From the NCBI GenBank assembly GCA_014653535.1, contig JACWEK010000003.1, forward strand, positions 1 to 64,000: a stretch of 64,000 nt of DNA. The letters run 5' to 3'. The stretch comes from Pelagibacterales bacterium SAG-MED43. GTDB lineage: Bacteria; Pseudomonadota; Alphaproteobacteria; Pelagibacterales; Pelagibacteraceae. Shown piece by piece: positions 1-64,000 of this stretch. The number at the start of each line of letters is the position of its first letter. Positions within the stretch are counted from its first letter, which is position 1. The notes under the pieces are model-generated. The model worked only from the letters and a program-made list of their open reading frames with translations. It was not told the origin of the DNA and made no database searches. The translations under genes were made by a program, and so were the position numbers.

Positions 1-428
1 AATAATTGGGCCTATCACCATACACTTTATTTGTTGAAGTATAAATAAATGAGGACTCTGGGCAATAAATTCTCATTGCTTCCAATAGATTAAGAGTTCC
101 ATTTGCATTTACACCAAAATCAACGAATGGCTCTCTTGCTGCCCAGTCATGAGATGGTTGTGCAGCAGTATGAATTATAGATTTGATTTGACTTCTGTGA
201 CTTTTAAAAATTTTAAAAACTTTTTTTTTATTTCTAATATCTATTGAAAAATGCTTATATTTTTTATGTTTTTTTAAAAGCAATTCTTTCCATTTATTAC
301 TGCTTTTTTTACCAAAAAAATAACTTCTTAAATCGTTATCTATACCCAAGACTTTTTTATTTTTATTTAAATAAAATTCGCTAGCAGCAGAACCAATTAA
401 TCCAGTAGATCCAGTAATTAAAATCATT
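1..428 (-). CDS. NAD-dependent epimerase, CDP-paratose 2-epimerase-like (partial, runs off window start)
   Basis: Reverse-strand reading from ATG at 428: MILITGSTGLIGSAASEFYLNKNKKVLGIDNDLRSYFFGKK...HTAAQPSHDWAAREPFVDFGVNANGTLNLLEA...TSTNKVYGDRPNY; Rossmann GxTGxIGS motif and the AAQPSHDWA/TNKVYGDRPN motifs of CDP-paratose/tyvelose epimerases. Confidence 0.8.
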
Positions 429-496
429 ATTAGGTTGTTTTGATATTATCAAAACAATATATATTCTAATATATAATTTAATAAATAAAATATTTA

Positions 497-1498
497 ATGA
501 AAATATTGATAACTGGCTCCTCAGGTTTTATTGGATTTCATCTTTCAGTGCTTCTTTTGAAGAAAGGCATCAAAGTTAAAGGTATTGACTGTATGAATAA
601 CTATTATGATGTAAAACTTAAAAAAGCTCGATTAAATATTCTTAAAAAGTACAAAAATTTTTCATTTAGTAAAATTAATCTTGAAAATGAAAAAAAAATT
701 AATTTAGTATTTAAAAAATTTAAACCAAAAATCGTAATTCACTTGGCTGCACAAGCTGGTGTAAGATATAGTATAGACAAACCAAGAGTATATTTAAAAT
801 CAAATATTGATGGATTTTTTAATGTTATAGAAGCTTCATATAAAGTTAACGTAAAACATTTGATAATGGCTTCTAGTTCTTCTGTATATGGTGCAAATCG
901 AAGTATCCCATTTAAAGAAATTGATAAAACAGAAACTCAATTAAGTATTTACGCTGCAACTAAAAAAGCTAATGAAAGTATGGCACATTCGTACTCAAAC
1001 ATATGGAAAATCCCAATCACAATGCTGAGATTTTTTACAGTTTATGGTCCATGGGGAAGACCAGATATGGCTTTGTTTAAATTTACAAAAGGAATAATAA
1101 ATAATACTCCAATAGACATATATAATAATGGTAATATGTATCGAGATTTCACATACATAGATGATATTGTGAAAGGTATCTATTTATTAATAAATAAAAT
1201 ACCCAATAAAAAACAAATTGGAAAATATAAAAATGATAGTCTTTCTAATGTTGCCCCTTTTAGAGTTTTAAATATTGGCAATTCAAATAAAGTTCTGTTA
1301 CTGAATTTTTTAAAAGAAATTGAAAATCGATTAAACAAAAAATCAAAAAGAAAATATTTACCTTTACAAAAAGGTGATGTAAAAGAAACATTATCAAATA
1401 TTAATCTTTTAAAATCTTTAACAAAATACAATCCAAAAACGAATTATAAAAAAGGAATTGGAGAATTCATCACATGGTACAAAGACTATTATAAGTAA
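497..1498 (+). CDS. NAD-dependent epimerase, UDP-glucuronate 4-epimerase-like
   Basis: MKILITGSSGFIGFHLS, HLAAQAGVRYSIDKP, SSSSVYGANRSIPF, YAATKKANE, RFFTVYGPWGRPDMA motifs. Confidence 0.88.
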   Translation: MKILITGSSGFIGFHLSVLLLKKGIKVKGIDCMNNYYDVKLKKARLNILKKYKNFSFSKINLENEKKINLVFKKFKPKIVIHLAAQAGVRYSIDKPRVYLKSNIDGFFNVIEASYKVNVKHLIMASSSSVYGANRSIPFKEIDKTETQLSIYAATKKANESMAHSYSNIWKIPITMLRFFTVYGPWGRPDMALFKFTKGIINNTPIDIYNNGNMYRDFTYIDDIVKGIYLLINKIPNKKQIGKYKNDSLSNVAPFRVLNIGNSNKVLLLNFLKEIENRLNKKSKRKYLPLQKGDVKETLSNINLLKSLTKYNPKTNYKKGIGEFITWYKDYYK

Positions 1499-1499
1499 A

Positions 1500-2657
1500 T
1501 TAGATTAAGATTTTTTTTAAAACTAAACTGTGATGATAAAAAGTATACCCTTTAAGTCTTTTTTTAAGTTTAATCTTTTTTGATATTCTGTTTGCTTCAT
1601 TATCTTTTAAAAAGTCATTTATGGATTTTAAAAAACTAGAAGGGTTATTGGATTGGAATAAATAACCACCATCTTCATTTACAATTTCTTTTGGGCCATT
1701 TGGACAATCACTAGTGATAACTTGGCAATTATTATAACCTGCTTCTACCAAAACAAATCCTGGATCTTCCCACAAAGATGTTAAAACTAGACATTTTGAT
1801 TTTTTCATAAAGTAATGAACATTATCAGTATTATTTATTACAATTATTCTTTCTGAGATATTCAATTTTTTTGCTAATTTATTAAATATTTCTTCATCCT
1901 CACCATGGCCAATAAAAAGAAAATACAAGTTTTTATTTAATCTTAAAATTTCTGGTATGCATTTTAAATAAAAAATAAAATTTTTCTGTTTTGTGAATCT
2001 TCCAATGGATAAAAAAAAATCTTTTTCTAATACAATTTTTTCAGAATTAACTGATAGTGATACTTTTTTTGATTTTGATTTTTGAATTTCTGTACATTTA
2101 ATTATTGGGTCTTTTAAAACTATTAATTTGTCTTTAAGAAATGAAAATCTAGATAGGTCTCTTAAAGTATCTTGTGTAGGACATGTAATTTTGTAAATTT
2201 TTTTACTACTTAATTTCCAAATTATTTTACGAATAAATGTCATTTTTGGTAATCCAGAAACCCTAAGAATTAATTTTGTTTCATAACTTTTAAAAATGAA
2301 CAGTAATAGTGGCAAAGAAGTTATTAGATGTATTATTAAATATTTTGGTTTTTGAGTAATTAATTGATGGTGTAATGGTAGTAGACTCTTAAAAAAAATA
2401 TATAAATAGGCAAATCTACTTCTTATGAACCCATCTTTTTTAAATGAATTAAACATAGAATTTTTATTTAAGTGTATAACTTCTATATTCCTTCTATTTA
2501 GTTCCAGAGAATAATCTTGCCATTCATGAACTGCATCTAAAATAATTGCTTTATATTTATCATTTAAGTATTTATTAACTGCTTCAACTGAATTAATAAC
2601 AGACTTAACTGTAGCAACTTTTGATGTAAATGGTGACCAGTATAGTATTTTGTTCAT
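1500..2657 (-). CDS. glycosyltransferase family 4-like (group 1)
   Basis: SIGRFTKQKNF, FIGHGEDEEIF and LTSLWEDPGFVLVEAGYNNCQVITSDCPNGPKEI motifs. Confidence 0.85.
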   Translation of the reverse strand: MNKILYWSPFTSKVATVKSVINSVEAVNKYLNDKYKAIILDAVHEWQDYSLELNRRNIEVIHLNKNSMFNSFKKDGFIRSRFAYLYIFFKSLLPLHHQLITQKPKYLIIHLITSLPLLLFIFKSYETKLILRVSGLPKMTFIRKIIWKLSSKKIYKITCPTQDTLRDLSRFSFLKDKLIVLKDPIIKCTEIQKSKSKKVSLSVNSEKIVLEKDFFLSIGRFTKQKNFIFYLKCIPEILRLNKNLYFLFIGHGEDEEIFNKLAKKLNISERIIVINNTDNVHYFMKKSKCLVLTSLWEDPGFVLVEAGYNNCQVITSDCPNGPKEIVNEDGGYLFQSNNPSSFLKSINDFLKDNEANRISKKIKLKKRLKGYTFYHHSLVLKKILI

Positions 2658-2711
2658 TAAATTGTTAATTGATAATAATATAGTTTGATATAATAAAATA
2701 TAGTTTTATTA

Positions 2712-3923
2712 ATGAAAAAAATTTTTCCATGTATAATTGGTCTTGGTTATGTTGGGCTGCCCTTATTTGTCTCTTTAAAAAAAAAATTTCAAATGATTGG
2801 TTATGACATAAGCAAAACTAGGACTAAAGAGCTTAAAAAATATATTGATAGAAATAAAGAATTTACCCGAAAAGATCTTAAACTTGAAAATAAATCTTTA
2901 ATTACATCTGACCATGTTGATATTAAAGACTCGAATTTTTATATTGTAACAGTACCAACTCCAATTAAGAAAAATAAATATCCTGATCTAAACTATATTA
3001 AATCAGCATTTAAGATAATTTCAAAATATATTAAAAATAACGATATAGTGTTTCTAGAATCAACAGTTTATCCAGGTACAACACTTAAAATCTGTAAAAA
3101 TATAATCAAAAAAAAAAATAAAAATATTAATTTTTTTATTGGTTATAGTTCTGAAAGAGTCAATCCGGGAGATAAAATCCATAATATAAAAAATATACCC
3201 AAAGTAGTTTCTATTGATGCAAATAACAAAATTGTTTCATTAGTAAAAAAAGTTTATCAAAATGTCTCAAAAAAAATTGTTTTTACAAAAAAAATTAACG
3301 AAGCTGAATTATCAAAACTAATTGAAAACACTCAAAGAGACCTTAATATTGGTTTGATGAATGAGATAATGATTTTGTGTGAAAAAGCTAATTTAGATTT
3401 CAATGAAGTAATACGATTAGCAAAAACCAAATGGAATTTCTTAAATTTTAAACCAGGTCTAGTTGGAGGACATTGCTTACCAGTTGATCCATATTATCTT
3501 AGTTATTACGCCAAAAAATTAAAATACAATACAGAAATTACTCTTGCTGCTAGAAAAACGAATAACTCAATGGAACAATTTGTTTTAAAAAAAATAATTT
3601 TGAAATTAAAAAAATTAAGAAATTTCAAAAAGAGAAAAATTACAGTAATGGGACTAACATACAAATCAAACGTGCCTGATTACAGAAATTCACTTGCAGT
3701 AAATATTTATTATAAGTTAAAAAGAATGAATAAAAATATTAAAGCGTATGATCCAATTATTGAAGATAGTTTTATTAAAAAAAATAATATTAATACTAAT
3801 TTTAAAGAGATAATGAAATCGGAAATATTTATCATTTTAGTTAAACATGATCAAATAGGTGAAATGGTAAGAGCCGCAAAGAAAAACAAAAAAGTAATAA
3901 TTGATCCATTATCATTAATTTAA
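2712..3923 (+). CDS. nucleotide sugar dehydrogenase (UDP-HexNAc 6-dehydrogenase, WbpA/TviB-like)
   Basis: GLGYVGLPL, VPTPIKKNKYPDLNYI, ESTVYPGTT, KPGLVGGHCLPVDPYYL, GLTYKSNVPDYRNS motifs. Confidence 0.9.
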   Translation: MKKIFPCIIGLGYVGLPLFVSLKKKFQMIGYDISKTRTKELKKYIDRNKEFTRKDLKLENKSLITSDHVDIKDSNFYIVTVPTPIKKNKYPDLNYIKSAFKIISKYIKNNDIVFLESTVYPGTTLKICKNIIKKKNKNINFFIGYSSERVNPGDKIHNIKNIPKVVSIDANNKIVSLVKKVYQNVSKKIVFTKKINEAELSKLIENTQRDLNIGLMNEIMILCEKANLDFNEVIRLAKTKWNFLNFKPGLVGGHCLPVDPYYLSYYAKKLKYNTEITLAARKTNNSMEQFVLKKIILKLKKLRNFKKRKITVMGLTYKSNVPDYRNSLAVNIYYKLKRMNKNIKAYDPIIEDSFIKKNNINTNFKEIMKSEIFIILVKHDQIGEMVRAAKKNKKVIIDPLSLI

Positions 3924-3926
3924 TTA

Positions 3927-5045
3927 ATGAGTAAAAAAATTAATAATCAAAGAGTAATTTTCTTTTTACCTGTATTTAGCTCAGGTGGAACATCTGAATC
4001 TATAGTCAAACTTTCTAAGTTTTTAAATGATCAAAACTACTCAATATCTATAATTTCTATTGGAAAAAATAAATACAAAAAATATCTACAAAAAATTGGA
4101 TGTGATGTTCACGAAATTAAAAAAAGGAGAGCTTTATTTTCTATATTCGAATTAAGAAAATTAATTAAAAAAGATTTAAAAAAAAAATACTTTAAAACTA
4201 TATTAATTTCAAACATACATTATGCTAATATTATTTCCTTTATTTCTTGTTATAATCTCGATGGTATTAAGACAATTTTTACTGAAAGGAGCTCGTTATC
4301 TGAATTAGCTATTTACAACAATTTTTTCAATTTTATTAAAAACAAATTAATTTTTTTTCTGGCCAAGTATTTTTATAAATTTGCAAATATTGTAGTTACT
4401 AATTCAAAATTTGAAAAAAATTATATCAAAAATAACTTTAACGTAAAAAATGTTATTTATATTAACCCTCCATCTATAACCAAAGTAGAAAGAGATGATA
4501 AAAATAATAAAAAAAATAATGATTTAAAAAAAATAATTTATGTTGGGAGACTATCTAAAGAAAAAGGTGTTATAACTATCTTAAAGGCATTATCTAGAAT
4601 TAAAGATAAATACAATTTCAAATTTGAGATATTTGGTGAAGGTGTAGAAAAAAAAACTATAAAAAATTTCATAAAAGAAAACAAATTATCCAAAAAGGTT
4701 TTATTTAAGGGATTTTATAAAGATAAATTAAAAATTTTTAAAAATAAAGATTTATTCATTAATGCATCTTGGTTTGAGGGCTTACCAAATGCTCTTGTAC
4801 AGTCACTAAATTACAATGTTTTTCCAATTTGCAGCAAATCTCCAGGTGGAAATTTTGAAGTTATTAAATATGGACAACTAGGTTTGGTTTTTAACACATA
4901 TAGTAGTGAAGATCTTAAGAAAAAAATTTTGTTATATTTTAAAAAAAATTTAAAACTTCCACAAAAAACTAGAATAAATCATTTAAAAAATTTTACTCAA
5001 TTTAAATCTAATCAGGAATATTTAAAAACCCTTAAAAGTATTTAA
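3927..5045 (+). CDS. glycosyltransferase family 4-like (group 1)
   Basis: YVGRLSKEKGV, FEGLPNALVQSL, CSKSPGGNFEVI motifs. Confidence 0.85.
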   Translation: MSKKINNQRVIFFLPVFSSGGTSESIVKLSKFLNDQNYSISIISIGKNKYKKYLQKIGCDVHEIKKRRALFSIFELRKLIKKDLKKKYFKTILISNIHYANIISFISCYNLDGIKTIFTERSSLSELAIYNNFFNFIKNKLIFFLAKYFYKFANIVVTNSKFEKNYIKNNFNVKNVIYINPPSITKVERDDKNNKKNNDLKKIIYVGRLSKEKGVITILKALSRIKDKYNFKFEIFGEGVEKKTIKNFIKENKLSKKVLFKGFYKDKLKIFKNKDLFINASWFEGLPNALVQSLNYNVFPICSKSPGGNFEVIKYGQLGLVFNTYSSEDLKKKILLYFKKNLKLPQKTRINHLKNFTQFKSNQEYLKTLKSI

Positions 5046-5076
5046 TAAATATTAAATATTATAATAATCACTTTTA

Positions 5077-6189
5077 TTAAAGAATTAAAGATGGATCAAC
5101 AAACTCATGACCAAATACATCAGCAACTGCTTTATAGGTTACTTGACCCTTGTATATATTAAGTCCTGCCAAAAAGTTTTTATCTTCTACTAAAGCTTTT
5201 TGGTAACCTTTGTTTGCTAATTTTACTAAGAAAGGAAGAGTTGCTTTATTTAGAGCTAATGTTGAAGTTCTAGGAACTCCACCAGGCATATTTGCTACAC
5301 AATAATGAACTACATCATCTACAATGTAAGTGGGGTCACCATGAGTTGTTGGTTTGCTAGTTTCTACACAGCCTCCTTGGTCTATTGCTACATCAACTAT
5401 TACAGAACCTCTTTTCATTAATTTTAACATATCTTTTGTAACTAACTTTGGTGCTTCAGCTCCAGGTATAAGTACACCCCCAACTACTAGATCTGCCTCT
5501 GAAATTAAATTATTCAAATCTATTTTATCACTTTGTTCAGGAATAATTTTATCACCAAACATTTGCACTAATTGTTTTAATCTTGCTTCTGATTTATCAA
5601 CTATATGAACTCGAGCTTGCATCCCTGTTGCTATAACTGCAGCATTTTCTCCAACTACTCCACCTCCTAAAATTACTACTGTTCCTCCAGTTACTCCTGG
5701 TGCGCCTCCTAATAAAAGACCTCTACCTTTTTGATTTTTTTCTAAACAATGCGCCCCTGCTTGAACGGACATTCTTCCTGCAACAGCACTCATAGGTGCC
5801 AGCAAAGGAAGCTTCCCATTATCATCAGTTACAGTTTCATAAGCAATATTGATACTTTTAGATTTGATTAATCCCTCAGTAAGTTCTTTTGCAGCAGCTA
5901 AATGAAGATAAGTATAAACAATTTGATTTTCTCTAATCATGTCTACTTCAACTTTTTGAGGCTCTTTTACTTTAACAATTATTTCAGCATCATTAAAAAT
6001 GTCAGCTGCACTATCAGCTATTTTTGCACCAGCTTTTATATATTGATCATTTTCAAAACCAGCTTCAAAACCACCATTATTTTCAACTAAAACTTCGTGA
6101 CCCTCAGATACCAGAGTTTTTACACTTTCGGGTGTTAACCCAATTCTATTTTCTTGAGGTTTTATTTCTTTAGGTACGCCTATCCGCAT
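5077..6189 (-). CDS. ald: alanine dehydrogenase
   Basis: MRIGVPKEIKPQENRIGLTPESV, APMSAVAGRMSVQ, PGGVPRTSTLALNKATLPF. Confidence 0.95.
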   Translation of the reverse strand: MRIGVPKEIKPQENRIGLTPESVKTLVSEGHEVLVENNGGFEAGFENDQYIKAGAKIADSAADIFNDAEIIVKVKEPQKVEVDMIRENQIVYTYLHLAAAKELTEGLIKSKSINIAYETVTDDNGKLPLLAPMSAVAGRMSVQAGAHCLEKNQKGRGLLLGGAPGVTGGTVVILGGGVVGENAAVIATGMQARVHIVDKSEARLKQLVQMFGDKIIPEQSDKIDLNNLISEADLVVGGVLIPGAEAPKLVTKDMLKLMKRGSVIVDVAIDQGGCVETSKPTTHGDPTYIVDDVVHYCVANMPGGVPRTSTLALNKATLPFLVKLANKGYQKALVEDKNFLAGLNIYKGQVTYKAVADVFGHEFVDPSLIL

Positions 6190-6233
6190 TATCTCTCTCT
6201 GTGTTAATTATAGATATGTAAAATATAAGCTAA

Positions 6234-7581
6234 CTAGTTCTTTTGGTTCTTTTGATAATTAGTGATACCTGTTCTTAATTTATCAATAATCTCATCGATG
6301 TGTTTTTTTTCACATATAAATTGTGGAGCAATGATTAAACAATCACCAGTTGCTTTAAAGTTTACACCTGCTTCATAACATGATTTAAAAGTTTCGTATC
6401 CGGCTTTACCGGGTTTCGTATTTAGTTTCATATCTATTCCACCCATCATTCCATAACCTCTTATATTATCTACAGATTCTAAATCTTGAAGTGAGAATAA
6501 ACCTTTTTGAAAATAGGGTGCTAAATCTTTTGCTCGATTAAAAATGTCCTCTTTCTCAAAAATGTCTTGAACAGCCAGCGCAGCAGCAACCGCAACAGGA
6601 ATTCCTGAATAAGTATAACCATGAAATAATTCAACTGAACCCATTGGAGATGAGTCCATTACCGCATCATAAATATAATCGTTACAAGCAACAACTCCCA
6701 TTGGTACAACTCCATTAGTGGTAGCTTTTGCCATTGTCATAATATCTGGAGTGACTCCAAATTCATGTGCTGCAAATTTTGATCCAGTCCTTCCCCATCC
6801 AGTAATAACTTCATCAAAAATTAACAAAATTCCATGCTTATCACAAATCTCTCTTAATTTTTGTAAATAACCTTTTGGAGGAACTAGTGTTCCCGTTGAT
6901 CCAGCAATAGGCTCGACTATACATGCAGCAATATTTTCACCACCGAAGTTTGCACATATAGTTTCTAAATCATTTGCTAAGTAGTCACCTGTTTCTGGTT
7001 GACCACTAACAAATTTATGTTCTGGTAAGTGAGTGTGACTAATATGTTGAACGCCGGGCATCAAGACACTGGCAAATGTTTTAACATTATTAATCATTCC
7101 ACCAACTGAAATACATCCTATATTCATTCCGTGGTATCCACGTTCTCTACCTACAAATCTAAATCTCTCTGCATGCCCTTTGGATCTATGGTATGCGATA
7201 GCAATTTTAAGAGCAGTTTCAACCGCTGTAGAACCACAAATTGTATAAAAAAATTTTATTTAGATCACCTGGAGTATGTTTTGAAATTTTTGTTGCTAGT
7301 TCAAAAGAGCCTCCAAAACCTTGTTGAAAAGGTTGAGCGTAATCTAAAGTTTCTAATTGTTTTGTTACTGCTTCAGTAATTTCTCTTCTTCCATGACCTA
7401 AGGGATTACAAAATAATCCTGAGCTTGCATCAATCTGAGTTTTACCATGATGAGTTTTTAAGTATACGCCTTTAGCTTCAGTAATTAATCTTGGATTTTT
7501 TTTAAAATCTTTATTAGATGTAAATGGCATCCAATGTTCATTTAGTGAATTTGGAACTGACGTTCTATTTTCTGAGCTCAT
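6234..7581 (-). pseudogene. class III PLP aminotransferase (omega-amino acid:pyruvate / taurine:pyruvate type), split into two ORFs by a 1-nt frameshift
   Basis: N-terminal ORF 7219-7581 (MPFTSNKDFKKNPRLI...GLFCNPLGHGRREI) and C-terminal ORF 6234-7127 (LLIFDEVITGWGRTG...MAKATTNGVVPMG). Removing one base from the 7-base homopolymer at 7247-7253 restores DLNKIFYTICGSTAVETALKIAIAYHRSKGHAERFRFVGRERGYHGMNIGC. Confidence 0.85.
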
Positions 7582-7765
7582 AAATATTTTTTTTCTAATT
7601 AAAATTAAAAATTTAGAATCTGTTTAGACTAAAATAAATGCATTAACTACAACATTTTTGACACAACTCTAGATTGTATAGATTTTTTTTTTTGTTTTAC
7701 TTCGGTTGAAAATTCAAATTAAATGAGAGTAATTTATATATAAATTAACTAACAAAGAGGAATAA

Positions 7766-8707
7766 ATGAAAAAAATAATTAGTTTTCTTTTAGGATGTTT
7801 TGTGGCTCTTAACTTAAGTATTTCAGTTGCAAATTCAGCAGCTAATGAAGTTAGAGTTGCTTACTTTCTAGAGTGGCCAAGTCCAAATCTAGAAGACATG
7901 CAAAAAAAAGCTTTTGCTAAAGCTCTAGGAGTTCCAGTAAAATGGACAAACTTCACTAATGGTGGAGCAATGACTGATGCAATGTTAGCGGGAGATATTG
8001 ATATTTCTTACTCACAAGGATTAGTACCATTTATTAATGCTGTAAAATCAAAAGCACCAATTAAACTAGTTGATATTGCTATGGAATACGGAATGGGAGG
8101 AACAACTTGTGTTACTTCTAATGCATCTGGAATTACAAAAGCAAATGCAACTGAGCTTGAAGGTAAAAAAGTTGCTGTTCCATTAGGAACAATGGCTGAG
8201 TATGTTTTCGATGAAAGCATGAAAGTTGTTGGCGCAGATAGAGGTAAAATGGATATAATTCAAATGGACCCAGAAGAAGGAGCTGCTGCTTTAGTGAGTG
8301 GTGATGTTGTAATGGCATGTTTGTTTGGAGGTAACTCTATTAAAGCTGCAACAGCTGTAGGATCAAGATTACTAACAGTTGACGAAGCAAGAGCGGCAGG
8401 TATTTTAGGAATAGATATCACTTCAGTAACTACAAAGTTTATGAAGGAAAACCCTGGAATGCTTAGAACTTTTATAGAAGTAACTCATGAAGCTAATGCT
8501 AGATATAAAGCTGGCAAAGCTGATATGAATGTTATGGCTAAAGCTTCTGAAATGAAAGTTGGAGATATGAAAGAAACTTTAAGTGGCTTTAAATTTCTAA
8601 CACCAGAAGAAACTAAAACTTCTATGGAAAGTGGAAATCTTGATGCATTCTTAAAAGGAATGGGAACACCAAGAGGAAACGTAGATACTAGTTTCTTACC
8701 TCTATAA
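7766..8707 (+). CDS. tauA: taurine-type ABC transporter substrate-binding protein
   Basis: N-terminal signal peptide; RVAYFLEWPSPN, GGAMTDAMLAGDIDISYSQGLVPF, KVAVPLGTMAEYVFDE; next to tauBC-like genes. Confidence 0.85.
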   Translation: MKKIISFLLGCFVALNLSISVANSAANEVRVAYFLEWPSPNLEDMQKKAFAKALGVPVKWTNFTNGGAMTDAMLAGDIDISYSQGLVPFINAVKSKAPIKLVDIAMEYGMGGTTCVTSNASGITKANATELEGKKVAVPLGTMAEYVFDESMKVVGADRGKMDIIQMDPEEGAAALVSGDVVMACLFGGNSIKAATAVGSRLLTVDEARAAGILGIDITSVTTKFMKENPGMLRTFIEVTHEANARYKAGKADMNVMAKASEMKVGDMKETLSGFKFLTPEETKTSMESGNLDAFLKGMGTPRGNVDTSFLPL

Positions 8708-8729
8708 TTTTATAGAGAAAGAAAAATTT

Positions 8730-8767
8730 AATAGGCGCCAATTTAATAGATTGGGGCCTATTTTTTT
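8730..8767 (+). terminator. Rho-independent terminator/attenuator-like hairpin between tauA and tauB
   Basis: AATAGGC-g-CCAAT ttaatag ATTGG-g-GCCTATT followed by TTTTT; 12 bp with one G:G mismatch. Confidence 0.75.
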
Positions 8768-8794
8768 AATAAGAATTTTATATAAAGCTATTCT

Positions 8795-9592
8795 ATGAGT
8801 GATTTGATTTCTCAAAATCTGAATATGATTTTTAAAACGCCCAAAGGAGAAACAGTTCACGCATTAAAAGATCTTAATTTCACTCTTAAAAAAGGAGAGC
8901 TTTTAACAGTTCTTGGGCCATCAGGTTGTGGAAAAACAACTTTATTAAACATCACTGCAGGATTTATTAGACCAACATCTGGAAGTATCACTTTAAATAA
9001 TAATGAAATAGATGGACCAGGAGTTGAGAGAGGTATGGTTTTTCAACAAGGAGCTTTATTTGAATGGTTGACTGTAGCAGAAAATGTGAACTTTGGATTA
9101 AGAATGAAAAAAGAAGATCCAATTAATACTGCAAAAAAAGTTGATGAATGGTTAGAAATTGTTGGACTCAAAGGTTTTGGAAATACTCCGACTTATCAAT
9201 TATCTGGAGGAATGCAGCAAAGAGTTGCTCTTGCAAGATGTTTAATAAATAACCCTGATTTAATTCTCATGGATGAACCTTTGGGAGCTTTAGATGCTTT
9301 GACAAGAGAAAAGATGCAGTCTTTGGTTTTAAAAATTTGGAAAGAAACTGGAAAAACAATTATTTTAATAACACACTCAGTTGAAGAAGCTTTATTACTT
9401 GGAGAAAGATTATATGTAATGGCTCCTCGACCTGGCCGTATACACAAAGAATATCATCTTCCATTTGCTTCAATGGGATTGAAACAAGATTTAAGAGAAA
9501 TAAAAAAAAATAAAGATTTTTCAGTAAAACGGGAAGAAATATTAGAAATGATTTGGAATATGGAAGAAGAAATCATGGGTAAAGATATTTAA
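8795..9592 (+). CDS. tauB: taurine/nitrate-type ABC transporter ATP-binding protein
   Basis: Walker A GPSGCGKTTLL, signature LSGGMQQRVALAR, Walker B LILMDEP, THSVEEALLL. Confidence 0.9.
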   Translation: MSDLISQNLNMIFKTPKGETVHALKDLNFTLKKGELLTVLGPSGCGKTTLLNITAGFIRPTSGSITLNNNEIDGPGVERGMVFQQGALFEWLTVAENVNFGLRMKKEDPINTAKKVDEWLEIVGLKGFGNTPTYQLSGGMQQRVALARCLINNPDLILMDEPLGALDALTREKMQSLVLKIWKETGKTIILITHSVEEALLLGERLYVMAPRPGRIHKEYHLPFASMGLKQDLREIKKNKDFSVKREEILEMIWNMEEEIMGKDI

Positions 9593-11518
9593 ATGTTAAC
9601 TCAAATAGTAACTTTCTTAATATTTGTAGCTGTTATCGGCTGTATTCTTTATGGAAGACGATTAATTAGAACTGAAAAAATTGATGCAGTTTTTGGAAAT
9701 CCTGAAAGAGCATTAGGTGGTACTCATTGGGTTATTGTTGGAAGTAGTTTTCTTCTATTGGTCTGGCTTTATTATTCTTGGGATATCGCAAAAGGATTTT
9801 ATCCAAAATCTGCTAATGAACTTTGCCAGGTAGCAAAGGTAAATGACTCTTTACTTGGTTTAAAATATCAATTTCCTATTGAGGAAAGAGAATTAAAAAG
9901 TACTTCTCAGATTAAAAAAGAAAATAAAAACTTAAAATTAATTCTTGAAGAAATTAAAATCTCAGATGAAATAAATATTCAACAAAAAGAAATCCTTACT
10001 GAGTTTATAAATCAAACGAAACAACTAATACCATTACTAACAAATGAGGATTTGATTGAAAATGAGACTAAACAAAAATTAAATGATATTACAGGGAAAA
10101 TTAACTTACTCACTGAAAATTTTCAAAAACAAGATTATCCATTTGAAACTGAACAACAGCTTTACGATAGGCTTAAAGCTGTTAATGAAGAAGGTGGATG
10201 GGGTATCACAAAAGTTAATGCTGGATCAGGATCTATCGAAAATACTATGGAAGTTCCCCTAATTCCAGCAACATACAGAGGTCTAAAGTTTCATGCTGCG
10301 GCTCAAGAGTTAAATTTAATCAGCGATGAGTTTTTTAAATTACGAAACCATAATCCACAATTTAAAAACAAAATTAAAAAAATTAAAGATGATATTAAAA
10401 AATATAGAAAAGGCTTAGGTGATGATGAAGAGGTAGCTTCAACATATGCGAAGAATATAGTTAAAATTGCAAGAAGAATAGAATTTGCAAGTATCTATCC
10501 TCCAAATACATTAGATAAGGTGCAGGCAGCTATTGTTAAATTTGATAGTGCACAAATACAAGCTCAAGGTGGACTAAGATTCATTGATATTTTTTTATTT
10601 CCTGCTGGAACAATTGTTGCTAGCGGGCCAAGTTGTTCTGAACAAGGGTCCGGTAGATGGTTGCCAAAACCATCAGACACTCTAAATAAATTTATTCTAA
10701 TGTCAAAACCTAGTGTTGGTTACAAAGATATCCCTCTTTTATGGATAAAAATGGTCGATATCAGTAATTTAGTTGGTTTCATTCTACCAGATTGGATTGC
10801 TGATATTTTACCAGGTGAGTACCCCGTTCACTCTAAAGATGGAATAGTTAAACAAAACTTTAAAGGTAAAGTTCTTAAAATTGTAACTGGTGACTTTAGA
10901 TTATTAAAGGTCCCTGTTCCTTATGGACATATCTGGGACTCCTTTATGAGAGTATTCTTAGGATTAGTTTTTGGAATAATCATAGGTGTTCCGCTAGGAT
11001 TATTTATGGGATTGAATAGATTTGCTAAGGGCTTTTTTGATCCTTTAATTGAACTTTATAGGCCTGTACCTCCTTTAGCATGGGCACCTTTAATTATTTC
11101 TGTATTAGGTATTGATAATACCGGAAAAGTATTTCTTTTGTTTATGGTTTCATTATCAATTATGATTATCTCAGCAAGAGCTGGAGCATCTGGAACACAA
11201 CTCTCAAAAATTCATGCAGCACACTCACTTGGCGCTTCTAAGAGACAAATACTTAGGTATGTAATATTTCCAAACTCACTACCAGAAATTCTCACAGGTA
11301 TTAGAGTTGCTGTAGGAATGTGTTGGGGAACTTTGGTTGCGGCTGAATTTTTAGCAGGAACAACTGGTATAGGTTTTGTTGAAAATGTTGCTAAAAAATA
11401 TTTTCAATACGAAGTAATTTGGATCACAATTTTTATTATGGGAATGTTGGGTTTATTATTCGATATAACTCTAAGAAAAATTATAGATAAATATATTCCA
11501 TGGCGAGGAAAAGGTTAA
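9593..11518 (+). CDS. tauC: taurine-type ABC transporter permease with a long N-terminal extension
   Basis: C-terminal permease domain (DSFMRVFLGLVFGIIIGVPLGLFMGLN, RPVPPLAWAPLII, EAA-like loop AAHSLGASKRQILRYVIFPNSLPEILTGIR); about 400 residues precede it. Confidence 0.85.
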   Translation: MLTQIVTFLIFVAVIGCILYGRRLIRTEKIDAVFGNPERALGGTHWVIVGSSFLLLVWLYYSWDIAKGFYPKSANELCQVAKVNDSLLGLKYQFPIEERELKSTSQIKKENKNLKLILEEIKISDEINIQQKEILTEFINQTKQLIPLLTNEDLIENETKQKLNDITGKINLLTENFQKQDYPFETEQQLYDRLKAVNEEGGWGITKVNAGSGSIENTMEVPLIPATYRGLKFHAAAQELNLISDEFFKLRNHNPQFKNKIKKIKDDIKKYRKGLGDDEEVASTYAKNIVKIARRIEFASIYPPNTLDKVQAAIVKFDSAQIQAQGGLRFIDIFLFPAGTIVASGPSCSEQGSGRWLPKPSDTLNKFILMSKPSVGYKDIPLLWIKMVDISNLVGFILPDWIADILPGEYPVHSKDGIVKQNFKGKVLKIVTGDFRLLKVPVPYGHIWDSFMRVFLGLVFGIIIGVPLGLFMGLNRFAKGFFDPLIELYRPVPPLAWAPLIISVLGIDNTGKVFLLFMVSLSIMIISARAGASGTQLSKIHAAHSLGASKRQILRYVIFPNSLPEILTGIRVAVGMCWGTLVAAEFLAGTTGIGFVENVAKKYFQYEVIWITIFIMGMLGLLFDITLRKIIDKYIPWRGKG

Positions 11519-11521
11519 TCT

Positions 11522-12403
11522 TTATTTGTTAATTATTTTTTTTATATATTCTTTAAGTTTCTTTTTTCCAAAATGTTTATGAACTTTATTTGACAAATTC
11601 ATACTGGTTAATGCTGATGAATATCTTTCTCCTGGACGTTTTTTTAAAAACCTTATTCTTGATTTAAACATCTTTGCTACTTCTAAAATTGAAAAACTCT
11701 CCTTATTTGAAATAGAATAATGTCTTGATAAATTTTTTTTCCAGGCTAGATAACAAATTGCTACTGTATCATCTATATGAGTAAATCTTCTAGACTGACT
11801 GCCAGGTAATACAACTGGTAGAGGTTTTTTATTTTTAAATGCTTCCTCAAAAATACCAATTACGGTAGCCATTTTTCCTTTAGATATTTGTCCAGGGCCA
11901 TAAACATTATAAAAATAAATTACATCGTATTTGAAATTAAACCATTCTTTTAAATTTTCTAATAATTCTAAATTTTTTGATTTTGTAAATGCATATGGTG
12001 ATAAGTTTTTATCATTACCTCCATTACCTAGTGAAGCAGATGTCGCAGAGTAAATTAGTTTTATCTTATTTTCTAAACAAAAATTTAAAACAGAGTTGGT
12101 TCCTATCATATTTGAGTCTAAGCAATCATTCATATTTATAAAACTTTGATAAATTCTTGCAAATTCTCCAAAATGAAAAATAGAATGAATTTTATTAGGT
12201 TGTCTGATAAACTTTTTAATATTTTTTGTGTCTCCGTTCAAATATTTTACTCTTGAATTATTGATATGATTTTTTTTTGACCCTGAAGAATAGTTGTCTA
12301 AACTAATTATATGATATTTGGTTTTTGATAATAATAATCTTATCAAATTAGATCCTAGGAAACCTGCCCCACCTGTGATTAAGATGCTTTTTTTAATAAT
12401 CAT
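11522..12403 (-). CDS. NAD-dependent epimerase/dehydratase (UDP-glucose 4-epimerase-like)
   Basis: MIIKKSILITGGAGFLGSNLIRLL, YSATSASLGNGG, SPYAFTKSKNLELL, YFYNVYGPGQ. Confidence 0.85.
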   Translation of the reverse strand: MIIKKSILITGGAGFLGSNLIRLLLSKTKYHIISLDNYSSGSKKNHINNSRVKYLNGDTKNIKKFIRQPNKIHSIFHFGEFARIYQSFINMNDCLDSNMIGTNSVLNFCLENKIKLIYSATSASLGNGGNDKNLSPYAFTKSKNLELLENLKEWFNFKYDVIYFYNVYGPGQISKGKMATVIGIFEEAFKNKKPLPVVLPGSQSRRFTHIDDTVAICYLAWKKNLSRHYSISNKESFSILEVAKMFKSRIRFLKKRPGERYSSALTSMNLSNKVHKHFGKKKLKEYIKKIINK

Positions 12404-12485
12404 TTTTTTAAGTTTTTTAAATTATATATTGAATAATTTTAATAATTAGTAATTTTTTATAACATGTTATAGAGATATTCTTTAG

Positions 12486-13490
12486 ATGAAAATAAAAAAA
12501 CTTAAACAATTATTAATAAAAATTTTTAAAAAAAACGGTCTTGGCAATGTTCATTCATCAATTTCTGCAAATGCTCTTATAAATGCTGAATTAGTAGGTG
12601 CATACGCTCATGGCCTATCAAGGCTTAAAATGTATTGTGATAGAATAAATAAAAAAGTTATAAATCCAAAACCTAAAATAAAAGTAAAAAAGATTTCACA
12701 ATCTATCTCATACGTTGATGCAGATAATAGTATAGGATTTGTTGCTGCAGATATTGGAATAAAAAAAGCCATAGAAAATGCAAAAAAAACTGGAATTGGT
12801 TTAGTTGCAGTCAAAAATAGTGGTCACTATGGTCTCTCTGGATATTATGCTGAACAAGCTGTTAAAAAAAATTTAATTACTATGATTTATACAAATGCAC
12901 CACCAGCAGTTGCTCCTCATGGAGCTTTAAAAAGTTTATTTGGAACTAATCCAATTTGTTTTGGAGCCCCAACGGGATCTAAAATTCCTTTTATTTTAGA
13001 TACTTCTATTTCTATGATTAATAGAGGAAAAATTAGAGTGGCAGCGCGTAATAATCAAAAAATTCCTGAAGGTGTTGCTCTAGATAAATTTGGTAATCCA
13101 ACTATAGACGCAAAAAAGGCATTAGCAGGTGTACAGTTACCTATAGCCGGATTTAGAGGATCTGGTCTTGCATGGATGGTGGATATTTTAAGTGGTGTTT
13201 TAACGGGAGGAAATCATGCTGGTAAAGTAAAAGACCCTTTTGATGATTTTTCAGGACCACAAAATATTGGACATTTGTTTATCACATTTAAAACAAATTT
13301 ATTTGTCAATAATTTTAATAACAGAATAAAAAATAATATTAAAATAATTAAAAAATTACCAAAAATCAAAGGTATTAAAGAAATAATGTATCCTGGTCAA
13401 AATAAATATATAAGATTTAAAATGAATTCTAAAAAAGATATTAATATTTCTGAAATTATAAAAAAAGATTTAAAACTTCTTATGAATTAA
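12486..13490 (+). CDS. malate/L-lactate dehydrogenase family (Ldh_2; sulfolactate dehydrogenase/ComC-like)
   Basis: VKNSGHYGLSGYYAEQA, APHGALKSLFGTNPICFGAPT, GFRGSGLAWMVDILSGVLTGG; substrate inferred from context only. Confidence 0.8.
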   Translation: MKIKKLKQLLIKIFKKNGLGNVHSSISANALINAELVGAYAHGLSRLKMYCDRINKKVINPKPKIKVKKISQSISYVDADNSIGFVAADIGIKKAIENAKKTGIGLVAVKNSGHYGLSGYYAEQAVKKNLITMIYTNAPPAVAPHGALKSLFGTNPICFGAPTGSKIPFILDTSISMINRGKIRVAARNNQKIPEGVALDKFGNPTIDAKKALAGVQLPIAGFRGSGLAWMVDILSGVLTGGNHAGKVKDPFDDFSGPQNIGHLFITFKTNLFVNNFNNRIKNNIKIIKKLPKIKGIKEIMYPGQNKYIRFKMNSKKDINISEIIKKDLKLLMN

Positions 13491-13495
13491 GATTT

Positions 13496-14407
13496 ATGCT
13501 TTCAAATAAAGAAATTATATGTCCTGATAACCTTTTAAATATTGCTCACAAAAAAAAAGCTGTAAAGGCAGCTATAGTTAACGCTGGTAAACCTTTGCCA
13601 ATGTTATCTGTTCAAGATGCAGTAGATGAAAATTTAATTGAGCCAATTTTTATCGGTAATCAAGACGAAATTTTGAAATGTGCAGAAGATTTAAAATGGG
13701 ATATTTCAAAATTTGAAATTATTAATGAACCAATTGAAAATAAAACAGCAACTATAGCGGCTAAATTAGCTAGTGAAAAAAAAATAAAGATTATTGTTAA
13801 AGGTCATATTCACACTGATATTCTTATGAAAGAAGTTTTAAAAAGAGAATATGGTTTGCTGGGAAAAACTCGTTTAAGCCATATTTGGCATATGACTGTT
13901 GAAAAAAATGATAAACCACTAATTATAACTGATGGTGCTTTAAATGTTTTACCAAACATAAAAACTAAAATGCATATTTTAAAAAATGTTATTAATTTTT
14001 CTAATAGAATTGGTATCGAGAGACCCAAAGTAGCCATACTTTCAGCAACTGAGGAAGTTTTAGATAGTGTTCCAAGTTCAAAAGATGCTGAAGAATTAAC
14101 TCAACTTGCAAAAAAAGAAAATTTAAATGCAGATGTATTTGGTCCTCTTGCTTTTGATAACAGTATTTCAAAAAAGTCAGCAGCAATCAAAGGAATAAAG
14201 AATGATGTTGCGGGAATGGCAGATGTTTTATTGGTACCAAGCGTAGAAACAGGCAATGGATTAGTAAAAATGTTAATATATTTTTCTGGAGCATGTGCTG
14301 CAGGCGTTGTTGTTGGTGGTAAAGTGCCAGTTGTTATAACTAGTCGTTCAGATGAAGCCCGAGCAAGGTTAGCTTCAATTGCTGCTGCTGTGGTTGCTTT
14401 AGATTGA
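13496..14407 (+). CDS. pta: phosphate acetyltransferase / phosphate acyltransferase (Pta/Ptb family, short form)
   Basis: VKGHIHTDILMKEVL, GPLAFDNSISKKSAAIKGI, ADVLLVPSVETGNGLVKML, VPVVITSRSDEARARLASI. Confidence 0.85.
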   Translation: MLSNKEIICPDNLLNIAHKKKAVKAAIVNAGKPLPMLSVQDAVDENLIEPIFIGNQDEILKCAEDLKWDISKFEIINEPIENKTATIAAKLASEKKIKIIVKGHIHTDILMKEVLKREYGLLGKTRLSHIWHMTVEKNDKPLIITDGALNVLPNIKTKMHILKNVINFSNRIGIERPKVAILSATEEVLDSVPSSKDAEELTQLAKKENLNADVFGPLAFDNSISKKSAAIKGIKNDVAGMADVLLVPSVETGNGLVKMLIYFSGACAAGVVVGGKVPVVITSRSDEARARLASIAAAVVALD

Positions 14408-14429
14408 TTCTTAATAACAAATTATATTT

Positions 14430-14519
14430 ATGAAACCAAATGATTATATAAGTTTATATTTTCTTGTAATAATACTTTGTATAACAAGTACAAATATTCT
14501 ATATAGAATTTATTTTTAA
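14430..14519 (+). CDS. putative 29-aa single-TM small protein
   Basis: ATG..TAA reading MKPNDYISLYFLVIILCITSTNILYRIYF between pta and the HpsN-like gene; hydrophobic core; no homology test possible. Confidence 0.35.
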   Translation: MKPNDYISLYFLVIILCITSTNILYRIYF

Positions 14520-14580
14520 TTCTTCATTGAAAAAGAGACTTTAATAATTTAAAAATTTGCAATAAATAGATAGGTAAGCA

Positions 14581-15867
14581 ATGGCAATTCAATATTTAAA
14601 AAAATCACCTAAAACTTCATCTTCAGATGACACTAAAACCACAGAAATAGTTAAAAATCTTTTAAAAGAGATTGAAACTTCAAAAGAAGAAGCTTGCATA
14701 AAGCTAACCAATAAGTTTGATAATTACGATGGTGAAATAGTTGTTTCTAAACAAAGAATAGAAGAAGTTAAAAAGGAACTAAATCAAAAAATAAAAGATG
14801 ATATTCAATTTTCTCATGAAAGGGTTAGAAAATTTGCAGAGGCACAATTACGAAATTATGGTCAAGATTTTGAGGTGGAACTTTCTCCAGGCCTATTTGC
14901 TGGTCAAAAATTGATACCAGTCAATACAGCTGGCTGTTATATCCCAGGTGGAAGGTACGCGCACATAGCTTCTGCAGTAATGAGTGTAACAACAGCTAAA
15001 GTGGCTGGTGTTAAAAATATTATTGCATGCAGTCCACCAAAAAAAGGTGTCGGTGCCCATCCAGCAATAATTTATACAGCTGACTTATGTGGTGCTGATG
15101 TTATATTAAATTTAGGTGGTGTACCAGGTATTGCCGCAATGACTAATGGTTTATTTGAAAATCCTCCAGCAGATATTTTAGTAGGACCAGGAAATCAGTT
15201 TGTAGCTGAAGCGAAAAGAATTTTGTTTGGTAAAGTTGGTATTGATTTATTTGCAGGCCCTACAGAAATAGCTGTCATTGCTGATGATAAAGCTGATGCA
15301 GAAATGGTTGCTGTAGATTTAGTTGGTCAAGCTGAACATGGTTATAATTCTCCCGCTTGGTTATACACAACAAGTAAAAGATTAGCTGAAGAAGTAATGA
15401 AAAGAGTTCCAGAATTAATTGCTCAACTACCAGAAGTTCCTAGAACTAGTGCCGAAGCCGCTTGGAGAGATTATGGTGAGGTTATTCTCTGTGATACAGA
15501 CGAGGAAGTGGCAACTATAAGTGATGAATATGCACCTGAGCACCTAGAAGTGCAAACTCAAAACCTTGAATGGTTTCACAAAAGATTAAAGAATTATGGA
15601 TCGTTATTTATTGGTGAAGAAACAACTGTAGCGTATGGAGATAAATGCTCTGGCACAAATCATATATTGCCTACCAAAGGTGCAGGAAGATATACAGGTG
15701 GGTTATTTGTTGGAAAATTTATTAAAACTTTAAGTTTTCAAAGAATGACAAAAGAGTCTACTAAATCAGTTGGTGCTGCTTGTGCAAGAATATCTAGGTA
15801 TGAGGGTATGGAGGCACATGCAAGAACAGGTGATGTTAGACTTAGAAAATATGGGTTCTCAAATTAG
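14581..15867 (+). CDS. histidinol dehydrogenase family; HpsN-like (dihydroxypropanesulfonate 3-dehydrogenase type)
   Basis: AGCYIPGGRYAHIASAVMSVTTAKVAGV, GGVPGIAAMTNGL, LVGPGNQFVAEAKR, DLFAGPTEIAVIAD, YAPEHLEVQT, HILPTKGAGRYTGGL; N-terminus resembles sulfonate-linked paralogs more than biosynthetic HisD. Confidence 0.85.
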   Translation: MAIQYLKKSPKTSSSDDTKTTEIVKNLLKEIETSKEEACIKLTNKFDNYDGEIVVSKQRIEEVKKELNQKIKDDIQFSHERVRKFAEAQLRNYGQDFEVELSPGLFAGQKLIPVNTAGCYIPGGRYAHIASAVMSVTTAKVAGVKNIIACSPPKKGVGAHPAIIYTADLCGADVILNLGGVPGIAAMTNGLFENPPADILVGPGNQFVAEAKRILFGKVGIDLFAGPTEIAVIADDKADAEMVAVDLVGQAEHGYNSPAWLYTTSKRLAEEVMKRVPELIAQLPEVPRTSAEAAWRDYGEVILCDTDEEVATISDEYAPEHLEVQTQNLEWFHKRLKNYGSLFIGEETTVAYGDKCSGTNHILPTKGAGRYTGGLFVGKFIKTLSFQRMTKESTKSVGAACARISRYEGMEAHARTGDVRLRKYGFSN

Positions 15868-16478
15868 AGTAAATACACTGTTTCTTTAACTATATAAATA
15901 GCAAGTAAAGACATAAAAACAATTATGAATACATTTATATATTTCCATGATTTATCATTCTGTGCATATTTTGAAAGATAAACAGATAAGTAACCTAACA
16001 GAAAGAAAAATATAAATGATGCAGTAGACGCACCAATACCAAAATAAATTTTTTCATCGAATAAAAAATTCTTCGAAAAGTTTCCCAAAAAGAAAACAGT
16101 ATCAGAATATACATGTGCATTTAAATACGTAAAACTAAGTGTCTTTAATAATATCTGAGAACTAGAAATATTTTTTATTTCACTATTAAAATTAACATGA
16201 ACTCCTAAAGATTTGATTTTTGAATATATAAAATAAATTAAAAAAAAAATTAATAAAATGTTAAGAGAAAATTCTACAAATAAATTAAAATATTGATGAA
16301 AAAAATGGAATAAAAGGATACCTGAAAAAATAAGTAATAAATCAGATAATGAGCAAATTAAACATATTAAAAATATATATTGTTTTTTTAATCCCTGCTC
16401 AATTACAAAAACATTTTGAGCACCTAATGCTAAAATTAAACTAAGCCCGGTAAAAAAACCCAATACCAGGTACTCCAT
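15864..16478 (-). CDS. LysE/ArgO family amino-acid exporter
   Basis: FFTGLSLILALGAQNVFVIEQGLKKQ and five to six predicted TM segments. Confidence 0.85.
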   Translation of the reverse strand: MEYLVLGFFTGLSLILALGAQNVFVIEQGLKKQYIFLICLICSLSDLLLIFSGILLFHFFHQYFNLFVEFSLNILLIFFLIYFIYSKIKSLGVHVNFNSEIKNISSSQILLKTLSFTYLNAHVYSDTVFFLGNFSKNFLFDEKIYFGIGASTASFIFFFLLGYLSVYLSKYAQNDKSWKYINVFIIVFMSLLAIYIVKETVYLL

Positions 16479-16489
16479 CTAAAATTAGA

Positions 16490-16900
16490 TTATTCTGAGT
16501 TTGCAGTTAATGTTTTAATCTCTAAAATATTTTCGTTGGGATCTTTAACAAAAAATGTTTCTTGCTCATATTTTGTTCCTTTAAATCTTAGATAAGGCTC
16601 ATCATAATATTTAGCACCTTTTTCTTTCAATCTATTTTTTAAAGTATTAAAATCTTTTCTTGATAAGTGAACTCCAAAATGTGGCACAGAAACATTTCCC
16701 ATGTCTACATCGTGTCTTTCACTGTCTAGTTTGTGATCACTAGCATGAAGTGTTAATTCATTACCCCAAAAATCGACATCAGCCCATTCTTGTGCTGAGT
16801 TATCTAGACGACACCCCAATGTCTCACTGTAAAATTTTTTTGCTGTTTCTAAATCACCACATGGGATTGCTAGGTGAAAACAGTTAGTATTTTTATACAT
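16490..16900 (-). CDS. VOC/glyoxalase family protein
   Basis: FHLAIPCGDLETAKKFYSETLGC ... FFVKDPNENILEIK. Confidence 0.88.
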   Translation of the reverse strand: MYKNTNCFHLAIPCGDLETAKKFYSETLGCRLDNSAQEWADVDFWGNELTLHASDHKLDSERHDVDMGNVSVPHFGVHLSRKDFNTLKNRLKEKGAKYYDEPYLRFKGTKYEQETFFVKDPNENILEIKTLTANSE

Positions 16901-16971
16901 AATTTCTCCTTTAAATTCTTACTTTAATAACTATATAACTCTCATAATTTTTTATCAAGCTATCAAATTTT

Positions 16972-17541
16972 ATGAGTGATTTTCTTCAATCTATAATAGA
17001 CAGAGATCCTGCGGCAAAATCTAAACTAAGTTTAATATTAACGTATCCTGGAGTTAAGGCTATATTTTTTCACAAAGTTGCAAATTTTTTTGCCATAGCA
17101 AAATTTGATTTAGTTGCACGAATCATTTCTCAATTCTCAAGATTTTTAACTGGTATAGAAATCCATCCAAAAGCAAAAATTGGGAAAAATTTATTTATAG
17201 ATCATGGCATGGGTGTGGTAATTGGTGAAACATCAGAGATTGGTGACAATGTTACAATTTATCATAATGTTACCTTAGGTGGAATTGCTCCAAGTATTAA
17301 TTCAAATGATCAAAGAAATATTAAAAGACACCCAACTTTAGAGGATGATGTTGTAATTGGTTCAGGAGCTCAAATATTAGGTCCCATAATCATAGGAAAA
17401 AATTCTTTAATTGGATCTAATTCGGTTGTAACTAAAGATGTTCCTGAAAAATCCGTTATGGCAGGAATTCCTGCTAAAAAGGTTGGAGATGCATCTAAAG
17501 GATTTAAACCTTATGCTGTTACTGATGAAGAAAAAAAATAA
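16972..17541 (+). CDS. cysE: serine O-acetyltransferase
   Basis: [44 protein letters not shown]; hexapeptide repeats; followed by cysK. Confidence 0.95.
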
Positions 17542-18542
17542 TGACAAATATTAGAAATAATTTTATAGACTCAATTGGTAATACTCCTCTTATAAAATTA
17601 AAAGCAGCATCTGAAATAACTGGATGTAATATTTATGGAAAGGCTGAGTTCTTAAATCCTGGTGGTTCTGTTAAAGACAGAGCTGCATTAGCTCTTATTA
17701 AAGATGCTCAAGATAAAAAGTTGATCTCAAAAGGTGGTATTGTTGTTGAGGGTACTGCTGGAAATACTGGAATAGGCTTAGGACTATTAGGTAACTCTCT
17801 AGGTTATAAAACTATTATTGTAATGAATGATAATCAGACCCAAGAAAAAAAAAATACATTAAGAAACTTAGGTGCAGAACTAAAATTAGTTCCAGCAAAA
17901 CCTTATAAAGATGATGGTAATTATGTAAAAGTTGCTGCGAGATTAGCTGATGAACTAAGACCTAGTAACAATAATGGAGTTGTCTGGGCTAATCAATTTG
18001 ATAACACCGCAAATGCCAAAGGTCATTATGAGGGAACTGGGAAAGAAATTTGGGATCAAACTGAAGGTAAAGTTGATGGTTTTGTTTGTTCTTCTGGAAC
18101 TGGTGGAACTATTTCAGGAGTTAGTAATGCTCTTAAAGAAAAGAAGAAAGATATAAAGATCTATTTATCTGATCCAAAAGGTTCTGCTCTTTATAATTAT
18201 ATTAAGAATGGTGAATTAAAATCTGAAGGAAACTCAATTACAGAAGGAATTGGCTCAAGCAGAATTACGAAAAATTTTGAAAACGCTAAAATTGACGGTG
18301 CTTTCTCAATTGACGATCATGAAGCATTGTCTATTCTTTATGATCTAATTCAAAATGAAGGTTTAAGCCTAGGTACAAGTTGTGGAATAAATATTGCAGG
18401 AGCAATTAGACTTGGCAAAGAATTGGGGCCAGGCAAAACAATTGTTACTATTCTTTGTGACAAGTCAGATAAATACAACTCAAAGATGTTTAATAAATCT
18501 TTTTTAGAGGAAAAAAAACTCCCTATTCCTAGTTGGTTATAA
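17541..18542 (+). CDS. cysK: cysteine synthase A
   Basis: IGNTPLIKL, NPGGSVKDRAAL, EGTAGNTGIGLG; TAATG overlap with cysE. Confidence 0.93.
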   Translation: MTNIRNNFIDSIGNTPLIKLKAASEITGCNIYGKAEFLNPGGSVKDRAALALIKDAQDKKLISKGGIVVEGTAGNTGIGLGLLGNSLGYKTIIVMNDNQTQEKKNTLRNLGAELKLVPAKPYKDDGNYVKVAARLADELRPSNNNGVVWANQFDNTANAKGHYEGTGKEIWDQTEGKVDGFVCSSGTGGTISGVSNALKEKKKDIKIYLSDPKGSALYNYIKNGELKSEGNSITEGIGSSRITKNFENAKIDGAFSIDDHEALSILYDLIQNEGLSLGTSCGINIAGAIRLGKELGPGKTIVTILCDKSDKYNSKMFNKSFLEEKKLPIPSWL

Positions 18543-18559
18543 TAACGCATAGCTGCTAT

Positions 18560-18583
18560 GTAACAAAACTGTTACTTTTTTTT
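18560..18583 (+). terminator. Rho-independent terminator of cysEK
   Basis: GTAACA aaac TGTTAC followed by TTTTTTTT. Confidence 0.75.
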
Positions 18584-18609
18584 AATATATTTATTTAGGC
18601 TTAAAAATA

Positions 18610-18635
18610 AATAAAGATCAGCGAAGATCTTTATT
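18610..18635 (+). promoter_or_regulatory. 5'-UTR hairpin upstream of small-protein cassette
   Basis: Perfect 10-bp inverted repeat AATAAAGATC-AGCGAA-GATCTTTATT immediately before a strong SD (GGAGG) and the ATG at 18655. Confidence 0.55.
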
Positions 18636-18654
18636 AAGCAGATACGGAGGTCAA

Positions 18655-19044
18655 ATGCTAAAAAATATTTTAAAAATACTTATTGCTTACTTTGTAGCAA
18701 TTTCAATATCAACTTCGTCAAGTGCTGAAATGAATAATAGTGATAAAGCAAAAGCTTGGGATTGCGTTGGAATTTATATGGCTAACTACTTTCTTCCTTC
18801 TGGTGAAACATTTGAGTACGCTATGAAGGAAAAATCTATATCAACTGTCAAGGTCCTTAAAACTTACGCTCTTGAAATAGGTATTCCAGAAAAAGATTGG
18901 GACGAAGGAGTTAATAAGGCAGTAGATAAACATTATGGTTCAAAATATGACAAGACTAAAACTGATCAATGTCATTCATTTGTAGAAGCTTTAGTTCCTA
19001 ATGGGGCTGAAAGAGTCAAAAAAGTAATTCAAACTTTATATTAA
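18655..19044 (+). CDS. hypothetical secreted protein
   Basis: SD ggaggt; signal peptide MLKNILKILIAYFVAISISTSSSA; no family recognised. Confidence 0.7.
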   Translation: MLKNILKILIAYFVAISISTSSSAEMNNSDKAKAWDCVGIYMANYFLPSGETFEYAMKEKSISTVKVLKTYALEIGIPEKDWDEGVNKAVDKHYGSKYDKTKTDQCHSFVEALVPNGAERVKKVIQTLY

Positions 19045-19059
19045 TAAAAAGGAGCAAAA

Positions 19060-19536
19060 ATGAAAAAAATTATAATAACTTTAACATTTACAATTATTTC
19101 TACAATGGCTTTTGCTAATTCGGGGAAATTTAACGCAAGCGGTATGGGATCATGGGAAATGAATATCATGAACGCTGGTAATGGTAATATGGCAATTACT
19201 TACGATGGAAATGCTGGGCTAGCAGATAAAGAACCTAATAGTATATTTGATAAATCTACTATGAATTGTGTTGGAGGACTTACATTAGTAAGTGGAAAAT
19301 TTGATGATGAAACAGGTATGTGCACTTTTTATTTAGCTGATGGTGAAAAAGTATTCATGAATTACAAAGGTAAAGGCACTGGTGGTCAAGGAGGATCTGG
19401 AACTTTTAAAATTATTGGAGGAACTGGAAAATATGAAAAAATTTCAGGAACTGGTTTTTCTAGCAGACAGAATCTTAAAGGCAAAGAAGGATTTGCTCAT
19501 TCAATGAATCAAATGAGTGGTGAGTACACATATTAA
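19060..19536 (+). CDS. hypothetical secreted protein (possibly allene-oxide-cyclase-barrel-like)
   Basis: SD aaggag; signal peptide; Gly-rich beta pattern GKGTGGQGGSGTFKIIGGTGKYEKISGTG. Confidence 0.7.
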   Translation: MKKIIITLTFTIISTMAFANSGKFNASGMGSWEMNIMNAGNGNMAITYDGNAGLADKEPNSIFDKSTMNCVGGLTLVSGKFDDETGMCTFYLADGEKVFMNYKGKGTGGQGGSGTFKIIGGTGKYEKISGTGFSSRQNLKGKEGFAHSMNQMSGEYTY

Positions 19537-19559
19537 ATTAATTAACGAAAGGAGAAAAA

Positions 19560-19844
19560 ATGGAAAAAGAAATGTTAGTAGTTGCTAAATTAAAAGAAGG
19601 TATGTTTGAAAAATTTATGGGTTTCATGCAATCACCAGAAGGTTTAGCGGAAAGAGCTAAAGTTGCGGTAGTAGAAAAAACTATTGGAACAGTAACACCA
19701 GATAAAAGCACCGTAATGTTCAAGATATTTTGTACTGATGAACCTGCGTTACACAAATTTATTGAAGGAACTGAAGTATCAAAACCTGTCATGGATGCTG
19801 TTTTAGATAGCTATTCGATCTATGATTTAACAAAAGTAAAATAG
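19560..19844 (+). CDS. hypothetical small protein (dimeric alpha/beta-barrel-like)
   Basis: SD aaaggag; MEKEMLVVAKLKEGMFEKFMGFMQSPEGLAERAK. Confidence 0.7.
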   Translation: MEKEMLVVAKLKEGMFEKFMGFMQSPEGLAERAKVAVVEKTIGTVTPDKSTVMFKIFCTDEPALHKFIEGTEVSKPVMDAVLDSYSIYDLTKVK

Positions 19845-19851
19845 GAAAAAT

Positions 19852-20142
19852 ATGAAAAACTATATAGTAACACACACTTTTAAGTCAAAAGAAGCTAAAG
19901 CTAAAATGATAGAAGTTACTGGTTCGATGTCTATGGAAGACATGACTAAAGCAATGACTAGTGATAACGCAAAATGTCAAATGAGCTGGATCACGCCAGG
20001 TGATAACTTAACAATGTTTTGTTGGTGGAAAGGTACTGATCCTGATGCAATTAATAAACAGTTAGAATCTATGAACGATTTCTACGAACCTCATAAATTT
20101 GTTGAGTGTACAGATGATATTATAGATTTTAATGCTAAATAA
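19852..20142 (+). CDS. hypothetical small protein (ferredoxin-like fold suspected)
   Basis: MKNYIVTHTFKSKEAKAKMIEVTGSMSMEDMTK; 7-nt spacer from the preceding gene. Confidence 0.7.
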   Translation: MKNYIVTHTFKSKEAKAKMIEVTGSMSMEDMTKAMTSDNAKCQMSWITPGDNLTMFCWWKGTDPDAINKQLESMNDFYEPHKFVECTDDIIDFNAK

Positions 20143-20176
20143 AAATACCTAAACTTTGACTCAATAAGGAGAAACA

Positions 20177-20488
20177 ATGAAAGTAATTTATACTAGAACA
20201 ATGAGAGTGAAAGATGACGGTTTAGGAAAAGCAATGGAAATTGGAAAAGGATTAGCGGCAGTTAGAAAAAAACATTATCCTAACCATGATGTCTATTTTT
20301 CTTTTCAAATGGGTGGAGATCCAAGAACAATAAGAGAAACTTTAATTGGATCTATGTTTGAAGGTGATAATGACGCTGACGCTAAAATGTCTGCAGATCC
20401 TGAATATATAAAACTTCAAGAGCAATTAAAAGATGTTGCTATAGAAGGAACTATTGAAGATGAGATCAGACCGATCTTTAGTGAATAA
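20177..20488 (+). CDS. hypothetical small protein (dimeric alpha/beta-barrel-like)
   Basis: SD aaggag; MKVIYTRTMRVKDDGLGKAMEIGKGLAAVRKKHYP. Confidence 0.7.
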   Translation: MKVIYTRTMRVKDDGLGKAMEIGKGLAAVRKKHYPNHDVYFSFQMGGDPRTIRETLIGSMFEGDNDADAKMSADPEYIKLQEQLKDVAIEGTIEDEIRPIFSE

Positions 20489-20515
20489 ATTTAACAAAGG
20501 ATTAAGGAAATAGTA

Positions 20516-20932
20516 ATGATAGATAAATTTGGTGGAATATTTTACTTAGCAATTTTTATAATTCATTTTATAGGTTATGCTTTTTATGGATTTAGATGTG
20601 TTGTCCAAACTCAAACTTTTTTGGATAAATATGGGATCGATGCTACAGGCGCAGGTGTAGTTAGATTTTTTGGATGTTTTTTTATCGGTTCAACTGTGAT
20701 GGCAATTTATGTGGGATTTATTAGACCAAATGGTTTGGAAGCAACTTGGGCATTCTTTAATTTAGTATTTTTACAAAACCTATGTGCTTTTATTGTTGGT
20801 TTTTATAGTACTAAAATAAATAAACTTGGACATACAGATAAAACTTCGGATGAAGCAATTTATGGCCCATTAGCGCATACTATTTTAAGTGCTGTACTTT
20901 GTTACGGTTTAGCTGATAAAATCTACGTTTAA
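20516..20932 (+). CDS. hypothetical membrane protein
   Basis: SD-like aagga; about four hydrophobic segments (FYLAIFIIHFIGYAFYGF, FFIGSTVMAIYVGFI, LQNLCAFIVGFY, ILSAVLCYGLA). Confidence 0.7.
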   Translation: MIDKFGGIFYLAIFIIHFIGYAFYGFRCVVQTQTFLDKYGIDATGAGVVRFFGCFFIGSTVMAIYVGFIRPNGLEATWAFFNLVFLQNLCAFIVGFYSTKINKLGHTDKTSDEAIYGPLAHTILSAVLCYGLADKIYV

Positions 20933-20947
20933 ATAAAAGGAGATGTT

Positions 20948-21298
20948 ATGGCAGGAGTAGAAGTGAAAACTTTTGAAAAAGCAGATGAAGTTAATAATAA
21001 TTTTAATAATGCAAAAATTGAAGCAGTAAAAGTTGGAAACCAGAGGGTAATGAAACTTACATTGCAACCTGGATGGAAATGGTCAAAAGATATTAAACCA
21101 ACAGTTGGGGGTGATAGCTGCCAGGCAACACATCTTGGTGTAATTGTTTCAGGAGCTGTTTGCGCAAAACATAATGATGGAACTGAACTAACTTATAAAG
21201 CTGGAGACGCATATTCTATTCAGCCTGGACATGATGGATGGGTAGTAGGAAATGAACCAGCTGTTGTTTACGAGTTTCACGGAATGTGGGGCGAATAA
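20948..21298 (+). CDS. cupin-domain protein
   Basis: SD aaaggag; LQPGWKWSKDIKP...HLGVIVSGAVCAKHNDGTELTYKAGDAYSIQPGHDGWVVGNEPAVVYEFHG. Confidence 0.85.
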   Translation: MAGVEVKTFEKADEVNNNFNNAKIEAVKVGNQRVMKLTLQPGWKWSKDIKPTVGGDSCQATHLGVIVSGAVCAKHNDGTELTYKAGDAYSIQPGHDGWVVGNEPAVVYEFHGMWGE

Positions 21299-21618
21299 TG
21301 TCAATAATAGAAAAAATGACTAAAATAGTGAATGAAGGTGATACCGCTGGAGCAGAAGAATTAATACATGATGACTATCAATTTTTAATGCATTCATCTG
21401 GTAAAAGCTTAACTAAGAAAGATGTAGTTGGTTGGGTTGGTATGAAAGATGTTAAAAAAAGTAATTTAAGAGTACTTTTTGAAAATGATGAAGTTGGTTT
21501 CGAACATGCAATGGTAACTTTTAATGATGGTAATAAAGAAGCTGTTATGACTTATTATAAGTTTAAAGATGGAAAGGTAGCATACCAAGAAACAGGAGCT
21601 ACTAAACTACCAAAATAA
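21286..21618 (+). CDS. SnoaL/NTF2-like protein
   Basis: Overlaps the end of the cupin gene; KIVNEGDTAGAEELIHDDYQFLMHSSGKSLTKKDVVGWV ... MTYYKFKDGKVAYQE. Confidence 0.75.
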   Translation: MGRIMSIIEKMTKIVNEGDTAGAEELIHDDYQFLMHSSGKSLTKKDVVGWVGMKDVKKSNLRVLFENDEVGFEHAMVTFNDGNKEAVMTYYKFKDGKVAYQETGATKLPK

Positions 21619-21635
21619 AGTATAATCTTTATTTA

Positions 21636-21857
21636 ATGTTTCCTAAAAAATATCATAACTTTTTATTTATACTGGTTATGGGTTTTACAATGAGTTTACT
21701 TATGACCTTAATAATTACATACGTGAATACTGGTATAGATGGTGGTTACTTAAATAGATTTTTAAAAGCTTGGGCTGTAGGGCTTCCTATCGCAATATCT
21801 ACAGCTTTATTGGTTGGTCCCTTTGCAAAAAAGTTTGTGGATAAAATTACTAAATAA
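21636..21857 (+). CDS. DUF2798-like small membrane protein
   Basis: MFPKKYHNFLFILVMGFTMSLLMTLIITYVNTGIDGGYLNRFLKAWAVGLPIAISTALLVGPFAKK. Confidence 0.7.
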   Translation: MFPKKYHNFLFILVMGFTMSLLMTLIITYVNTGIDGGYLNRFLKAWAVGLPIAISTALLVGPFAKKFVDKITK

Positions 21858-21872
21858 GAATAATCTTAACTT

Positions 21873-22208
21873 ATGGGTAACATCTCGGCATACATTGTGC
21901 TTATAATAGCTGTCATACTAGGCACTGCAGCTAACGGATTTGCTAAAGGTGCTCAAGGCTTCACCATATTTATTCCTAGTATATTAACAGCAATAACAAT
22001 TGTTGGGTGTATGTATACTTTATCAATTGTAATGAAATCAATTCCTGTTGGAATAACTTATGCATCATTTGCAGGTTTATGTATTATTGCAACTTCAATT
22101 GTTGGCATTTATAAGTTTAATCAAATGCCAGATCTTTATACAATGGTAGGGCTATTTTTAATAATTTCTGGTGTATTAATAGTAAATCTTTTAGGAAAAA
22201 CAAATTAA
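21873..22208 (+). CDS. SMR/EmrE-family small membrane protein
   Basis: Four TMs; IPVGITYASFAGLCIIATSIVGIYKFNQMPDLYTMVGLFLIISGVLIVNLL aligns with EmrE C-terminal half. Confidence 0.8.
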   Translation: MGNISAYIVLIIAVILGTAANGFAKGAQGFTIFIPSILTAITIVGCMYTLSIVMKSIPVGITYASFAGLCIIATSIVGIYKFNQMPDLYTMVGLFLIISGVLIVNLLGKTN

Positions 22209-22219
22209 AACTTAAATAA

Positions 22220-23026
22220 TTATTTTGAAACAGGTTTTAAAATTTTAAGCATTTTGTTGTGGAGACTTTTATTTGCTGAACAAATTATATTTCCACCCTT
22301 TTTAGCATCGTCATTTTTCCAAGTCGTAACTATACCTCCTGCTGCTCTAATTATTGGCATCAATGCGTGAATATCCCAAATTTTATTTCCACATTGAATA
22401 ACAATATCAAGTTTACCTTCTGCAAAATGAGAGTAACTTAAAGCATCTGCACAAGGAAATTGCATTCGTTTTAATATTTGGGGTATTTTTTTTTGTTGAT
22501 TTAAAGATAGACTACCATGAAAAGCTGCTGATAATTTCATATTTGAAAAAGTTGCCTTACTATTAATTTTTATTCTTCTTTTTTTTCCATTTTCTGAAAC
22601 ATAAGCTGAATTTAACGAGGTATTAAAATAGTATTTTTTAAGTATTGGAAAATTCGCAAGGCCTACAACAGGATTGCCTTTGTAATTTAATGATATTAAA
22701 TTACTCCATGTTGGATTACCTATGACAAAAGATCTAGTTCCATCAATTGGGTCAATCACCCAAGAATAATTACTTTTTTTTTTGTTATGACCAAATTCTT
22801 CACCTATCACTTGGTGAGTAGGAAATCTTTTTTTAATTTCTTTAGTTATATATTTCTCAAATGCTTTATCAGCACTAGTGACTGGATCATACCCTTTTCC
22901 CCCAAGTTTATTTGATACTTTGAAAGGCTTATTCAATTTTAAGTAATAAAATTTATTTAACTTTTTTGCTAAGTTTTCAATAAATTTGGAATAAATCTTA
23001 TAATCTGAGCTTTTTATTTTAAACAT
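22220..23026 (-). CDS. inositol monophosphatase family (histidinol-phosphatase-like)
   Basis: DPVTSADKAFEKYI, GEEFG, WVIDPIDGTRSFVIGNPTW, WDIHALMPIIRAAGG. Confidence 0.88.
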   Translation of the reverse strand: MFKIKSSDYKIYSKFIENLAKKLNKFYYLKLNKPFKVSNKLGGKGYDPVTSADKAFEKYITKEIKKRFPTHQVIGEEFGHNKKKSNYSWVIDPIDGTRSFVIGNPTWSNLISLNYKGNPVVGLANFPILKKYYFNTSLNSAYVSENGKKRRIKINSKATFSNMKLSAAFHGSLSLNQQKKIPQILKRMQFPCADALSYSHFAEGKLDIVIQCGNKIWDIHALMPIIRAAGGIVTTWKNDDAKKGGNIICSANKSLHNKMLKILKPVSK

Positions 23027-23069
23027 TTTATCCTATTACTATCTTATTAGTATTCATTAAAGCTTAAAT

Positions 23070-23657
23070 TTATTTTATGGAAATCTTTTCTATTTGTCTT
23101 TCTGCATCTTTGATTGATTTTTCATAATCCAATGCCATTTGATCTGCACTTACTACTTCAACTTTTTCTATTCCAAAAAAATTCAAAATAAATTTAAGCC
23201 AAGGAGTTAAAAAATCTTCATTACTATTCAGTTTTGTACCTCCAGATGTAATTACTAAATAAGCACGTTTATTTTTCAATAATCCCTCTCTTCTACCGTC
23301 AGGTTTAAATTTAAAAGTTTCTCCAATTCGAGCAGCAAGATCTGACCAAGCTTTTAAAGTTGCTGGAGGGCCATAATTATAAATTGGAGCAGATATTATA
23401 ATAATATCACTTTCCTTCAGTTCTTTCACTAAGGTATCCGACAATTCAAACATTTTTTTATGATGTTGCGTTTGATCTTTTTCAGCAATTTTCATACCAG
23501 ACTCTGTTAAGCCTGATACAAAAACCATTTCATCATCTAAATCTCTATAAATAACTTCATCATCTGGTTTTTTTATTTTATCTAATAATTTTTTAGCCAG
23601 TGCTCTTGAAGTGGATCCTTCTTTTCTAGCACTGGAGTCTATTTGATAAATTTTCAT
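23070..23657 (-). CDS. FMN-dependent NADH-azoreductase/flavodoxin-fold NAD(P)H dehydrogenase
   Basis: IDSSARKEGSTSRALAKKLL, SAPIYNYGPPATLKAWSD, VITSGG. Confidence 0.85.
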   Translation of the reverse strand: MKIYQIDSSARKEGSTSRALAKKLLDKIKKPDDEVIYRDLDDEMVFVSGLTESGMKIAEKDQTQHHKKMFELSDTLVKELKESDIIIISAPIYNYGPPATLKAWSDLAARIGETFKFKPDGRREGLLKNKRAYLVITSGGTKLNSNEDFLTPWLKFILNFFGIEKVEVVSADQMALDYEKSIKDAERQIEKISIK

Positions 23658-23666
23658 AAATTAATT

Positions 23667-24374
23667 TTATCCAAATTTTTGCATAAAAGGGAATATTTCA
23701 ATAATATAAAAACCAATAATCTGCAATTGGTTTGTTAAAATTAGAATACCTGTAATTAATAATATTATTCCTCCAATTTTTGAGACTAAGTTTATATTCC
23801 TCCTAAAATTTTTAGATAAAAGTAAAAACCTTTGAATTAAATAGCCTGACAATATAAATGGTAGAGTAAGACCTAAGGAGTAAGATATTAGCAACATTAC
23901 TGCTTTAGCTAATGTTTCCTCTATAGAAGCTAAGGCTAATATAGAGCCTAATATAGGTCCAATGCAAGGTGTCCATCCAAAACCAAAAGCGAGACCAATA
24001 ATATATGGAAAGAATATATTTTTAGACTCCCTTGTATCAAATCTTTTTTCAAAGTTTAGATATGGAATATTGATAACTCCAATTAGTTGAAACGAAAAAA
24101 TTATTATAATGATTCCAGCTATCAGTCTTAGAATTTCAGAGTTTTGTAAAAATAACTGACCCAATAAAGAAGCAGAGGCTCCAAAAATTATAAAAACAGT
24201 AGAAAAACCAAAGCAAAATAAAAGTAGAGGAAAAATATTTATTTTTTTAGAATTGATTACTTCTTGAAGAGATTGACCAGATACATAAGAAATATATCCT
24301 GGTATTAATGGTAAAACGCATGGGGATAAAAAGCTCAAGAGTCCAGCTCCAAATGAAATCGTTAACTCAATCAT
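23667..24374 (-). CDS. ccdA: cytochrome c biogenesis protein CcdA
   Basis: FGAGLLSFLSPCVLPLIPGYISYVSG, AFGFGWTPCIGPILGSIL. Confidence 0.92.
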   Translation of the reverse strand: MIELTISFGAGLLSFLSPCVLPLIPGYISYVSGQSLQEVINSKKINIFPLLLFCFGFSTVFIIFGASASLLGQLFLQNSEILRLIAGIIIIIFSFQLIGVINIPYLNFEKRFDTRESKNIFFPYIIGLAFGFGWTPCIGPILGSILALASIEETLAKAVMLLISYSLGLTLPFILSGYLIQRFLLLSKNFRRNINLVSKIGGIILLITGILILTNQLQIIGFYIIEIFPFMQKFG

Positions 24375-27062
24375 TTAACCTGTATTTTTCATCGCAGCAG
24401 AAATACCTGCTATAGAAGTTAAAAGCGCATCTTCTAAAAATTTTTTATTTTGAATATTTTGACTATTCTTTAATTTCTTTATCACTATTGGTTGAATAAT
24501 ATTTAAAACCTCTGAATATATATTCCTTACAATTATTGATTTTCTAAATTGTTTTCTAGAGTTCATTATTTCTTTAGGAGTAATATTTTTATTTAAACTT
24601 TTAATAACATCAAATTGAAATCTTAATTTTCTTCCGACTCTTTTTAAACTTTCATCAGCTAAATGCTCTTCATAAATTTTTGATATCTCAGGATCAGCTT
24701 TCGAAATAACCATATCCAACATATCAAGCATAGAGTTAAAAAAGGGCCAGTTTCTCTCCATATCATATAAAGTTTTTCTAAATTGTTTAATGTATGAATA
24801 TCTTAGTGCCTCAGCGCTGCCTAGCCAGGCGGGTAACATTAATCTAATTTGTGTCCACGCAAAAACCCAAGGTATTGCTCTTAAGCTTTTTATATTATCA
24901 ACATTTTTTCTTTTTGACGGTCTTGATCCAATTGAGAGTTTTCCTAATGCTCTATGTGGAGTTACAGTTTTAAAATATTTTATAAAATCTGAACTTTGAT
25001 TTATATTTTTTCTATATGAATTTTTTGATATTTCAGACATTTTTTCTATCAATGATCTCCAGTCTTTTTTTGGATATGGAGGTGGATTTAGTGTAGCTGC
25101 AGTTACTGCTCCTATATAACTACATAGATTATATTTTGCTAAAGGCTCATAACCATATTTTTGCTGTATAACTTCTCCCTGATCTGTAATTCTGATTTTT
25201 CCATTAACAGAGTTGGGTGGTTGAGATCTTAAGGTAGCTTGAATCGGACCACCTCCTCTTCCTGCAGATCCACCTCTACCATGGAAGAAAACAATATTTA
25301 TGTTAAATTTTTTTCCTAATTTTAATATTTCCTCTTGAGCTTTATACTGATGCCAACTAGCACAAATTTTTCCTGCATCTTTACTAGAATCCGAATAACC
25401 AATCATTACTTCTTGGTTATTTTTAATTAACTTTCGGTACCAAGATTGTGAAAATAAACTTTCCATAATCCCTTTTGCATTGATTAAATCATCCAAGGTT
25501 TCAAATAATGGTACAACTCTTAACCTATTTTTGATATTTGCTTCCTTTTGCAAAAAAGATACCGACAAGATATCTGATGCTGAAGTTGTCATTGATATAA
25601 CATATGCTCCTAAACATTCAGGAGGTTCACTAGCTAATATCTTAAATGTAGACCAAACCTCTTTATTTTCTTTATTCTTAAATTTAAACTTATTAATATT
25701 AGTTTTTTTACTTAATAGGTGTAATTTTAAAAAATTTATTTTTTCTTTTTCACTCATCTCAAGATAATTTTTATTATATTTTCTTTTAACAAATTCAGAG
25801 ATCAATTGACTATGCCTTGAAGACTCTTGTCTAATATCTAGTCTTGCAAGATTGATACCAAAACATTTTGCTCTTCTCATCAAATCCAACAATTCGCCAC
25901 TTGCTATATTCTCATTTTGGTTTTGTTCAAGAGACTCTCTAACTACTCTTAATGGTTTTAATATTTCCTCGCGCGAACTTAAAAGTTTTTTTTGATCTAG
26001 AGGTTTTTTATTTACTAGATGTTGTTCAATAGCTCTATGGGTTATCCTCATCTTATTTCTAAGAGGTCTCAAAAAAACTCTATAGGGTTCATAAGATTTG
26101 CCAACTTTATTTTTTATTTTCTTTGAGCATTTTTCCATCGAGTATGATCTAATTATTTTTGTAAGAGTCTTTTCATACAATTTAGCAGCTTCCCATCTTG
26201 ATAATAAGATTACTTTTCTAGTAACATCTGAAGTAACATTTGGATTGCCATCTCTATCACCACCCATCCACGATCCAAACTCAATTGGATTAAAATTTTT
26301 TGGTAATCCTTTATCCATATTTTGAACAAAAATTGAATTTAATCTTCTATAGACTTTTGGAATAGTATCCCATAGACTATCTTCAATTATAGCAAGGCCC
26401 CATCTTGCTTCATCAAATGGAGATGGTTTTACTCTTTTTAAATCATCTGTATTCCAAATTATTGTCAATTCATCAAAAAGTTTTTTATCCAAAATTTTTA
26501 TTTTTGAGGGAAAATTTTTCAAAAGGTCTCTCTGTTCAAGAATCTCGATTATCCTATGATATTTTTGAATTAAAGTTCTTCTTTTTACTTCTGTCGGATG
26601 AGCAGTTAAGACTATACCAATATTTAAATTTTTTGCAGTATTATAAATTTTATTTTCTGAAATATTTTTATTATTAAAAAGATCTTCAAATATTTCCTCA
26701 ATAAACAAATTATTATTTGATAATTTTTTTTTACTATTTTCATACTCATTTAAAATTCTAGATACATCAATTAATTCAGCTAGATTAATAAAATTCATAA
26801 AATGTTTAAATGCCCGAGTTAATTTAAATGTATTTTTTGGACTTAGATTTTTAATTGCTCTAATTACTTTTCGATTAGTTTGATTTGGGTTTGGATTTGT
26901 TTTATTTGCTTTAGATAACTTTCTTATTTTCTCGACTAATTCGAAAAAAATTTGTCCTTCTTGTTCTTTAATAACTTTTCCTAAGATGTTGCCTAAATAC
27001 CTAACATCTTCCCTAAGAAGTTTTGTGGGTATCCTTTCGTAATATAAATCTCTTTTTTGCAT
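24375..27062 (-). CDS. ppc: phosphoenolpyruvate carboxylase
   Basis: VLTAHPTEVKRRT, GSWMGGDRDGNPNVT, IGYSDSSKDAGK, FFHGRGGSAGRGGGP, ITDQGEVIQQKYG. Confidence 0.96.
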   Translation of the reverse strand: MQKRDLYYERIPTKLLREDVRYLGNILGKVIKEQEGQIFFELVEKIRKLSKANKTNPNPNQTNRKVIRAIKNLSPKNTFKLTRAFKHFMNFINLAELIDVSRILNEYENSKKKLSNNNLFIEEIFEDLFNNKNISENKIYNTAKNLNIGIVLTAHPTEVKRRTLIQKYHRIIEILEQRDLLKNFPSKIKILDKKLFDELTIIWNTDDLKRVKPSPFDEARWGLAIIEDSLWDTIPKVYRRLNSIFVQNMDKGLPKNFNPIEFGSWMGGDRDGNPNVTSDVTRKVILLSRWEAAKLYEKTLTKIIRSYSMEKCSKKIKNKVGKSYEPYRVFLRPLRNKMRITHRAIEQHLVNKKPLDQKKLLSSREEILKPLRVVRESLEQNQNENIASGELLDLMRRAKCFGINLARLDIRQESSRHSQLISEFVKRKYNKNYLEMSEKEKINFLKLHLLSKKTNINKFKFKNKENKEVWSTFKILASEPPECLGAYVISMTTSASDILSVSFLQKEANIKNRLRVVPLFETLDDLINAKGIMESLFSQSWYRKLIKNNQEVMIGYSDSSKDAGKICASWHQYKAQEEILKLGKKFNINIVFFHGRGGSAGRGGGPIQATLRSQPPNSVNGKIRITDQGEVIQQKYGYEPLAKYNLCSYIGAVTAATLNPPPYPKKDWRSLIEKMSEISKNSYRKNINQSSDFIKYFKTVTPHRALGKLSIGSRPSKRKNVDNIKSLRAIPWVFAWTQIRLMLPAWLGSAEALRYSYIKQFRKTLYDMERNWPFFNSMLDMLDMVISKADPEISKIYEEHLADESLKRVGRKLRFQFDVIKSLNKNITPKEIMNSRKQFRKSIIVRNIYSEVLNIIQPIVIKKLKNSQNIQNKKFLEDALLTSIAGISAAMKNTG

Positions 27063-27089
27063 TAATTTTTAAATTTTAGATTAAGAAAT

Positions 27090-27932
27090 TCAGATACTAA
27101 CAATTTTTGAGTTTTGTTCACCAAGGTTATCTATTTTTAAATTTAATTTATCTCCATTTTTTAAAAATAATTGAGGTTTTTTACCCATTCCAACTCCTGG
27201 TGGTGTACCTGTGGTAATTATATCTCCAGGACATAATGTCATAAATTTACTAACGTAAGAGACAATTGTGTCAACATCAAAAATCATAGTCTTAGTATTT
27301 CCTGTCTGCATTCTCACTCCATTTAAATCTAATGACATATTTAAATCTTTTAAATTTGAAATTTCATCTTTTGTAACTAAATAAGGTCCAATTGGTCCAT
27401 AAGTGTCATGAGATTTTCCTTTAACCCACTGACCGGTATTTTCAATTTGCCACTCTCTTTCACTAACATCATTTACTAAACAGTATCCTAAAATATGTTC
27501 TTGTGATTTATCTTTACTTATATGCTTAGTTTCTTTAGCAATTATTATTCCAAGCTCAACTTCCCAATCTAGTTTTTTTGAATTTAAAACCATTTCAATA
27601 TTATCATTTGGACCATTGATAGAGCTGGTTGCCTTCATAAAAATTATTGGTTCAGAGGGTGGTTTTGCTCCTGTCTCAGCCGCATGATCAGAAAAATTTA
27701 ATCCTATACCTATAAACTTTGATGGTTTAGAAATGCATGATCCAATTCTGTTACTTTTTTCTAATTTTGGTAATTCAGATAAATTTATATTATTAATTTT
27801 TTCTATAGTTTTAAAATTTAGAGTATTAGGGTCTAGTTCATTTATTATTGAAGATAAATCTCTATAATTTCCATCACTGTCTATTATCGCAGGTTTTTCT
27901 TTTCCTTTATTTCCTAATCTCAACAGTTTCAT
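27090..27932 (-). CDS. fumarylacetoacetate hydrolase family protein
   Basis: KFIGIGLNFSDHAAETG, PIIFMKATSSI, DWEVELGIII, ITTGTPPGVGMG. Confidence 0.9.
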   Translation of the reverse strand: MKLLRLGNKGKEKPAIIDSDGNYRDLSSIINELDPNTLNFKTIEKINNINLSELPKLEKSNRIGSCISKPSKFIGIGLNFSDHAAETGAKPPSEPIIFMKATSSINGPNDNIEMVLNSKKLDWEVELGIIIAKETKHISKDKSQEHILGYCLVNDVSEREWQIENTGQWVKGKSHDTYGPIGPYLVTKDEISNLKDLNMSLDLNGVRMQTGNTKTMIFDVDTIVSYVSKFMTLCPGDIITTGTPPGVGMGKKPQLFLKNGDKLNLKIDNLGEQNSKIVSI

Positions 27933-29375
27933 TTATCCTCTTATACCCAGGTGCGTGTACTTAACGTTTAAATAATCTTTTATAGCATTAGAGCCACCTT
28001 CTCTACCATATCCACTCTGCTTGATTCCTCCAAAAGGTGCTTCAGCAATAGCCACAACCCCTGTATTAATTGCAACAGATCCTGTCTCTAATTGTTCAGA
28101 TGCTAAATATGCTTTATCCATTGAATTTGTACAAACATAACTGCATAAACCAAGTTCATGATTATTAGCTCTTTCAATAACTTCATCAAAAGATTTAAAT
28201 GAAAGCATTGGTACTAATGGTCCAAAAGGCTCTTGTTTCATTATAGTGAAATCATCTTTAACATTATCAAATATTGTTGGTTCATAGAAAAACCCTTTAT
28301 TGAACCCAGATGGTCTTTTGCCACCTAGTAATACTTTGGCTCCCTCTTGTTTTGTTTTTTCAACAAGTTCCTCAATTTCGCTAAGTCTTTTTTTTGTTGT
28401 TAACGGACCCAATTGAGTGCTAGGGTCCATACCGTCGCCAATCTTTAATTTTTTTGTTTTATTTACAAATAAATTTACAAACTCATCTTTTTTGCTTTCA
28501 TGTATATAAAATCTATTTGGTGATATACAAACTTGTCCGTTATTTCTAAATTTTGCTGCTATAGCAATATCAGCTGCTTTTTTTATATCAGCATCATCAA
28601 ATATGATAAATGGTGAATGACCACTTAATTCCATTGTTACTCTTTGAACTTTGTCAGCTGCTTGCTTTAATATCAGCTTTCCAACTCTTGAAGAGCCAGT
28701 AATTGAAATTTTTTTTACAATATCTGAAGCTATTAATTGTTGAGCAATACTTGGAGGATCACCTGACAAAAGATTTACTACGCCTGAAGGGACTCCACAT
28801 TCTCTACAAATGTCAACTATTTCCATTACAACCCCTGGGGTTATAACATCAGGTTTTATTATTACTGAGCATCCAGCTGCCAAAGCAGTAGAAATTTTTC
28901 TTGCTGATAAAACTGCTGGGAAATTCCATGGAGATAAGGCTGCTACAACACCTACTGGTTGGTAATAAACATGTACTCTTGTGTCCTCAAATCTACTTTC
29001 AACGGTTTGACCATAGATTCTTTTTGTTTCTTCAGCATTCCATTCAAAAATGTCTGCAGCCCCATTAATTTCTCCTTTTGCTTCAACTAAAGGTTTTCCC
29101 ACTTCAAGTGTCATCCACTTGGCTAAAATATCTTGTTTTTCTCTTATCTTATCTGCAATTCGTCTTATGATATACGATCTTTGCCAGGGAGCAGTTTTTT
29201 TCCAAACTTCTAATCCTTTTGCTGCAGATTTTAATGCACTCTCAACATCTTTTGAAGTGGCTTTAGATGCATGACCTATAATTTCTTCATTTGCAGGGTT
29301 TATAACCTCGTAGGTACTCTTATCTGAGGATTGTTGCCATTTACCATCTATAAATTGGCCAAATTTTTCGTACAT
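27933..29375 (-). CDS. NAD(P)-dependent aldehyde dehydrogenase (succinate-semialdehyde dehydrogenase-like)
   Basis: VVAALSPWNFPAVLSARKI, TMELSGHSPFIIFDDAD, FRNNGQVCISPNRFY, EAPFGGIKQSGYGREGG. Confidence 0.92.
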   Translation of the reverse strand: MYEKFGQFIDGKWQQSSDKSTYEVINPANEEIIGHASKATSKDVESALKSAAKGLEVWKKTAPWQRSYIIRRIADKIREKQDILAKWMTLEVGKPLVEAKGEINGAADIFEWNAEETKRIYGQTVESRFEDTRVHVYYQPVGVVAALSPWNFPAVLSARKISTALAAGCSVIIKPDVITPGVVMEIVDICRECGVPSGVVNLLSGDPPSIAQQLIASDIVKKISITGSSRVGKLILKQAADKVQRVTMELSGHSPFIIFDDADIKKAADIAIAAKFRNNGQVCISPNRFYIHESKKDEFVNLFVNKTKKLKIGDGMDPSTQLGPLTTKKRLSEIEELVEKTKQEGAKVLLGGKRPSGFNKGFFYEPTIFDNVKDDFTIMKQEPFGPLVPMLSFKSFDEVIERANNHELGLCSYVCTNSMDKAYLASEQLETGSVAINTGVVAIAEAPFGGIKQSGYGREGGSNAIKDYLNVKYTHLGIRG

Positions 29376-29474
29376 TTCTTAATCTAACACCACATTAACT
29401 TGTGTCTACTATGTTATTGTTGCACATTAATAAATTTAATATCAATGCTAATATAAACAAATAAAGGAGGACTA

Positions 29475-29801
29475 ATGGCTAAATACTTTGTAATGGGTAA
29501 TTATACTGCTAAAGCCTTTCAAGGATTTATTAAAGATCCAAATCAAGATAGATCTGCAGCAGTAAAAGCACTTACTGAATCTGCTGGGGGTAAATTAGAA
29601 TCATTTGCTATAACAAGAGGTCAATATGACTTTTGTGCAGTAACGTCAGGTGATATGCCCTTTGAAAACTTTGCAGGTGTTAAATTGGCTGTTGAAGCTA
29701 GTGGTACAGTGGAAAATATGATTATTCTTGAAGAAATGGATATGAATAAAGCTGCTGAACAAGCATCAAAATCAATGGCGGGTTATAAACCAGCGGGTTA
29801 A
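29475..29801 (+). CDS. GYD-domain protein
   Basis: SD aaggagg; GNYTAKAFQGFIKDPNQDRSAAVKALTESAGGKLESFAITRGQYDFCAV. Confidence 0.82.
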   Translation: MAKYFVMGNYTAKAFQGFIKDPNQDRSAAVKALTESAGGKLESFAITRGQYDFCAVTSGDMPFENFAGVKLAVEASGTVENMIILEEMDMNKAAEQASKSMAGYKPAG

Positions 29802-29808
29802 ATAAAAT

Positions 29809-29833
29809 AACTTCCAGCTTTTAGCTGGAAGTT
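29809..29833 (+). terminator. hairpin after the GYD gene (terminator-like, weak T tract)
   Basis: AACTTCCAGCT-TTT-AGCTGGAAGTT, perfect 11-bp stem, 8 nt after the stop codon. Confidence 0.6.
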
Positions 29834-29869
29834 AGAATTCTTTAATTTAGTAACATAAAATTTTGTTAG

Positions 29870-30778
29870 ATGAAAAAATACAAGTACTCAGAAATTACTC
29901 CTGAGAATATTTATAAAAAAAGAAGATTTTTTATAAAAACTTTAGGCTTAGGTCTTGGATCTTTAACTTTAAATACAATGACTTTAATTGGTAACTCAGT
30001 TGCTAGCACAGACCAAGATAAGATTACAAGTTTTGAGGATATTACTACCTACAACAACTACTATGAATTTGGAACTGGAAAGAGTGATCCCTATATTAAG
30101 TCACAAAATTTTAAAACAAAACCTTGGACAATTAAAATTGAAGGAGAAGTTGACAAGCCTATGGAGATTTCTGTTGATGAAATATTGTCTTCGTTTCTAT
30201 CTGAGGAAAGGATTTTGAAATTAAGATGTGTTGAAGGTTGGTCAATGATTATTCCTTGGAATGGTTTTTCATTAAATCAACTGCTTTCTAAAGTTTCATT
30301 TACAAGTAAAGCAAAATTTGTTGAGTTTGAAAGTATTTATGATCCAACTCAAATGAGTGGTCAAAGATATCCCACTTTAAATTGGCCGTATAAAGAAGGA
30401 TTAAGAATAGATTAAGCAATGCACCCCTTAACAACTGTAGTAACTGGCTTGTATAATAAAAAACTTCCAAATCAGAATGGTGCTCCACTTAGAATTTTTA
30501 TTCCTTGGAAATATGGTTTTAAAAGTGCGAAAGCAATTGTAAAAATTAAACTTGTTGAAAAAATGCCAACATCTTCATGGATGTGGGCTTCTCCAAAAGA
30601 GTATGGTTTTTTCTCCAATGTAAATCCTGATGTTAATCACCCTAGATGGTCACAAGCCTCTGAAAGAGTGATTGGAAATGATATATTTTCACCAAGAATA
30701 AAAACTGAAATGTTTAACGGTTATGGAGATCAAGTAGCAGATTTATATACTGGTATGGATTTAAAGAAATATTATTAA
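29870..30778 (+). pseudogene. msrP: protein-methionine-sulfoxide reductase catalytic subunit MsrP (YedY), interrupted by an in-frame TAA at 30413-30415
   Basis: ORFs 29870-30415 and 30419-30778 are in the same frame; [54 protein letters not shown] is contiguous MsrP sequence ([29 protein letters not shown]). Confidence 0.88.
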
Positions 30779-31350
30779 TGGTAAGATTTTTAAAACCATG
30801 TATTTTTACTTTAAGTCTAGTCCCTTTTTCATTAATTGTTTATAAGATTTTTTTTAATAAATTAGGACCTGAGCCTGTCAAAGAAATTACTCATTTTACA
30901 GGTGAATGGACTTTGGTATTCATTTGTCTAACACTAGCTATGAGCCCACTTAAAAGAATTACAAATTCTACTTTTTGGATCAATATCAGAAGAATGTTAG
31001 GCCTTTTTGTTTTTTTTTATGCAACACTTCACATGCTTACCTATGTAGTCATTGATTATAGATTAGATTGGGAACAGATAATTAATGATGTAGTTAAAAA
31101 AAAGTATATATACATTGGTTTTTCAGCGTGGTTATTATTGTTACCATTAGCTTTTACATCATCTAAAAAAATGATGACATTATTAAAACAAAATTGGAAA
31201 AAATTACATAGATTGATTTACGTAATAGCTATTTTTGGTTCTTTACATTTTATATGGCTATCAAAGACAATATTCTTTAAACCATTAATCTATACTTTGA
31301 TAATTTTATTTCTTTTAAGTTTAAGGATTAAATTTAAAAAAAGTGCTTAA
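30778..31350 (+). CDS. msrQ: MsrQ heme-binding membrane subunit (YedZ)
   Basis: Ferric-reductase-like TM protein: FTGEWTLVFICLTLAMSPLKRI, RRMLGLFVFFYATLHMLTYV, LHRLIYVIAIFGSLHFIWLSK; overlaps msrP stop (taATG). Confidence 0.9.
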   Translation: MVRFLKPCIFTLSLVPFSLIVYKIFFNKLGPEPVKEITHFTGEWTLVFICLTLAMSPLKRITNSTFWINIRRMLGLFVFFYATLHMLTYVVIDYRLDWEQIINDVVKKKYIYIGFSAWLLLLPLAFTSSKKMMTLLKQNWKKLHRLIYVIAIFGSLHFIWLSKTIFFKPLIYTLIILFLLSLRIKFKKSA

Positions 31351-31718
31351 TTTTTCTTGTCTTCATTATCAACTACAAGACAAATTTCTGATTTTGTTAA
31401 AAATCTTTTTCCTGTTCCGTTATCTAAAGAAAACATTCCACCAATTCCTTTTACTGCATCAATAGTTAAATCTGTATGTTTCCATTTTTCATATTGATCA
31501 CTATTCATATAAAATGGAATACCACCTATTTCCCCTAATTTAATATCATTATCTCCTAAAGGAAATTCTCCCTCTGGAAAACACATGGGCGCACTTCCAT
31601 CACAGCATCCACCAGATTGATGAAACATTAATTTTTCACCATACTTTTCCTTTAGTTCAGAAAGTAAGTTTAATGCAGAATGTGTAGCTGAAACTTTCAT
31701 TTTTGATATACGGCCCAT
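31347..31718 (-). CDS. DUF779-family protein (likely true start at 31700)
   Basis: MKVSATHSALNLLSELKEKYGEKLMFHQSGGCCDGSAPMCFPEGEFPLGDNDIKLG; next to aldehyde dehydrogenase. Confidence 0.88.
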   Translation of the reverse strand: MGRISKMKVSATHSALNLLSELKEKYGEKLMFHQSGGCCDGSAPMCFPEGEFPLGDNDIKLGEIGGIPFYMNSDQYEKWKHTDLTIDAVKGIGGMFSLDNGTGKRFLTKSEICLVVDNEDKKN

Positions 31719-31737
31719 GATTATAGAATCATGGGCC
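31712..31737 (-). promoter_or_regulatory. intercistronic hairpin between ALDH and DUF779 genes
   Basis: Perfect 11-bp inverted repeat GGCCCATGATT-ATAG-AATCATGGGCC. Confidence 0.6.
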
Positions 31738-31755
31738 AGTATATAATATTTTAGT

Positions 31756-33486
31756 TTAAAAGAAGCCTAATTTTTTTTCAGCATAAGAAACATGAAGATT
31801 CTTATTCTGTCTATAATGGCTAAGCATCATTTTATGAGTTTCTCTTCCAACTCCTGATTGTTTGTAACCACCAAATGGAGAGTGAGCTGGATAAGCATGA
31901 TAACAATTAGTCCATACTATTCCTGCTTGTATTGCTCTACCCATTCTATAAGCAATATTTCCATTTCTAGTCCAAACACCTGCGCCTAAACCATAAAGAG
32001 TGTCATTAGCAATTTCTAATGCTTCTGCTTCGTCTTTAAATTTAATTACAGATACCACAGGGCCAAAAATTTCCTCTTGGGAAATTCGAGATTTATTATT
32101 AGTCTCAAAAATCGTAGGTTGGATATAATTGCCTTTTTCCAATCCACTATTGAGTTTACCAACACTTCCTCCCGTAAGAACTTTTGCACCTTCTTTTTTA
32201 CCAAGATCAAGATAAGATTTAATCTTCTCCATTTGTTCAACTGAAGCTTGTGCTCCAATCATTGTTTCCATTTTTAATGGATTATCTTGAATTACAGCTT
32301 TAGTTCTAGCAATACATTTTTCCATAAACTTATCATAGATAGACTCTTGAACTAATGCTCTACTTGGACAAGTACAAACTTCTCCTTGGTTAAGATTAAA
32401 CATTACAAAACCCTCAACACATTTGTCTAAAAAGTCATCATCTTTTTCCATGATATCTTCAAAGAAAATGTTGGGGGATTTTCCACCTAGTTCCAATGTA
32501 ATTGGAATAATGTTTTGTGCGGCATACTGCATGATTAATCTTCCAGTAGAAGTTTCACCTGTAAATGCAACTTTCGCAATTCTTTTTGAAGATGCTAAAG
32601 GCTTACCAGCTTCTAATCCAAAACCACTCACTATATTCACAACTCCTGGAGGTAATAAATCACCTATCAGTTCCATCATAACCATAATTGAAGCTGGTGT
32701 TTGTTCTGCTGGTTTTAAAACTGAACAATTACCTGCTGCTAGAGCTGGTGCTAACTTCCATGTTGCCATTAATAATGGGAAATTCCATGGAACAATCTGA
32801 GCAACTACACCTAATGGTTCAGGAATATTATATGAGTATTGAGAATTACTTATCTCAGCAACAGAACCTTCTTCAGCTCTTATTACTCCAGCAAAATATC
32901 TCCAGTGGTCAATTACAAGTGGTAAATCTGCTGCCATACACTCTCTTATTGGTTTTCCATTATCTAAACATTCTGCAGTAGCTAGTAAGTTTAGATTTTT
33001 TTCTAGAACATCAGCTATTTTCATCATTATATTTGATCTTGTAGTGATGTCAGTTTTTCCCCATGTTTCAAAAGCTGCATGAGCTGCATCTAATGCCGCT
33101 TCTACATCTTTATCATTTGATCTCGCCACTGAACAGATAGTTTCATTTGATATCGGACTTGGATTATCAAAATACTTACCAGATAAAGGCTCCACAAACT
33201 TTCCGTTTATGTAGTTTCCATATTTTGACTTAAATGGAAATTTTACCTTTAAGTGAGAAGTATCTAATACAGATGACACTTTCATTGCTTCTGCACTCAT
33301 TTTTTTTTCTCCTCTTCGTTTTTTAGTTGATTTAAGCTTATTATTTTTTCTAGATTTATTAGAACGTTCTTTAGTCGCAGATTTTTTTGCTCTAACTTTT
33401 TTTATTTTTTTTCTAGATTTTTTGACCAGTTTTATTCTTTTTTTATTGGTCTTTTGTTTTGCTATTTTTTTTCTTTTAATAGCCAT
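31756..33486 (-). CDS. aldehyde dehydrogenase (ExaC/AldA-like) with an in-frame Lys/Arg-rich N-terminal stretch; likely main start at 33300
   Basis: [62 protein letters not shown]; internal ATG at 33300 preceded by AGAGGAG. Confidence 0.9.
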
Positions 33487-33602
33487 AAACCTATTAAACT
33501 AAGAATTCTTAAGGGTGTCTATTTATAATATTCTTATTTACTACTTACAATTGTATTAATACTATATCTTGTGCTAGATAAATAATTCTTTAATATTTTT
33601 TT

Positions 33603-33848
33603 ATGAACGAAAATGAAAAAAAAGAAATTCAATCAGCAACGTTTGAAAGATTATTAAAACATTTAGACGAGAGAAAAGATTTACAAAACATTGATCTGAT
33701 GAACTTGGCTAATTTTTGTAGAAACTGTTTATCAAGATGGTACAGAGAAGAGGCTGAAAAAAAAGGTATTACTATTTCAGACTCAAAAGCAAGAGAACGA
33801 GTATATGGAATGCCTTACTCAGAATGGAAAGAAAAATATCAAAAATAG
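33603..33848 (+). CDS. DUF1244-family protein
   Basis: ATFERLLKHLDERKDLQNIDLMNLANFCRNCLSRWYREEAEKKG ... ERVYGMPYSEWKEKYQ. Confidence 0.85.
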   Translation: MNENEKKEIQSATFERLLKHLDERKDLQNIDLMNLANFCRNCLSRWYREEAEKKGITISDSKARERVYGMPYSEWKEKYQK

Positions 33849-33849
33849 G

Positions 33850-34566
33850 TTATAAAATTTTTTTTAATTCTTCATATTCAACAATATTCATTAATTTGTT
33901 TGGATCTTGATGGTACTCTTCGAATTTTAACTCCCTATAATTGTTTCTTGGGTAATTTAATAAATTTTTATTAGGTCTTTTAAAAATAACTCCAATTCCA
34001 AAGTCTGCATAACAAGTGTAAACATCTAGGTTTTTATCTGTTCTACATTCAACTATTGCTTTCCAAACATCACCATTCCATGTCCATTGACATCTAGGAG
34101 TCGCTTGTTCATAAAAATTATTGGGAAGACAATCATGCAATAAAATAATTCCATTTTCATTAAGAAATTTCAGAGAATTTTTAATATCTTTTTTAACTTG
34201 GTCATATGTATGCAAACCATCAATAAAAACACAATCAAAAAATTCTTTATTTCCAAAAAAGAACTGATCGCTTGTAAGTCTTATAGTTCCACCAGAAACT
34301 GGATCTACTCCAATTTTATGCTTTATGTTTATTGCATTAAATAGTTCATCATCGAAACAACCTATCTCAAGGTATTTTGAATATTTTTTCAAATCAATGA
34401 TATCTTGAACAATATATTTTCTATTTTTTTTTAAGGTAAAATCAAATCCAATATCTTTTAAACCTTTGTTGTTAAAAAATTTATGATAATAAAAAAAAAT
34501 TTTTAATATTTTTTCACTATTTAACAGTCTTATAATTTTTTTCTGTATAAATTTTTTAATTATCAT
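33850..34566 (-). CDS. class I SAM-dependent methyltransferase-like
   Basis: YLEIGCFDDELFNAI, FFDCVFIDGLHTYDQVKKDIKNSLKFLNENGIILLHDC. Confidence 0.75.
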   Translation of the reverse strand: MIIKKFIQKKIIRLLNSEKILKIFFYYHKFFNNKGLKDIGFDFTLKKNRKYIVQDIIDLKKYSKYLEIGCFDDELFNAINIKHKIGVDPVSGGTIRLTSDQFFFGNKEFFDCVFIDGLHTYDQVKKDIKNSLKFLNENGIILLHDCLPNNFYEQATPRCQWTWNGDVWKAIVECRTDKNLDVYTCYADFGIGVIFKRPNKNLLNYPRNNYRELKFEEYHQDPNKLMNIVEYEELKKIL

Positions 34567-34572
34567 TTAAAG

Positions 34573-35073
34573 TCATTTTTCTTTCAACCTTGGTAGCAAT
34601 TCTATAAAATTACATGGTTTATTATTTATATCTAACTGGTATTTTAAAATTCCATCCCAAGCATCTGTAACTCCACCAGAAGATCCTGGTAGTGCAAATA
34701 TATATTTGCCGTTTGCTAAAACAGCACAAGCTCTTGATTGAATTGACGAAGTTCCAACTGTTTTAAGGCTTAGATATCTAAAAATTTCACCAAAGCCAGG
34801 TATATGCTTATCTGCTATCTCGTTGAGAGCTTCTGGTGTTATATCACGACCCGTTAAACCAGTGCCACCTGTTGTGATGATGACATCTATCTGATTATTT
34901 TTAAGCCATTCCTTAAGAATAGTAATAATATCCTCTTTGTTATCTTTGCAAATTTTCCTATCAATCAAATTATGACTAGCTTCATTTATTTTTTGAACAA
35001 GAGTCGAACCTGACTTATCATTATCAATAGTTCTTGTATCAGTTACAGTTAGTAATGCTATATTCACTTTCAT
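34573..35073 (-). CDS. moaB: molybdenum cofactor biosynthesis protein B (MoaB/MogA family)
   Basis: LLTVTDTRTIDNDKSGSTL, VIITTGGTGLTGRDITPEAL, FALPGSSGGVTDAWDGIL. Confidence 0.93.
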   Translation of the reverse strand: MKVNIALLTVTDTRTIDNDKSGSTLVQKINEASHNLIDRKICKDNKEDIITILKEWLKNNQIDVIITTGGTGLTGRDITPEALNEIADKHIPGFGEIFRYLSLKTVGTSSIQSRACAVLANGKYIFALPGSSGGVTDAWDGILKYQLDINNKPCNFIELLPRLKEK

Positions 35074-35086
35074 AAAAAATTTTAAG

Positions 35087-35830
35087 ATGATTATATTATC
35101 AATATTATTTTTAATAACAGCTATTTTATATTCAAGTGTCGGTTTTGGGGGTGGGTCTACTTATTTAGCTTTATTATTAATATGGGAAATTCCTTATTAT
35201 ATTTTTCCAATAATAGCATTGTTATGTAATATCATTGTTGTCACTGGAAACTCTATAAATTATATAGCTTCTGGAAATTTAAATTCTAAAATTTTAGTTC
35301 CTTATCTAATTGGGTCTGTTCCTTTCGCTTTTATTGGAGGGTCAATAAATTTAGACAAAAATATTTTTGAAATAATTTTATTTATTGTACTTAGTTTAGC
35401 CAGTATTCTTTTATTAATCAGTCATAATTCTTATGAAAATAATTTTAAAATAAGAATTATTCCAAAATATATCTCGATCTTAATTGGATCATTATTGGGT
35501 TTAATATCTGGAATCGTTGGAATTGGTGGTGGAATTTTTTTAAGTCCTATTCTGTTTCTGTTGAAAGCAGGATATCCAAGACAAATAGCCACGATAGCCT
35601 CATTGTTTATCTTAATAAATTCAATCTCTGGAGTTATAGGCCAACTTACAAAACAAAATGTAATAAGTGGTATATTAGACTACTGGCCTTTATTTATTTT
35701 AGTTTTGCTAGGTGGTCAAATTGGTAATTTTTTAAATCTCAAGATTTTCTCTAATAAATTACTTGCAATTATAACCTCTGGACTAGTTATGTTTGTAGCT
35801 ATAAGAATTGGCTTAAAAATTTATTCATAA
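35087..35830 (+). CDS. TauE/SafE-family sulfite/anion exporter
   Basis: SVGFGGGSTYLALLL, LIGSLLGLISGIVGIGGGIFLSPILFL; multiple TM segments. Confidence 0.88.
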   Translation: MIILSILFLITAILYSSVGFGGGSTYLALLLIWEIPYYIFPIIALLCNIIVVTGNSINYIASGNLNSKILVPYLIGSVPFAFIGGSINLDKNIFEIILFIVLSLASILLLISHNSYENNFKIRIIPKYISILIGSLLGLISGIVGIGGGIFLSPILFLLKAGYPRQIATIASLFILINSISGVIGQLTKQNVISGILDYWPLFILVLLGGQIGNFLNLKIFSNKLLAIITSGLVMFVAIRIGLKIYS

Positions 35831-35860
35831 AATTATAATTACTTAGATGAACGATTAGTT

Positions 35861-36460
35861 ATGAAAAATATTAAACCTTTTGGTCCAACTATTGGTGTTA
35901 CTAAAATCAAAAAAAATTTAATTAAAAAATTAAATAATGAGTTTGATTTAAAATCAACTTCAAGAAAAAAAGATTATTCCTCAAAACTTGTTAGTCAGAT
36001 AAAAAATGAGATTTTGTTCTCAAAAAAATTTGTTGAAAAGCATATCAGTAAAGATTTAAAAATATTAATTAAAAAGTTTTTAATCAAGGAGAAGATTAAA
36101 AAAGTTACGCATATAAAAATTTTAAACTTTTGGGTAGTTAGACAATTTAAAGGTGAATACAATCCTATTCATTATCACCAAGGTGATATATCAGGCGTAG
36201 GTTACATCAAAGTTCCTAAATTTATTTTATCTAATAAGAAAGTAAAACACAAAAAAGATTCAACAAATGGTACTATTGATTTTATTAATGGACAAAAAGC
36301 TTTTTTAAGTAAATGCATTCACAATGAAAAACCAAAAGTCGGAAAGTTAATTCTTTTTCCAAATTATTTAATGCATACTGTTTATCCTTTTAATATTGAA
36401 GGTGAAAGAAGATCTTTTTCATTTAACGCTAAATTATCCTTTATAAAAACTAAAAAATAA
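35861..36460 (+). CDS. putative 2OG-Fe(II) oxygenase-like protein
   Basis: YNPIHYHQGDISGVGYIKVPKF ... GKLILFPNYLMHTVYPFNIEGERRSFSFNAKL. Confidence 0.72.
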   Translation: MKNIKPFGPTIGVTKIKKNLIKKLNNEFDLKSTSRKKDYSSKLVSQIKNEILFSKKFVEKHISKDLKILIKKFLIKEKIKKVTHIKILNFWVVRQFKGEYNPIHYHQGDISGVGYIKVPKFILSNKKVKHKKDSTNGTIDFINGQKAFLSKCIHNEKPKVGKLILFPNYLMHTVYPFNIEGERRSFSFNAKLSFIKTKK

Positions 36461-36472
36461 GAGAAATAAATT

Positions 36473-37378
36473 TTGGATTTAAATTTTTTTAGAAAAATTA
36501 GAGTTTTAGATGGTGGGATGGGCCAAGAACTTTTGGCTAGAGGTGTTGAGGCTAATGGAACACTTTGGAGTGTAAATGCATTATTGCAAAAAAAATATCA
36601 TGAACTAGTATTGAATACTCATTTAGATTTTATTAAATCTGGAGCAGAAGTAATTGTAACTACAACATTTACTGCAAGGAGAAAAAGATTAAGAGAAAAT
36701 AATATTGAAAACAAATTTGAATATTTGAATAAAATAGCTGGAGAAATTGCTTTAAAGACAAAAAAAAAATTTCCTAATACTCTCATAGCGGGAGGATTGC
36801 CTCCACAAAATTTTACATATCAAGCAGATGATAGAAATGAAGAAGAAATAAAAAATAATTTTCAAGAGCAAGCTAGAATACTTAATCCTTATATTGATTT
36901 TTTTTATTTTGATGTTTTGAGTAGTTTAAAAGAGATTAAGTGTGGAATTGAGGCTATTAAAGAATTTAAAAAACCATATTTAATAGGTATTCATATATCT
37001 GAAGGAACAAGATTACCAAATGGTGATAAAATTTCAGATGTTAAAAAAATAATAAACAATCAATTACTTGGAATAATGTTATCATGTGTCTCACCTGAGA
37101 ATTTTCAACAAAATTTAAGTGAACTAAAAAGCCTCAGAGTTCCATTTGGATTTAAATTAAACGCTTATATCACAACTAATACTAGTTACTCAGAAAACTA
37201 TCTTAAAAGTAAAACTGGTAATCCAGCTGAAGTGTTGGGTAAAAGAAAGGATCTAACCCCAGAAAATATGGGTAGGTTTGCCGGAATATTTAAGAATGCT
37301 GGAGCAACTATATTCGGTGGATGTTGCGAAACAACGCCAGCTCATATAAAAGAATTATCAAAACTTGCTAAAAAATAA
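36473..37378 (+). CDS. homocysteine S-methyltransferase family protein (TTG start)
   Basis: VLDGGMGQELLARG, TTTFTARRKRL, GRFAGIFKNAGATIFGGCCETTPAHIKEL. Confidence 0.9.
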   Translation: MDLNFFRKIRVLDGGMGQELLARGVEANGTLWSVNALLQKKYHELVLNTHLDFIKSGAEVIVTTTFTARRKRLRENNIENKFEYLNKIAGEIALKTKKKFPNTLIAGGLPPQNFTYQADDRNEEEIKNNFQEQARILNPYIDFFYFDVLSSLKEIKCGIEAIKEFKKPYLIGIHISEGTRLPNGDKISDVKKIINNQLLGIMLSCVSPENFQQNLSELKSLRVPFGFKLNAYITTNTSYSENYLKSKTGNPAEVLGKRKDLTPENMGRFAGIFKNAGATIFGGCCETTPAHIKELSKLAKK

Positions 37379-37404
37379 AAAGCATTAATTACTTTTAATT
37401 TATA

Positions 37405-38310
37405 ATGCATAGCCTTGAAAATATTACAGTTATAATAGTTACCTACTTAACTCAAAAAGACATATTGATTAATTGTCTTAATTCAATTGATAACAGAGTT
37501 AAGATAAAGATAGTAGAAAACTCGCAAAATTTTAAACTCAAAAATGAAATATTGTCTAATTTTAATAATGTGGAAATTTTTTGTACTGGTGAAAATCTTG
37601 GATATGGAAAGGGAAACAATTTTGGATTAAAATTGACTAAGACTGATTACGCTTTAATTTTAAATCCAGATCTAACTTGTGATAATGCTTTTTTTTCAAA
37701 TATTACAAAGGTATTAGAGGATACTAATGATTTTACAATAATTGGTTGCCAATATCAAAAAGACAAAATTTTTTTGCCTGCAGGTTTTTTTGATAAAAAA
37801 AAAAATCAAGAATTTGCAAAAAATTTTCATAATAAAAAAATAAAAGATTTAGAAAAAGTTGATTGGGTTACAGGATGTTCAATGCTTATAAACCTCAAAA
37901 AATTTAATAATAAAGAAGTTTTTGATAAAAACTTTTTTTTATATTTTGAAGAATTTGATTTATGTAAATCTATTATTGATAAAGGTGAGAATGTTTATAC
38001 TTCTAAATTTTTAAAAATTAATCATCTTGGATTTCAAAGTTCTCTAGATGAAAACTTAAAAAATAAACATAGTATTAACAGAATGAGAGAATGGCATTGG
38101 ATGTGGTCAAGTTTTTATTTTTATAAAAAAAACTACAGCTACATAAAAGCTTTAAGTAAAATGTTAGGAAAATTGATAAGATCATTTTTCAAATTTAATT
38201 ATTATTTTTTAACTCTTCAAAAGGAAAACAAAGAAAAATATTTTTATAGATTTTTAGGTATTTTAAACGGTATGATAGGACGATCTTCTTTTTTTAGAGA
38301 TGAGATATAA
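37405..38310 (+). CDS. glycosyltransferase family 2
   Basis: ITVIIVTYLTQKDILINCLNSI, GENLGYGKGNNFGLK, YALILNPDL, VDWVTGCSMLINL, FFLYFEEFDLC. Confidence 0.88.
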   Translation: MHSLENITVIIVTYLTQKDILINCLNSIDNRVKIKIVENSQNFKLKNEILSNFNNVEIFCTGENLGYGKGNNFGLKLTKTDYALILNPDLTCDNAFFSNITKVLEDTNDFTIIGCQYQKDKIFLPAGFFDKKKNQEFAKNFHNKKIKDLEKVDWVTGCSMLINLKKFNNKEVFDKNFFLYFEEFDLCKSIIDKGENVYTSKFLKINHLGFQSSLDENLKNKHSINRMREWHWMWSSFYFYKKNYSYIKALSKMLGKLIRSFFKFNYYFLTLQKENKEKYFYRFLGILNGMIGRSSFFRDEI

Positions 38311-38312
38311 AT

Positions 38313-39185
38313 TTATCTAGCCTTTTTAACAAAATAGATACCAATACAAACAGCAATTAAAGAAATTAATACTTTTAAAGTTATTAATTCATTTAAGAAT
38401 ATAAAGCTTAAAATCGTGCCAAAAATTGGGATTAAGTATGACACTTGAGATTGAAATATAAGACCGTTATTCTTTAAAATTCTAAATCTTAATAACCAAG
38501 CAAATCCAGTTGGAATAACACCTAAATATATTACTGATATTAAAGAGTCAGTTCTTGGAATTGATTGCCAGGGTTGTTCTATTAAGATTACTAATGGTAT
38601 TAAAATTATAATTGCCCAAATTAGTATTGAACCTGTTACATTTTCATTTTTTTTCTTACTAATTTTTAAAGTTAAAACTCCTCCAATTACATAACAAGTT
38701 GAGCCAAGTAAAATTAACAAAGCTGAATTGAAGTTGTTTTCATCAATTAAAATATTATCTGAAAATAGAAATACAATTCCTGAAAACCCAATTAAAATTC
38801 CTAATGTTTTGATTAAATTAAATTTTTCATTTTTAGTATAAAAATGACCTAATACTGTTGAGCTCAACGGTGTAGTGGACATCAAAATTGCTGCTAAATT
38901 ACTTTGAACTGATTTTACCCCATAAGCTATTAAAAAGAATGGAGCTACTAAATTTATAAATCCTATCATTGCAAACCAATGCCAATCTTTTGAAAAAGCT
39001 TCAATTTTGATATTTTTGTAATAACAAAGAAATAAAACTGGAATTGCCCCAAATAAAACTCTTAAAAACGCAATAGTAATAGGTCCAAAAGAATATGTAG
39101 CAATCTTAATATTAAAAAATGCAGAAGCCCAAATCAAGGCTAACAAGGTTAATAATATGTAATCAATTAATTTTGGTTGTCTCAT
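38313..39185 (-). CDS. EamA/DMT-family transporter
   Basis: LLALIWASAFFNIKIAT; ten hydrophobic segments; SNLAAILMSTTPLSSTVLGHF. Confidence 0.88.
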   Translation of the reverse strand: MRQPKLIDYILLTLLALIWASAFFNIKIATYSFGPITIAFLRVLFGAIPVLFLCYYKNIKIEAFSKDWHWFAMIGFINLVAPFFLIAYGVKSVQSNLAAILMSTTPLSSTVLGHFYTKNEKFNLIKTLGILIGFSGIVFLFSDNILIDENNFNSALLILLGSTCYVIGGVLTLKISKKKNENVTGSILIWAIIILIPLVILIEQPWQSIPRTDSLISVIYLGVIPTGFAWLLRFRILKNNGLIFQSQVSYLIPIFGTILSFIFLNELITLKVLISLIAVCIGIYFVKKAR

Positions 39186-39664
39186 TCTGTTAATTCTTCA
39201 ATTTCACCAAAAGTTAATTTTAATAAATTTTTATATTCTATTTTGAAAATACAATTTGGGTGACCTGCCGCAGCAAAAACATATTCAAATCTTTCTAAAC
39301 TTTTATCAACAAATATTTTTACTTTATGTAAGTGTCCTACTGGTGAAACACCTCCTATTGTATAGCCTGTAATTCTTTTAACATCTTCAGGTTTCGCCAA
39401 TGAAACATTTTTTTCATCTAAAATTTTCTTAAGTTTATTTAATGAACATCTTTTGTCTCCAGAAACCAGACAAAGAGCAAAATTTCCATCAAAACTGAAA
39501 AGTAGACTCTTAACTATTGCTCCAACGTTACAACCTAAAGCTGTAGCTGCATCTTGGGCTGTCCTTGCAGTTTGTTCCAAACAGATGATTATAAGATCAG
39601 GATCAAAATCTTTAATTGATTTTGCTGCTCTTTTAACTGGTTCTTTATTCAGTAATGGGTTCAT
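39182..39664 (-). CDS. YbaK/aminoacyl-tRNA deacylase-domain protein
   Basis: ARTAQDAATALGCNVGAIVKSLLF, TGYTIGGVSPVGH, VFAAAGHPNCIFKI. Confidence 0.9.
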   Translation of the reverse strand: MNPLLNKEPVKRAAKSIKDFDPDLIIICLEQTARTAQDAATALGCNVGAIVKSLLFSFDGNFALCLVSGDKRCSLNKLKKILDEKNVSLAKPEDVKRITGYTIGGVSPVGHLHKVKIFVDKSLERFEYVFAAAGHPNCIFKIEYKNLLKLTFGEIEELTE

Positions 39665-39687
39665 AGATTTTAAATAATTATTTTATT

Positions 39688-39753
39688 AATATTGCATAAA
39701 TAACGTACTTATGTGAAAATTGCATAGGTGTTATTTATTAAATAAGCAATATT
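39688..39753 (+). promoter_or_regulatory. interrupted inverted repeat upstream of glnA
   Basis: AATATTGC-ATAAATAAC ... GTTATTTAT-TAAATAA-GCAATATT: 17 complementary bases with a 7-nt bulge and a 25-nt loop. Confidence 0.4.
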
Positions 39754-39803
39754 TTTCGTCATTATTTTGTTAATTACGACCTTAAATTTATACAGGAGAC
39801 TAA

Positions 39804-41210
39804 ATGAGCGCATCAAATGTTTTAAAATATATTAAAGAAAAAGAAGCTGAATTTGTAGACCTTAGATTTACCGACCCACGGGGCAAGCTTCAGCATTTAA
39901 CGATGGATGTAACTGTTGTTGATGAAGATATGTTAAACGATGGTGTATTCTTCGACGGTTCATCAATCGCTGGCTGGAAAGCAATTAATGAGTCTGACAT
40001 GATTTTAAAACCTGATACAGCAAGAATGTTTATGGATCCATTTACATCACATAACACGGTAGTATTATTTTGTGATATTCTTGATGCTGTAAAAAAATCT
40101 CCTTATGAAAGAGACCCGAGAGGAGTTGCGAAAAAAGCTGAGGAATATTTAAAATCATCAGGAATTGGAGATAAAGCTTTTTTTGGTCCTGAGCCTGAAT
40201 TTTTTGTATTTGATGATGTAAGAATTAAAAATGATATGAATGAATGTGGTTTTAAAATTGATAGTAAAGAAGGTCCTTATAATTCTGGTAAAGAATATGA
40301 AAATGGTAATATGGGACACAGACCACCAGTTAAGGGTGGATATTTTCCAGTTCCTCCAGTTGATAGTGAACAAGATATGAGAGGTGAATATTTAAAAAAT
40401 TTGAAAGAAGTTGGTATAAAAGTTGAGAAACATCATCATGAAGTAGCTCCAAGCCAACATGAGCTAGGTATGTATTTTGGAACATTAGTTGATCAAGCTG
40501 ACAACGTTCAATTATATAAATATGTAGTTCAAATGGTAACTCATTCTTTTGGTAAAACTGCTACATTTATGCCTAAACCAGTTGCAGGAGATAATGGATC
40601 AGGTATGCATATTCATCAATCTATTTGGAAAGGAGAGACACCAGTATTTTCTGGTGATGCCTATGCAGGTTTATCTGAAACTGCATTACATTATATTGGA
40701 GGTATTTTAAAACATGCAAAGGCAATAAATGCTTTCGCAAATTCAACGACTAATAGCTATAAAAGATTAGTTCCTGGATTTGAAGCACCTGTATTATTAG
40801 CATACTCTGCAAGGAATAGATCTGCATCATGCAGAATACCAATTACATTAAGTAAGAAAGGGGCAAGGTGTGAAATTAGATTTCCTGATGCTTCTGGTAA
40901 TCCATATTTAACATTTGCAGCAATGCTAATGGCTGGTCTTGATGGAATAAAAAATAAAATACATCCAGGTGAGTCATTTGATAAAGATCTTTACGATCTT
41001 CCTGCAGAAGAGGTTAAAGCTATCCCAACTGTATGTGGATCATTAAGAGAAGCGATGGAAAGTCTGGACAAAGATAGAGAGTTTTTAACTCAAGGTGGAG
41101 TATTTACGGATGATCAAATTGATGCATACATTGCATTGAAGTTTGAGGAAATTCACAAGTTTGAACATGCTCCTCATCCTGTAGAATTCGAGATGTATTA
41201 TAGCAGTTAG
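39804..41210 (+). CDS. glnA: glutamine synthetase type I
   Basis: [58 protein letters not shown] caggaga. Confidence 0.97.
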
Positions 41211-41429
41211 TTATTGTCTAGTTGTAGCTACCGTATCTTTGTTAACACCTTTTTTAACAACGTAATCTTGTGTGCCATTAGCACCAGTATCTACTTCTTT
41301 ACGGAGATCTTTAAAAAAAGATTTTTCTTTTAAAGAATTTTTTAGCCCTTTAACTAGATTCTTAAATTCAAATTTATTCATAAGAGAATCATATACTAGA
41401 TATGCATATAATGCAATACTGATATGCAA
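41211..41429 (-). CDS. hypothetical small protein (likely start at the internal Met, MNKFEFKNL)
   Basis: ORF convergent with glnA; hydrophilic, lysine-rich. Confidence 0.5.
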   Translation of the reverse strand: MHISIALYAYLVYDSLMNKFEFKNLVKGLKNSLKEKSFFKDLRKEVDTGANGTQDYVVKKGVNKDTVATTRQ

Positions 41430-41447
41430 CTTATGGGATGCTAGTAT

Positions 41448-41783
41448 TTAATCTATTTTAAATGACTCACCGCAGCCACAACGCTCAGTTTCGTTTGGAT
41501 TATTAAATACAAAAGATGACGATAACTCCTCCTTTTTAAAGTCCATTTCTGTTCCTAGTAGATACATTACAGCAGCTGAATCAATGAAAACTTTCACTCC
41601 CTTTTCCTCTATGACTTCATCGTTTGGATTAACTTCTTTTGAATATTCCATTACATAAGACATGCCAGCACAACCACCAGATTTAACAGAAACTCTTACA
41701 CCAATTGAGTCTTGTTGAGCACTTGACATAATTTCCTTAATTCTTGTAGCTGCATTTTCACTTAGTTTAATTATAGGGCTCAT
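41448..41783 (-). CDS. iron-sulfur cluster assembly accessory protein (ErpA/SufA-like)
   Basis: VRVSVKSGGCAGMSYVMEY ... ERCGCGESF. Confidence 0.93.
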   Translation of the reverse strand: MSPIIKLSENAATRIKEIMSSAQQDSIGVRVSVKSGGCAGMSYVMEYSKEVNPNDEVIEEKGVKVFIDSAAVMYLLGTEMDFKKEELSSSFVFNNPNETERCGCGESFKID

Positions 41784-42079
41784 TATAAATTTAACTCCAG
41801 CTTTGCGGCATCAGACATCATATCCTTGGTCCATGGGGGGTCCCAGACTAACTGAAGGTCTACATCATCAATACCATCGACTTGCATGGCACCCTCTTTA
41901 ACTTCTTTTGGTAAACTTTCAGCAACTGGACAATTTGGTGTTGTTAATGTCATTTTAATTTCAGCTTTGCGACCACTTACATTAATATTATAAATTAGGC
42001 CAAGTTCATAAATATTTACTGGTAACTCAGGATCATAAATTTTTCTTATTTCTTCAATAATTTTATTTTTTAATTCCAT
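41783..42079 (-). CDS. sufT: SufT-like MIP18/DUF59 protein
   Basis: IRKIYDPELPVNIYELGLIYNI, MTLTTPNCPVAESLP, VWDPPWTKDMMS. Confidence 0.93.
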   Translation of the reverse strand: MELKNKIIEEIRKIYDPELPVNIYELGLIYNINVSGRKAEIKMTLTTPNCPVAESLPKEVKEGAMQVDGIDDVDLQLVWDPPWTKDMMSDAAKLELNL

Positions 42080-42087
42080 AAAATTTT

Positions 42088-42552
42088 TTATTTTTCTGTA
42101 CTTATTTCTTTTCCATCATTTTCTATAGCAGAAACAAGAGTATGCCAGGAAAGTGTAGCACATTTAACTCTCATTGGATACTGTTTTACTCCTGATAAAC
42201 ACATTAGTTTTGTTTTATCATCTTCTTTTAATAAATTTGTTTTTAGTTTTGGATTTTCTTTTATCATTCCTAAAAAATCATCAATGATTTCTTTAGCTTC
42301 ATTATCACTTTTACCTTTAATCAAATCTGTCATGATAGAAGCTGACGCCATTGAAATAGCACATCCACTGCCTTCAAATGATATATCTTCAACTTTTCTT
42401 TGATCATTTAATTTTAAATAAACATGCACATTATCTCCACATAATGGATTATGCCCTTTAGCATCTTTATTAAAATTATCTGTTTTTCCTAAATTTCTAG
42501 GGTTCTTACCATGCTCTAATATAATTTCTTGATATAATTCTTTTAAGTTCAT
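42088..42552 (-). CDS. sufU: Fe-S scaffold protein SufU
   Basis: LYQEIILEHGKNPRNLG, NPLCGDNVHVYLKL, FEGSGCAISMASASIM. Confidence 0.93.
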   Translation of the reverse strand: MNLKELYQEIILEHGKNPRNLGKTDNFNKDAKGHNPLCGDNVHVYLKLNDQRKVEDISFEGSGCAISMASASIMTDLIKGKSDNEAKEIIDDFLGMIKENPKLKTNLLKEDDKTKLMCLSGVKQYPMRVKCATLSWHTLVSAIENDGKEISTEK

Positions 42553-43769
42553 TTTAAATCAAAAATCTTTTTACATTTATTTATTGACTCGTTTAGTTGG
42601 TCAAAATCCCCTTTTGTATTATATACTCCCACTGAAGCTCTAGCACTTGCTGGTATTTCAAGTTTATCATGAAGTATTTGACAACAATGATGACCGGCTC
42701 TTATTGCTACTCCATCTTCATCTAATATTGTGGCTATATCATGTGGATGTACACCTTCAATTGTAAAAGATAAAACTCCACCTTTGTTTTTAGGATTACC
42801 AATCAATTTTACAGAATTATTTTTTCTTAAAACTTCTTGTCCATATTCAATCAGTTCTTTTTCATGTTTTATAATATTTTCAATACCAATACCTTCTAAG
42901 AATTTAATAGATTGATCAAATGCTATTACTTGTGCAGTAGCCATTGTTCCTGCTTCATATTTATTTGGCAAATCACCATAAGTAATTCTGTCTTTCTTTA
43001 CTTCTTTAATCATTCCTCCTCCACCTTGGTATGGTGGTAATTCTTCAAGCCATTTTTTTTTACCATATAAGATCCCTAATCCTGTTGGTCCATACATTTT
43101 ATGACATGAGATCGCATAAAAATCACAATCAAGATCCTGTACATCTATCTTTAAATGAGGAGCGCCCTGACACCCATCTACTACTACTATAATCCCTTTT
43201 GAGTGAGCAAGTTCAGTTATCTCTTTAATTGGTAATATTGCTCCAGTAACATTTGATAAATGATTAACTGCTATAACCTTTGTTTTTGGTGTTATCATTT
43301 TTTCTATATTTTCAATAGGAATTTCACCTTGATCATTAATTTCCGCAAAATTAATTCTTATATTTCTTGATTTTCTTAAATAATGCCATGGCACATAATT
43401 AGAATGATGTTCCAGCTCAGTTAATAATATCTCATCCCCTTCATCCAAATATTTTTGACCTAAAGTATTTGCTACTAAGTTAAGCGCCTCTGTTGCCCCC
43501 TTTGTAAAAACAATCTCATTCTTATCTTTCGCATTTATATATTTTTGAACTGAAGACCTTGTGTTTTCATATAAATTAGTAGCAGCAACAGCTAAATAAT
43601 GAATGCTTCTTCCCACATTAGAGAACTGTTTAGTATAAAACTCATTTATTCTATCAATAACAACTTTAGGTTTTTGAGAGGAATTAGCGCTATCTAAATA
43701 AACTAAATCATTATTGTGTATTTTCTCATCAAAAATGGGAAATTCTTTTTTAATATTATCTATGTTCAT
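42549..43769 (-). CDS. sufS: cysteine desulfurase SufS
   Basis: VYLDSANSSQKPKVVID, FTKGATEALNLVA, SCHKMYGPTGLGILYGKK, RAGHHCCQ. Confidence 0.95.
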   Translation of the reverse strand: MNIDNIKKEFPIFDEKIHNNDLVYLDSANSSQKPKVVIDRINEFYTKQFSNVGRSIHYLAVAATNLYENTRSSVQKYINAKDKNEIVFTKGATEALNLVANTLGQKYLDEGDEILLTELEHHSNYVPWHYLRKSRNIRINFAEINDQGEIPIENIEKMITPKTKVIAVNHLSNVTGAILPIKEITELAHSKGIIVVVDGCQGAPHLKIDVQDLDCDFYAISCHKMYGPTGLGILYGKKKWLEELPPYQGGGGMIKEVKKDRITYGDLPNKYEAGTMATAQVIAFDQSIKFLEGIGIENIIKHEKELIEYGQEVLRKNNSVKLIGNPKNKGGVLSFTIEGVHPHDIATILDEDGVAIRAGHHCCQILHDKLEIPASARASVGVYNTKGDFDQLNESINKCKKIFDLK

Positions 43770-45013
43770 TCTTTTAATCCAATCATATTTTTTACTAAAT
43801 TTTTAATTTCTAAGTCTGTAATTTTTTCAATAACATCTAATAAAAAACCATTAATCAAAAGTTCTTTTGATTGTTGGTAACTCAGTCCTCTGGACATTAA
43901 ATAAAATATTGAGTTTTCATCAAGACTTCCAGATGCAGATCCATGAGAACATTTTACATCATCCGCATATATTTCTAATTCAGGTTTAGCATTAAATTCA
44001 GAGGTTTCATCAAGTAAAATAGCTTTACTTAATTGATATCCATCAGTTTTTTGTGCTTTTGAATCTACAAATATTTTTCCCTGATAGGAAGATTTTGAAT
44101 TTTTTCCTAAAACACTTTTTATTAATTGATAACTTTTTGTATTTTCAACCAAGTGATTAATTATAGTTCTTATTTCATGATGTTGATTATCATTTAAAGA
44201 AAAAATACCATTTACAAATGTTGAAGAATATTCTCCTTTTAAATTACAGTTAATTTCATTTTTTGAAAAATTAGATCCTGAAGATAGAACAAAAGTCTCA
44301 GAAACACTATTTTTATCTTGTTCAATGTTATTATACGAATACCTGATATTTTTATTTTGCTCTTTATCAATCTTGTAATTTTTTAAAATAGCGTTTTCTT
44401 TTAAATCAAAATTATAAAAAATATTGACAAAATTACTTTCCGCTTTATCATTGGACAAGTCTATTAATCTTAAAGAACTGTTTTGCTCTAATTGAAATTC
44501 TAATTTTAAATTAATATTTCTTGATTTTATTTTATTATTTGTAGTGTGATAAACAACAAGAGGTTTTTTTAAAGAATAATCCTTTTTTACTGTAATTTTA
44601 TAGCATTTATTTCTGAAAGCATTATTCAAAGACAAAAGGGAATTGTTAATTTCAAATTCATCCACAAATTTAAAATCATCATTGATTTCTATCTTATCCT
44701 TATCTTCATAAGAAAAATCAACTTTTTCTACTCTTCCGTTTATAAAAATAATTTTATTATGCTCTAAATCTTCTACAAAAATTGAAGTATCAACTTTGTT
44801 TGGAAATGAATAATCATTATAAAAGCTTAATTCACCTATATTTTTTTTTATAATTTGGCTTAAGTCTGAGAATTTCCAATTTTCAAGTTTTCTACTTGGA
44901 AAGCCAATTTCTAAAAATTTGTTTAAATACTTCTTTTTTAATTCAACATCTTTTTTAGAAAAAGCTGAAGTTTTAACTATTTTTTCAAAGTCTGCTTTAA
45001 TCTGTTCAGTCAT
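43766..45013 (-). CDS. sufD: Fe-S assembly protein SufD
   Basis: GKIFVDSKAQKTDGYQLSKAILLDETSEFNAKPELEIYADDVKCSHGSASG. Confidence 0.93.
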   Translation of the reverse strand: MTEQIKADFEKIVKTSAFSKKDVELKKKYLNKFLEIGFPSRKLENWKFSDLSQIIKKNIGELSFYNDYSFPNKVDTSIFVEDLEHNKIIFINGRVEKVDFSYEDKDKIEINDDFKFVDEFEINNSLLSLNNAFRNKCYKITVKKDYSLKKPLVVYHTTNNKIKSRNINLKLEFQLEQNSSLRLIDLSNDKAESNFVNIFYNFDLKENAILKNYKIDKEQNKNIRYSYNNIEQDKNSVSETFVLSSGSNFSKNEINCNLKGEYSSTFVNGIFSLNDNQHHEIRTIINHLVENTKSYQLIKSVLGKNSKSSYQGKIFVDSKAQKTDGYQLSKAILLDETSEFNAKPELEIYADDVKCSHGSASGSLDENSIFYLMSRGLSYQQSKELLINGFLLDVIEKITDLEIKNLVKNMIGLKE

Positions 45014-45748
45014 CTAATTAAAATTTTCGTATCCTTTTTTTTCTAATTCTAATGCTAACTCAGGTCCACCAGATTTAATTATTTTTCCATTCATTAAGAC
45101 ATGAACAAAATCTGGTTTTATATAGTCTAATAATCTTTGATAGTGAGTGATTATTAAAAAAGAATTATCTTTACTTCTCAATGTGTTAACACCTTCAGAT
45201 ACAACCTTTAAAGCATCAATATCTAGCCCTGAATCAGTTTCATCTAAAATAGATAATTTAGGTGATAACATCGACATTTGTAAAATTTCATTTTTCTTTT
45301 TTTCACCCCCAGAAAAACCTACATTTAATTGTCTATTTAATTTTTCATCGTCAAATTTTAATTTTTTGGCTTTTTCTTTAACGAGTTTCAAAAATTCAAT
45401 GGCATCTAGCTCTTTTTCTCCTTTAGCTTTTCTTATTGCGTTCAAAGAGGTTTTAAGAAAAATATTAGTGTTTACTCCCGGAATTTCCAGCGGATATTGA
45501 AAAGCTAAGAATATTCCTTTATGAGCTCTTTCCTCTGTTTCAAGATCAAGCAAATTTTTGTTTTCAAATAGAACTTCCCCAGAAATCTCATAACCTTTTT
45601 TGCCTGATAAAATATTTGATAATGTGCTTTTACCCGAACCATTTGGACCCATTATGGCATGTACTTCTCCAGGATTAATATTTAGAGAAAATCCTTTTAG
45701 AATAGATTTATTATCTATGTTTGCGTTTAAATTGTTTATTTTAAGCAT
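45014..45748 (-). CDS. sufC: Fe-S assembly ATPase SufC
   Basis: GPNGSGKSTLSNILSGK, FLAFQYPLEIPGV, FSGGEKKKNEILQM, LDETDSGLDIDAL. Confidence 0.96.
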   Translation of the reverse strand: MLKINNLNANIDNKSILKGFSLNINPGEVHAIMGPNGSGKSTLSNILSGKKGYEISGEVLFENKNLLDLETEERAHKGIFLAFQYPLEIPGVNTNIFLKTSLNAIRKAKGEKELDAIEFLKLVKEKAKKLKFDDEKLNRQLNVGFSGGEKKKNEILQMSMLSPKLSILDETDSGLDIDALKVVSEGVNTLRSKDNSFLIITHYQRLLDYIKPDFVHVLMNGKIIKSGGPELALELEKKGYENFN

Positions 45749-47190
45749 TAACCTACGCTTCCTTCTAAACTAATACCTACGAGTTTTTGAGCCTCAACTG
45801 CAAATTCCATCGGTAATTGTTGAAGTACTTCTTTACAAAATCCATTAACAATTAATCCTACTGCTTCCTCCGGATTTAATCCTCTTTGTTGACAATAATG
45901 TAACTGTTCTTCACTTATTTTTGAAGTAGTGGCCTCATGAGCAATATTTGAGTCAAAATTTTTGTTTTTAATATATGGAACTGTATGAGCTCCACATTTA
46001 TTTCCCATTAATAAAGAATCACATTGAGTATAATTACTAGAATTTTTTGCTTTTGAGTTAATATCTACTAACCCTCTATAGGTCATATCAGAAAATCCTG
46101 CGCTTATTCCTTTTGAAATTATCTTGCTTTTTGTATTTTTTCCTAAATGAATCATTTTGGTTCCTGTATCTGCTTTTTGATGATTATTAGTAATAGCAAT
46201 AGAATAAAACTCTCCTATTGAATTATCACCTTTTAATATACAGCTAGGATATTTCCAAGTTATAGCTGAACCAGTTTCCACTTGAGTCCAAGAAATTTTT
46301 GAATTCTTACCCTTACACAAGCCTCTTTTAGTTACAAAATTATAAATTCCTCCTTTACCATTTTCATCGCCTGGATACCAATTTTGTACTGTTGAATATT
46401 TTATTTCAGCGTCATCAAGAGCAATTAATTCCACATTAGCTGCATGTAATTGATTTTCATCTCTCATTGGGGCAGTACAGCCTTCGAGATAACTCACATA
46501 ACTACCCTTATCAGCTATAATTAAAGTTCTTTCAAATTGTCCTGTCTCAGATGCATTAATTCTAAAATAAGTTGATAGTTCCATAGGACATTTAATTCCT
46601 TCGGGAATATAAACAAACGATCCGTCGGTAAATACTGCTGAATTTAAAGTTGCAAAAAAATGGTCTGTAGTTGGTATAACTGTTCCTAAATATTTTTTAA
46701 CTAAATCAGGATGTTTTTGAATAGCTTCAGACATTGAGCAAAAAATTATTCCTTGTTTAGTCAATTCATCTTTAAATGTTGTTGCAACTGAAACGGAATC
46801 GAAAACAGCATCGACTGCGATACCATTTAATCTTGCTTGTTCTTGTAAAGGAATACCAAGTTTTTTATATGTCTCTAAAAGTTTAGGATCGAGCTCGTCA
46901 AGACTCTTAGGTTTATCTTGCATACTCTTAGGAGCCGAATAATAGTATAAATCTTGATAATTTATTTTTGGATATTTTGGTTTTTGCCAATTTGGCTCTT
47001 TCAATTGTTTAAATCTTTCAAATGCTTTTAACCTAAAATCTAACATCCATTTTGGTTCTTTTTTAATATTTGAAATAAACTTAATAACATCTTCATTTAA
47101 ACCTTTGGGCGCTCTGATATTTTCAATATCAGTTGAGAATCCATATTTATAATCTTTTAATTTTTCTATATCTTTTTCTCTTGTATCCAT
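45748..47190 (-). CDS. sufB: Fe-S assembly protein SufB
   Basis: [63 protein letters not shown]. Confidence 0.96.
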
Positions 47191-47192
47191 TT

Positions 47193-47618
47193 TTAAACTC
47201 TTCTATCAGAATTATCTTTAACTAAATCTTCCAAACTTTTTTCACTAAAAAAATTATTAATATGATTTTCAAGCTCATCCCAAAGATTATGAGTAAGGCA
47301 TTTTACTGGTTTACCATTACATCCTTTTTTTGAGTCTTTTTTACACTGAACAGTTTTTACTTTTTCATCTACTGCATCAAAGATATTTGTAAGCTTTATT
47401 TCCTTAGCCTTCTTATTTAGAACATACCCCCCTTGTGTCCCTCTAACACTTTGCACTATTTCTTTTTTTCTGAGTTTTGAGAAAATTTGCTCTAAATAAT
47501 CTAAGGAAATACCTTGTCTTAATGAGATGTCTCTAAGTGAAACTGGATTGATATTATCAAATCTTGCCAAGTCCACTAAAGCCATTACCGCATATCTTCC
47601 TCTAGATGTTAGTTTCAT
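47193..47618 (-). CDS. iscR: Rrf2-family regulator, IscR-like
   Basis: [18 protein letters not shown]; Cys/His ligand pattern [23 protein letters not shown]. Confidence 0.92.
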
Positions 47619-47644
47619 AAACCTATATTTTACAGGGTATATAT

Positions 47645-47669
47645 AAACCTGACTGATATAGTCAAGTAT
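47645..47669 (-). promoter_or_regulatory. putative IscR type-1 binding site in the iscR-suf promoter
   Basis: Minus strand ATACTTGACTATATCAGTCAGGTTT matches the IscR type-1 consensus ATASYYGACTRWWWYAGTCRRSTAT at 24 of 25 positions by eye; overlaps a TTGACT...TATATA promoter-like arrangement. Confidence 0.75.
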
Positions 47670-47751
47670 CTAAGTCAAAAAAAAATTAACAATTTGTCAC
47701 GCAGTTATGATAAACCTAATTTTTTTTTGAGAATAGTAATCAGTTACAATT

Positions 47752-48408
47752 ATGGATAACAAAATTTCAGAAATTTTTATACCTGGTCCTGCTGGGAGGC
47801 TAGAAGCAAAATATTATAAAAGTAAAAAAAATACATCTCCCGTCGCATTAGTTTTGCAGCCTCATCCTCAATATGGTGGAACTATGAATAATAAAGTAGT
47901 TGTAGAAACTTTTAAAACATTTATGGAAAGTGACTTTTCAGTTTGTAGAGTTAATTTTAGGGGTGTTGGTAAAAGTGATGGCGAATTTGATAATGGTCAA
48001 GGTGAATTAGCTGATGCAGCGGCAGCTTTAGACTGGCTTGAAAGAGAAAATTTTGATAATTCACAATGTTGGGTTTCAGGCTTTTCTTTTGGTTCTTTAA
48101 TTGCAATGCAATTATTAATGCGGCGACCTGAAATAAATAGATTTATTGCTATTTCGCCCCAACCAAATGTTTATGATTTTTCATTTCTATCACCATGCCC
48201 TACTTCTGGAACAGTAATATATGGAAAAAAAGATGAGTTAGTACCTTCAGAATATATATCAGAATTAGATAAAAGATTAAGTGCTCAGAAAGGAATAAAA
48301 GTAGAATTTCAATCAGTGCCAGATGCAAATCATTTTTTCTCAAAAAATGAAGATCAATTAGTTAAACATTTAGATACATATATTAAAAAAGAAACTGCTC
48401 TTTACTAA
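47752..48408 (+). CDS. alpha/beta hydrolase
   Basis: VALVLQPHPQYGGTMNNKVV, NFRGVGKSDG, CWVSGFSFGSLIAMQL. Confidence 0.88.
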   Translation: MDNKISEIFIPGPAGRLEAKYYKSKKNTSPVALVLQPHPQYGGTMNNKVVVETFKTFMESDFSVCRVNFRGVGKSDGEFDNGQGELADAAAALDWLERENFDNSQCWVSGFSFGSLIAMQLLMRRPEINRFIAISPQPNVYDFSFLSPCPTSGTVIYGKKDELVPSEYISELDKRLSAQKGIKVEFQSVPDANHFFSKNEDQLVKHLDTYIKKETALY

Positions 48409-49550
48409 AAATTTTTATTAATTTGACCACCTAAAGATTGCTTCAAACATCTTGTTGTATTGGGAAATGAAATTGGCAAATTTAAAAAACGTCTTACTGC
48501 AAGATACGCAAACGCTTGGGACTCTACAAAGTCTCCGTTAAGTTTAAATTTATCGATATCCGTTAAGATTAACTTTTTATTATTCATATATTGATTAATT
48601 TTCTTTATTAAAGTTTTATTTTTTCTACCACCACCACAAATTATTAAATTTTGGATATCAGTATTATTAATCTTATTAATCTTTTTCAGACCTTCTGAAA
48701 TTAGATAGGCTGTAAATTCAGTCAAAGTTGCACACCCATCTTCAAAACTTAACCCTTTTGCAAACGATATATCAAAATCATTTGTATCCATTGACTCATT
48801 AATTGATGATATTTCAAAATTATCTTTTGCTTGATTTAAAAATAATTCATTAATTTTACCTGATAACGCTATAGCTCCTTTGTTATCAAATTTTTTATTA
48901 CTGTTTATTCTCATCCATTCATTTATTAAACAATTTCCAGGTGCTATATCATAAGCATGAATATCATTCTCTATTTTTTCTGTTTTTAAAATAGTAGTAA
49001 CATTAGTTATGCCTCCAATATTTATGATGTTGATTGGAAAGCTAAGTCTAAAATTTTTTTTTAATTTCTTTGAAATTAAGTAATGAAATACTGGAGTTAG
49101 TGGTGCACCTTGACCACCATTATCTAAATCTTGTTGTCTAAATTTATTTATGACAATACACTTGATTAATTGAGATAAAAGATTTCCATCTACAATTTGT
49201 CTAGAAATTTTATCTTTAACATTATGATATATTGTTTGACCATGTATACCTATTAAGTTTGGTTTAATGCCCTCTTTATCAATAAATTTTTTTATAATAT
49301 TGGCATTAAAAAGTGTAAATTTTTTCTCAATTTCACTAACTATTGATAATTTTTTTTTCAAATCTTCTGAATTTCTAATATTTTCTCTTAATCGGATTAA
49401 GTCTTTAAATAATTGATCATCAAATTGATAATATTTATCAGATATTTCAGCATAATAATCGTGTCCATCAGTTTTAATCAAAGATAAATCTACCCCATCC
49501 ATTGAAGTTCCACTCATTAAGCCTAAAGCAGTAAATATCTTTTTTTTCAT
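48405..49550 (-). CDS. anmK: anhydro-N-acetylmuramic acid kinase
   Basis: GLMSGTSMDGVDLSLI, GIHGQTIYH, NIGGITNVT, ICGGGRKN. Confidence 0.93.
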   Translation of the reverse strand: MKKKIFTALGLMSGTSMDGVDLSLIKTDGHDYYAEISDKYYQFDDQLFKDLIRLRENIRNSEDLKKKLSIVSEIEKKFTLFNANIIKKFIDKEGIKPNLIGIHGQTIYHNVKDKISRQIVDGNLLSQLIKCIVINKFRQQDLDNGGQGAPLTPVFHYLISKKLKKNFRLSFPINIINIGGITNVTTILKTEKIENDIHAYDIAPGNCLINEWMRINSNKKFDNKGAIALSGKINELFLNQAKDNFEISSINESMDTNDFDISFAKGLSFEDGCATLTEFTAYLISEGLKKINKINNTDIQNLIICGGGRKNKTLIKKINQYMNNKKLILTDIDKFKLNGDFVESQAFAYLAVRRFLNLPISFPNTTRCLKQSLGGQINKNF

Positions 49551-49597
49551 ATTTATTTTTTTTTAGAAAAATTTGTATATTGTAGAAGTATAAACTT

Positions 49598-50827
49598 ATG
49601 AACAAATTTTTAAAAGAATTTAAAGATAGAGGTTTTTTCTATCAAAGTACCAGTGAAAATGAATTATCAAATTTATTGGATAAAGAAAAAATTAACGCTT
49701 ATATAGGATTTGATTGCACAGCTGAAAGTCTACATGTAGGCAGTCTTCTTCAAATAATGTGTTTAAGATTGCTCCAAAAACATGGGCATAGACCTATTGT
49801 ACTATTAGGTGGTGGAACAACTAGAATTGGTGATCCTTCTGGAAAAGATAAAACAAGGAAAATTTTAAGTGAAAAAGAAATCAATAAAAATGCCAAGAAT
49901 ATAGAAAAACTATTAAAAAATTTTTTAGATATTAAAAATTCAAAAATAAAACCAGTTTTTGTAAATAATTATTCGTGGCTTAAAGGTTTGAATTATATTT
50001 CCTTTTTAAGAGATATAGGAAAGCATTTTACAATCAATAAGATGCTAAGTTTTGATAGTGTCAAAACTCGATTAGAAAGAGAGCAGTCTTTAAGTTATAT
50101 GGAATTTAATTATATGATTCTTCAAGCTTTTGATTTTTTAGAATTGAATAAAAAGAAAAATTGTAAACTTCAAATTGGTGGTTCTGATCAATGGGGTAAT
50201 ATTGTTAATGGTGTCGATCTAATAAAAAGATATTCTAATAAAGAAGTTTATGGTTTAACAACACCTTTGATTACATTAGCTTCTGGAGCAAAGATGGGAA
50301 AAACTGAAACTGGAGCAATATGGCTAGATAAAAAAATTTTATCTCCATATGATTATTGGCAATTTTGGAGAAATACAGATGATAGAGATGTTGTAAAATT
50401 TTTAAAAGTTTTTACTGATCTTGAAATAAACGAAATTAATGAATTACAAAGTCAAAATATAAATAAATTGAAAATTTTACTAGCGAATAAGGCTACTTCG
50501 ATGCTTCATGGTAAAAAAGCTGCTCAAAATTCTGAGCAAGCTGCTAAAGAAGCTTTCTCAGGTAATACTCTCAGCTCTAATTTACCAACAGTTAAGATTA
50601 AATCAAAAGATTTTGATAAACAGATTAATATTATAGATTTAATAATTTTATCTAAATTAGAAAACTCTAAAAGTGAAATAAGAAGATTATTAAAAGGTAA
50701 GGCTATTAAAATAAATGATCAGCTCATTAATGATGAAAAATTAATTGTTAATAATCAATTTTTTGCTGAAAATTACTTAAAACTTTCTATTGGAAAAAAA
50801 AGGCATATCAAAATTGAAATTATTTAA
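49598..50827 (+). CDS. tyrS: tyrosyl-tRNA synthetase
   Basis: YIGFDCTAESLHVGSLLQI, LLGGGTTRIGDPSGKDKTR, QIGGSDQWGNIVNG, ASGAKMGKTETGAIWLD. Confidence 0.96.
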   Translation: MNKFLKEFKDRGFFYQSTSENELSNLLDKEKINAYIGFDCTAESLHVGSLLQIMCLRLLQKHGHRPIVLLGGGTTRIGDPSGKDKTRKILSEKEINKNAKNIEKLLKNFLDIKNSKIKPVFVNNYSWLKGLNYISFLRDIGKHFTINKMLSFDSVKTRLEREQSLSYMEFNYMILQAFDFLELNKKKNCKLQIGGSDQWGNIVNGVDLIKRYSNKEVYGLTTPLITLASGAKMGKTETGAIWLDKKILSPYDYWQFWRNTDDRDVVKFLKVFTDLEINEINELQSQNINKLKILLANKATSMLHGKKAAQNSEQAAKEAFSGNTLSSNLPTVKIKSKDFDKQINIIDLIILSKLENSKSEIRRLLKGKAIKINDQLINDEKLIVNNQFFAENYLKLSIGKKRHIKIEII

Positions 50828-53016
50828 TTTTTTTTAATTTTTTCTAGAGTCCGAGTAATAAATCTTGGGGTTAAAGTTTTAATTGGATTTACTGTAGTCT
50901 CTAAATTACCTGGTGGGCCTTTAATCTTAAAACTTACGCCAAAAATTCCTTCACCAACTTTTTTTCCAACTAATATGTCACCAATTAATGGTATGGATGA
51001 AATTGTTCTGTTAACTGTTGTTGCAGGAACTAGCGTTCCTCTTAAACTAATAAGTTCTTTTCTTTGAATGTAGCCCTCCAGTAAAATTGAAATTGCAGGA
51101 CCTATCGCATAAAGTTCTTCAATAGTCATTAATCTATCCTTATTTGAAAATTTCATTTCAAAATCTGTAAACCTAATCCCTTCACCAGTTAAAAGATCTG
51201 CTATTCCTTGTAATGATGCCAAAGTTAACAATTTAGCCAATACAGGGATTTCTTGTATCTTGAAATTATCAATTGCTAGTATGGAATTTGTTGTATTATT
51301 TTTTTTCACAGAATAAAAATTCAAATCACCCTCCTCAAAACCTTTAATAAATTTATATCTGTCTACAAAAGGCTTGGCTCTATAAGAGTATAATGTTGTA
51401 ACTTTTTCATTTCCATTATCTTTAATTGTGAATTTAATATTTTGGTTATCTGAAAATACTGAGGCTAAATTTAGATCAGAAATTTCATTTTCGTTTAAAG
51501 TTAAAAATCCTGTCAATTTTTTAATAGTATTATCTTTATCTAAAAAAACTTTTTTAATATCAAAAATTATCTTAAAATTTTTATCAAATAATTTTAACTT
51601 TTCATCATTTTCTGAGTTCAAAAGTTCATCAATTATACTATTTACATTTATACTATTGCCAGAGACTAAGTAATTATTTTTATTTTTAGTTAATCTTAAA
51701 TTGTTTTTTAATCCATCATCATCAATAAAATTAATAATGATATTTTCTATATCATTAATCTTATTATTTTTAGATAAAACCAAGTTTTTAAGAGAAATAA
51801 TATTATTTTTTTCTTTTAAAGAAATTTCATTAAAAAATAATTTTTTCTGAATATTATTTTTGCCTATAAAATTTAATTCTAAGTCAGAATTTTTTTCTTT
51901 CTCAAAGTTAATGAAATTAATTTTTATTGGATTATTTGAAATTTTTAATTTTGTTTTAAAACTAACTTCATTCTTTTTTTTAAAAATTTCATAATCAATT
52001 TTATCAATTTCATTTTGAAACAAAGCTTCTCCTGAACCAACGATGCTTAGATCATCTTTCTTGTATTCAACTTTTAAAGTTTGATTTTTTAATATGAAAT
52101 TTTTTTTAATTTTTGGAAAAATTTTTTTTAATTCTAAAGGATTTTTAAATTTTAAATTATCAAGATCAATATCTGAAGTTATATTCAAATCTGAAACTTG
52201 TAACTTTTTATTCAACGTAAATTTAAAATCATTTTTTGAACTAAATAAAATTTCTTCAATATCTGTTCTTAAAAAATGATTTCTAAATAATTTTTTAATG
52301 TCATTTTTTGCAAATTTTGTATTATTAGTTTCGAGTTTACCTGAAATTAAATATTTGTTTTCTTTTTTTAATGCAGTCAGTTTTGAAATTAAAATATTAT
52401 TTTTATTAAGTATTAATTTAATATCATTAAATCTTAAAACTTTTTCATCTATTTCAAAACTAAAATCTATTTTGTTTAGTACATATTTACTAAAAAAATC
52501 TATTTTTCCATCTTTTATTAATCCACTAAATTTGTAATTTTCAATTAAATTACCTGACTCATTAAATTCTATTTTTAAATCAGCTACTAAAAAACCTTTT
52601 TTAATAAATTTTTCTGCGATAAAAAGTTTAGGATCGTTATTCAATAACTTAATAAAAGTGATTAAATCTTTAATTACTAAAGATTTTGTTGATATAGAAA
52701 TTTCACTTAATGAAAAACTATTTTTAAAAAATGATATTAATGAAATTTTCGATTTAATTGTTTCAATTTCAACAATTTTACCCCTATAAATTAAATCTGT
52801 ACCAATCGTTTTTACATTTATATCAAGATTAAATGGGTCTAGTGTAACACTCACATCATTTAATTTTAATTTGATATCTGGTTCTATTTTTTTAATTTGG
52901 GATATTATTTTTGAATTAAATTTTTCTGTTTTTACGCCAATAATACTTAAGTAAATGACTGCAATTAATAACAATGTTATTAAACTAAATAATGTTTTAT
53001 AAACAATTTTTATCAT
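50824..53016 (-). CDS. AsmA-like/DUF3971-type envelope protein
   Basis: N-terminal TM anchor, long beta-rich Lys/Asn-rich body, C-terminal EGDLNFYSVKKNNT...LAKLLTLASLQGIADLLTGEGIRFTDFEMKF. Confidence 0.78.
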   Translation of the reverse strand: MIKIVYKTLFSLITLLLIAVIYLSIIGVKTEKFNSKIISQIKKIEPDIKLKLNDVSVTLDPFNLDINVKTIGTDLIYRGKIVEIETIKSKISLISFFKNSFSLSEISISTKSLVIKDLITFIKLLNNDPKLFIAEKFIKKGFLVADLKIEFNESGNLIENYKFSGLIKDGKIDFFSKYVLNKIDFSFEIDEKVLRFNDIKLILNKNNILISKLTALKKENKYLISGKLETNNTKFAKNDIKKLFRNHFLRTDIEEILFSSKNDFKFTLNKKLQVSDLNITSDIDLDNLKFKNPLELKKIFPKIKKNFILKNQTLKVEYKKDDLSIVGSGEALFQNEIDKIDYEIFKKKNEVSFKTKLKISNNPIKINFINFEKEKNSDLELNFIGKNNIQKKLFFNEISLKEKNNIISLKNLVLSKNNKINDIENIIINFIDDDGLKNNLRLTKNKNNYLVSGNSINVNSIIDELLNSENDEKLKLFDKNFKIIFDIKKVFLDKDNTIKKLTGFLTLNENEISDLNLASVFSDNQNIKFTIKDNGNEKVTTLYSYRAKPFVDRYKFIKGFEEGDLNFYSVKKNNTTNSILAIDNFKIQEIPVLAKLLTLASLQGIADLLTGEGIRFTDFEMKFSNKDRLMTIEELYAIGPAISILLEGYIQRKELISLRGTLVPATTVNRTISSIPLIGDILVGKKVGEGIFGVSFKIKGPPGNLETTVNPIKTLTPRFITRTLEKIKKN

Positions 53017-54108
53017 TTAATTTGATATAAAGATCTTTCTAAAAATTCATCTATTTCTCCATCCAAAACTTTATTGGGATTTGTGCTTTCATGGTTAGTT
53101 CTGTTGTCTTTAACTAATTGATATGGCTGCAAAACATAAGATCGTATTTGATGACCCCATCCTATATCTGATTTGGATGCTTCGGCACTTTGACTGTCTT
53201 TCTCTTTTTTTTTCATTTCAAAATCATATAATCTGGCTTTCAACATATTCATACACGTTTCTTTATTTTTATGCTGTGATCTTTCATTTTGGCATTGTAC
53301 AACTATTTTAGATGGAATATGAGTTATACGAACAGCACTATCAGTTGTATTTACGTGTTGTCCGCCAGCACCACTTGATCGATAAGTATCAATTCTTAAA
53401 TCTTTTTCTAAAATTTCAATGTTAATGTTTTCATCTACTACTGGATAAACCCAAACACTTGCAAAACTTGTATGTCGTCTAGCTCCAGAGTCAAATGGAG
53501 AAATTCTTACTAGTCTATGAATACCTGACTCTTTTTTTAACCAACCATAAACATAATTACCTTGAATTTTAATTGTTGTAGATTTTACTCCAGCTTCATC
53601 TCCTTTATGCTCACTTACAATTTGATACTTATGATTTTTATTGTCTGACCATTTTAAATACATTCTTCTTAACATATCTGCCCAATCTTGGCTCTCAGTT
53701 CCTCCCGCGCCAGCATGTATTTCAATATAAGAGTCCAAAGAGTCTACTTCATTTGATAAAAAGCAACTTACCTCGTTTTTTTTTGCAAGCACCCTAAGTT
53801 CAGAAATGTTTTGATTTAACTCATTTTGTATATCATTATTATTTTCTTCTAAGGCTAATTCATATAAATCATTAATATCTTTAAGTTTGTTAATTGAATA
53901 GTTATAAGAATTGATTAAATCATCAAATAATTTTTTTTCTTTTATAATTTTTTGAGATTTTAACTTGTCTTGCCAGAAGTTTTCTTCAAGCATTTGATTA
54001 GTATAATTTTTTAGTTTTGAATGAATATTGTTTTTTTCAAAGATACTCCTTAACTCTTTGATTGATTTTTTCTATTTCTTTTTTGTAATTTAAATATTTA
54101 TCATTCAT
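53013..54108 (-). CDS. prfB: peptide chain release factor 2 with +1 programmed frameshift (zero-frame 54108-54037, +1 frame down to 53013)
   Basis: Main ORF: HAGAGGTESQDWADML, DTYRSSGAGGQHVNTTDSAVRITH. Upstream zero frame MNDKYLNYKKEIEKINQRVKEYL-TGA with AAGGAG-TAT-CTT-TGA; +1 continuation EKNNIHSKLKNYTNQMLEENFW. Confidence 0.92.
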
Positions 54109-56447
54109 TAGTAAAACTTTAATATATTATTAACATCTAATCTATTGTTATTTGAATATAAAATTTTTCCATTGGATATATTTTTACTTTTATAAGACTC
54201 AATTATTGTATTTTTTGAACTAAATTTAGCTTTATTGCCAGTATTTGGATCTATTACCATTAATGTGATATCTTTTGGTACTTTAAATGGTCTAGCATCT
54301 GATTTTTTAATAGCTTTTTTTACAAATTCTTCAAATATTGGCAAGGCTGCTTTTGATCCAGTTTCATATTTTCCAAGAGGTTGAGGATTATCCATACCTA
54401 CATATACCCCAATAACTAAATTTGAAGTAAAACCAACAAACCATGCATCTGTATTGTCATTAGTGGTTCCAGTTTTACCAGCTAAATTCAATCCAAGTTT
54501 TTTTAATTTTTTTCCTGTTCCTCTCTCGACTACACCCTGAAGGAAAGATGTTACTTGATAAGCAGTTTGTGGTGATAAAATTTGTTGATAATTATCTTCT
54601 ATTTTAGGAAACTCACTACTCGTAAAAGAGATCTTATCACAGTTAATACATTCTCTATTTTCATTATTGATAATTGTGTTGCCTTCTCCATCCTGAATTC
54701 TATCTATTAACACTGGTTTTATTAGTTTACCTCCATTTACAAATGAACAGTATGCAGAAGTAAGACTAAGTAAAGTTGTTTCAGCTGAACCAAGTGATAT
54801 TGATAAAAGCTCTTCAGGTTTTTTATATATTCTCATTTCTTTTGAAAAATTTGCAAGTTTATCAGTGCCTAACTTTTGAGCAATTCTAACTGTCATTAAA
54901 TTTCTCGATTTTTCTAATCCAACTCTTAATGTTGAAGGACCATAAAATTTTTTACCATAATTTTCAGGTTTCCATTTTTTTAAATCTATTCCTTGATCTA
55001 AAACTAGTGGCGCATCTAGTACTAATGAAGAGGGTGTATATTGGTTTTCTAATGCTAAAGCATAAACAAAAGGTTTAAAAGCTGAACCAGGTTGTCTTAG
55101 CGCTTGTGATGCTCGATTAAATTCACTATTTTTAAAACTAAAACCACCACTCAAAGCAAGCACTCTTCCTGTAAATGGATCCATAACTACAGCTCCACCA
55201 TTAATTTTGGGAAGTTGCTGAAGACTAAAAAGATTTTTATTAATCTTTTTTACATATATAATATCTCCTTTTTTCAATAGATCTTTAAAATCTTTTTTAG
55301 TCCAAGTTATTTCTTTATATTCTATTATTCCATTTATTTTTTTTTCTGTTTCGATAATTACATTAAATTGATTGATCTTTTTAACAATTGCAATTTCCCA
55401 TTCAATAGATTTTTCTAATCTATAATTTTTTTCAATTTTATCGAGCCAGTCATTTGAATACCTAATATTTTTTAATGGACCTCTCCAGCCTTTTCTTCTG
55501 TCATAGGCAATTAGTCCATTCCTGAGAGACTTTGTTGCTATTTTTTGTAATTTAAGATTTATTGGTGTGTTAATGTTGTAGCCTTGATTATATACTTTTT
55601 CGTAGGTTAATTGATCAATTATACTCTTTCTAACATCCTCAATATAATACTGAGAGTCTTCAAAAAAAACTTTTTTAATCTTTTTTAACTCAATAGGTTT
55701 ATCTTTAAATTCGAGATATTTTATCTCATTTATAACTTTGTTTTCATATAAATTATTTAAAACTAAATTTCTTCTAAATTTTGCAAGTTCTTTATCTCTA
55801 TAAGGATTATATTTACTTGGTGCCTTTGGAAGCGCAGCTAATAAAGCTGCCTCATTATAATTTAATTCTTTAATTGATTTATCAAAATACTCTAAACTTG
55901 CGGCTGCTACACCGTATGCTCCACTTCCAAGATATATTTGATTTAAATATAGCTCCAAAATTCTCTCTTTAGATAAGGCTCTCTCAATTCTGAAAGCTAA
56001 AATTGCTTCTTTTATTTTTCTATTAATACTAACTTCATTAGTTAACAAAAAATTTTTAGCAACTTGTTGAGTAATCGTAGACGCTCCTTCTAATCTTTTT
56101 GCATTCAAAATATTATCAATATTGTTAAACAACGCTCTCAATAACCCTTTTGCATCTACACCAGGATGCGAAAAGAAATTTTTATCCTCGGCAGATAAAA
56201 AGGAGTTTATTACGTTTTTTGGAATTGCTTCGTAAGGAATGAAAATTCGCTTCTCCTTAGAAAAATCTGCAACTAAATCACCCTCTCCAGAGTACATTTT
56301 GCTTGAAACAGGAGGTTTGTAGTTTTTTAAAAACCTGTAGTCTGGAATACTGTTTGAAAAAGTCCATAAAACTATCAAAATAGTTACTAACATGAGTAGG
56401 ATTAAACTTATGGAAATAATCAAAGTATTTTTAATTATATTTGTCAT
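54108..56447 (-). CDS. mrcA: penicillin-binding protein 1A
   Basis: GT51: FLSAEDKNFFSHPGVD, EGASTITQQVAKNFLL; transpeptidase: RQPGSAFKPFVYALAL, LAGKTGTTNDNTDAWFVG. Confidence 0.95.
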   Translation of the reverse strand: MTNIIKNTLIISISLILLMLVTILIVLWTFSNSIPDYRFLKNYKPPVSSKMYSGEGDLVADFSKEKRIFIPYEAIPKNVINSFLSAEDKNFFSHPGVDAKGLLRALFNNIDNILNAKRLEGASTITQQVAKNFLLTNEVSINRKIKEAILAFRIERALSKERILELYLNQIYLGSGAYGVAAASLEYFDKSIKELNYNEAALLAALPKAPSKYNPYRDKELAKFRRNLVLNNLYENKVINEIKYLEFKDKPIELKKIKKVFFEDSQYYIEDVRKSIIDQLTYEKVYNQGYNINTPINLKLQKIATKSLRNGLIAYDRRKGWRGPLKNIRYSNDWLDKIEKNYRLEKSIEWEIAIVKKINQFNVIIETEKKINGIIEYKEITWTKKDFKDLLKKGDIIYVKKINKNLFSLQQLPKINGGAVVMDPFTGRVLALSGGFSFKNSEFNRASQALRQPGSAFKPFVYALALENQYTPSSLVLDAPLVLDQGIDLKKWKPENYGKKFYGPSTLRVGLEKSRNLMTVRIAQKLGTDKLANFSKEMRIYKKPEELLSISLGSAETTLLSLTSAYCSFVNGGKLIKPVLIDRIQDGEGNTIINNENRECINCDKISFTSSEFPKIEDNYQQILSPQTAYQVTSFLQGVVERGTGKKLKKLGLNLAGKTGTTNDNTDAWFVGFTSNLVIGVYVGMDNPQPLGKYETGSKAALPIFEEFVKKAIKKSDARPFKVPKDITLMVIDPNTGNKAKFSSKNTIIESYKSKNISNGKILYSNNNRLDVNNILKFY

Positions 56448-56540
56448 TTTAATTCCATTATATAAAGGAATTTGTTAAAGATAAGGCATTAATAATAAAC
56501 AAAATTTTAAAACAAAAATGTATCAATTAAATCAATCAAT

Positions 56541-58400
56541 ATGGAAAAAAATTTATATATCGATGCTTCGCATCCAAATGAAACTAGAGTTGTTCTTAAA
56601 TCAGAAAATAATATTGAAGACTACGAATACGAAGGTTTAAAGAACACACTTATAAAAAATAATATCTACTTAGGTAAAGTAAGTAGAATTGAACCTTCAC
56701 TACAGGCTGCTTTTGTTGACTTTGGAAGAGATAGACATGGTTTTTTATCATTCAATGATATTCAATCAGACTATTATCAAATCCCTAGGAGTGATCTAGA
56801 AATTATAAAACAAGAAGAGGAGCGAGCAAGAGAAGAGCTGTCAAAAGAAGTTGAGGCAAAAGAAGAAAAAAATCTGGCTGAAGGAAAATTAGAAGTTGAT
56901 GATCCTTTGGAAGCTGAAAAAGAAGAAGAAAATAAAGAAATTAAAGATTTAAATGATGATAATGCAGAAATGGAGTCATCAAGTGTTGACAATAAATATG
57001 AAAATGGAAGTGAAAATTTTAAATACGAAAATGAAAAAAAAAATAAAAAACGTTTCAGGTTTAAAAGATATAAAATTCAAGAAGTAATCAAACCTAATCA
57101 GGTAATTCTTGTTCAAGTTATAAAAGATGAAAGAGGTCAAAAAGGTGCAGCACTTAGTACATTTATATCAATTGCTGGTAAATATATTGTTTTAATGCCT
57201 AATACTTCTAAGGGAGGTGGAATTTCAAGAAAAATATTTAATCCAGCTGATAGAAAAAAAATTAGATCAATTCTTAATGAAATTGAAATTCCAAAAGAAA
57301 TGGGTCTAATAGTAAGAACTGCTGGCAGTAATAAAACCAAAAATGAGATTAATCAAGATCTTGAAACTTTAAAAAATATTTGGAATCAAATTAAAGATAA
57401 TGCAATAAACTCAATAGCACCTGCTTTAATTCACCAAGAAAGTGAAATAATTAAAAGAACATTAAGAGATATGTACGATGAAAATACAATAAATATAATT
57501 GTAGAGGGGAATGAAGGTTATAAAAAAGCTCAAAATTTTATGAAAATGATGATGCCTTCACATGTAAAAAAAATAAAAAAATATAGAGGGAAAATTCCAT
57601 TATTTATAGAGGAAAATATCGAACAAAAATTAAATCAAATTTTTGACTCTGAAATTAAATTAATTTCCGGTGGATACTTGGTTATTAATCCAACAGAAGC
57701 TCTTGTATCAATTGACATAAATTCTGGTAGCTCGATAAAGCAAAAGAATGTTGAAAGCACTGCACTTGATACAAATCTTGAAGCTGCAGAAGAAATAGCA
57801 AGACAAATAAAAATTAGAGATCTTTCGGGTTTAATAATCATTGATTTTATTGATATGCTTAGCTATGGAAATAGAAGAATGGTTGAAAGGAGATTAAAAG
57901 AAAAATGCAGATCAGATAGAGCTAGAATCCAGATTGGAAGAATTAGTAACTTTGGTTTACTTGAAATGTCGAGACAAAGACTGAGGGAAAGTGCAGTTAA
58001 ATGGAAGGTTGAGCTAACAGATGAATCATTTGCTCAAAAATTACTAAAAAAAGTTGAATTAAAATCTGTAATATATAAAGCAAAATTTGTAGAATTAAAA
58101 GTTTGTAAGAAAATCTCTGATTTTTTAAAAGAAAATTTTGTGGATGATTTAACTTACTTTGAAAAAAAAAATAAGATGAAGATTGATATTATTACAGATA
58201 ATTCTTTAATTATCCCAGAATATATAATTGATTTAAAAAATAAATCTAATAAAACTATTGAATTAATCGAATATCGTGAAAAATTAAAGAATTTAGAACA
58301 ACAAAAAGTTGAACTTAAAATTTACGATATCAAAGAAAAGAAAAAATTCAGTAATAAAAAAAATTATAAAAAAAAGTTTTATAAAAAAAAGACTAAATAA
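56541..58400 (+). CDS. ribonuclease E/G
   Basis: LKNTLIKNNIYLGKVSRIEPSLQAAFVDFGRDRHGFL, IVRTAG, SIDINSGSSIKQKNVESTALDTNLEAAEEIARQIKIRDLSGLIIIDFIDM, LLEMSRQRLR. Confidence 0.95.
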   Translation: MEKNLYIDASHPNETRVVLKSENNIEDYEYEGLKNTLIKNNIYLGKVSRIEPSLQAAFVDFGRDRHGFLSFNDIQSDYYQIPRSDLEIIKQEEERAREELSKEVEAKEEKNLAEGKLEVDDPLEAEKEEENKEIKDLNDDNAEMESSSVDNKYENGSENFKYENEKKNKKRFRFKRYKIQEVIKPNQVILVQVIKDERGQKGAALSTFISIAGKYIVLMPNTSKGGGISRKIFNPADRKKIRSILNEIEIPKEMGLIVRTAGSNKTKNEINQDLETLKNIWNQIKDNAINSIAPALIHQESEIIKRTLRDMYDENTINIIVEGNEGYKKAQNFMKMMMPSHVKKIKKYRGKIPLFIEENIEQKLNQIFDSEIKLISGGYLVINPTEALVSIDINSGSSIKQKNVESTALDTNLEAAEEIARQIKIRDLSGLIIIDFIDMLSYGNRRMVERRLKEKCRSDRARIQIGRISNFGLLEMSRQRLRESAVKWKVELTDESFAQKLLKKVELKSVIYKAKFVELKVCKKISDFLKENFVDDLTYFEKKNKMKIDIITDNSLIIPEYIIDLKNKSNKTIELIEYREKLKNLEQQKVELKIYDIKEKKKFSNKKNYKKKFYKKKTK

Positions 58401-59163
58401 TTCCTGTAATTGGTGATGATGGGCTTCCTTTTATGGTTCTTTTAATTCTTCCTGATAGATAAGATTGTCTACCTGCAATTACAGCATTTTTAAATGCTTG
58501 AGCCATCTCAAATGGTTTTTTTGCTTTGGCTATTGCAGTGTTAACCAAAACACCATCACATCCTAATTCCATTGCAATAGTTGCATCTGAAGCTTGACCA
58601 AGTCCTGCATCAATTAATAAAGGTAGTTTTGTCTGTTTTCTGATAATTTGAATATTAATTTTATTTAAAATACCCAATCCAGAACCAATTGGTGATGCCA
58701 AAGGCATTATTGCTGAAGCTCCAACATTTTCCAATCTTTTTGACATTAAAGGATCATCGTTGCAATAAACCATTACCTTGAAACCTTCTTTTGATAACAC
58801 TTCAGTAGATTTTAAAGTTTCAATCATGTCTGGAAAAAGGTTTTTTTTATCACCTAATACCTCAAGTTTAACAAGTTTCCATCCACCAATTTCTCTTGCT
58901 AATCTTAAAGTTCTCAGAGCATCTTTGGAAGTAAAACAACCTGCTGTATTTGGTAGATAGGTAATTTTCTTTGGATCTATATAATCCATCAATAGTGGTT
59001 TATTTTTATCAGATATATTTACTCTCCTCACTGCCACAGTCACTATATCTGCGCCTGAAAGTTTAATAGCTTTAGCGCATTCAAACATATTTTTATATTT
59101 TCCTGTACCGACTATAAGTCTCGAATTAAATTTTTTACTGGCTATTATTAACTTATCTTTCAA
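58393..59163 (-). CDS. thiG: thiazole synthase ThiG
   Basis: SRLIVGTGKYKN, GADIVTVAVRRVN, YLPNTAGCFTSKDALRTLRLARE, DAGLGQASDATIAMELGCDGVLVNTAIAKAKKP. Confidence 0.96.
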   Translation of the reverse strand: MKDKLIIASKKFNSRLIVGTGKYKNMFECAKAIKLSGADIVTVAVRRVNISDKNKPLLMDYIDPKKITYLPNTAGCFTSKDALRTLRLAREIGGWKLVKLEVLGDKKNLFPDMIETLKSTEVLSKEGFKVMVYCNDDPLMSKRLENVGASAIMPLASPIGSGLGILNKINIQIIRKQTKLPLLIDAGLGQASDATIAMELGCDGVLVNTAIAKAKKPFEMAQAFKNAVIAGRQSYLSGRIKRTIKGSPSSPITGII

Positions 59164-59165
59164 AA

Positions 59166-59384
59166 TTATCCTCCTCCAATAAAATGAACTATTTCAATAA
59201 TATCATTATTTTTTAATTTAATTTTTTTAATTCTTTTTTTATCTACTATTTCTTTATTAAATTCTATTGCTATTTTACTTAGTGGTATTTTTAGATCATT
59301 TACTAATTCACCTAATGTAAATTTGTCAATAATAGTTATAATTTTTCCATTAACTTTTATTTTTATTTTTTTTATTTTTTTCAT
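59166..59384 (-). CDS. thiS: sulfur carrier protein ThiS (start trimmed from the 59426 ORF start)
   Basis: MKKIKKIKIKVNGKIITIIDKFTLGELVNDLKIP...IVHFIGGG; C-terminal GG; directly upstream of thiG. Confidence 0.88.
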   Translation of the reverse strand: MKKIKKIKIKVNGKIITIIDKFTLGELVNDLKIPLSKIAIEFNKEIVDKKRIKKIKLKNNDIIEIVHFIGGG

Positions 59385-59400
59385 CGTATATAAATGCTGA

Positions 59401-59847
59401 ATGAATAATAAAATAATTATTATCAATGGTCCTAATCTTAATCTATTAGGAGAACGAGAACAATCACAATATGGAACTGTTACATTTGACAGTCTTAAAC
59501 AAAAATGTCTTAAAAAAGCTACTGAACTTAAAATTGATGTAGTATTTTTTCAATCTAATATAGAAGGAGAAATTGTCAGTAAAATCCAAGAGGCTAGAAA
59601 TAATTTTGATGGAATGATTATTAATGCCGCAGGTTTTACACATACATCAGTTGCCATTAGAGATGCTCTTGATATTTTTAAAAAGCCAATTATTGAATTA
59701 CATATATCAAATATATATAATAGAGAGGAATTTAGGCAAAAATCACTTATTAGCGACGTAGTTACTGGAGGTATATTTGGTTTGGGCTCTGAAGGTTATA
59801 TTTTAGCCATAATTTCATTAGACAAGATTCTTAAAAATGAAAATTGA
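59401..59847 (+). CDS. aroQ: 3-dehydroquinate dehydratase type II
   Basis: INGPNLNLLGEREQSQYGTVT, INAAGFTHTSVAIRDAL, IELHISNIYNREEFRQKS. Confidence 0.96.
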   Translation: MNNKIIIINGPNLNLLGEREQSQYGTVTFDSLKQKCLKKATELKIDVVFFQSNIEGEIVSKIQEARNNFDGMIINAAGFTHTSVAIRDALDIFKKPIIELHISNIYNREEFRQKSLISDVVTGGIFGLGSEGYILAIISLDKILKNEN

Positions 59848-60277
59848 TAAAAAGATTATTAAAGAGTTAACTGATTACTTAAAAGAGTTTAATCTAACTG
59901 AAATTGAATATACAGAAAAGGATACTAAGATAAAAGTTTCGAAATCTAATTCATCTGTCTCTAATCAATCGATAAATATTCCAAACACTTCCTCTACAGG
60001 AATAAACAAAATTGCTTCAGAAGATGTGCCAAAAATAATTTCAGGTACACAAGTAACTTCTCCTATAATTGGTACAGCATATCATTCACCTGAGCCTGGT
60101 GCTAAAAAATTTGTAGAAGTTGGAAAAAAAATTAAAAAAGGTGATACGGTCATGATCGTTGAAGCAATGAAAACTATGAATCATGTCCCTTCTACAGCTG
60201 ATGGAGTAGTAAAAGAAATCTGTGTTGAGGATGGTCAACCTGTCGAGTTTGGTCAAACCATTATTATTTTAGACTAA
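59837..60277 (+). CDS. accB: acetyl-CoA carboxylase biotin carboxyl carrier protein
   Basis: SPIIGTAYHSPEPGAKKFVEVGKKIKKGDTVMIVEAMKTMNHVPS. Confidence 0.96.
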   Translation: MKIDKKIIKELTDYLKEFNLTEIEYTEKDTKIKVSKSNSSVSNQSINIPNTSSTGINKIASEDVPKIISGTQVTSPIIGTAYHSPEPGAKKFVEVGKKIKKGDTVMIVEAMKTMNHVPSTADGVVKEICVEDGQPVEFGQTIIILD

Positions 60278-61614
60278 TGTTTAAAAAAATACTAATTGCA
60301 AACCGTGGAGAAATTGCAGTTAGAGTTATTAGAGCATGTAAAGAATGGGGAATTTCAACTGTTGCTGTTCACTCTGATGTAGATAGAAATAGCATGCATG
60401 TCAAATTAGCTGATGAAAGTGTTTGCATAGGATCTCATCAACCGGCTAACAGTTATTTGAATATTCCCGCTCTTATGTCTGCAATTGAAATAACAAACGC
60501 TGAAGCAGTTCATCCAGGTTACGGTTTTTTATCAGAAAATGCAAACTTTGCTCGAGTTTTAGAAGAAAACAATATTAAATTTATCGGTGCTTCATCCAAA
60601 CTTATTGAAATGATGGGTGATAAAATTCAAGCAAAAAAAATTGCTAAAGAAAATGGTTTGCCTGTAATTGAGGGGTCTGAAGGAGGAGTAAAAGATATTA
60701 AAGAAGCAAAAGAACTCTGTAAAAAAATTGGTTTTCCAGTGTTAATAAAAGCCTCAGCTGGAGGTGGTGGCAAAGGAATGAAAATAGTTCACAAGGAAGA
60801 GGAATTTGAAACATTATTTTCAACTGCAAAATCAGAAGCAATGAAGTATTTTGGAAATGATGAGATTTATTTAGAAAAATTTTTTCAAAATCCTAGGCAT
60901 ATAGAGGTTCAAATTTTAGCAGGAAAAAATAGAGTTGTTCATTTACATGAAAGAGATTGTTCTGTTCAAAGAAGACATCAAAAATTGATAGAAGAAACTC
61001 CTAGCCCAGTTTTGAATGATGAAATTAGAAAAGACTTATTTGAAAGAACGGTAAAAATGGTGAGTAAAATTGGTTATGAGGGAGCTGGTACTGTGGAATA
61101 TATCTATGAAGATAGAAAATTTTATTTTTTAGAAATGAATACAAGAGTACAAGTAGAACACCCCGTAACAGAAATGGTTACTGGAATTGATATAATCAAA
61201 GAACAAATTTGGATAGCTTTTTCTGGAGAAACTGCTCTTAAACAAAGCGATATACTGCCAAGAGGTCATGCAATAGAGTGTAGAATAAACGCTGAAGATG
61301 CTAGTAAAAATTTCCAACCATCACCAGGAACTATAGAGATGTGTCATCAGCCCTCTGGATTTAGAACAAGAGTAGATGGAGCAATATTTCAAGGCTATAA
61401 AGTAACTCCATTTTACGACAGCATGGTGTGTAAGCTAATATGTCATGGAAGAAATAGACAAGAAGCTATACAAAGAATGAATAGATCTCTAGAAGAGTTT
61501 GTTATTGAGGGCATAACAACTACAATCCCATTACATAAGAAATTATTAAATCACAAAAAATTTATAGACTCCGATTTCAATGTTGGTTGGCTTGATAAAG
61601 AACAAATAATTTAA
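60277..61614 (+). CDS. accC: acetyl-CoA carboxylase biotin carboxylase subunit
   Basis: FKKILIANRGEIAVRVIRACKEW, KASAGGGGKGM, HERDCSVQRRHQKLIEETPSP, EMNTRVQVEHPVTE. Confidence 0.97.
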   Translation: MFKKILIANRGEIAVRVIRACKEWGISTVAVHSDVDRNSMHVKLADESVCIGSHQPANSYLNIPALMSAIEITNAEAVHPGYGFLSENANFARVLEENNIKFIGASSKLIEMMGDKIQAKKIAKENGLPVIEGSEGGVKDIKEAKELCKKIGFPVLIKASAGGGGKGMKIVHKEEEFETLFSTAKSEAMKYFGNDEIYLEKFFQNPRHIEVQILAGKNRVVHLHERDCSVQRRHQKLIEETPSPVLNDEIRKDLFERTVKMVSKIGYEGAGTVEYIYEDRKFYFLEMNTRVQVEHPVTEMVTGIDIIKEQIWIAFSGETALKQSDILPRGHAIECRINAEDASKNFQPSPGTIEMCHQPSGFRTRVDGAIFQGYKVTPFYDSMVCKLICHGRNRQEAIQRMNRSLEEFVIEGITTTIPLHKKLLNHKKFIDSDFNVGWLDKEQII

Positions 61615-62093
61615 TAACAATCTACTAACCAAATATCATAAACTGGATGATCAAATGGTGCTATTGATGGGCTCGATGAAAACATCCATCCATTAAAAAC
61701 ATAGACTTTATCATTATCATTTTTAGTTAAATCTCTTACTTGGATATAAGCTTTTATTTCACGATTATCATTTAACTCTGAGTTAGTACATTTCATACTT
61801 TTAATTGCTAAATCTTTATAAACTAACTCCTCGCCATTGATTAAATTAACTAATTCGTTTTTTGAACTAATTTTATCAAGAATTTTAACATTGGTTTTAT
61901 TACCAATCATATCATTTTCAGATTGGGCATAAGAGATTTTGAATATTAAAATAACAGAAATAATACTAAATAAAAACTTATTCAGATTTCCAACTTTTAT
62001 ATTTCTTATTAATAGCATTATCTTTGTCTTTATTTGGGTGATAAGCTTTTTCAGTTCCAGTAAGATTTGATTGATGGGGTTTTTGCCATTCAT
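61611..62093 (-). CDS. DUF2155-family secreted protein (true start probably internal)
   Basis: KCTNSELNDNREIKAYIQVRD...VFNGWMFSSSPSIAPFDHPVYDIWLVDCY. Confidence 0.85.
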   Translation of the reverse strand: MNGKNPINQILLELKKLITQIKTKIMLLIRNIKVGNLNKFLFSIISVILIFKISYAQSENDMIGNKTNVKILDKISSKNELVNLINGEELVYKDLAIKSMKCTNSELNDNREIKAYIQVRDLTKNDNDKVYVFNGWMFSSSPSIAPFDHPVYDIWLVDCY

Positions 62094-62343
62094 ATTTTTT
62101 TAGATCATGAGTTTTTTCGATTCTATTCGGGGTGAAATGCATCCATGAATACCATTCCACTGGTATTTTGCTAGCGTCAATTTCGTTTGAATAAATAACC
62201 CATCGCTTACCATTTTTACTTTCATAATATTTATTTCCTAAAGAATCAGATCCTGCAAATTTACCAAAAAAAATAGTTTTTAATCTTGTTCCAAAGGTAT
62301 CTTGGTTCCACCAGGTGAAAATTTTTTTAAGCAATGTCAACAT
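61978..62343 (-). CDS. NDUFA12-family NADH:ubiquinone oxidoreductase accessory subunit
   Basis: TLLKKIFTWWNQDTFGTRLKTIFFGKFAGSDSLGNKYYESKNGKRWVIYSNEIDASKIPVEWYSWMHF. Confidence 0.93.
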   Translation of the reverse strand: MLTLLKKIFTWWNQDTFGTRLKTIFFGKFAGSDSLGNKYYESKNGKRWVIYSNEIDASKIPVEWYSWMHFTPNRIEKTHDLKKYEWQKPHQSNLTGTEKAYHPNKDKDNAINKKYKSWKSE

Positions 62344-62458
62344 ACTAAATTTTTAATATTCAATTATCAATTGTATAAATTAAATTAGACTAAAATTTGA
62401 TTTTGTATATAAATCAATTGATTCATTAATCAAAATAAATTTAATTATTTGGGGTAAA

Positions 62459-63280
62459 ATGGCAAAATACTTAGTTGAGACTTATTATACATGTACATTC
62501 AAGGTTAATCATTACCTTGATGAAATAAATGAAACAGAGCTTAAAAATCTTGAAAAAAGAGATGACGGAAAATTTGAGGTTTTAGATGTAAAGCTTGACA
62601 ATAGAAAGACAAAAAATTTAGATCCCAAAAACAATAAAGTTGTCGATGCTAAAATTGATTTAGTGGCAGCAGGCGTAGATAATAGAAAAGAGAATTTAGA
62701 ACATTCAGTCACAAAAGTTTTAAATAAATCAGAAAATTCTGGAAAAAGATTTAGCATGCCTGATAGACGAAAAGGTTATATACAAAAGGCTACTATTGGA
62801 GATCATAAAGTGTACCTTCACACTGGAGAATATGAAGATGGTAAGATTGGAGAAATTTTTATTGATACTAGTAAAGAAGGTGAATTAGTAAAAGCTTTAA
62901 TGAACAATTTTGCTATAGCTGTATCACTTGGTTTACAGTACGGGGTTCCATTAGATGAATATATAAGTGCTTTTGTTGAAACAAAATTTGAACCTTCTGG
63001 CAAAGTGTATGGTAACGACAGAATACTGAGTGCGTCGTCGATACTCGATTATATTTTTAGAGAACTGGCTATTTCATATCAAAATAGAGAAGATTTAGCT
63101 CATACTCCTTCTTTAAATGGATTAGAAAATGGTAACTTAGATGAACAAAATACTGAAGATCAAAATCAATTATTAAAAATTGTAAAAGATATTACAAGCA
63201 AGGGTTTTGTAAGAAATAATTATAAGAAAAATCTTGTAGATTTGTCAGATGTAAAAATAAGTTTAAAAGGGAAAAAATAG
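62459..63280 (+). CDS. stand-alone protein related to the C-terminal (TSCPD-type) region of class II ribonucleotide reductase NrdJ
   Basis: [113 protein letters not shown] resembles the NrdJ C-terminal domain; no catalytic RNR barrel present. Confidence 0.8.
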
Positions 63281-64000
63281 TTATTCTTTGAATTTAAGAC
63301 TAATATTAAGTTCTTTAAGTTGTTTATCACTTACATCTGAAGGAGCATTCATCATAAGGTCTTGGGCATTTTGATTCATTGGAAACATAGTTACCTCTCT
63401 TATATTTTTTTCATTTGCAAGTAACATTACTATTCTATCAATTCCTGGGGCAATTCCACCATGTGGTGGAGCACCATAACTTAATGCATTTATCATGCCA
63501 CTAAATTTTTCATCAACAACCTCTTTTTTATACCCTGCAACGGAAAAAAGTTTATACATCAAATCAGGCATGTGATTTCTTATAGCTCCAGAGGATAACT
63601 CGATACCATTACAAACAATGTCATATTGATAAGCTAAAATATCAAGTGGCTTATCAAAATTTATTTGATCTATTTCACCTTGTGGCATTGAAAAAGGATT
63701 GTGACTAAATTCTATTTTATTTGTTAGTAGGTCTTTTTCAAACATTGGGTAATCAACTACCCAACAAAATGCAAAAACATCATCATCAATTAAATCTAAA
63801 TCTTTCGCGATTTTATCTCTTGCCAGTGATGTAATTTTTTCGAGTTCTTTTTGTTTAGAGCAGGCTAAAAATATACTGTCCCCTACCTCAGCTCCAGTTG
63901 ATTTCATTATTTCATTTAATGATTCTTTGGAAAAAAATTTTCCAACTGGTCCTTTTGCTGACAGCTCTTTATCTTTTTCAATTGTAAAATATGCAAGACC
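63281..64000 (-). CDS. aspS: aspartyl-tRNA synthetase (partial, C-terminal part; runs off window end)
   Basis: [50 protein letters not shown]; reading frame stays open from 63907 to 64000 ([32 protein letters not shown]). Confidence 0.95.

Follow-up and report, generated by a model that had tools for sequence, protein, structure and literature searches.

A rotating cassette of small genes at a fixed chromosomal slot in Pelagibacter

The 64,000-nucleotide stretch of DNA analysed here (hereafter the window), from Pelagibacterales bacterium SAG-MED43, holds one of the many forms of a cassette with rotating content; in Pelagibacter this cassette has a fixed slot, the interval from cysE-cysK to hisN. 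An earlier note on this DNA had proposed an undescribed multi-gene unit; the unit is real, and no description of the slot or of such a unit was found in the literature searched, which consisted of open-licence papers only.

Anatomy, translation signals and flanks

The cassette occupies positions 18655-21618 and, according to the ORF list and the sequence, consists of eight small ORFs in tandem, all forward and close-packed, each where the earlier note had placed it. The first two, A (18655-19044, 129 aa) and B (19060-19536, 158 aa), code for proteins that, from inspection of the sequence, are predicted to be exported. They are followed by C (19560-19844, 94 aa), a core member of a new family with, by its model, a fold of the dimeric alpha-beta-barrel class, D (19852-20142, 96 aa), which is SCO4226/DUF4242-like, E (20177-20488, 103 aa), an orphan small protein, F (20516-20932, 138 aa), a small membrane protein, G (20948-21298, 116 aa), which is cupin-like and of the GWKWSKDxKP..SCQ type, and H (21298-21618, 106 aa), a SnoaL/NTF2-like protein and the module's usual last gene. 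The start of H is most likely ATG 21298, which overlaps the cupin stop as TAATG; GTG 21286 is an unlikely start because homologues have their first residue at the corresponding Met (MSI/MSL/MSV). The next two plus-strand genes, for a DUF2798 membrane protein assigned by Pfam (21636-21857) and an SMR-family protein (21873-22208), belong to the flank and not to the module.

A Shine-Dalgarno (SD) 4-mer precedes seven of the eight cassette genes and a strong SD five of them, compared with 18% and 8%, respectively, of the window ORFs of at least 110 aa (n = 66, a set that itself contains four cassette genes), which bears out what had been claimed for the ribosome-binding sites. Over about 130 loci, the SD-led share was 99% for C, 100% for D, 100% for the cupin and 92% for SnoaL, and about half for A, E, GYD and DUF1330. 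The downstream SMR (19%), DUF2798 (5%), TPR and DsbA/HCCA genes were SD-led in 5-19% of cases over all loci, and most other flanking genes were likewise seldom SD-led, with the exception of AhpD-like and HIBDH genes. Taken over all loci, the SD-led block spans from the leader to SnoaL and ends at SnoaL, and the boundaries first assigned to the cassette coincide with this translational boundary across loci. The strong SDs suggest that large protein amounts are made. Furthermore, median dN/dS was 0.10-0.49 across all families tested, and the families are therefore real proteins under purifying selection.

SMR genes are found downstream in 108 of the 129 slots counted, and the cassette could in principle be a drug-export operon whose small proteins serve this efflux pump, but we consider this highly improbable. 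Glu14 of EmrE is needed for proton coupling and its aligned position is an invariant Gly17 in the SMR protein; SMR genes are mostly not SD-led, and an SMR gene of the same family was never beside the HIMB59-like cassettes read. Because EmrE Glu14 is lacking, the downstream SMR protein is probably not a partner pump of the cassette. The SMR proteins at 21873-22208 and at L082, L095, L098 and L102 have a fixed Gly at the Glu14 position and their genes often form adjacent pairs with DUF2798; such Gly-type proteins are possibly a non-antiporter SMR clade. Elsewhere in the window, two minus-strand ORFs (6234-7127 and 7219-7581) look like parts of a single class III (omega-amino acid) aminotransferase, owing either to gene breakage or to faulty assembly.

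Turnover at the slot

Loci were anchored on cysK rather than on the cassette. This gene was present in 147 of 201 genomes of the genus, and 134 loci with cysK were readable downstream of it; among the fetched loci, 40 had first been picked by a cassette gene and the other 100 by cysK alone. After cysK come small genes, nearly all forward, then SMR/DUF2798, and then hisN or other genes on the opposite strand. Across the 134 genomes the slot content is drawn from about 16 small families, which include several dimeric alpha-beta-barrel kinds, two SnoaL and two cupin types, and secreted and membrane proteins (DUF1330, GYD, DUF3764, ABM, SnoaL_2, Cupin_2 and DSBA are among the families represented). 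SnoaL occupies 109 of the 134 loci, C 94, DUF1330 83, A 75, D 53, F 47, GYD 40, the second SnoaL 40, E 38, DUF3764/ABM 29, B 26 and the cupin 23, besides further families, and the co-occurrence of the families elsewhere, a check named in the earlier note, is widely confirmed. A sulfur-stress operon, suggested by the cysE-cysK neighbours, was considered and rejected, as cysE and cysK are not induced by sulfur limitation (PMC5069961).

We counted 113 distinct gene line-ups among the 134 genomes, a figure that includes downstream flank genes and is approximate, since it takes single-linkage BLAST groups as gene clusters and incomplete single-cell assemblies are numerous among the genomes. Across 19 matched genomes the slot had 18 line-ups versus one at the glnA-suf control slot, an especially conserved operon, so this contrast is an upper bound. 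Additionally, genome pairs with at least 97% nucleotide identity in cysK (n = 30) had the same gene order in only 40% of cases. The earlier proposal of a compact pathway, in which the proteins would carry out successive steps on one substrate, does not sit with content that changes even above 97% cysK identity. Cofactor-independent enzyme folds and small-molecule fold classes do occur together in the cassette, as a linear pathway would have it, but C-SnoaL alone is near-constant and near-identical genomes differ in the rest. Because members come and go between close genomes, a compact fixed pathway is unlikely, and the rotating content favours separable activities over one linear pathway.

This high turnover, the genomes that hold almost no core genes in the slot and the entry of larger, unrelated genes (HIBDH, SDR, LldD, GR) would also be expected of a permissive insertion spot, where accessory genes are tolerated and are gained or lost without joint function. 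We hold this to be rather unlikely, since the content is non-random (one pool, nearly all forward, a common leader), genes are SD-led within the module only, polarity is fixed with SnoaL last, and a C-SnoaL unit recurs, and moves as a unit, in HIMB59-like genomes. Cassette genes of two genomes often resemble each other much more closely than their cysK genes do, as would fit lateral exchange between lineages in which individual genes or segments are replaced. E of the window and E of L081 are 99.0% identical in nucleotides versus 84.1% for cysK of the same pair, an HCCA/DsbA gene is 99.8% identical in a pair with 78.8% in cysK, and for C there are 89 pairs above 92% identity with cysK below 85%; these are gene-wise identity outliers only, and cysK may itself recombine.

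Among known systems, the closest kind is the replacement flexible genomic island (Lopez-Perez et al. 2014, PMC4033161; HIMB59 phosphate islands, PMC10734472), of which the cassette fits best as a new, miniature and intracellular variant. As in these islands, one chromosomal position is used in many genomes (here cysE-cysK to hisN, 134 loci), differing genes of similar type are exchanged between lineages, and mobile-element genes were not seen in the window slot; the slot members draw on a common pool of fold classes, which bears on the equivalent-function criterion for replacement islands. Those described, however, encode surface structures or nutrient uptake (PMC4033161, PMC10734472), whereas the cassette spans about 3 kb and encodes tiny proteins, most of them cytosolic, with one leader, a polarity and a conserved core pair. 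In this regard, replacement islands have been linked to phage pressure (PMC4033161), and the fixed-slot turnover and lateral exchange, together with two predicted exported proteins, could point to a defence or competition island in which small effectors or immunity proteins are swapped under pressure from phages or rivals. That reading is distinctly unlikely: the fold classes are atypical of defence, every family tested is under purifying selection, PADLOC gave no match for ten proteins, PHROG gave none except one weak hit to F, and a search for relatives of C and SnoaL in viruses found none. The SAR11 regions HVR1-4 (Wilhelm et al. 2007, PMC2217521) are likewise hypervariable loci of the same bacterial group, but their gene tables list LPS, transport/secretion and unknowns, and the terms cysK, cysE and SMR do not occur in that paper. 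Integrons resemble the cassette in their promoter-proximal, one-orientation array of small genes with rotating content, but the window slot is without an integrase ORF (ten window ORFs checked), attC-like repeats were not seen in it, and the repeat at its gene starts is the Shine-Dalgarno sequence and not attC.

The core pair and the leader

The minimal unit of the cassette is C plus SnoaL. Both were present at 90 slot loci, C alone at 3, SnoaL alone at 16 and neither at 20 (counts that take no account of shared ancestry); C precedes SnoaL in 72 of 72 cases and SnoaL is the last core gene in 90 of 119 cassettes. When 239 genomes drawn from the class, not counting that of the window, were searched by profile, C turned up in a single one, a HIMB59-like genome where C, cupin, E and SnoaL adjoin one another downstream of tmRNA. 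Of the relatives of this genome, most members of the same family and three members of a sister family (f142) had C. At the same-family loci read, C is always with SnoaL, and cupin and E are optional; two of them (L358 and L367) have the pair in other gene surroundings, L358 being a minimal version with C-SnoaL only, and in the sister family C is without SnoaL at all three loci. The C-SnoaL version in the HIMB59-like order, which is distant from Pelagibacter, is an independent recurrence. The HIMB59-like cassette at L242:9189-11039 lies directly 3' of tmRNA, a classic integration site.

Upstream of the cassette stands a promoter/operator-like leader element, at 18547-18579 on the plus strand in the window, with the form GCATAnCnG-N3-TGTAAyAAAA-N3-TTACATTT and the window copy GCATAGCTGCTATGTAACAAAACTGTTACTTTT. 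Of 131 cassettes, 85 have it in the 200 nt that precede the first cassette gene, mostly at a distance of 60-90 nt, and six different first genes follow it (A, D, the second SnoaL, C, the secreted cupin and B). The rest of these sequences, 905 kb in all, contained 32 matches, so that about one chance match is expected in the upstream windows. In 20 whole genomes the leader occurred once in 13 and was absent in 7, with no control matches. About one third of cassettes lack it or have a strongly diverged form, and many of these belong to a lineage where F stands in reverse orientation between cysK and the cassette. Where other genes lie between cysK and the cassette (L202, L217 and L218), the leader adjoins the cassette and not cysK. 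Because it is tied in this way to the cassette, with at most one copy per genome, it is a local control element, probably a promoter plus operator.

Other readings of the leader were rejected: a simple cysK terminator, as it stays with the cassette at the three loci above, and the operator of a wider regulon, as none of the genomes searched holds more than one copy. A 7-bp stem and T-run are terminator-like hairpin features, and a terminator role may exist besides the promoter role; covariation in the stem is weak, with 80% of cells paired versus 77% when shuffled. The candidate of a riboswitch was dropped, Rfam giving no match in the window. From a reading of the sequence, an extra hairpin-capable stretch, AATAAAGATC-AGCGAA-GATCTTTATT, lies at 18610-18635 on the plus strand, and similar stretches occur in L084, L122 and L171.

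The leader and the near-constant 3' SnoaL could also be read as a combinatorial platform into which ligand-handling genes are inserted, and from which they are removed, by a specific process, giving lineage-specific repertoires; we regard this version as unlikely.

Families, folds and possible role

Pfam and NCBIfam gave nothing useful for A, B, C, E and F; D, cupin and SnoaL were matched weakly, and a PDB sequence search with A, B, C, D, cupin and SnoaL returned no significant match. The AF2 model of C (31 sequences used) has a pLDDT of 95.7, and Foldseek related it, with probability 1.00 to several dimeric alpha-beta-barrel members, to SO0527, NIPSNAP, ABM, SnoaB, olivetolic acid cyclase (OAC), LsrG and IsdG. 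The best E value was only 5e-4; therefore the fold class of the model, a ferredoxin-like alpha+beta fold of the dimeric alpha-beta-barrel class, is clear and no one function is fixed. Other pool members belong to sequence families of this superfamily (ABM, NIPSNAP, DUF1330, GYD, SCO4226-like), whereas none of the 31 C members matches a Pfam family. The earlier note had guessed three such barrels: C is upheld by the model and Foldseek, D has only a weak SCO4226-like Pfam match, given by 12 of its 13 members (the lowest E is 3e-4, and the window D, with 15.7 bits, stays below the SCO4226-like/DUF4242 gathering score of 28.5), and E is without a family. Its cupin and SnoaL identities are met by Pfam matches that fall below the gathering score, Cupin_2 for G (E 8e-4, 19.5 bits versus 27.2) and SnoaL_2 for H (E 4e-4, 21.3 bits versus 27).

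The AF2 model of A (pLDDT 87) is all-helical and found no convincing fold relative; two Cys are invariant in its alignment. The B alignment contains a GGTGKY..G motif, which may be that of allene-oxide-cyclase/dirigent barrels. Homologues of E are carried only by SAR11 and HIMB59-like genomes (60% identity to the HIMB59-like homologue), and a 399-genome draw of the phylum (398 besides the window genome, for A) held no other carrier of A or E. F is near-universal in the genus, present in 19 of 19 near-complete genomes, in some at other positions or in reverse orientation; in L096, L104, L116 and L118 it lies apart from the cassette, beside genes that by sequence inspection are glycosyltransferase, peroxiredoxin-like and gamma-carbonic-anhydrase-like. 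A GYD-domain relative of a cassette family is also found outside the slot, at 29475-29801, just upstream of MsrP-like genes, where an MsrP-like molybdoenzyme gene reads as two adjoining plus-strand ORFs (29870-30415 and 30419-30778). G is about 40% identical to annotated cupins from other phyla, and cupin neighbourhoods on plasmids had similar partners in two of six annotated records, from Haladaptatus (DUF4242 and ester cyclase) and Thermus (an NTF2-family gene). These neighbourhoods echo the D, cupin and SnoaL of the cassette in a way that is suggestive only. On the Haladaptatus plasmid (L414), a MarR-type regulator, DUF4242, cupin and ester cyclase (SnoaL-like) are clustered.

ABM, SnoaL and cupin relatives are small ligand-pocket proteins, with known members performing cofactor-free chemistry, and the folds thus suggest small-molecule binding or cofactor-independent chemistry, as had been supposed. 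From the ligand-pocket folds, strong SDs and rotating content we therefore propose, tentatively and with somewhat less than even confidence, a promoter-anchored, fast-turnover cassette that carries an exchangeable set of enzymes, small-molecule-binding or cofactor-free, although the fold classes in the pool span such varied chemistry that they single out no function. The leader would drive one polycistronic mRNA from which small proteins with a cavity (dimeric alpha-beta barrels, NTF2/SnoaL and cupins) would be made in large amounts, with two exported proteins and one membrane protein made alongside. Each member would bind, buffer or convert, cofactor-free, some reactive or toxic small metabolite; C and SnoaL would work as the common pair, and the remaining members would be exchanged by homologous recombination to match the local chemistry.

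SAR11 bacteria are among the most abundant in the sea and their genomes are highly reduced and syntenic. A slot whose content differs between nearly all genomes must be a response to a pressure that is strong and varies from place to place. If its members are small-molecule handlers, the cassette would read out the metabolites met by the dominant cells of the ocean, and the conserved leader and C-SnoaL core make this metabolite-handling idea testable with four short genes.
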